A DNA stretch of 29,014 nt. Origin: a virus. The stretch covers positions 1-29,014 of IMG/VR virus record IMGVR_UViG_3300034190_001219; one strand, written 5' to 3'. The position numbers and the translations under genes are program-made. The number at the start of each line of letters is the position of its first letter. Position 1 is the first letter of the stretch. Under the pieces are notes generated by a model. That model did not search any database. It was not told where the DNA came from and saw only the letters and a list, made by a program, of their open reading frames with translations. Below are positions 1 to 29,014 of this stretch, in pieces.

Positions 1-663
1 CGTGATACTGCAGTGCAAACTAATGCAGCTATGGCGAAGCAACTTAAAATACCACAGTCTACTGCTGTTACTTGCGTGAAGCCTAGTGGTACTGTGTCTC
101 AGCTTACTGACGCTGCGTCAGGTATCCATGCACGGCATAACCCATTCTACATTCGTACTGTACGTGGTGACAACAAAGACCCACTCACACAGTTCCTTAT
201 GTCACAGGGTATTCCGGCAGAGCCGGATGTAATGAAGCCAGACAGCACAACAGTATTCAGCTTCCCTATGAAGTCACCCTCTGGTGCAATCACTAGGACA
301 CAGATGAATGCTATTGAGCAGCTTGAGTTATGGCTTACTTATCAAAGATTTTGGTGCGAACATAAGCCTAGCGTAACAATTTCTGTGAAGGAAAACGAAT
401 GGATGAGCGTAGGTGCTTGGGTGTATGAGCATTTTGATGAGGTATCTGGTATCAGCTTCCTGCCATTCAGTGAGCATACATATCAGCAAGCACCTTATCA
501 GGATATTGATGAAGATAAATACAAAGAGTTCTTGACAAAGATGCCAAAGAATGTAGACTGGTCATTGCTGCAAGAGTTTGAGAAAGAGGATACCACTTCA
601 GGTGGACGTGAGTTAGCGTGTACTGCAGGGGTATGTGAAATAGTTGACATCGAAGCAGCGTAG
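1..663 (+). CDS. nrdJ: Class II (adenosylcobalamin-dependent) ribonucleotide reductase, C-terminal part
   Basis: The reading frame is open from the first base (codon 1 is CGT), so the gene starts outside the window and only the last 220 residues are seen. The segment CVKPSGTVSQLTDAASGIHA is characteristic of the monomeric class II ribonucleoside-triphosphate reductase. The C-terminus carries a CxxxxC pair (CTAGVC) about 14 and 9 residues from the end, matching the spacing of the redox-shuttle cysteines that re-reduce the active site in the Lactobacillus enzyme. The enzyme reduces ribonucleotides to deoxyribonucleotides with a B12-derived radical, supplying the phage with DNA precursors independently of oxygen. 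It heads a + strand run of small genes. Family assignment is firm; whether the substrate is NTP or NDP cannot be told from this part. Confidence 0.92.
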   Translation, partial: RDTAVQTNAAMAKQLKIPQSTAVTCVKPSGTVSQLTDAASGIHARHNPFYIRTVRGDNKDPLTQFLMSQGIPAEPDVMKPDSTTVFSFPMKSPSGAITRTQMNAIEQLELWLTYQRFWCEHKPSVTISVKENEWMSVGAWVYEHFDEVSGISFLPFSEHTYQQAPYQDIDEDKYKEFLTKMPKNVDWSLLQEFEKEDTTSGGRELACTAGVCEIVDIEAA

Positions 664-778
664 TGATAAGTTAGTATGGAAACGAGGGGAAGGTTGGGTA
701 CAGTACAATCCCCCTCGTAGTCATCCTAGCTATGAAGAGTGGAAGAAACTTAAAGAGAAGGAGAAAGAGAATGAGTGA
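644..778 (+). CDS. Possible 44-residue protein, TTG start
   Basis: An open frame fills the otherwise empty gap between nrdJ and the next gene. It would start at TTG 644, inside the end of nrdJ, with AGGGG 12 bases upstream, and ends at TGA 776-778, overlapping the next ATG in the arrangement ATGAGTGA that is typical of coupled phage genes. The product is charged and Trp/Tyr containing (KLVWKRGEGWVQYNPP near the N-terminus, then a Lys/Glu-rich helix). No ATG or GTG lies in frame, so the start is the weak point. I do not recognise a family. It may be a real small gene or chance coding potential. Confidence 0.38.
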   Translation: MTSKQRSDKLVWKRGEGWVQYNPPRSHPSYEEWKKLKEKEKENE

Positions 779-995
779 CGAGAACCGAATGATTACCATT
801 GATGGTAAAGAGTATGACTTTGAAGAACTAGAGGATAACCAGAAGGCTATGGTTAATCATGTTGCTTCATTGAACAATAAGATTGCACAGGCTAGGTTTG
901 ACCTAGACCAACTGCAAGTAGCACAGGATGCTTTTAGCAAGATGCTAGTAGCTTCAGTAAACGAAACCTCAGAGGCGCAGCCAGAGGGAGACTAA
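771..995 (+). CDS. DUF6447-like small protein
   Basis: A 74-residue product. I place the start at ATG 771 rather than the in-frame ATG 732: a purine-rich ribosome binding stretch (AAGGAGAAAG) precedes 771, and the protein then begins MSDENRMITIDGKEYDF, which is how this family normally starts. The N-terminal strand-turn ITIDGKEYDFEEL is followed by a long helix of NKIAQARFDLDQLQVAQ type, which probably forms a coiled coil. The family (DUF6447, from memory) is widespread in cyanophages and other marine phages and has no known function. The stop lies 3 bases before the next ATG, so the two are probably co-translated. Confidence 0.72.
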   Translation: MSDENRMITIDGKEYDFEELEDNQKAMVNHVASLNNKIAQARFDLDQLQVAQDAFSKMLVASVNETSEAQPEGD

Positions 996-998
996 CCT

Positions 999-1424
999 AT
1001 GAAGAACTTAGAGCCAAAGATTGAAGACCGCAAGAAGTTTGACATTGACCTAGAGTACGGAAAGGTACGTGAGCAACAGGTAGCTGACATGCTACAAGAC
1101 AAGAAGATTGAGGTGAAGAGTGAAAGAGATGTATGGCAAAAGACTGGCAACATTGCAATCGAATACGAATGCTATGGTAAGCCAAGTGGCATCAACGCTA
1201 CGGAATCAGATTACTGGTTCCACAACCTATGCATTGGTAGTGAGACTTTCGCAACGATTGTATTCGATACTGCCTCACTGAAGCGTATCATTAACAACTT
1301 AGACAACAAACGTGTTGTATCAGGTGGAGACCACAATGCATCAAAAATGTACCTTTTAAACTTACAGAAGCTATTTTCCTCTGATGTAATCAAGGCGTTT
1401 AAGGAGACTAACGATGCGGCGTAA
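999..1424 (+). CDS. PD-(D/E)XK-type nuclease-like protein
   Basis: A 141-residue protein with a GGGAG ribosome binding site 8 bases before ATG 999. The N-terminal helix (LEYGKVREQQVADML) is followed by DKKIEVKSERD, which reads as the acidic residue plus ExK core of the PD-(D/E)XK nuclease fold, and then TGNIAIEYECYGKPSGI and ESDYWF. The pattern EVK...TGN..IEYE..GKPSGI..(T/S)..DYW recurs in small phage proteins annotated as nucleases or resolvase-like, but I have not been able to compare them here. Placement among nucleotide metabolism genes suggests a role in replication, recombination or host DNA breakdown. Its substrate is unknown. The stop overlaps the next gene by 11 bases. Confidence 0.6.
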   Translation: MKNLEPKIEDRKKFDIDLEYGKVREQQVADMLQDKKIEVKSERDVWQKTGNIAIEYECYGKPSGINATESDYWFHNLCIGSETFATIVFDTASLKRIINNLDNKRVVSGGDHNASKMYLLNLQKLFSSDVIKAFKETNDAA

Positions 1425-1650
1425 TGGCCTAAGTAAGTATGATGCTCCACTCAAGATTCAGTTTGAGTGGGGCTATGAAGCCTTTAAAAAAGGTAAGTGT
1501 AGTAAGGCTAAGAAGGGTTTCTTCGCGGCTGACAGCGGCATGGACAGGAATACCATGCAGCATCGTGAGTGGGTACGTGGATGGAATACTGCATTCTACG
1601 ATAACCTTGAGAGGATTACACAGAATGAAAAAGCTAGAGCAGGAAGCTAA
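1414..1650 (+). CDS. Ribosome modulation factor (RMF)-like protein
   Basis: A 78-residue basic protein starting at ATG 1414, inside the end of the nuclease gene, with AAGGAG 7 bases upstream. The segment GYEAFKKGK, a spacer, then HREWVRGWNTAF parallels the pattern of bacterial RMF, in which GYQAGIAGR is followed by RSQWLGGWREAM; the phage version has a longer middle loop and lacks the CPY motif. RMF binds the 30S subunit near the mRNA exit and drives formation of inactive 100S ribosome dimers. A phage version could favour phage translation or stall host ribosomes, but function is inferred only from motif resemblance. It overlaps the mazG-like gene region in another frame. Confidence 0.5.
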   Translation: MRRNGLSKYDAPLKIQFEWGYEAFKKGKCSKAKKGFFAADSGMDRNTMQHREWVRGWNTAFYDNLERITQNEKARAGS

Positions 1651-1672
1651 ACAGTGGATGAAGGAGAAACAA

Positions 1673-1999
1673 ATGAGTGGCATTACAGCAGCACTTTATC
1701 AAAAGAAAGCGTGTAGCACAGCTATCTTTCCAAAAGAAAAAGCCCTTGAGTATATTACTCTTGGGCTTTGTGGTGAGGCTGGAGAGATTGCTAATAAGGC
1801 TAAGAAGCTAATACGTGATGGCGATAACCCAGCTAAACGAGCAGAGATAACTAAAGAGTTAGGTGATGTCTGTTGGTATATTGCGGTATTAGCACAAGAA
1901 CTAGGCGTTAATCTTGGAAAGGTGATGCAAGATAATCTGGAAAAACTTGCCGATAGAAAGTCTAGGGGTATGCTAGGCGGTAGTGGAGATGACAGGTAA
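1673..1999 (+). CDS. mazG: MazG-like nucleotide pyrophosphohydrolase
   Basis: A 108-residue all-helical enzyme from ATG 1673, chosen because AAGGAG stands 6 bases upstream; ATG 1625 in the same frame would add 16 residues and overlap the preceding gene. The two metal-binding helices of the MazG superfamily are clear: EYITLGLCGEAGEIANKAKK (ExxE) and TKELGDVCWYIAVLAQELG (ExxD), followed by the usual C-terminal NLEKLADRKSRGML. These enzymes hydrolyse (d)NTPs or alarmones to monophosphates plus pyrophosphate. Phage versions have been proposed to clean the dNTP pool or to lower ppGpp in starved marine hosts. Next to a ribonucleotide reductase, dNTP pool handling is the simplest reading. It is the last gene of the + block. 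Confidence 0.85.
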   Translation: MSGITAALYQKKACSTAIFPKEKALEYITLGLCGEAGEIANKAKKLIRDGDNPAKRAEITKELGDVCWYIAVLAQELGVNLGKVMQDNLEKLADRKSRGMLGGSGDDR

Positions 2000-2042
2000 T
2001 AAATTTTTTGTCATGATTTGGTTTATATACCTGTTACGAAAG

Positions 2043-2067
2043 AGGGGGCTTAGTTGCCCCCTTTTTT
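2043..2067 (+). terminator. Intrinsic terminator ending the + strand block
   Basis: AGGGGGC (2043-2049), loop TTAGTT, GCCCCCT (2056-2062), then a run of T to 2067. This is a 7-bp GC-rich stem with a U tract in the + direction. It sits between the convergent mazG-like gene and the 1164-residue gene; on the - strand the stem is followed by CTTTCG rather than a T run, so it works mainly for + transcripts. Confidence 0.8.
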
Positions 2068-2068
2068 A

Positions 2069-5000
2069 TTATCTAACTCCTAGTTTTTGATAGAACTTAC
2101 CATAGTCAACAAGCTGTTCATAATCATATGGCTCACCCTCTTCTGGTTTACCAAAGACTTCATGGTACCTACTCAACGCTTTTTTCTGTGCAACAGGATT
2201 AAGTTTGTTAAATGCTACTCGCTGCATTGGGTCGAATCCATATCTGTCTTTACCTGACAGTGCAGAACGAACTTTTACAACATCCATTATATCAGCTTTA
2301 TAGTCTTTGATGACAGAACGTATAAATTCTTTTTGTTCGTCTGGTCCTAAGTCTTTGTATTCTTCACTATTCTTTAGAACAGGTACAATAAAGTCCGTAC
2401 TGTACTCGCCTATCAATGAGTTAATAAGCTGGTCTGCTTCTGGTACGCCTGTCTTTGATGTAAGTATCCTACGACTAATCTTTAACCTAGCCAATTCGTT
2501 TTCAAAAAAGTTACGCCTTTCTTGTTGTAAGATACCAAAGGTCTGGCGAGATATAGGTGTAACCCTACGCAATGGTGCGTCACGGGTGGGTACTTCATAT
2601 ATTTCAGATGCTTTTGTTCCTATAGATTCTGCTAGTTGTTCCTGTAAGTAAAAGTTTCCGGGTACACGTGCTAATGATTTATTGATAATTAAACTAGTTA
2701 TATCATCTGATACATCCATTTGACGTACAATGCGTTCATCATCATCTGCATAAAATGTATTATACATATCCTGACCAAAGGTAAGGGGTATAGTAAATGT
2801 GCTTACTGCATTGGCTACAAAGTTACCACCTATTTTCTTGGCTTTTTCTGTTGCGTCAATGTCATCACTAAATATATCGCCTAAAGCACTATCTAATGCA
2901 TATATACCAAAGCCAGCCCTAAACTGTGTACCGGACAAGGCTTGAATTGCATCTGTGATAAAGCTGCTATCACCCATGATTGGGTCATCATTAAAACCTC
3001 TACGAGCCATCTCTGCTACGAATAAGAAGGGTGCAGCAGGAAAGAATGGACGCATATCAAATGTTGTACCATCATCTTTCTTATATTCATACCAGTTCTC
3101 ACCAGCATTTTCACTAGAACGAAAAGCATAAGCAGCAGAGTACATGGCTATGCCTGTTAGTGCTTTAGCTGTAGCCTCATAGTTTTCTTCATTGCCCGGA
3201 CCAACAAGTTCTGTGATTACACGATTACCAGCTTTGTTCTTGCCCATAAGATATAGAGGCGAGTACTCATACGTAAAACGCATAGCATTTGCAACAAAGC
3301 GGGGAAAAGGTACAAGTGATGTAGTAAGGAATGGATACTTGTGAATACCATTAATCAAACCACGAGTAAACTGTCCTTCAGGGTCTTTCTGGTAGGTAAA
3401 CTCAAGAGCGTCTTTAACCGCCTCGTCAAGCATTTTATTACCTTCCTTGCCACCAAAGATGGTGTTAAACTTACCTTGTTTAATTATCTCAACTAAGTCA
3501 TAATCTTCCGCATTTATGTCAGCAGCTTCTTTACCTTTAGCCCTTAACTTATTAACTTGGTCTACATCCCTCATATATTTTTCGTTTAGCCTACGTTTAA
3601 GTTGACCAGAAAAGGCGGCACGTTTAAATATATTATCTGATATAGTATTTAGAGCGTTTAACTCTTGGCTATAGGCTCTTAGTTTAGTCATCTTAACGCC
3701 CTTACCAGTGGCATCATCAACATCACGTATAGCTTTAAACAAGTTAGCTGCTTTAGAGTGAAAGCCTAATTCAAATATTTTACTTACTGCCTTACTTTCT
3801 TTACCATTCATTACGCCATATAATATAGCAGTAGCATCTTTGTTTGGTACAGCATCACCTAAACCAACTTTAGGGCCAATCTTATCTCCCCGTATCTTAC
3901 GTATTGATGATGTTACACCTCTATCAAAAGACTTCATCACCAAATCAATACCTACACGAGACACACCAGATGCTGTATTACGTATGGTTGTAGCTGTCTG
4001 TGATGTCATGGAAGCAAGACGAACTTGGTCTAACGCACGAATAAAACCTGTCTCTTGCTCTGGCTTTATAGTGGTAAGAGCAGCTTGCACATCTCCATTT
4101 TCCATTTCTTTTGATAGCTTGTCTAATACTTTCTTTCTATCTGCACTAAGCGCAAAAATGTCATTAGCTGCAACTTCATTTAAGTTCTTAAATACTCTAG
4201 CCCCTGCGCCTCTTTGAGCCAATTCACTAGCGGCAGAAGAAGCATCTGCAATGATTAGGTTAGCTAAATCATCAGATGTTATATTATATTTCTTCATTAT
4301 TTCGGGTGCTACGCTTTCACCCAAATCAGCTTCACGTATAACTCTAGCTACAGCTTCTGTTATTCTTTCTCCTTGTTGTGGTCCATTATTAGCCTTGACC
4401 ATAATTTCTGTTACTGCACCAAATATTCTTTTAACTTGTTCTTTAGAAGGTGCAATACGTTGCCAATCAGCCATACCTAGCTTCTCAGCTTCCTCTTGAG
4501 AAAGTTCTTTACCCGCCTTTACTGCATCAGGGGCAAGCGCACGTTTCTTTGCGGCAGGCTTTAATACATCTTCCGGGTCTAGTGATGGCATAGCAGCTTT
4601 AATTGAATCAGCTAACTCTGTGTTATCAGCTAATACTTTAGTGGTTCTCTCTAGTGCCTCTTCATTAGCTTTAAGTACAGCAGCACTAGCTTCACCCACT
4701 AAATCTCCCGTACCCGCTTCAATCTTCTTTGCCAACTTACCCTTAATAAGTCCCGGCACAAAGGCAGCAGGTGCAGCAACACCACTTAAAACCCCTACTG
4801 TAGCAGCTTCGCCTACGCTAAAATCTTTTCTTAGGTCAGCAGCTATTTCAGTTTTCTGTGCAGCTATGTTTTGTAATGAACCTGCAACACCTTCAACGCC
4901 TATTGTTGTAGTAATAGGACGTGCGGCTGCTTGATTAGCAAGAGTTGATAGGGGAGTTTTAAATGCTTGCAGTAAAGTTCTTTTAGTTGCTTCTTTAGCC

Positions 5001-5563
5001 GCTTGTGTAGCAGCTAAACCTGCACCTTTACCTATACCCGGAAGGGCGAGACCAACATATGTTGATGGTGCTGAAGCAAGTCCTGCAGCATAATCTAAAA
5101 TGGTGCTACCTACACCATCAGAAAAGGCGGGAAGTTCGTTAAATGACTGATACAGTAGCCTGTAGTCACTTAATCTTTGTGCTGCTTTTTCGTCATTACG
5201 CTCAGTAGCATCAGCAGCAGCGGCTGACACATAGTTATAGTCACCTGCAGCAGTAAGTTCATTTACATTGAATGAACGAAAGTGCGCAATGTATTCTTCA
5301 ATAGCTTCTTCATCACTAATTTCTGTTTCACCAAGACGGTCTTCAGCAAAACGTCTAGCAGCATCAACAATAGCAGAGTTTTTGTTTGAGTTTTTAGTTG
5401 CCTTTACAGCTTTAACTTCTTCAACTTCTTCTGGTGCAGCACGATTAGCAAAAATAGAACTCTTTTGTTGTTTAGGCTGTTCTACTATTGGTTTTGGTGC
5501 AAGTATTTTTTCTTCCTCTTCCTCTAATGGAAGGGCTGCTCTATTGTCAAAAATACTTCCCAT
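2069..5563 (-). CDS. Large probable internal virion / DNA ejection protein (1164 residues)
   Basis: The last gene of the structural block, with AAGGA 7 bases before its ATG and only one base after the preceding stop. The N-terminus is acidic and disordered and repeats SIFDNRAA (residues 3-10) as SIFANRAA (36-43). An Ala/Gly-rich hydrophobic segment (about 151-186) follows, then a long helical region and a C-terminal part rich in aromatic residues. Size, position after the fibres and pairing with another large helical protein match the internal core or ejection proteins of short-tailed phages (the role of T7 gp14-16), which are expelled into the host envelope to form a DNA conduit. No lysozyme or transglycosylase motif is visible. 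The function is inferred from context; I do not recognise a named family. Confidence 0.6.
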   Translation of the reverse strand: MGSIFDNRAALPLEEEEEKILAPKPIVEQPKQQKSSIFANRAAPEEVEEVKAVKATKNSNKNSAIVDAARRFAEDRLGETEISDEEAIEEYIAHFRSFNVNELTAAGDYNYVSAAAADATERNDEKAAQRLSDYRLLYQSFNELPAFSDGVGSTILDYAAGLASAPSTYVGLALPGIGKGAGLAATQAAKEATKRTLLQAFKTPLSTLANQAAARPITTTIGVEGVAGSLQNIAAQKTEIAADLRKDFSVGEAATVGVLSGVAAPAAFVPGLIKGKLAKKIEAGTGDLVGEASAAVLKANEEALERTTKVLADNTELADSIKAAMPSLDPEDVLKPAAKKRALAPDAVKAGKELSQEEAEKLGMADWQRIAPSKEQVKRIFGAVTEIMVKANNGPQQGERITEAVARVIREADLGESVAPEIMKKYNITSDDLANLIIADASSAASELAQRGAGARVFKNLNEVAANDIFALSADRKKVLDKLSKEMENGDVQAALTTIKPEQETGFIRALDQVRLASMTSQTATTIRNTASGVSRVGIDLVMKSFDRGVTSSIRKIRGDKIGPKVGLGDAVPNKDATAILYGVMNGKESKAVSKIFELGFHSKAANLFKAIRDVDDATGKGVKMTKLRAYSQELNALNTISDNIFKRAAFSGQLKRRLNEKYMRDVDQVNKLRAKGKEAADINAEDYDLVEIIKQGKFNTIFGGKEGNKMLDEAVKDALEFTYQKDPEGQFTRGLINGIHKYPFLTTSLVPFPRFVANAMRFTYEYSPLYLMGKNKAGNRVITELVGPGNEENYEATAKALTGIAMYSAAYAFRSSENAGENWYEYKKDDGTTFDMRPFFPAAPFLFVAEMARRGFNDDPIMGDSSFITDAIQALSGTQFRAGFGIYALDSALGDIFSDDIDATEKAKKIGGNFVANAVSTFTIPLTFGQDMYNTFYADDDERIVRQMDVSDDITSLIINKSLARVPGNFYLQEQLAESIGTKASEIYEVPTRDAPLRRVTPISRQTFGILQQERRNFFENELARLKISRRILTSKTGVPEADQLINSLIGEYSTDFIVPVLKNSEEYKDLGPDEQKEFIRSVIKDYKADIMDVVKVRSALSGKDRYGFDPMQRVAFNKLNPVAQKKALSRYHEVFGKPEEGEPYDYEQLVDYGKFYQKLGVR

Positions 5564-5564
5564 T

Positions 5565-7664
5565 TTAGTTCCTTGCCATCAATCCACTGCGACTTCTATT
5601 ACTTCTTTTTCTAGTAGGTTTGTTTTCTTCTCTACGTTTAGCAATAGCTGCTGTAGCATCTGCGTGTAACTTAGTGGCTTCTTCTTTAGATATGTTAAGT
5701 CGTTTAGCTATGGCACGAATTTCCTTAGAAGCAAAACCACTTGTCTCATCTATAATTTTAACAGCAGTAGCTACATCATCAACAGCGATGGCTTTATCTT
5801 CTTCTGCAGCTTTTTCATAATCAATACCGGGTTCCATAGCAGTGCGAACCATAGTTTCGTCTGTACCTATAGCCGCTTGCATCACCTTTAATTCATCCTC
5901 TAACACTTTCACAAAAGCGGGACTGTATTGTGTTTTAGCTTCTGCTATATCTGCTTTTATTTCTTCTATGGTGTATCCACCCGGACCCTTTTTCTGTGCA
6001 GCAATTGCATCTCTTGCACCTTTTTCACTATCTTCTATAGGGGGTAGTGGAGTTACAACATCTTCAACTGCAAGAGTTGTAGTTTCATCTGATGCAGCGG
6101 TAGCAGGTTCTTTTGCTTCACTTTCATACTTAGATACATCATACCCACGAAAACGTGCTGCAGCTATTGCAGCCACTCTTTCAGCATCATCATCTAGACT
6201 ATCTATGTAATCTTCAACAAGAGGTTGTGCTTTGCTTTTAGCATATGCTGTACCTTCATCATATATTTTTCTATCTTTTTCGTTTAAGTCAGCTATTGCA
6301 TCCTGTTTAGCAGTTCCATCAAGAGCATTTATTAATCTTGAAATCGTTGTAAACCTACCAGAATTAGGCATACCATCTAATATATCGGTATTTCCTGTTA
6401 TTATATTATCTATATTAGATAGACTATCCTTTATCATGCTATTTTTTATTTTAGGGTCTTCTTGAACAATCCCTTCTTGAAATTCTATTTCTTTTTGTGC
6501 TTCATCAAACTCAGGATTTCCCGGTTTATAGGTATCGCGATTGTCTATTTGTTTTCTAGTGTGTTCTTCCTTTAGTTTATTGAGAACTTCAGAGGTAGAT
6601 GGTTCACCTTTAGTGAAACTATTTATTTCTTCTCCCAAAGAATAAAATTCTTTTAGGGCTAAGTCTCTTTCTTCTTTAGACAGAGTAGTATCTCTGGAAC
6701 GTGACCATGCGTCATTCCTATTTAGTTTTTTAATTGCTAATGGGTCAGACCCGTCATCTACAGAGCCTTGCGCTTCTGTTCTGGCTATCTTTCTTTTAGT
6801 AGCTATTATATTACTTTGAATAGCCTTTTTTTGGTCTTCCGGCGCATTTGCATACTGCTGTTCCAAAGCAGATAAACGTACTTTATCATCCCTTGATTTA
6901 GATGCTAAATTAAGTTGTGTATCTAATTTTGTTTGATACTCTGCTCTTTTTGTTTCAGGAATACTTGGATTATTTAATTTTTCAGTATAATACTTAACTT
7001 TTTCAGAAGCATCCTTATCTGACAAATTCCAATCTTCAGAATTAAATACAATTGAAGGTAATGTTACACGCTCTGCCTTTGCCTCTTCGACAATACCAGA
7101 CGCAGCCATCTGTTCCGCTACACTGCTATCAATCTGACCGCGTACATCTTGGTCAAGGCCAATAGCACTAAGGAGCCTACCTGCTCCTGCAGTCATAGTT
7201 TTATCATCAATACCTTTATAATCGGGTAATGTTTTAGGCGCACCTTGATATGCTTTAGCATAGTCACTTACAGTAAATCCTTTTGAAGCAGGAGCATCTA
7301 CTTCAGCACGAGCAAAGAAGCCAGCAGGGTCAATGCCAGATTCATCTCTTTTCTTCCTTAGATTTGCAATAAACTGTTTGTATGCTGTAATGTTACCTTG
7401 GTCTTTTAATAGACTAGCAGCATACTGAGCAGCGCGAGGGTCATCACCAAATAGAGTTTTGCCTTCGTTTAAAGCATCTTCAATTTCCTCTAACTCTTCT
7501 GCACGTTCTTCTTGCTGTTTAAGCGCACGTTTCATCTTTGCTTCTGCAACTTTTTCAACCCTTAAATCAACTTTACGTAAGTCTTCTTTAAGAGCCTCAT
7601 TTGCAGATTTAGCAAAACCTTCAACAAATCCTGTGCCAAAATCACCAAGACCAAACAAACCCAT
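5565..7664 (-). CDS. Probable internal virion protein (699 residues), coiled-coil rich
   Basis: Begins MGLFGLGDFGTGFVEGFAKS, a Gly/Phe-rich amphipathic segment that could contact membrane. A strongly charged coiled coil follows (about 25-70, ending in RALKQQEERAEELEEIEDAL), then a mostly helical, Asp/Glu/Lys-rich body. The ribosome binding site GGAG lies within the last codons of the upstream gene, and the gene's own last codons supply the AAGGA site for the 1164-residue gene, so the three are translationally linked. The C-terminus is basic and ends SRSGLMARN, nearly the same tag as the upstream protein (GLMARRN). I infer a partner of the 1164-residue protein in the virion core; no family with known function is recognised. 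Confidence 0.55.
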   Translation of the reverse strand: MGLFGLGDFGTGFVEGFAKSANEALKEDLRKVDLRVEKVAEAKMKRALKQQEERAEELEEIEDALNEGKTLFGDDPRAAQYAASLLKDQGNITAYKQFIANLRKKRDESGIDPAGFFARAEVDAPASKGFTVSDYAKAYQGAPKTLPDYKGIDDKTMTAGAGRLLSAIGLDQDVRGQIDSSVAEQMAASGIVEEAKAERVTLPSIVFNSEDWNLSDKDASEKVKYYTEKLNNPSIPETKRAEYQTKLDTQLNLASKSRDDKVRLSALEQQYANAPEDQKKAIQSNIIATKRKIARTEAQGSVDDGSDPLAIKKLNRNDAWSRSRDTTLSKEERDLALKEFYSLGEEINSFTKGEPSTSEVLNKLKEEHTRKQIDNRDTYKPGNPEFDEAQKEIEFQEGIVQEDPKIKNSMIKDSLSNIDNIITGNTDILDGMPNSGRFTTISRLINALDGTAKQDAIADLNEKDRKIYDEGTAYAKSKAQPLVEDYIDSLDDDAERVAAIAAARFRGYDVSKYESEAKEPATAASDETTTLAVEDVVTPLPPIEDSEKGARDAIAAQKKGPGGYTIEEIKADIAEAKTQYSPAFVKVLEDELKVMQAAIGTDETMVRTAMEPGIDYEKAAEEDKAIAVDDVATAVKIIDETSGFASKEIRAIAKRLNISKEEATKLHADATAAIAKRREENKPTRKRSNRSRSGLMARN

Positions 7665-7665
7665 A

Positions 7666-8175
7666 TTAGTTTCTCCGTGCCATTAGACCACCTGCACGTT
7701 CGTCAGCAGCGGTTTTCATTTCCTCAATAACCATTTCATTCTCTGGCTCTTCTTCGTTTACATTATCTTCCATCTTTTTAGCGTCTAGCTTCATAACAGC
7801 CTTATCTACTAAAGAACCACGAACTCTATCATCACCTTCTAGTCCTGATGTATATTTAATATTAGCTGTATCAGCAATAAGGCTAATCAATTCTATAAGC
7901 ACAGGTAGCACAAGCATACCTACGTCAACGGTATGTTTGCCTTCCATGACACTAGAGGACTGCATAGCGTTAGCTACTGTAGTAACAGGTACACCCATCT
8001 CTAATACGTCAAGTAATTGTGAAGAAACTTCCTCTGATTCAATACGTGTAACGTAATAGTCAATGGCTTCTTCAACAGTAGACATTTGAGGAGGCTGTTG
8101 CCACGGACGTGAGCCTAGTTCCATTAACATAGACTGACCCGGAATTGGGGCATCAAGCATTACTTCTTCATCCAT
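7666..8175 (-). CDS. Small virion-associated protein ending in GLMARRN (169 residues)
   Basis: The start is placed at ATG 8175 (MDEEVMLDAPIPGQSML) because GAGGAAA stands about 7 bases upstream and the start overlaps the stop of the preceding gene by 8 bases; the frame extends 19 codons further upstream without a good site. Order: a short Pro-rich N-terminus with APIPGQSM and RPWQQPPQM, a helical domain (TVEEAIDYYVTRIESEE), a hydrophobic helix (about residues 84-100, GMLVLPVLIELISLIAD), and an acidic tail closing with AGGLMARRN. I recall similar proteins in marine phages, always next to long virion proteins, but no role is known. The hydrophobic helix could be an interface in the virion or a membrane contact on ejection. 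Confidence 0.6.
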   Translation of the reverse strand: MDEEVMLDAPIPGQSMLMELGSRPWQQPPQMSTVEEAIDYYVTRIESEEVSSQLLDVLEMGVPVTTVANAMQSSSVMEGKHTVDVGMLVLPVLIELISLIADTANIKYTSGLEGDDRVRGSLVDKAVMKLDAKKMEDNVNEEEPENEMVIEEMKTAADERAGGLMARRN

Positions 8176-8389
8176 TGCGGATTTCCTCACGTTTTTTTCG
8201 TATTGACTCAAAGTACAACATAGCAATATCACCAGACTTTAGTTTACCAGCTTTAGGCTCTTTTGTCATCCTTTTTGGTGAACTTAACAGACCTTTATTT
8301 TGTGCGGGAGCAGGACGCTCTTCATTCATAGCATCTGCTGCCCTTGCCATATTAGTGTACATTATTGGTGCAGGATTAGTTATTGGCAC
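8168..8389 (-). CDS. Small basic protein, GTG start (73 residues)
   Basis: Starts at GTG 8389, inside the last codons of the 1050-residue gene, with GGAG about 7 bases upstream, and its stop overlaps the start of the 169-residue gene. This tight overlap on both sides supports it as real. The product begins MPITNPAPIMYTNMARAADA, has a basic middle with NKGLLSSPKRMTKEP, and ends in a Lys/Arg helix (YFESIRKKREEIRNG). There is no recognised domain. The position among virion genes suggests a minor structural or assembly role. Confidence 0.6.
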   Translation of the reverse strand: MPITNPAPIMYTNMARAADAMNEERPAPAQNKGLLSSPKRMTKEPKAGKLKSGDIAMLYFESIRKKREEIRNG

Positions 8390-11300
8390 GTTTATACTCC
8401 ATTTTATGATTTTTCACTATGCTATCCATTGCAAATTTAACTGCCCTTTTAAGGATAGGTTTATCGCTAATATATTCGGCAAAACTTTCGCCATGTTTCC
8501 CATATAAGTTATACAACCATCTAGGTGCTTTATTAAACATCCAATTACGGAACACTAGCCATGTATAATCTTGAGGACCATAAACTTCACGGGCAACCCA
8601 GCAAAAACTACTTTTAATCCAAGCAGAACCTAATGTACCTATAAGACTACCTAAAGCACTACCTGAAGCTGAACTGCTTTGTGCAGCAGAAGCAGCAGCT
8701 TGCGCATCCGCACTTAGTTCAGCCATAGCCAGACTATTCATTCTTTCTAACTCACTCTCTGCTGACTTCCATGCCCACTCCATCGTATCGCCGTAGTAAT
8801 TCCACAAATTATTATATGCAGTTTTACTAATATCTAAAATAGCATTAGCATTGAGTTCGTTAGCGCGGTTAACTGCAGCCGTATCTGCTGTAGCAACTTG
8901 CCTACGCCACTGAGCATTACTTTGTGCAATTACCAACTGGTTCTGTGCATTGAACTGGTCACGTTGATTGTTTAGTTCAGAATTAAAACGACTAATAGCG
9001 TTGGATTCACCTGCGTTAAACTGTGCTTGAGCATTAGTCTGTGTTGCGTTAAACTGTGAAACTTGTGTACCAAGGTTTTGAAAAAACTGGTCTGTTTGAT
9101 TTTGACTAGTTGCATTAAACTGACGTGCAGCATTAGTAGCAGCTTGGTCTGTAAACATTGACTGCACACGCTGCTGAGACTTAAATAGTTCAGTTTGTTG
9201 TCTATTAGATAGGTTAGCCATATCTGTTTGCAAGAATGACTGAGCATTTTGTACGGCAGTCTGTTGTCTATTATTTAAGTTCTGCGTGTCTAACTGTGCC
9301 AATGCAGATGCTTCAGCCATGACCATTGCCTGTGAGTTAGACAGGTTGTTCAAGTTCATTGTATTCACAGCGCGTGAGTTCTCTAGCTGTACCTGCTGTT
9401 CTGCAGTAAAGTTCATGTTTGCTATATCACCAATACGTGCAGAGTTCTGTACACGTGACTGGAATGCTTGGTCAAACTCTTGACCCATAAACTGCGCACG
9501 TTGTTGTGCTGCTAACATTGCACGTTGCTGGCGATTAGATAAGTTCTGTCCTTCAAACTGTGCTTGTGTAGCGGCATCAGCCTGTGCAATAGGCAATGCA
9601 GACTCCATTGCAGCTTGTACAATGGCCTGTCCTGCAAGAGATGAAGCACCCAAGCCACGTGCAGCCATAGCCGCTGTAGCAGCCCTCATTGCCCCAGCAG
9701 CCCATGGTGGAGTAGCACCCCCTTGGAACTGTTGCATCAATCCATCAAGCTGTCCCTGTACAGTAGCCTGTTGTGTAGGAGTAGCCTGTGCAGCCTGTAC
9801 TTGTGCAGTAAAGGCAGAAGCGGTAGCAGCATCAGCTACACCACTGATTAATTCACCCTGCTGTATCTGACGTTGTACTGGATTATTAATAAGGGAAGCA
9901 TTGCCCTGCGCTGCCTGTAGATTACCTACTGCTGATGTAGTTTGCTGTGCAGCAGTTACTTGCGCACGAGGGTCATTAGGGTCCATCTGCGCAGCTTGAG
10001 TAGCTTTCATAGCTGCATCAACTCCCGGCGCAGCCTGAGTAGCTTGCATAGTATTAGCTGCTGTAGTTGTTGGCCCCGTGGCTATAGTTGTATTAGCAAC
10101 AACACCACTTGCATCACGCTTTCCAGAAACTTCTCCTGTACCTGTAGCAACATTTTGTGATGAATCTGTTTGTGTTTGAGCAGCAATAGTTGTACCACCT
10201 ACGGGAACACCGGGCTGGTACATTTGTTCTACTGTAAACTGTGCTACACCGGGGGTTACAATATTTCCGTCTTCGTCCTTTACTGCTTGTGTCGGTGCAG
10301 TCACTGTAGGTGTAGCCGCTTGAGTACCTGATGGGTTTGTAACAGTACCGCCTACTGCAAACTTCTGTGGTTCAACATAGCCGCCTCTATTTTGTGTTAA
10401 TGTAGTGTTCTGTATTTCATAGGGTGTACCATAACCACCCTGTATTTGTTGTTGGAAGTTAGCTGCCGCCGCACCATAGCCTTGATTAAGTGGGTTATAT
10501 GCTTGTGCTACAGGCTGTCCAGTAATAGGGTCTTGCACGTACTGACCTACAGGCGTAAAATGCGTACCTGATAGGTACGGTGCTTGATAGATAGGTGGCA
10601 GTGATGGTTTATATGGAGCAGGCTCTGGATTAAACGGGTCATCTGGAATTATTGCGGGCTGATGACCAACGATGAGATTTGGCGGCGCATCAGGCACGTA
10701 CTTACCTTCAACAGAAGTTTTATCTCCCCCTCCCATCGGTCCCCGTCTAAGCGCAGCATTGATAGCCCTCTGTTCTTCAGGACTTTTCACATCCCTTTGC
10801 GCCTGCCGCATAACAGCATGTTCATACGTCATGCCGCTGTAGTCGGCTGGCACGTAATTGGGTACTAGATTTGAGCCACCCGGCTGCATTGGCATAGTAC
10901 CAGATTGATTTTGCATCTGAGCAGCAACTTGTTGTGAGTATTGTTGCTGCTGTTGCTGTTGAAGAGCAACCTGTTCTGCAGCGGGGTCAAACTCAGCCTG
11001 TGGCATTTCCTCTATATTTGATTGCTCTGAACCCGTAGGAACAACTTTTTGTTCTTGTTGTGCTTGGGATTCAGCTACACGAACATCGTAAGGTTTTGGT
11101 GCCAACTTATTAACGTATTCTTCTAAACCTTGATTCCAGCCGGGATTATCTTTACTTGCTAACATTCTGGCTCTGGAGGTGTCTTGCTTAGAACCTATAC
11201 GAACTATTACTAGGTCGCCGCCTTCTCCGCGCTGGCTCATATGCCAATAATGTCCGGGTGTACGGGCTGCATCGGTCCGTTTCCTATCACCAAGAAAAAA

Positions 11301-11528
11301 CGGACCTTCACCTACATCGCCGCCCTCATCAAAATACTTTACTTTTTTATTTTTTGCATACCCACCTTTAGCCATCTGTACAGCAGCTTCTTTGAACATA
11401 TTCATACGTGCTTGTTTGGCAGGGTCTTGCTCAATAAATTGTTGAAACTGGTTCATGTCACCAGAATAGCCCATAGCGTTAGCAATTTTATTCATTGCTT
11501 CAGGTTTGAATGCTTTAAACATTGCCAT
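8376..11528 (-). CDS. Long hendecad-repeat virion protein with Cys-initial C-terminal domain (1050 residues)
   Basis: AGGGA precedes ATG 11528; the start lies 3 bases after the upstream stop. In order: an N-terminal module with KKVKYFDEGGDVGEG (FDEGG at 66-70); a Gln/Pro-rich linker with seven consecutive Gln (190-196); EPQKFAVGG (386-394); an Ala/Gln/Thr-rich region; a conserved-looking RGLGASSLAGQAIVQAAM stretch; NLSNRQQ units spaced 22 residues apart; then seven back-to-back 11-residue units of the form QFNAxxxNxxx (803-879), predicting a long hendecad coiled coil; and a compact domain 976-1050 starting CWVAREVYG, with FR and YG motifs. I recall relatives in many marine phages without a proven role. 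A tail-associated rod or an ejected protein both fit. Confidence 0.65.
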   Translation of the reverse strand: MAMFKAFKPEAMNKIANAMGYSGDMNQFQQFIEQDPAKQARMNMFKEAAVQMAKGGYAKNKKVKYFDEGGDVGEGPFFLGDRKRTDAARTPGHYWHMSQRGEGGDLVIVRIGSKQDTSRARMLASKDNPGWNQGLEEYVNKLAPKPYDVRVAESQAQQEQKVVPTGSEQSNIEEMPQAEFDPAAEQVALQQQQQQQYSQQVAAQMQNQSGTMPMQPGGSNLVPNYVPADYSGMTYEHAVMRQAQRDVKSPEEQRAINAALRRGPMGGGDKTSVEGKYVPDAPPNLIVGHQPAIIPDDPFNPEPAPYKPSLPPIYQAPYLSGTHFTPVGQYVQDPITGQPVAQAYNPLNQGYGAAAANFQQQIQGGYGTPYEIQNTTLTQNRGGYVEPQKFAVGGTVTNPSGTQAATPTVTAPTQAVKDEDGNIVTPGVAQFTVEQMYQPGVPVGGTTIAAQTQTDSSQNVATGTGEVSGKRDASGVVANTTIATGPTTTAANTMQATQAAPGVDAAMKATQAAQMDPNDPRAQVTAAQQTTSAVGNLQAAQGNASLINNPVQRQIQQGELISGVADAATASAFTAQVQAAQATPTQQATVQGQLDGLMQQFQGGATPPWAAGAMRAATAAMAARGLGASSLAGQAIVQAAMESALPIAQADAATQAQFEGQNLSNRQQRAMLAAQQRAQFMGQEFDQAFQSRVQNSARIGDIANMNFTAEQQVQLENSRAVNTMNLNNLSNSQAMVMAEASALAQLDTQNLNNRQQTAVQNAQSFLQTDMANLSNRQQTELFKSQQRVQSMFTDQAATNAARQFNATSQNQTDQFFQNLGTQVSQFNATQTNAQAQFNAGESNAISRFNSELNNQRDQFNAQNQLVIAQSNAQWRRQVATADTAAVNRANELNANAILDISKTAYNNLWNYYGDTMEWAWKSAESELERMNSLAMAELSADAQAAASAAQSSSASGSALGSLIGTLGSAWIKSSFCWVAREVYGPQDYTWLVFRNWMFNKAPRWLYNLYGKHGESFAEYISDKPILKRAVKFAMDSIVKNHKMEYKRANN
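8892..9122 (-). repeat. Seven tandem 11-residue (33-bp) hendecad units
   Basis: Within the 1050-residue protein, residues 803-879 divide without gaps into seven 11-mers whose first four residues are QFNA, QFFQ, QFNA, QFNA, RFNS, QFNA and QSNA. Two more in-phase units (LFKSQQRVQSM and FTDQAATNAAR) precede them. The DNA has diverged at silent sites, so the periodicity is kept at protein level. Confidence 0.85.
10941..10961 (-). repeat. CAA/CAG run encoding seven glutamines
   Basis: Mixed CAA and CAG codons encode residues 190-196 of the 1050-residue protein, in a Gln-rich linker. Confidence 0.8.
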
Positions 11529-11531
11529 TGA

Positions 11532-11759
11532 TTACAGTTCCCTACTTAATACTTTATCTAGTTTGTCTTCTACACGATGAAGTGCTTCCATTACACGGCG
11601 CATATCATCACGCATGTCGGCACGTGTAGCGTACTCTTCACGAGTTTTATTCAATAGGATTTCTACACGCTTCTGTTCTTTGGTTATGCCATTGGCCCAC
11701 CACGCACCACCAGCCACGATTAGGCCAAGTAACATATCTATGAGGCTGGTCATATCCAT
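11532..11759 (-). CDS. Small membrane protein with coiled coil, holin-like (75 residues)
   Basis: One predicted N-terminal transmembrane helix (about residues 5-22, SLIDMLLGLIVAGGAWWA) is followed by a charged coiled coil (KRVEILLNKTREE ... RRVMEALHRVEDKLDKVL). This one-helix plus coiled-coil plan resembles the haemolysin XhlA or single-span holin type, and also the inner component of some spanins or membrane-associated tail proteins. No endolysin is found next to it, so the lysis role is only a suggestion. It follows the S74 fibre gene directly (stop and start codons abut) and is 3 bases from the 1050-residue gene. Met3 is an alternative start. Confidence 0.6.
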   Translation of the reverse strand: MDMTSLIDMLLGLIVAGGAWWANGITKEQKRVEILLNKTREEYATRADMRDDMRRVMEALHRVEDKLDKVLSREL

Positions 11760-13517
11760 TTAGTTCGCTTCTAGTGCCGCTAGGCGTGTCTCAATATTAC
11801 TTAACCGTTGCTCAGTCGCCGCACCGATGAACGCCAGCAACTCAGGATAACGAATACCCATCCGTGTGCGTTCTGTAGCACCCTCTGGGGCTTCTTCGGC
11901 TGTGTCGTAAACGTCTGTGCGTGTGTAGGCTGCAACAGCTTCTACGGCCCGAATACCCTCGCTAACAAGACGGTGTTCAGTGCGTTCTGGTTGTGCCTCA
12001 ACAATGACGTTGCCATCTTCATCCAGTTCTTCTTCAACAGCCGGAATAACAACATCTTCATAAACTGCATCAACTGCATCAACAGCCTCAACCGCAGGAA
12101 CCTCAGTCTGTGTTTCCCACCAAGTATCACTAATGAAGAACGCATAGTCACCAGCATTCAAGCCAGCGGCAGTCATAGCAGCTTCAACATCCTGTGCAAT
12201 AACGCCTGTGTGTGTTCTAGCCGCATCGCCTTTGGTTTCGACTGCGCTGTTCCACTTATATGTTTTGAACAGTTGGCTGATAGCTTTAGCTGCTGTCATT
12301 TCAACGTCAGTCAGTGCTGCGATTTGCTGTTTTTCGTTAGCATCAGATGTTTGAATAGTGCCGTTGGTGGCACGAATATCGTCCCATCTGTAGCTAGAGT
12401 GTCCACAATCATAAGTGTTATCGACTGCTGTTCCATTGATATTGGAGGGAATTAAAGAAGCTTGAAAAAAGGAAATCCCCGTATTTGTATTTTGGTCTGC
12501 AATAAACAGTCTATTACTAGCGGTTCCGATTCTCCCTGTACCAACACCATTTTCACCAAAACTTATAAAGGCATTACCAGTCGCGCTGGGTCCGCGCGCA
12601 ACATACAAAGGAGCATTTGAACCATTCGCTTGGATAACAGTGTAAGAATCTGTGGTATTAGATGCGTTCATAATCCCTGTCACAGCCTCAGCACCGTTAC
12701 CACCTAAGGTAGTTCCTACTGCTTGACCGACCCACCAACGACCACTAGTGTCAAGCCTCATCTTTACGCTTGGTGTGCCAGCAGTGGCATCTACCGCAAA
12801 GGTCAAAGCATTGCCGTTTTTAGCAGAAGACCCGCACTCAACTGCCCAGCTATTACCACTGCCACTCATAGTTATTCCTGCTGAAGCAGTGGCGTTGACG
12901 TTATCGTTTCTAACAGACAACCTTGTTGGCGCACCTTGGTCTACCTTAATAGCTACGGTTTCACCAAAGGAGCGAGTTGTTGTTCCCGCTGGTTGTATAG
13001 TTACGTTGCCGCTGCTGTTGATGCGCATACGTTCTGTACCGCCTACAGAAAACCCTAAGTCAGCATTAGCAATGTTAAACATCCCTGTGTCGGTATCGTC
13101 ACTGAATGAATAAGCTGGAGCCGCTGCTGTACCCCTTTCGCCTTTGATTACTCCACCAACCTTAATTAAATTGCCGCTGCTGTCGATGCGCATACGTTCA
13201 CTAAGAACTGAGTCAAACGCCGTTGAAAATGTAAGGATGCCATCATTCGCAGATGCACCAGCACCTAACTTAGTACCTGTAATTCGTGCTAAGTTTCCGT
13301 TCCCATTTTCAAAGTCTATGTGGCCTACATTCTCACCCAGATTAGAAAGTTTAAGGTAAGTTGTGTCTGAACTACTGTTAGTTGCAGTTCGTATTTCTAA
13401 AGCAGAATCTGGCGAAGTAGTACCAATGCCAACCCGATTATTCGTCTGGTCAACTACAAGAGTACCATTATCGAAGTTGAGGTCAGCACTATCTGCTAGG
13501 TCTCTTGCTCTGGTCAT
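11760..13517 (-). CDS. Tail fibre with C-terminal peptidase S74 chaperone domain (585 residues)
   Basis: AGGGG lies 9 bases before the ATG. The N-terminus (MTRARDLADSADLNFDNGTL) leads into NNRVGIGTTSP and RMRIDSSGN-type modules typical of fibre stalks. The C-terminal intramolecular chaperone of the S74 family is recognisable by TSDANEKQQI and HTGVIAQDVEAAM. The catalytic Ser-Lys pair has the right spacing (Ser391, Lys396, as in SDxRLK of endosialidases), so the domain should assist trimerisation and then cut itself off. An Ala/Val/Glu-rich insertion (VPAVEAVDAVDAVYED and similar) lies within it, and a terminal coiled coil (RLSNIETRLAALEAN) ends it. Likely a receptor-binding fibre; receptor unknown. 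Confidence 0.85.
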   Translation of the reverse strand: MTRARDLADSADLNFDNGTLVVDQTNNRVGIGTTSPDSALEIRTATNSSSDTTYLKLSNLGENVGHIDFENGNGNLARITGTKLGAGASANDGILTFSTAFDSVLSERMRIDSSGNLIKVGGVIKGERGTAAAPAYSFSDDTDTGMFNIANADLGFSVGGTERMRINSSGNVTIQPAGTTTRSFGETVAIKVDQGAPTRLSVRNDNVNATASAGITMSGSGNSWAVECGSSAKNGNALTFAVDATAGTPSVKMRLDTSGRWWVGQAVGTTLGGNGAEAVTGIMNASNTTDSYTVIQANGSNAPLYVARGPSATGNAFISFGENGVGTGRIGTASNRLFIADQNTNTGISFFQASLIPSNINGTAVDNTYDCGHSSYRWDDIRATNGTIQTSDANEKQQIAALTDVEMTAAKAISQLFKTYKWNSAVETKGDAARTHTGVIAQDVEAAMTAAGLNAGDYAFFISDTWWETQTEVPAVEAVDAVDAVYEDVVIPAVEEELDEDGNVIVEAQPERTEHRLVSEGIRAVEAVAAYTRTDVYDTAEEAPEGATERTRMGIRYPELLAFIGAATEQRLSNIETRLAALEAN

Positions 13518-13520
13518 TTA

Positions 13521-13805
13521 CTATTCCCCTGCTGGTTCTTCGGCTGGTGCCATCTCAGCAGCCTGTGCCGCAAGATGCGCTGCATAAGCGTCCTTAACAG
13601 CCTGTGTGTGTACCGCTGCACAGATGGCTTGTACCTCTGCGCTTTCGCCTGTGATGTCAGCGTCTGGTGCTACAACGTGCCTGTGAAAGCTACGGCTAAT
13701 CTCAACGCCATCACGCTTGATGACTGTTGCGGTGCGTACTTGTACAAATTTATGTTCAGATACGATTTCGATTTTGTCTTGTACTTGTTCTTCTGTTAGT
13801 GCCAT
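13521..13805 (-). CDS. Conserved-looking small protein between fibre genes (94 residues)
   Basis: Starts at ATG 13805 with AGGAG upstream. It opens with TEEQVQDKIEIVSEHKFVQV, continues with VRTATVIKRDGVEISRSFHRHVV (beta-rich), then a helix with AICAAVHTQAVKDAYAAHLA and an Ala/Glu/Pro tail. I recall similar proteins next to fibre genes in marine phages; they have no assigned function. The position between two fibre genes suggests a fibre assembly or attachment role, which is inference only. Gap of 3 bases to the downstream S74 fibre gene. Confidence 0.6.
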   Translation of the reverse strand: MALTEEQVQDKIEIVSEHKFVQVRTATVIKRDGVEISRSFHRHVVAPDADITGESAEVQAICAAVHTQAVKDAYAAHLAAQAAEMAPAEEPAGE

Positions 13806-13832
13806 TTTTATCTCCTATGGATGGACTGTCCG

Positions 13833-13851
13833 ACCTGATGTCCAATCAGGT
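13833..13851 (-). other. Hairpin at the end of the 463-residue fibre gene
   Basis: ACCTGAT (13833-13839), 5-nt loop, ATCAGGT (13845-13851): a perfect 7-bp stem touching the stop codon of the 463-residue gene, in the 45-bp gap before the 94-residue gene. No T run follows on the - strand (TCGGACAG), so it is not a standard terminator; mRNA processing or stability is possible. Confidence 0.45.
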
Positions 13852-15242
13852 TATGCTGTTTGATATGTAATTGATTGGAATATTTGTGTAGAACTACTTA
13901 ACATAGCGTGGGTTACCGCAACATAAGATGAGTTATTACCAGACGCATAAAAATTTAAAGTAGAACTATTCTGGTTTATGTAGGAAACAAAGTTTTCACG
14001 ACCAGAATTTACACTGGTGATAATAGTTGAACCCATAGCTTGAGTATTTGACGCTGCCGTAAAAGGTAAACCAGTAATTGAAACTATGTTGCTACTACTT
14101 GTGTCGGTAAAAGCGTTTACTAAAAACCCTAAAGTGCAAACATTTCCAACTTTAGTGTATCTCACAAAGGTAAATCCTGCGGTTCCTGAACTAACACCCA
14201 AACTAAGAAGACCCTCCTCATAATCATCCAGCGCATTTGCTGCTGCGGTGTCGCCGTTAAAGGTGATGCCGTTGGGTGTAATTGCAACTCTTTCGGCAAT
14301 AGTTGAACCATCACCAACACGAATAGCTAATCCGTGGCTGTCTTGCCGTAAGGTTGAATAGTACACACCAGAACCAAAACGGTTTATTTTTAATCCATCT
14401 GTTGATGTGCTGCCTGTGAATATTTCTAGCTTTGCGCCGGATGGCGAAGCAGTACCAATCCCCACGAGGCCAGTTGAATGGTCAAGAGTTACTCGCTCTG
14501 TCCCAGATGCTCTGTCATCGCTACTAGTAAAAATTGAAAACTTGCCACCAGAGTTAAACATTGTTGTGTTTAAATCTGTCGTGTCATTTTCTTCCAAGCG
14601 CAATGTTGCGTAATTTGTGCCAGTAATACGCACACCATCGTTGTCTGGTTCAAACACAGCATCACCGGCTACAGTCAGCCCATCAGCCGTGACAGTGCCG
14701 GTTACGTCAACGCCTGTGGCTGTAGTGGCGAGTTTAGCTGCGTTGTCGTAGTAAAGAGTTACAGAGCCTCCATCTAAAGCACGAATGGCGTTTTTAGTAG
14801 CCGCTGAGTTTTGAACGTAAAACTCTGTTCCTAAAAGTTTTAAATGACCACTTCCAGCATCCTTGATAATACTGTTGTTTGTATCGTGATAAATCTGCAG
14901 GTCATTGTCAGTACCAAAGTTAGCCTTGACACTATCCTTGAAGTTCAGGTTAGCTGCCATGTTGCCACCAAACACACTGAACGTGTCATACACAATAACC
15001 TCTACTACATCACTTGCAACAAGCGCAGTGAGGCCACCGATAGTGTTGGCAGTTGTAGTGTTATAGTCAGTGCCAGCTACAAGAGTAACACCGTTTAAGG
15101 CAACATCTACGTAGTTGCCGTCTGTAAATGTCAATGTGTTTGAATTATCATCCGTACCACTGAGGGATGTTTCACCACCTGTAGCAGTAAAGTAATAGCG
15201 GCTGCGTACAGCTTGTGATGGTGTTTTACCTAGATATGCCAT
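13851..15242 (-). CDS. Tail fibre without S74 domain (463 residues)
   Basis: Start overlaps the previous stop as TAATG. The N-terminus MAYLGKTPSQAVRSRYYFTATGG is of the type I know from marine phage fibres. A stalk follows with NDLQIYHDTNN, KLATTATGVDVTGTVTADGL (almost identical to the next fibre upstream) and VGIGTASPSGAKLEI. The C-terminal part starts ALDDYEEG and contains YTKVGNVCTLGF and ITGLPF, a terminal module found on many fibres and a good candidate for the receptor-binding tip. The self-cleaving S74 chaperone present in its two neighbours is absent. Likely a structural fibre or spike; host receptor unknown. Confidence 0.8.
   Translation of the reverse strand: MAYLGKTPSQAVRSRYYFTATGGETSLSGTDDNSNTLTFTDGNYVDVALNGVTLVAGTDYNTTTANTIGGLTALVASDVVEVIVYDTFSVFGGNMAANLNFKDSVKANFGTDNDLQIYHDTNNSIIKDAGSGHLKLLGTEFYVQNSAATKNAIRALDGGSVTLYYDNAAKLATTATGVDVTGTVTADGLTVAGDAVFEPDNDGVRITGTNYATLRLEENDTTDLNTTMFNSGGKFSIFTSSDDRASGTERVTLDHSTGLVGIGTASPSGAKLEIFTGSTSTDGLKINRFGSGVYYSTLRQDSHGLAIRVGDGSTIAERVAITPNGITFNGDTAAANALDDYEEGLLSLGVSSGTAGFTFVRYTKVGNVCTLGFLVNAFTDTSSSNIVSITGLPFTAASNTQAMGSTIITSVNSGRENFVSYINQNSSTLNFYASGNNSSYVAVTHAMLSSSTQIFQSITYQTA
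14671..14731 (-). repeat. 61-bp fibre-stalk repeat, copy 1
   Basis: Matches 16743-16803 at 57 of 61 positions; it encodes part of TTATGVDVTGTVTADGLTV in the 463-residue fibre. The four differences are silent or nearly so. Confidence 0.9.
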
Positions 15243-17158
15243 TATGCAGTCTCCAATGCCGCAATACGGGCTTCTAATTCTTGAATGGTCTTAACCAGCA
15301 ATGGCACCAGCTTAGACTGGTCTATCCCTTGATAATCAGGAACAGACCGTGTACCTATTACAGCCGCTGTGGTTTCACGCCATAGCTGGCCTTCCGCTAA
15401 TTCTTCTGGCTGTTCAACGTCTGCGCTGTGGATGATTTCATCAACTGCCGCTGTTAATTCAACGTCATCTTCGTCATAGGTTGCTTCAACTGCTGGTGTG
15501 TATATGTCGCCTGTGGCTGCGCTGACGGTGTATTCCTCGTCCATCATAGCGTCTTTGGTGCCAGTGATTGCCTCTGGAACAATGTCCTGTACTTCGTGTG
15601 CAAGGAAGCCATCGACTGTGGTATCTGCGTCAGCAATAAAGTTAAACCGCACAGGGTTGAGTTGCTTGAGGCGTGTGGTTGCGTCAGTAATGTCAGTGAC
15701 GTTTTCTTTGAGGCGGTAGTCCGATGAGGTGTTGTAGGCGGTTGATGAAGTGCCAACCGCAATGCTACCAACAAGCGTTCCAGAATTATTTTCAAAAGCG
15801 TGGTGAAATTGTAGGCTTGTGTTAAATGAACGAGTGTTCATAATTCTAGTGGTGCTGGTAGGACGAATATCAAGCATCGTGCCGCTAATTGGTGACGCAG
15901 TTCCTATAGCCACCGTACCCGCTGATGTGATGCGGATGCGTTCTACACCATTTGTAGAGAAACGCATATTGTTTGCGCCATTGCCGTAAAACATAGTGTC
16001 ATTCGATGTTGACCCCATAATAGTACCAGCAACACCAATATATGCAATATCAGTACCGCCTTTCATAAATCGTATAAATGAACCATCACCAGTAGCTGCG
16101 CCGCTGCTGTCTAATCTTAATTGCGTTGTTCCAGCGGCAAGAATATGTAGTTTACTACCACTATGCGGCGAACTCGTCCCAATGCCCACGTTGCCGCTGC
16201 TTGTGAAGTCTATTATATTGTTATTTGAACTATCGCTTATATAAAGGTTGCTGGTTGAGCCGCTTGAAACGCCTAATTGGAAACTATACGCTCCGGCAGA
16301 ACGACTAAGACGAACAATATCGCCATTGGTTCCGGAGGGCAGCGAACAATGCAAGAGTTCGCCGGGGCTGGCAGTACCAATGCCAACGGAGCCATCACAC
16401 TGTATGACTACTTTGTTTTCTTGTGTTCCACCTACATTTGACTGAAACAAAGCAATTGCTCGTGATGATGTGCTTGTTGGGTTATATGCTCCAAGAGCAT
16501 AGTTGCCGGAACCTGCTGTACATTGTGTGGTTAAGATACCCGCTGATGATATAGTTGTTCGGGTAGCGTTGTTCACATAAAATGACAATGCATCAGTGCT
16601 ATGGTTGTATTCGACTGCGCCTATATAATTGTCGGCAGCATCTCCAAATCGCAAACTACTTGTATTTGTGTTATTTGTGCTGTCAATCCTGATACCGCCA
16701 CCATCACCAGAATGATTGATAATAACTTGGTCACTTGTGTCTACAGTTAGCCCATCAGCCGTAACAGTGCCGGTTACGTCAACGCCTGTCGCTGTGGTGG
16801 CGAATTTCTGTGCATTATTATGGAATAGGTTAACAGCACCACCAGTAATGAACTGCGCTTTGTTCTGCGTAACAGCAGCATCTGTTAATGCGATAGTGCT
16901 ATCTGCTCCAATATAAAGAGAACCAGTTCCACTTTCTGTAATGTAACTGTCGCTACTATCGTGATAAATCTGCAAGTCATCACTGTCACCTAAACGGATT
17001 TTATCATTATCGCCTAAGTCAACAGTCTGTACAGTAGCACTGTCTAAAGTAATGTGAGTTCCTTTGACGGTTAAGTTACCATCAAACTCAGCATCACCTG
17101 TTACAGTCAGTTCATCTGCTGTATTAAATCGTGTCAGTCCTGCGCCAATATAGCCCAT
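15242..17158 (-). CDS. Tail fibre with C-terminal peptidase S74 chaperone domain (638 residues)
   Basis: AGGA lies about 8 bases before ATG 17158. N-terminus MGYIGAGLTRFNTADELTVTGD, then a stalk with DDLQIYHDSSDSY, TTATGVDVTGTVTADGL, and three VxIGTxSP modules each followed by a leucine/aspartate strand. The C-terminal S74 chaperone is textbook: SSDYRLKENV with Ser479 and Lys484 as the catalytic pair, followed by VDGFLAHEVQDIVPEAITG. After it come an acidic stretch and LLVKTIQELEARIAALETA, a terminal coiled coil like that of the 585-residue fibre. Probably trimeric and self-processed. Together with the other fibre genes it forms a host-recognition set. Confidence 0.88.
   Translation of the reverse strand: MGYIGAGLTRFNTADELTVTGDAEFDGNLTVKGTHITLDSATVQTVDLGDNDKIRLGDSDDLQIYHDSSDSYITESGTGSLYIGADSTIALTDAAVTQNKAQFITGGAVNLFHNNAQKFATTATGVDVTGTVTADGLTVDTSDQVIINHSGDGGGIRIDSTNNTNTSSLRFGDAADNYIGAVEYNHSTDALSFYVNNATRTTISSAGILTTQCTAGSGNYALGAYNPTSTSSRAIALFQSNVGGTQENKVVIQCDGSVGIGTASPGELLHCSLPSGTNGDIVRLSRSAGAYSFQLGVSSGSTSNLYISDSSNNNIIDFTSSGNVGIGTSSPHSGSKLHILAAGTTQLRLDSSGAATGDGSFIRFMKGGTDIAYIGVAGTIMGSTSNDTMFYGNGANNMRFSTNGVERIRITSAGTVAIGTASPISGTMLDIRPTSTTRIMNTRSFNTSLQFHHAFENNSGTLVGSIAVGTSSTAYNTSSDYRLKENVTDITDATTRLKQLNPVRFNFIADADTTVDGFLAHEVQDIVPEAITGTKDAMMDEEYTVSAATGDIYTPAVEATYDEDDVELTAAVDEIIHSADVEQPEELAEGQLWRETTAAVIGTRSVPDYQGIDQSKLVPLLVKTIQELEARIAALETA
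16743..16803 (-). repeat. 61-bp fibre-stalk repeat, copy 2
   Basis: Partner of 14671-14731, within the 638-residue fibre gene; same orientation, about 2.07 kb apart, four mismatches. Recombination between the copies would fuse the N-terminal part of the 638-residue fibre to the C-terminal part of the 463-residue fibre and delete what lies between. Confidence 0.9.
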
Positions 17159-17168
17159 AGATTATTCC

Positions 17169-17498
17169 TTACGTGATTTCAAGAATGGACAAAGCAACGT
17201 CTGCGCTAGATGCGACATTAGACGTAACTTTAAGTACATCACTTGCATTCATAACAACCTTCTGCTCACCGCCTACAACAATAATACTACTACCTACAGG
17301 TACAGGTGCAGCTTTAATCAAATAGATATTGTCACCATCATTATTCTCAAGCTGCACATCAATTGTAATCTGTGCAGTATGAATATTGGCGATGGACATA
17401 CCGATGATTGTTGTTTCGGTAGCAGAAGCACCAGTGTGTACAGTAGCTGGGCTAGTGCCTACACCTGTGTCTGTTATTAATTTAAATGAGTTAGCCAT
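17169..17498 (-). CDS. Small beta-rich structural protein (109 residues)
   Basis: Begins MANSFKLITDTGVGTSPATVH, with GGAG 6 bases upstream. The product alternates short hydrophobic strands (TTIIGMSIANIHTAQITIDVQL, then YLIKAAPVPVGSSIIVVGG and DVLKVTSNVASSADVALSILE) and has no charged helix, suggesting a beta sandwich. Similar small proteins stand beside fibre genes in marine phages; a collar, fibre-attachment or tail decoration role is possible. It is the first gene after a full-consensus sigma-70 promoter, so it and the fibres that follow may be made at high level. The leader is only about 15 bases. Confidence 0.6.
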   Translation of the reverse strand: MANSFKLITDTGVGTSPATVHTGASATETTIIGMSIANIHTAQITIDVQLENNDGDNIYLIKAAPVPVGSSIIVVGGEQKVVMNASDVLKVTSNVASSADVALSILEIT

Positions 17499-17514
17499 TT
17501 ATTTCTCCAATTAT

Positions 17515-17537
17515 GTATAATTATATCACAATTATAC
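17515..17537 (-). promoter_or_regulatory. Inverted repeat over the -10 box (possible operator)
   Basis: GTATAATT (17515-17522) and AATTATAC (17530-17537) are perfect 8-bp arms separated by 7 bases. The repeat covers the -10 box of the promoter at 17520-17548. It could be a repressor site, but AT-rich promoter sequence makes such repeats easier to find by chance. Confidence 0.4.
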
Positions 17538-17548
17538 TAGTTTGTCAA
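17520..17548 (-). promoter_or_regulatory. Full-consensus sigma-70 promoter before the 109-residue gene and fibres
   Basis: On the - strand: TTGACA (17543-17548), 17-base spacer, TATAAT (17520-17525) with TG one base upstream of the -10 (extended -10). It lies in the only noncoding gap of the tail region, 3 bases past the stop codon of the 547-residue fibre. Predicted start near 17513. Confidence 0.85.
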
Positions 17549-17551
17549 GCA

Positions 17552-19195
17552 TTATCCTAATGCGATTGCTAAAGCCACCGCTGCATTATCTGCTGCTGTT
17601 GCTGCAAAGGCTGTTGTAGCAATGGTTGTATCACTTGTACCTGCAGCTTGAGTAGTGCCTGTAACTGCGCTTGACAATACGCCGCCGTTAATAGTGGGGC
17701 TAGTCAGGGTTTTATTTGTAAGTGTTTGTGTGCCTGTAAGCGTGGTTACTGTGCTATCAATAGTGATTTCATCAGCATTGGCAGTAATACCTGTACCGCC
17801 AATTACATTAAGTGTAACATCACCTGATGTACCACCACCTGTCATACCTGTACCAGCAACTACAGAGGTAATGTCACCGACAGGTATAGTAGCTACTTGG
17901 GTATCTACGTATGCCTTAATTGATTGTTGGGTAGCAAGATGACTGGCACTGTCTGATGCCATATTGTCTTCATCTTTAATAGAAGTTCCACTTATTGTAC
18001 CGTTTAGTACAGCACTTGTCAAGGTTTTATTTGTAAATGTTTGTGTGTCAGCTAGTGTAGCTACAGTGCTATCAATTGCAAAGCTTATTGTTTGAGCAGA
18101 ACCTGTAGTGTCAATGCCTGTCCCACCCGTAAATGTTAAGGATTGGCTATCTAAGTCAACATTCTGCGCACCGCCGCTATCACCAGAAAAGTCTAAGTCT
18201 TGCGCAGTAACTTGTGCATCTACGTAAGCTTTAATAGATTGCTGAGATGCCACTTTAGTAGCACTGTTAGATACCATGTTGTCTTCGTCAAGAAATGCCG
18301 TACCGCTGATGCCGGTATTTAATATGGCATTTGTAATTGTTGGAGTAGTAAGTACAGGTGTCGTTAAAGTTTTATTTGTAAAAGTTTGCGTACCTGCTAG
18401 TGTGGCTACAGTATTGTCAATAGCCACAGTAAGTGTTTGCGCAGACCCTGTAGTATCAATACCAGTACCACCTGTAAACGTCATTGACTGACTGTCTAAA
18501 TCTATACTCTGTGCGCCACCTGTATCACCTTGATAATCAAAGTCCTGTGCAGTTACTTGTGCGTCTACATAAGCTTTAATAGACTGTTGTGTAGCCAATG
18601 CTGTAGCACTGTCTGATACAAGATTATCTTCATCTAAGATGTCTGTAACAGTTGTTGTAGGCATTGCGATACTGTCTAAGTATGCTACACCATCAATATA
18701 CAAATCTTTCCACTCTGCACTAGAACTACCAATGTCACGAGTATTATCAGCATCTGGAATTAAATCTGCACCAAGGGTACCCGATACGATTACATTGCCA
18801 GAAAGAGTCATAGTACCAGCAATGTTAGCATCACCAGCTAAATGTAAATCTTTAAACTTAGCACCTGATGTGCCTAAATCAATATCATTATTAGTTACAG
18901 GAACAATAACGCCATCTTGAAAACGTACCTGCTCTACCGTTGAACCTAATCCACCCGCATCAACAAATACACCTACACGATTATTTGTATTATCTACTAC
19001 AACTTTATTTAACGGAGTAGTAACGCCGGGGTCTCCAATCAATCCGATGACTGGACCCTCTGCTGCTGTACCGTCATGTTTATGACCAGATGAATTATTA
19101 AATGCTGCTAGTACTTGGTCAAATTCATCATTACTGTCAGCAGCATCAATAACGTCACCGTCAGTATATGTAGATTGTCTAGTATATCCTGCCAT
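17552..19195 (-). CDS. Repetitive tail fibre (547 residues)
   Basis: Start overlaps the stop of the nozzle gene as TAATG. The N-terminus MAGYTRQSTYTDGDVIDAAD with NNSSGHKHDGT is a fibre head module seen in many marine phages; the HxH pair could bind metal. From residue 188 three related units of about 105-115 residues follow, each starting DEDN(L/M) and containing ATQQSIKAYVD and TQTxTNKTLT; the last one is altered (VVAGTGMTGGGTSGDV). The C-terminus is Ala/Thr-rich (TTIATTAFAATAADNAAV). Lying directly after the nozzle gene, it may be the fibre that joins the tail. No S74 domain, and no enzymatic motif seen. Confidence 0.8.
   Translation of the reverse strand: MAGYTRQSTYTDGDVIDAADSNDEFDQVLAAFNNSSGHKHDGTAAEGPVIGLIGDPGVTTPLNKVVVDNTNNRVGVFVDAGGLGSTVEQVRFQDGVIVPVTNNDIDLGTSGAKFKDLHLAGDANIAGTMTLSGNVIVSGTLGADLIPDADNTRDIGSSSAEWKDLYIDGVAYLDSIAMPTTTVTDILDEDNLVSDSATALATQQSIKAYVDAQVTAQDFDYQGDTGGAQSIDLDSQSMTFTGGTGIDTTGSAQTLTVAIDNTVATLAGTQTFTNKTLTTPVLTTPTITNAILNTGISGTAFLDEDNMVSNSATKVASQQSIKAYVDAQVTAQDLDFSGDSGGAQNVDLDSQSLTFTGGTGIDTTGSAQTISFAIDSTVATLADTQTFTNKTLTSAVLNGTISGTSIKDEDNMASDSASHLATQQSIKAYVDTQVATIPVGDITSVVAGTGMTGGGTSGDVTLNVIGGTGITANADEITIDSTVTTLTGTQTLTNKTLTSPTINGGVLSSAVTGTTQAAGTSDTTIATTAFAATAADNAAVALAIALG
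17630..18634 (-). repeat. Three fibre modules of about 105-115 residues
   Basis: Units begin with DEDN at residues 188, 303 and 408 of the 547-residue fibre. Units 1 and 2 share SLTFTGGTGIDTTGSAQT-like cores; unit 3 keeps only the ends. The DNA has diverged, so this is an old amplification. Confidence 0.8.
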
Positions 19196-20709
19196 TACCT
19201 TCTTGCTCCTGCAGTAAATTCTAATTGAAACCCTTTAAGGGTATATGCGGAAGATGTATCGTTGTCTACAACTCGCATTGCTATAGCAAATCCACTCCCC
19301 TCAATAGGTTGTCTAACTAGAGGGTTAGATTGACCACCATATGTTGCTGTTCCATATACAGATGTACCATACAAGGCAACAATCTGAGAACTGTCAAACG
19401 GATATGCAGCAGGTCTTGCTACAGTTGGTGCTTCATAATCATATCTAATAAACAAGTCTGAGTTAATTACACCAGTAGGTGCGTAGTTAATAATAACCCT
19501 TTGGAAATTTTTACGTAGTCCAGCATCACCCATTGTCATGTCAGGAGAACGATATCGTCCTATAATAGATGTACCATCAAAAGTATTGCCTTGTTCTTGT
19601 CTATACACATAGCCATCAAAGCCGCCGTGTAATACATAAGATTCCCCTTGAACAACTAAGAAATCTGTTGATGCCGGTTGTATTCCCTCTAACTCAGAAA
19701 ACTCAAAACCTTTATCTTTTAGTACGGCAATAACACCACGGGTTTTTGCAGAAGTAGCTTGTCCAGTATTAGTAAAAAATAATCTGTACTGTGTTTTACC
19801 CGGCACTACTACACTATCAAATTGCGATACATCAGGAAAGTTATCAAACAATTCTTGAATAGGTTTAGTAATAGTACCAAGATTAACGTCATTAATTTTT
19901 TCAGTTGCAGCTACAGTACGTATACCGTCTTTGCCAAGAAAAAGAATTTCACCTGCTAATTCTTGTATTGTAAATCCGTTAAGGCAACCTACATCCCTAG
20001 TAACAGGTTGCATTTGGAAATCAGCAATTGTATTACCTACAAGTCTAAAGATACGCTCTTCACAAAATATAAATAGTTCGTTACGAAAAGGAAACAAACC
20101 TGTAATAACACTATCAACTCGTATAGCACCAGCACCGTTTGCAGTACTAAAGTCATCATCTGTAAAAGGTGCAGTAAATACTATTTCTTCTGGATTGGAA
20201 CTATGTCCCGCAAAAAAGAATGCATTCTTATATCCAATAACAAATTTAGGGTCAGCGGGTGCGCCTGTAGCGTTTAAGTCTGTTACTGTTGTCCCATCAT
20301 ACTTACTTGCGTGATTAGCACCGTCTGCCCAAATAATAGTTTCAGTACCATTTAAATTATATCTAAAATGTGTATACTTACCTGCACCAGTACGACCTGT
20401 ATCAATAGCTGTCCATGAACCAGTAGTTCCAGCTTTATATACGCTTGTTCCTCGTGCGGCGATTACAGTATTATTACCAGCAAAAAAAGCAGACAGTAAT
20501 ACAGGTTCTGTATCAGCAGTGGTATAAGGAACAACATTAGGGTTCCATTTTAAATACCCATCAATGCGTCTATATCCACCCCGAATATCAGGCTCGTAGT
20601 TTAGTAATTCAAGAGCCATTCCCGGAGACATATTAAAAGTTGGCTGGTCAAGAACTAGGCCACCCTCTAAGGGAAAATAATACGGATTAAGGCCAGTTTC
20701 ATCTGCCAT
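19195..20709 (-). CDS. Tail nozzle / tail tubular protein B-like (504 residues)
   Basis: The product starts MADETGLNPYYFPLEGGLVLD, then GMALELLNYEPDIRGGYRRIDGY, the usual opening of this phage family, in which a strand pairs with 'gGYRRIdGY'. A series of short beta blades follows (VLLSAFFAGNNTVIAA, THFRYNLNGTETIIWADG, VDSVITGLFPFRNELFIF), suggesting a beta-propeller-like protein of the T7 gp12 / P22 gp10 class that forms the lower tail tube and nozzle. The neighbouring adaptor gene upstream and fibre gene downstream agree. Which of the two classes it belongs to cannot be settled by eye. Confidence 0.75.
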   Translation of the reverse strand: MADETGLNPYYFPLEGGLVLDQPTFNMSPGMALELLNYEPDIRGGYRRIDGYLKWNPNVVPYTTADTEPVLLSAFFAGNNTVIAARGTSVYKAGTTGSWTAIDTGRTGAGKYTHFRYNLNGTETIIWADGANHASKYDGTTVTDLNATGAPADPKFVIGYKNAFFFAGHSSNPEEIVFTAPFTDDDFSTANGAGAIRVDSVITGLFPFRNELFIFCEERIFRLVGNTIADFQMQPVTRDVGCLNGFTIQELAGEILFLGKDGIRTVAATEKINDVNLGTITKPIQELFDNFPDVSQFDSVVVPGKTQYRLFFTNTGQATSAKTRGVIAVLKDKGFEFSELEGIQPASTDFLVVQGESYVLHGGFDGYVYRQEQGNTFDGTSIIGRYRSPDMTMGDAGLRKNFQRVIINYAPTGVINSDLFIRYDYEAPTVARPAAYPFDSSQIVALYGTSVYGTATYGGQSNPLVRQPIEGSGFAIAMRVVDNDTSSAYTLKGFQLEFTAGARR

Positions 20710-20720
20710 GTTTTGTCACC

Positions 20721-21434
20721 TTAAAATCCTGCGTTAATGCCATACCCTTGCGAATAAGGTATATAAGTAGACCGTACATAGTCTGCCCTATTCAAAAGCA
20801 GTGTTTGCATTTGTTTAATGCCATCTTCAAAACGAGCAAAGTTAATACCATACTGTTGTGCTTCACCTCTGTATTGATAAGAGTAAGCAGTAGCACCATC
20901 AACTATAACTTGCCTAAATTGTTCTGGAATAAGGGGAACATCTGTAGCTGCAGCTAGTGCAGTAGGTTTGATAAAATATTCGTACTTTAACTCATACGCT
21001 TTATCTGGGTATGGAAATAATCCATAATTATTATCTGGTGTTCTAAATATAAACTTAGGAACACTGCCTACATTAGTGGTAGTTTCTTGATTAATATATT
21101 TTTGTGTATATTCTTTGTAGTCAATAATTCGTAATGTATTACCGGCAGCACCTAGTGCGCTATCACGGCTAATACGAAATGTGTCATAGTCAATTGATTG
21201 TGTATTAGCAGGTACTGTGTATCTAGTTTGTCCTGCAACTAAAGTTTCTGTTTGTGTTACATGCGTAAAAGGCCAACCAAATTCTCTTTGATTGACATAA
21301 TTAATGGCATCGTTTACAGCATTTTTACACTGAATTTGAAATCCCCTAGCTGCCGTAAAACTAGCGGCAGTTAAGACAACCTCATTCATACGAGCAATTA
21401 CTTCGTTAGTGATGTCTAAATAATCATATGCCAT
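20721..21434 (-). CDS. Head-tail adaptor / tail tubular protein A-like (237 residues)
   Basis: ATG 21434 is preceded by AAGGA. The start MAYDYLDITNEVIARMNEV is followed by helices (FQIQCKNAVNDAINYVNQREFGWPF) and a beta region (ETLVAGQTRYTVPANTQSIDYDTFRI), then FGxFPYPDKAYELKYEYF-type strands and a C-terminal helix. This order matches the ring protein that sits under the portal in short-tailed phages (T7 gp11 / P22 gp4 class) and the gene stands exactly where that protein is expected, between capsid genes and nozzle gene. Assignment rests on order and general similarity. Confidence 0.7.
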   Translation of the reverse strand: MAYDYLDITNEVIARMNEVVLTAASFTAARGFQIQCKNAVNDAINYVNQREFGWPFTHVTQTETLVAGQTRYTVPANTQSIDYDTFRISRDSALGAAGNTLRIIDYKEYTQKYINQETTTNVGSVPKFIFRTPDNNYGLFPYPDKAYELKYEYFIKPTALAAATDVPLIPEQFRQVIVDGATAYSYQYRGEAQQYGINFARFEDGIKQMQTLLLNRADYVRSTYIPYSQGYGINAGF

Positions 21435-21461
21435 TACAAATCCTTAAATAAACAGAGAAGT

Positions 21462-21487
21462 AAAGGGGCAAGTTGCCCTGCCCCCTT
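21462..21487 (-). terminator. Hairpin terminator between capsid and tail genes
   Basis: On the - strand AAGGGGGCA, 8-base loop, TGCCCCTTT forms a 9-bp stem with one G-U pair, followed by ACTTCTCT. The U tract is short, so it is probably a partial terminator that lowers transcription from the capsid genes into the tail genes. Confidence 0.5.
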
Positions 21488-21497
21488 ACATTAATCT

Positions 21498-21977
21498 TTA
21501 AGCAACGTCACGTGCTACTTCTTGAGCAGTCAAGTCACCTTCGTCATTGCAATCCATGATTACTGCCCAGATACGCATTTTACCAGTAGTAACTGCGCCA
21601 CCTGAGAGAGTAACAAGTTTCAAGTCAATGTTGTCATCAGCAACAGCCATCCGTGGAGAATAAGCTGCTGGGTTCTGTGCTACAACACCTGCTGCAGAAG
21701 TTCCGTCAAAACCGTCAACAAAATCTTCAGGGGCAATCATGCCCAAGTCTACTGTAAGAACTGCACCGTCAGAGGCAGTATCGACTTCGATACCTGCATT
21801 CATCACCATCATGCCTTTTTTAACAGCAATTACTGGAATGACATCGCCAGCGGCAAGTGCGCTACCTTTGTCAGACAATGCTGTTGCAAAGTCAAATGTG
21901 GTCTGAACCATGTATGGATTACGCCCACGCTGCGAGTTGCCACGTGCGGCTTGGAGTGTATTATCACCTAGTGCCAT
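21498..21977 (-). CDS. Probable head decoration / capsid-associated protein (159 residues)
   Basis: Starts 13 bases after the major capsid gene with AAGGGGG upstream of its ATG. After a basic N-terminus (AARGNSQRGRNPYM) the protein is beta-rich (GDVIPVIAVKKGMMVMNAGIEV, AVLTVDLGM, VTTGKMRIWAVIMDC). The position directly after the coat gene, before a partial terminator and under the same strong promoter, suggests a product needed in amounts similar to coat, such as a decoration or head-stabilising protein. The family is not identified with certainty. Confidence 0.55.
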   Translation of the reverse strand: MALGDNTLQAARGNSQRGRNPYMVQTTFDFATALSDKGSALAAGDVIPVIAVKKGMMVMNAGIEVDTASDGAVLTVDLGMIAPEDFVDGFDGTSAAGVVAQNPAAYSPRMAVADDNIDLKLVTLSGGAVTTGKMRIWAVIMDCNDEGDLTAQEVARDVA

Positions 21978-21990
21978 AATTCAATCCCCC

Positions 21991-23043
21991 TTATACTAAA
22001 CAGTATTTGGCGTTGATAAGAGCCTCTGGACGGAGAATCTTACGACCATACAAATGCATACCACGGACGATATCGGCAAAGCTGTCCGGGTCGCGGTAAG
22101 TTTCAGTCTTGTTGATTTGGTCAGCAGTAGCAACCGCTGAAGAATGACCACCAACAATGATACCAAAGTTATTGGCTTGTGTGCCAGACGCTGTAGGTCC
22201 AGTACCGCCCTGTGGCAGATTGTTAGAAACATGAACTTTAAAGCCATGCAGGTTATTCAAAATCAAACCATTCTGTAGACCAGCACCACCAAAATCAGAA
22301 TCAAACAAACGTGAGTCTTCATCTTTTAGTAGTTCAACAAACACTGGGTCAACAACCAACCAACGTCCTTGTGACTCTACGTTTTGCAGGTCAAGTTGAC
22401 GAGCCATACGTGCAATCACAGTAAGTGGGTTAGTAGTAGCAGCGGCTGTTGGAACAGCTTCTGAAGCGCGAGGCTTTAGAATGATTGTGTTACCAGCAAC
22501 ACCGGCATTAAAGTTAGATGCGTCTAGCTTCATTGAAGCAAGAAGTTCATCATTTCCGGCAGTAGCAACAGCTTTAGTACCATTAACAGTAGTGTTTACT
22601 GTGTCTGGACGACCGCTAATTGCAGATTGTTTGTAGCCTGACAGGTAGCCAAGAACATCTTGGTCAAACTGGTCAGCCAAACGGTATGCAGCACGGTTGC
22701 TTGAGAGAGACTCAAAGTTAACGTGCGAATGTGCTTCCTCAATGTCGTCAACTTTAAAAGCAAAGTAGTTAGCTTTGTCAACGGTAAGGGTGAAATCCTC
22801 ATCATCAAGGTCTTGCGGGGTAATTGTTGTACCACGCTCGTATGCTTTGACAGTAATCTCAGGTTCTTTAATGATTTTAACTGAATCACCAAAGTTTGCG
22901 ATTTCTCCAAAGTAGTCATTATTCGTAATTGCGTCACAAACAGCGGCCTTGCGGAATGCAAGCTGCACCTGTTTGGAGTAAATTACAGGACTAAAATTAC
23001 CATTCGGTAAGTTGTTATAGCCCGGCGCTCTTGGAAAAGCCAT
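21991..23043 (-). CDS. Major capsid protein (350 residues)
   Basis: The product begins MAFPRAPGYNNLPNGNFSPV. It carries the features of HK97-fold coats of the P22 gp5-like type: an N-terminal helix with FRKAAVCDAITNNDYFG, the strand pair FGDSVKIIKEPEITVKAYERG with an E-loop-like ERGTTITPQDLDDEDFTL, ANYFAFKVDDIEEAHSHV, a central DQFDQDVLGYLSGY helix, and later P-domain-like LVVDPVFVELLKDEDSRLFD and NLHGFKVHVSNNLP. Length is usual for the family. It follows the scaffold gene and its own strong promoter; AGGAG stands 8 bases before the ATG. The icosahedral shell protein. Confidence 0.9.
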   Translation of the reverse strand: MAFPRAPGYNNLPNGNFSPVIYSKQVQLAFRKAAVCDAITNNDYFGEIANFGDSVKIIKEPEITVKAYERGTTITPQDLDDEDFTLTVDKANYFAFKVDDIEEAHSHVNFESLSSNRAAYRLADQFDQDVLGYLSGYKQSAISGRPDTVNTTVNGTKAVATAGNDELLASMKLDASNFNAGVAGNTIILKPRASEAVPTAAATTNPLTVIARMARQLDLQNVESQGRWLVVDPVFVELLKDEDSRLFDSDFGGAGLQNGLILNNLHGFKVHVSNNLPQGGTGPTASGTQANNFGIIVGGHSSAVATADQINKTETYRDPDSFADIVRGMHLYGRKILRPEALINAKYCLV

Positions 23044-23209
23044 AATCCATCTCCTATTGTTTTGGATTGTTACAGATGCAAACAGTACAATTCTTGGCAG
23101 AGGCTGTCTAACGTAGGGTGTACCTTGTATAAAAGTTGCAACTAGTATACTTAGTAGGCCATGTTAATCAGGTAATCTTAAAGATTTTTGTAGTTTGCGG
23201 ATTGGTATA

Positions 23210-23234
23210 GTAAGCAAGTAGCTAACCTGCTTAC
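23210..23234 (-). other. 5' leader hairpin of the capsid mRNA
   Basis: GTAAGCAAGT and ACCTGCTTAC pair (7 bp, one mismatch, 2 bp) around loop AGCTA. It lies about 10 bases after the predicted transcription start, where a stem would protect the 5' end from decay. No T run follows on either strand. Confidence 0.55.
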
Positions 23235-23247
23235 CTTACACATGACT

Positions 23248-23271
23248 ATAGTTATACTTATAAATAACTAT
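23248..23271 (-). promoter_or_regulatory. Inverted repeat spanning the -10/-35 spacer (possible operator)
   Basis: ATAGTTAT (23248-23255) and ATAACTAT (23264-23271), perfect 8-bp arms with an 8-base spacer. It fills the space from the -10 box to one base before the -35 box of the capsid promoter. Confidence 0.4.
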
Positions 23272-23278
23272 TTGTCAA
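23251..23278 (-). promoter_or_regulatory. Strong sigma-70 promoter of the major capsid gene
   Basis: On the - strand: TTGACA (23273-23278), 16-base spacer, TATAAC (23251-23256). It starts 6 bases past the scaffold stop codon; the predicted start is near 23244, giving a leader of about 200 bases. Confidence 0.8.
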
Positions 23279-23284
23279 CTCTTT

Positions 23285-24148
23285 TTATCTAGCGGAACCA
23301 GATAAATCGTAGATGAACTTACCACTACGAATAGCGTCCATAATTTCATCTGCGTGTTTTTCATACTCATGTGCAGACATTTTGTCTACTTGAGATTCAC
23401 GTAAGTAATTAGAAGATTCATCTTCCTGCGGTTTATTACGTGTGTTCTTAGTCGTTACAGACTTAGCTGCATCCTTATTAGATTTAGACTTTTTAGCTTG
23501 AGCAATGCCCATATCAGCTTTGTACAAATCAATTGCACGTGCAGCAGACTTAGCATCATTATCATTTTCATATAGTGCGTCTTGTACCCACTTAGGTTGT
23601 TCTTCTGCCCATTCGTGAAAGCTGTCACTATCTCTAATGTCATCAAAGTCAGGATGCATTTGCATTAATGCTGCTTCTGCTTTTTCTTTAGTAACAGAAT
23701 TTTGCATTTCATCAATTGCTTTTAATCGTTCTTCTAATGCAGTAGATTGCTCTGCTGCTTTTTTCATAGCAATTGTTTCTACAATAGCTGCTACATCTGG
23801 GTAGTCTGCTGCCCACTGTTCAATGTCTTCATCAGACTTGGGTAGCTTCATTTCTTTTTTAGCAGCTTTTTCTAGTTGGCTTTTCATTGCCGCTAGTTCA
23901 GCCTTAAACTCTTCAGCTTGCTTCTGTTGGTGTCGGCGTAAGTCAGAGTAACGCTTCTTAAATGTTTTTTCTTCTGCGCTAGTAGGTTCAGCTTCTTCTA
24001 CTTCCGCTGCTTCACCTGCATGTTCTTTTTTGAGTTGTTCTAGTTCTTCTTCATCACGCTTAGTACGTTCTTCTTGAGTGTATGGTTTATTTACAAATGC
24101 CACTTTAGGCGTAGTCTTCATGTCTTCTGCTAATAGTGTATCGTTCAT
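23285..24148 (-). CDS. Capsid scaffolding protein (287 residues)
   Basis: A highly charged, almost entirely helical protein with no cysteine. A coiled coil occupies the middle (RRHQQKQAEEFKAELAAMKS, continuing through KAIDEMQNSVTKEKAEAAL). The short C-terminal helix (HEYEKHADEIMDAIRSGKF) fits the coat-binding end of scaffolds. Composition, size and the place immediately before the major capsid gene are those of phage scaffolds, which guide shell assembly and leave before DNA packaging. AAAGGA precedes the ATG. No protease motif is seen. Confidence 0.8.
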   Translation of the reverse strand: MNDTLLAEDMKTTPKVAFVNKPYTQEERTKRDEEELEQLKKEHAGEAAEVEEAEPTSAEEKTFKKRYSDLRRHQQKQAEEFKAELAAMKSQLEKAAKKEMKLPKSDEDIEQWAADYPDVAAIVETIAMKKAAEQSTALEERLKAIDEMQNSVTKEKAEAALMQMHPDFDDIRDSDSFHEWAEEQPKWVQDALYENDNDAKSAARAIDLYKADMGIAQAKKSKSNKDAAKSVTTKNTRNKPQEDESSNYLRESQVDKMSAHEYEKHADEIMDAIRSGKFIYDLSGSAR

Positions 24149-24177
24149 TATTTATTCCTTTGTTGGGGCCGCTGTAG

Positions 24178-24195
24178 CCACACTGTCGGGTGTGG
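24178..24195 (-). other. Hairpin before the scaffold gene
   Basis: CCACAC, loop TGTCGG, GTGTGG: a 6-bp stem in the 72-base gap between the 65-residue gene and the scaffold gene. There is no U tract; possible mRNA processing or stability element. Confidence 0.35.
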
Positions 24196-24220
24196 GGAGT
24201 GAGTAGCCAACTGATTAGGG

Positions 24221-24418
24221 TTATTGTCTTGCGGCTAACCCTTTACCACGCTCTGCAATAGGCAGCATAAACTGACCAAGAGCAGCATCAAATTCAGGCC
24301 CAAACACTTTACCAATAACAGCACGTGCTGGACCATTCATTAACTTACGAATAATTTCTTTTTCATCATCCGTAAGATTAGCATAATTATTTCGTATATC
24401 TTGAATATCAATTTCCAT
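24221..24418 (-). CDS. Small helical protein ending in GLAARQ (65 residues)
   Basis: Start overlaps the previous stop as TAATG, so it is probably co-translated with the 704-residue gene. Sequence: DIQDIRNNYANLTDDEKEII, then RKLMNGPARAVIGKVFGPEF and a C-terminus AERGKGLAARQ. The whole protein is predicted helical. The last residues resemble the GLMAR(R)N tag on two proteins at the other end of the block. It lies between the portal group and the scaffold, so a head-assembly or minor head role is plausible; no family with known function recognised. Confidence 0.6.
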   Translation of the reverse strand: MEIDIQDIRNNYANLTDDEKEIIRKLMNGPARAVIGKVFGPEFDAALGQFMLPIAERGKGLAARQ

Positions 24419-26532
24419 TATTTAATCTTTCCTACAATGTAACATAGAGGTTCTAAAATTGCTCTTTCAATTGCTCCACGCAAATGACGCTTACCATGTT
24501 TCTGCATCCAGATGTCTGCAGTACGTCTACGTGCAATACCTTCAAGCATGTTCCGAACAAACATATTATACCATGTAGTATCCTTATAGGCAAGTTTAAT
24601 CAGTGGCTTAAAGATACGGTGATATCCTTTTTGATATGCAGGGTCCATGTTTTTACTATGTTGTAGCCAAACTGTTTGACGGAATGAACCAAAGCCGTAA
24701 GCGTTGTTCATAGCGGTGCATACGATTTTGTCGTTGCCGCCGCCACCAGATGCTTCATCTGCTTCTTGCGCTTCTGCCGCAGCCATAGCGTCCAAATCAG
24801 CAGTTGTGCCACCCGGCATACTTTGGTCATCAGCTATATTACCAAACTCATCACCATAATCTTTACCTGCTTTTTCTGCATCTTTTGTTGCTTTATCGGC
24901 TGCATCCTTGGCTGCTGAGACATCATCGTCTGTAGGTGTTCCCGTTACACCATCATCACGAGATTCATTACCTCTTTGTCTAGCACGTTCTGCAGCAAGC
25001 GCATCAGCTTTTGCCTCTGCTGTTCTTGCTGCTTCTAATTCAGCATTCATACGGTCACGAGCAGATTGACTCATAACAACACCTGACTTACTTGTAACGG
25101 CTTTACCATCTTTATCCTTAACTGTCCCAGATTCTTTAGTTTGTGCTGCATCATCTCGATATGCATCTGCAGCAGCCCTGTATCCAGCTATTGCTTTTCC
25201 TACTATTCCTTGATTAGTAATATTATCTGATGTATATCCTAATCCTTGTAAAGCACTGACTGCAGCATCTTTAACTACTGCTGTATAAGCAGGGTTATTT
25301 ATTTCTTTCGATAGTGCAACAGTAACATCCTCACCTTTTTTAGCGGCGGCATGGGCTGCTGAAATCATATTGCCATACATCGTAGCTTGTTCACTAGTTT
25401 GTAGCTGACTTGCTCTTGTAAAACCTAAAGTAGTTAGGGCTGCTTCTTTTCCTTGCTGTCCAGCAACAGCCATATCATTCATTGTAGCTTTCGTAAAACC
25501 AAATTGTTTTGCTAATGCTCCGCCTATTGCACCCGTAGGACTAATAGAACCTAATTGATACATAGCTTGGTCAATTGTTGCACTGCGCAATGCTTTATTA
25601 GACATACCAAATGTTTTATTGCCACCAAACGCATTGGCGTTATTTTGTATATCTTTAGTTAAAAACCCGCCAACCTCAGACATAGTAGAAGAAGGTGATG
25701 TATATCCTGTAACAGTACCCGTAACAGAAGGAGATGTTTGCCCCCCAGAAAATCCTCCTCCATCTCCTGCTTCTGCACGTTCTGTCGTTGGAGGTTGTGG
25801 TGTAATTTCTGCTTCTACTTCTTCTTCTTCTTTCGGTTTATTTGGGTCGTAGTCTATGTAAGGAACCCCCCTTCCAATTGTATCTTGGAATGAAGGCATA
25901 TTTATTGTTGGGCTAGTATACGGTGTAAACTTTGTTCCTGCCGGTTGGAACTGAGCAGAAGCAGCTTGTAGGGGCGATGCTGCTTGCCTTGCTGTTGGCG
26001 TTGTTGGTGCTGGTAATGTTGGTGGTGCCGCTGGTGTTGTTGATGGTCGCGTCATAGTGTAATTAAAAACACCTGCCGCTTGTGCCGCTGCCGGATTATT
26101 ATATGCGGTTCCATCAGGACCATATACAACAACTTGTGTACCTGCTTGACCACCCGGCAATGCTACGCCACCCACATTAAACTCCTGTGGCTCACCGTCA
26201 TCTTCTATCTCAAGGTCATCGATGTCAAATGGGATGCCATCTGGAATAATAGCTTCTTCACTATTACCCATTTGACCCATATCTTCCATACGTTGAAGAC
26301 CTATCTTAGCTTCATCACGTAGTGCCATCATTTTATCTAAGCCATGATACCGCACTACATCTGCTGGCATAACAAATTCCCCCTCGCTCAGTTGAGCAGG
26401 AATGTCATCACGAACTTCTTCTTGGGTAGAACCAACAGGTACATTATTACCCGATATAGGGTCTACTGTACCGCCTTCTTGCATAAGACCGCCCTCATCA
26501 AAAAGTTCCATTTGTTTTGACATTTTGTTCAT
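24418..26532 (-). CDS. Virion protein with FDEGG motif and Cys-initial C-terminal domain (704 residues)
   Basis: N-terminus with QMELFDEGGLMQEGG (FDEGG at 11-15), then a conserved-looking module RDDIPAQLSEGEFVMPADVV ending in RYHGLDKMMALRDEA, then EPQEFNVGG (114-122) and a Thr/Pro-rich linker (PSTTPAAPPTLPAPTTPTAR). The middle is Ala-rich and helical; after about residue 460 there is a Lys/Glu/Ala coiled-coil region. The C-terminal domain 605-704 begins CTAMNNAYGFGSFRQ and contains QKGYHRIFKPL and ILEPLCYIVGK. I recall these modules in marine phages, where they are called structural without proof. It shares two N-terminal motifs with the 1050-residue protein. It is encoded next to the portal, so it may sit in the head or at the portal vertex. 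Confidence 0.6.
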   Translation of the reverse strand: MNKMSKQMELFDEGGLMQEGGTVDPISGNNVPVGSTQEEVRDDIPAQLSEGEFVMPADVVRYHGLDKMMALRDEAKIGLQRMEDMGQMGNSEEAIIPDGIPFDIDDLEIEDDGEPQEFNVGGVALPGGQAGTQVVVYGPDGTAYNNPAAAQAAGVFNYTMTRPSTTPAAPPTLPAPTTPTARQAASPLQAASAQFQPAGTKFTPYTSPTINMPSFQDTIGRGVPYIDYDPNKPKEEEEVEAEITPQPPTTERAEAGDGGGFSGGQTSPSVTGTVTGYTSPSSTMSEVGGFLTKDIQNNANAFGGNKTFGMSNKALRSATIDQAMYQLGSISPTGAIGGALAKQFGFTKATMNDMAVAGQQGKEAALTTLGFTRASQLQTSEQATMYGNMISAAHAAAKKGEDVTVALSKEINNPAYTAVVKDAAVSALQGLGYTSDNITNQGIVGKAIAGYRAAADAYRDDAAQTKESGTVKDKDGKAVTSKSGVVMSQSARDRMNAELEAARTAEAKADALAAERARQRGNESRDDGVTGTPTDDDVSAAKDAADKATKDAEKAGKDYGDEFGNIADDQSMPGGTTADLDAMAAAEAQEADEASGGGGNDKIVCTAMNNAYGFGSFRQTVWLQHSKNMDPAYQKGYHRIFKPLIKLAYKDTTWYNMFVRNMLEGIARRRTADIWMQKHGKRHLRGAIERAILEPLCYIVGKIK

Positions 26533-26536
26533 AGTA

Positions 26537-26758
26537 TTACCCTTCAGCGTTAGCTACGTCCTCACGCAATCGTTTAATCTTTCGTAGTACATCAATAGCA
26601 CCCTGTGCTTTATGTACCGTTACCATATTTTCAGATTGTTCTAGCACCTTATGATGCTGGTCTATCATGCTATCCAAATACTTACTGAAGTGGTCCCATT
26701 GGCGGTTGTTGCCCACCAGCGGCTTCAGCTTGTTGAGGAGTTCCCTGTTGTTGTCCAT
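26537..26758 (-). CDS. Small helical protein after the portal (73 residues)
   Basis: I choose ATG 26758 (MDNNRELLNKLKPL) over the GTG seven codons upstream; AGGGA lies 10 bases before it. It overlaps the portal gene end by about 77 bases in another frame. The protein is one long helical unit, with RQWDHFSKYLDSMIDQHHKV and EQSENMVTVHKAQGAIDVL followed by a basic RKIKRLREDV end. I recall similar small proteins right after portal genes in marine phages. A portal or assembly partner is possible; function unknown. Confidence 0.6.
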   Translation of the reverse strand: MDNNRELLNKLKPLVGNNRQWDHFSKYLDSMIDQHHKVLEQSENMVTVHKAQGAIDVLRKIKRLREDVANAEG

Positions 26759-28820
26759 TACCACTAAATCCCTGTTCACCCGGTACAGGAGCCTGTCCCA
26801 TACCTATTGTGCCACCACCTGCTCCTGTTGGGTCCATTGGGTTTGCACCTGCGGGTGCTGCGCCTTCTGGTCCTGCTGCTGGTGCTTGAAACTGTTTCAT
26901 AATCTCAGCTTGCAATGCGGCCTCATCCATATTGTTGGTTACTTTGTCGGGGTCTAGTCCCATTGAATTAGCAATCTCACGAATGATATATTGAAACTTC
27001 GCAAATGGTGCTAACGCTGGGCTACTTGCTACTTGCAAGAACTGCATCAATCTTTGACTACGTACCTCTGTAGCCATTAGGCTTTCTGTTCCACGTGCCT
27101 TAACTTCTAAGTCACCCTTAATCTCTGGGTCAAAGTCAAACTGCATATTAAAACGAAACAGTCCTTCGCCTAGTGGACGCAAAAGATAATCATCTACATT
27201 CTTAATAACTGTTTTAGTACTGCCTTGTGCTGCACCCATAAGCATTGAGATACCAGAAGCGGTACGGCCTACACCTGATACACCTGTCTGTCCATGCGCA
27301 AAGGATGGGAAACCAGTGCTTTCATCTGCTAATACACGCGCCTTATCAAACAGCATCATGTTTTCTTGTGATACGTTAGGAAACTTTGTACCAAAGATAG
27401 CCTGTCCCGGTGCGCCGCCCTGCCTACGGAAAATCTTGCCCGGATACAGTGATAAGTCTTGACCCGGTACTAGATTGGTTTCATCTACCTCTACAATCAG
27501 GTTGCCCGACAGTACTGCGTTATCAACAGCCATACGCATAAAGCCATTCATCAATGTCTGTGTATCATCCATGTTTTCAGCAATACCTACACCAAAGAAT
27601 GAATAAGGGTTTAGTTCATAAGGTGCTGCATGATATGGTATCTTAGCTGGTTTGAATGGGTTAAGAACCATACGCAGTAACATACCGTTGCAAATCCATA
27701 CGTTAGCCTGTAGTTCATCAAACTCTTTTAGTTCTTTCGGAATGGTAATATCTTGCTCTTCAAGCATTTCGATATCAACCATACCCCAATACTCAAGAAC
27801 TTCAAAACGGTCAATGCTTGTTTCAGGCGCATAATCAGAAAGGTCATCTTCCCAATACTTCTTATCATAGTTTTCGCCTTGTGCAATTGCGGCATCAATT
27901 ACTTGCCCACGGAAGTATGGACGCTTCTTGAGATTACGTAGCTGTGTACGTGACATCTTATGACGCTCAATTACATACTGCGCCTCATCCATGTTATTCG
28001 CATCTGGGTCAGGATAAAAATTCCAAACTGATACATGAGATACTTGTGGTACTGTTTTAAATAGTGGGTCATACGTGCCATCCTCATCCCAATTAGGATA
28101 TTCTTTATCTACGGCAAACGGACCTTTCATTACACCTGTACCAAATAGTGCCATCTCAAATGCGGCATTACGTAAATGTTTACTTGCACCTGACTCATCT
28201 AGTTGGTCATGTATTTTCTTTTGCATCTTCTTAGCGGCAATCATTGCAGGACTAAATGCAATAGCCGTAGGTGTTTTGCCCGGACCTTCTTTTAATTTAT
28301 CCTGTACTGGCTCAAGTTTATTCTGCATTACACCCAACTTTTCAGTTAGTGTAATAGCGGTAGCACCCGGCTCTAAGTCACGTCCGTCACCAGCAAATCC
28401 GTATGGACTAACATTCTGGTCAGTCTGCAATTGCTCTGGTTCTTGAGGGTCAAAGTGTACATCTTCTACGACACCTTCAGGTAATCCTGTAGGGTCAATA
28501 GATAAAGGAAACTTATTGTTAGCAAATAGTACATCAGTAATCTGACCATAAGCTGCTAGTGTTTTAGTCTTTGTTACTTTAATAAATACGCGAGACTTCT
28601 CAGCTTCTGTAAACTGTACATCATTACTATATAATCCACGATAATTACGATAGGCACGTAGCCATCTATTCTCATCTTGTTCACGATAATCTTCAGAACG
28701 CAAGTAGCGACTTTGAATAAACGGAATAATAGAAGATACATCTGCGTCTTCTATTACAGTATCATCCGTATCTTCCAATGCAATTGCATCGTCCTCAATC
28801 ATCATATCATCTTCGTTCAT
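26682..28820 (-). CDS. Portal protein (712 residues)
   Basis: AGGA stands 8 bases before ATG 28820. After a very acidic N-terminus (EDDAIALEDTDD) comes SRYLRSEDYREQDENRWLRA, then VTKTKTLAAYGQITDVLFAN, the helix SKHLRNAAFEMALFGTGVMK, and VSVWNFYPDPDANNMDEAQY, all typical of P22 gp1-like portals, which form the dodecameric ring for DNA packaging. Later NPYSFFGVGIAENMDDTQTL and GVGRTASGISMLMGAAQG support this. The C-terminal ~100 residues are Pro/Gly/Gln/Ala-rich and look disordered. The position between terminase and scaffold fits. Confidence 0.9.
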   Translation of the reverse strand: MNEDDMMIEDDAIALEDTDDTVIEDADVSSIIPFIQSRYLRSEDYREQDENRWLRAYRNYRGLYSNDVQFTEAEKSRVFIKVTKTKTLAAYGQITDVLFANNKFPLSIDPTGLPEGVVEDVHFDPQEPEQLQTDQNVSPYGFAGDGRDLEPGATAITLTEKLGVMQNKLEPVQDKLKEGPGKTPTAIAFSPAMIAAKKMQKKIHDQLDESGASKHLRNAAFEMALFGTGVMKGPFAVDKEYPNWDEDGTYDPLFKTVPQVSHVSVWNFYPDPDANNMDEAQYVIERHKMSRTQLRNLKKRPYFRGQVIDAAIAQGENYDKKYWEDDLSDYAPETSIDRFEVLEYWGMVDIEMLEEQDITIPKELKEFDELQANVWICNGMLLRMVLNPFKPAKIPYHAAPYELNPYSFFGVGIAENMDDTQTLMNGFMRMAVDNAVLSGNLIVEVDETNLVPGQDLSLYPGKIFRRQGGAPGQAIFGTKFPNVSQENMMLFDKARVLADESTGFPSFAHGQTGVSGVGRTASGISMLMGAAQGSTKTVIKNVDDYLLRPLGEGLFRFNMQFDFDPEIKGDLEVKARGTESLMATEVRSQRLMQFLQVASSPALAPFAKFQYIIREIANSMGLDPDKVTNNMDEAALQAEIMKQFQAPAAGPEGAAPAGANPMDPTGAGGGTIGMGQAPVPGEQGFSGNGQQQGTPQQAEAAGGQQPPMGPLQ

Positions 28821-28829
28821 AATATATCC

Positions 28830-29014
28830 TTAATATCCAAAGGTTGCGTCTGCAACTGGCATACTATTTCTAGGCCCACCACGAGCGTCATAGTCAAATA
28901 TACTAAATCGCGGTCTGCTCATTATACCATATCTTAGCGCATCATACAAGTGGTCTTCAGCATTTGTATCCACGTCTTCCGGGTTTTTCTTGTCCAACGG
29001 TATGGCGGGTAATT
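28830..29014 (-). CDS. terL: Terminase large subunit, C-terminal end
   Basis: The frame is open to the window edge, so only the last 60 residues are seen. It reads LPAIPLDKKNPEDVDTNAED and then HLYDALRYGIMSRPRF, the typical end of the nuclease domain of a terminase large subunit (the conserved 'D..Y..RY...' end region). The stop is 9 bases before the portal ATG, as usual for this gene order. The enzyme cuts and translocates DNA into the head. Identity rests on this short conserved end and on position. Confidence 0.75.
   Translation of the reverse strand, partial: LPAIPLDKKNPEDVDTNAEDHLYDALRYGIMSRPRFSIFDYDARGGPRNSMPVADATFGY
28921..28949 (-). promoter_or_regulatory. Possible internal promoter in terL
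   Basis: On the - strand TTGTAT, 17-base spacer, TATAAT (28921-28926) with TG extension, about 100 bases before the portal start. It overlaps conserved terminase codons (YGIM), so chance is a real alternative. Confidence 0.3.

Follow-up and report, generated by a model that had tools for sequence, protein, structure and literature searches.

This locus raises the question of what the cysteine-headed end of a large phage protein is related to, and of what it might contribute to the protein that carries it. The window, i.e. the whole 29,014-nucleotide stretch of viral DNA analysed here, is a 29-kb record syntenic with Puniceispirillum phage HMO-2011, and HMO-2011-type phages are podoviruses (PMC6918029). 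Its minus strand reads portal, scaffold, coat and tail genes, next the fibres, after which come the genes for proteins of 1,050, 188, 699 and 1,164 aa. The 1,050-residue protein ends in a stretch from Cys976 to Asn1050 whose translation from the ORF is as the first-pass annotation had given it, and which is hereafter referred to as the CWVARE module. The features on which the following argument is built are these:

8376 to 11528, minus strand: gene of the 1,050-aa carrier, corresponding to HMO-2011 gp25 (gene order, synteny).
8379 to 8603, minus strand: CWVARE (CFI-box-like) C-terminal module, residues 976-1050, CWVAREVYGPQDYTWLVFRNWMFNKAPRWLYNLYGKHGESFAEYISDKPILKRAVKFAMDSIVKNHKMEYKRANN (sequence, profiles, AlphaFold2 model).
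8601 to 8603, minus strand: codon of the invariant Cys976, the sole cysteine of the 1,050-aa protein (translation, alignment).
8580 to 8600, minus strand: predicted helix 1, WVAREVY (AlphaFold2 model).
8532 to 8564, minus strand: predicted helix 2, TWLVFRNWMFN (AlphaFold2 model).
8469 to 8522, minus strand: predicted helix 3, RWLYNLYGKHGESFAEYI (AlphaFold2 model; hydrophobic moment above that of shuffles).
8385 to 8459, minus strand: predicted helix 4, PILKRAVKFAMDSIVKNH... (AlphaFold2 model).
8604 to 8663, minus strand: glycine-zipper-like segment GSALGSLIGTLGSAWIKSSF, directly before the module (alignment, pattern).
8664 to 8912, minus strand: end of the conserved core (QWRRQVATAD...), used as query for homologs with and without the module (DNA pattern search).

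The module is no chance reading of the sequence, because relatives are encoded on 325 viral stretches in our viral contig scan and an alignment of 66 copies from phages and planctomycetes has 18 invariant columns (C W V A R E, YG, W, FR, W, P, Y, G, P, K, M); invariance of this extent across the two groups points to strong selection. Other properties of the window copy are less general. No cysteine precedes that of the box in any of the 80 phage relatives first fetched (80/80), and a lone cysteine as an adaptation to the module was considered and dropped since the module-less homologs described below are also free of cysteine, the absence of other cysteines thus being a property of the carrier. 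Aromatic residues make up 19% of the phage modules, whose net charge averages +7.4, whereas planctomycete modules average a net charge of 0, so that basic charge is not common to the module as a whole. Of the four helices predicted for it, a single one clearly exceeds its shuffled versions in amphipathicity. In the window the module forms the extreme C-terminus of the chain; it lies internally in the phage protein L287 and at one planctomycete site, and these internal planctomycete copies mean that it need not be C-terminal.

The first-pass annotation had likened this tail to the bacterial CFI-box-CTERM domain (NF041770), and several lines of evidence make homology between the two almost certain. 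Among 18,950 NCBIfam models NF041770 was the only match of the excised window domain (E 0.005, 16.6 bits), spanning model positions 1-69 of 69, and the full-length 1,050-aa protein had no match in the same collection. It was also the sole NCBIfam match of eight further phage or planctomycete modules (12-17.4 bits), and a bridging phage sequence (L311/L312), with CWVAREIYG in its front half and the CFI-like YYAKAPALAERI in its rear half, scored 22.5 bits at E 7.5e-5 (L311). With CWVARE modules at 12-22 bits all of these scores stay under the curated cut-off of 40 bits; CWVARE is therefore a diverged sister subfamily of CFI-box and not a formal member by the NCBI threshold. Accordingly, the literal box CF[IV]ATA[AVC][YF]G is absent from the window module, which reads CWVAREVYG and keeps the Cys, the Ala and the Tyr-Gly.

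For profile comparison a CFI-box alignment (A2) was built from planctomycete genome members, 32 of 294 genomes being above the NF041770 cut-off; approximate consensus-like CFI-box queries served as bait only and all comparisons used database sequences. The phage module profile aligned with A2 at an hhalign probability of 96% (score 46.6, about 24% identity), and scores of 50-51 were obtained with planctomycete copies added. These values of 47-51 (96-97%) lie far above the maximum of 15.7 reached by 300 column-shuffled decoys and the 10 of a reversed profile, and support the CFI-box reading. The A2 HMM gave a median of 20.2 bits on 198 modules (shuffled copies: median -1.2, maximum 9.7), and across the window its best-scoring ORF was the 1,050-aa protein. 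Both families have in common a leading invariant Cys, an Ala at +3, an aromatic-Gly pair at +7/+8, an Arg in helix 2, an aromatic helix 3, the four-helix order and, mostly, a place at the chain end behind a linker. CWVARE differs in the motif that replaces CF[IV]ATA, in strictly conserved Trp residues, in a KHGE-type helix 3 and in its virion and planctomycete carriers. The agreement that had been claimed in order and spacing holds for the order (Cys, YG, FR, Pro, aromatic helix) but not for the spacing, the phage domain being about 5 residues shorter between YG and helix 3; likewise FR is present, but the profile alignment pairs it with the invariant LR of the CFI-box LRxFRD rather than with FRD. 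No mention of CFI-box-CTERM was found in the literature searched. As a separate observation, three planctomycete CFI-box proteins (L165, L172 and L174) have a hydrophobic, membrane-spanning-like segment and basic residues after the box, resembling tripartite sorting signals.

The predicted folds of the two domains also appear to agree. In the AlphaFold models the phage domain has helices at 22-28, 34-44, 48-65 and 69-93, with the Cys at 21, and a viral CFI-box domain has them in the same order at 7-13, 19-32, 36-58 and 60-85, with the Cys at 6. When the CFI-box model was compared with BFVD by Foldseek, ranks 1 and 2 were taken by two phage module proteins (TM 0.62 and 0.58; rmsd 2.9 and 2.8), the same two that the CWVARE model matched at 52% and 49% identity; because the Foldseek E-values for the CFI-box model exceed 1, the fold argument rests on ranking and TM-scores. 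A known PDB fold for the module was rejected: the Foldseek search of the PDB with the module model returned nothing below E 3.7, the best hit of a further PDB comparison (Z 4.2, VEL1 VEL domain) was within the range of unrelated helical bundles, and such weak matches are evidence for neither novelty nor kinship of the fold. The CFI-box model likewise had no match in the PDB. A chance similarity of two short helical domains, to which the score under the NCBI cut-off and an identity of only about 24% could be ascribed, is very improbable, the decoys, the shuffles, the bridging L311/L312 and the fold search all being contrary to it.

A diverged copy of the domain had also been suggested in the 704-residue protein of the window. 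The stretch in question, CTAMNNAYGFGSFRQ, is there, but its relation to the module was not borne out by profile: hhalign gave 0.6% (score 12.5) with CWVARE and 1.3% (score 14.6) with CFI-box, both inside the decoy range, and there was no NCBIfam CFI match. This protein (24418-26532, minus strand), encoded between portal and scaffold, has a strongly conserved 100-aa C-terminus of its own (CTAMNNAYGFGSFRQ...RRRTADIW...ILEPLCYIVGK), which was found in 71 viral contigs and had no credible Pfam, PHROG or NCBIfam match.

As for the protein that bears the module in the window, its position and the analogy with other carriers suggest that it is likely an internal or ejection-type virion protein. Its gene lies downstream of the tail genes and adjoins those of other large virion-type proteins, like the genes of the podoviral ejection and internal virion proteins (P22 gp7/gp16/gp20, T7 gp14-gp16; PHROG 4287), with which it also has a low-complexity helical core and a glycine-rich hydrophobic end in common. 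Unlike two other module carriers, which match PHROG 4287 'DNA ejection protein' (E 9e-14 and 6e-18), the window carrier has no direct profile match to this class: its best PHROG match was no better than E 0.09 and its core compared with the PHROG 4287-type carriers at a background hhalign score, which is why the assignment is argued from position and analogy. The literature search on HMO-2011 virion proteomics yielded nothing on the gp25-counterpart gene. We know of no CWVARE-like module in the model phages. In the stretch separating the genes of the 1,050- and 699-aa proteins, small ORFs (8168-8389 and 7666-8232, minus strand) are kept in relatives, with the conserved motifs NKGLLSS... and DAPIPGQSL..ELG.RPWQ.P; the GTG codon listed as start of the 188-aa ORF probably lies too far upstream, translation more likely beginning at MDEEVMLDAPIPG.

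Comparison of the carrier with its homologs strongly argues that the module is mobile, i.e. that phage and planctomycete proteins have acquired, lost and exchanged it as a whole. Homologs were sought with a nucleotide pattern encoding QWRRQ[IV]ATAD, a core motif independent of the module, and at least 80 loci were retrieved; the proportions are rough because counts cover only the matches listed. Among these, 75 homologs were complete: 18 with the module, 56 without it, stopping 95-130 residues past the core motif, and one (L375, of the same phage family as the window) ending in Peptidase_S74 (E 3.9e-14), a domain (PF13884) for which the window protein itself had no Pfam match. The core tree shows 14-15 changes of the module label, no fewer than 8 of which are forced by well-supported branches, to be read in the knowledge that this is a fast tree and that recombination within the core is possible. 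The window protein and L389 are near neighbours on this tree and differ in the module. Loss through a recent stop mutation was rejected, as the five module-less homologs with enough downstream DNA (L318, L331, L342, L364 and L389) end cleanly, with no module remnant behind the stop. A glycine-zipper pattern precedes the module in 16 of the 18 carriers and is seen in 11 of the 57 others, the S74-ended one included (p 1.6e-7, with kinship ignored).

The module is not confined to this core. Other phage carriers form several mutually dissimilar groups without similarity to the window core detectable by hhalign, and a single carrier family was therefore rejected. Relatives of one PHROG 4287 carrier in named phages end either in Peptidase_S74 (Ochrobactrum phage vB_OspP_OH p40, MW202496, Octadecabacter DB2) or in nothing. 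Peptidase_S74, a self-cleaving domain known as the chaperone of endosialidase, is an intramolecular chaperone of fibres; its occurrence is not limited to tail fibres, as phage proteins of ejection type (L375, L433-L435) also terminate in it. The module occupies the same C-terminal slot as S74 on related carriers of phages and planctomycetes, but has no sequence or fold similarity to it and gives no sign of self-cleavage. In one fibre-like phage protein of 438 aa (L287, IMGVR_UViG_3300045999_010435) it stands directly before a Hint domain which is without the usual first Cys and ends in VHN. Hint/intein domains (PF07591) resemble the module in the Cys at their start; they differ from it in fold, the module being predicted as all-helical, and the excised window domain had no Pfam match, hence none to Hint.

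Outside phages, a scan of genome contigs for exact CWVAREVY, which misses variants such as CWVAREIY, gave 99 stretches, those among the matches listed being nearly all planctomycete MAGs; the sequences analysed come largely from metagenomes. Planctomycete modules are approximately 50-60% identical to the phage module, are optional on exported proteins and are again swapped with S74, Peptidase_S74 being confirmed in L090 (E 3.7e-12). In the bacteria the module is borne by three kinds of protein: one with Poly_export (PF02563), one of about 1,550 aa with a VWA domain, and one that begins with a signal-like stretch. The VWA protein offers two optional sites for the module, each behind a glycine-rich run, and some copies carry two modules (e.g. 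L084 and L089), either site being filled or empty independently of the other: among 31 module-bearing copies 12 were occupied at both sites, 16 at the C-terminal one only, two internally with S74 in addition, and one internally only, while 8 orthologs recovered by the core search had the module at neither site. Frequent exchange between phages and bacteria was discarded as an interpretation, since the module tree, itself short and poorly resolved, needs only 2 phage/planctomycete changes. Phage-type module proteins also occurred in MAGs labelled Pirellulales and Opitutia (L115, L120), where phage contigs have probably been binned.

What the module does can be approached from these carriers. 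Our overall explanation, that of an optional end module related to the CFI-box which serves in docking or tethering, joins a well-supported homology to a weak mechanism and is offered as tentative, its probability as a whole falling somewhat short of even. Its mechanistic part is doubtful taken by itself, although it ranks first among the roles considered: the module would be a cysteine-headed tether or cap, not an enzyme, docking the carrier end at a membrane or on a partner. In the phage the module may take up its fold at the carrier end, just after the glycine-zipper segment; upon ejection of the carrier the zipper would enter the cell envelope, and the aromatic, basic helices together with the Cys would hold the carrier end to the membrane surface or to a partner protein. 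A tether of this kind is favoured by the association with the zipper, by the aromatic helices and by carriers of an exported or ejected type. As an optional part, the module would adapt its carrier to a given envelope and would not itself provide the core ejection function.

An alternative ranked second, and rather unlikely, is that the module assists folding, oligomerisation or procapsid entry of its carrier, much as S74 does on fibres, with no role at membranes. This is favoured by the C-terminal slot common to both domains in L375, in the relatives of the PHROG 4287 carrier and in the planctomycete protein; yet the module has no kinship to S74 in sequence or fold, most homologs among those listed have neither, and the role of S74 on ejection proteins is itself putative. 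Thiol chemistry, by which the Cys would cleave the preceding chain or link the chain covalently to lipid, glycan or protein, has known precedents in Hint domains and in Cys-bearing sorting signals. There is room for it in view of the invariant Cys (66/66 CWVARE and 22/22 CFI-box sequences) and of the Hint neighbour without a first Cys of its own in L287, and the hydrophobic segment with basic residues after some CFI-boxes points the same way. We consider it improbable, however, as CWVARE and CFI-box have no invariant His, Asp or Glu in common and thus no usual catalytic dyad, the predicted fold is all-helical and L287 is a lone case. Finally, the many gains and losses and the insertion of the module into glycine-rich linkers of several unrelated proteins could be those of a hitchhiker which spreads by recombination at chain ends and such linkers and is tolerated without useful function, but the selection indicated by the 18 invariant columns and the fact that no DNA mobility signature was seen make this quite improbable.

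The docking cap or tether thus remains our first, tentative choice. It is tempting to go further and view CWVARE and CFI-box as a single superfamily of portable end modules, each headed by a cysteine whose reactivity would serve to process or anchor the carrier. This is a long shot; if true, such modules would form a third class next to S74 chaperones and Hint domains, in phage ejection proteins as well as in exported bacterial proteins. That the module and S74 share a slot in settings as different as phages and planctomycetes restricts the roles it can have, and its function becomes testable through natural pairs of one protein that differ in the module. CFI-box-CTERM, a named bacterial domain, now has a relative on virion-type proteins of an abundant group of marine phages.
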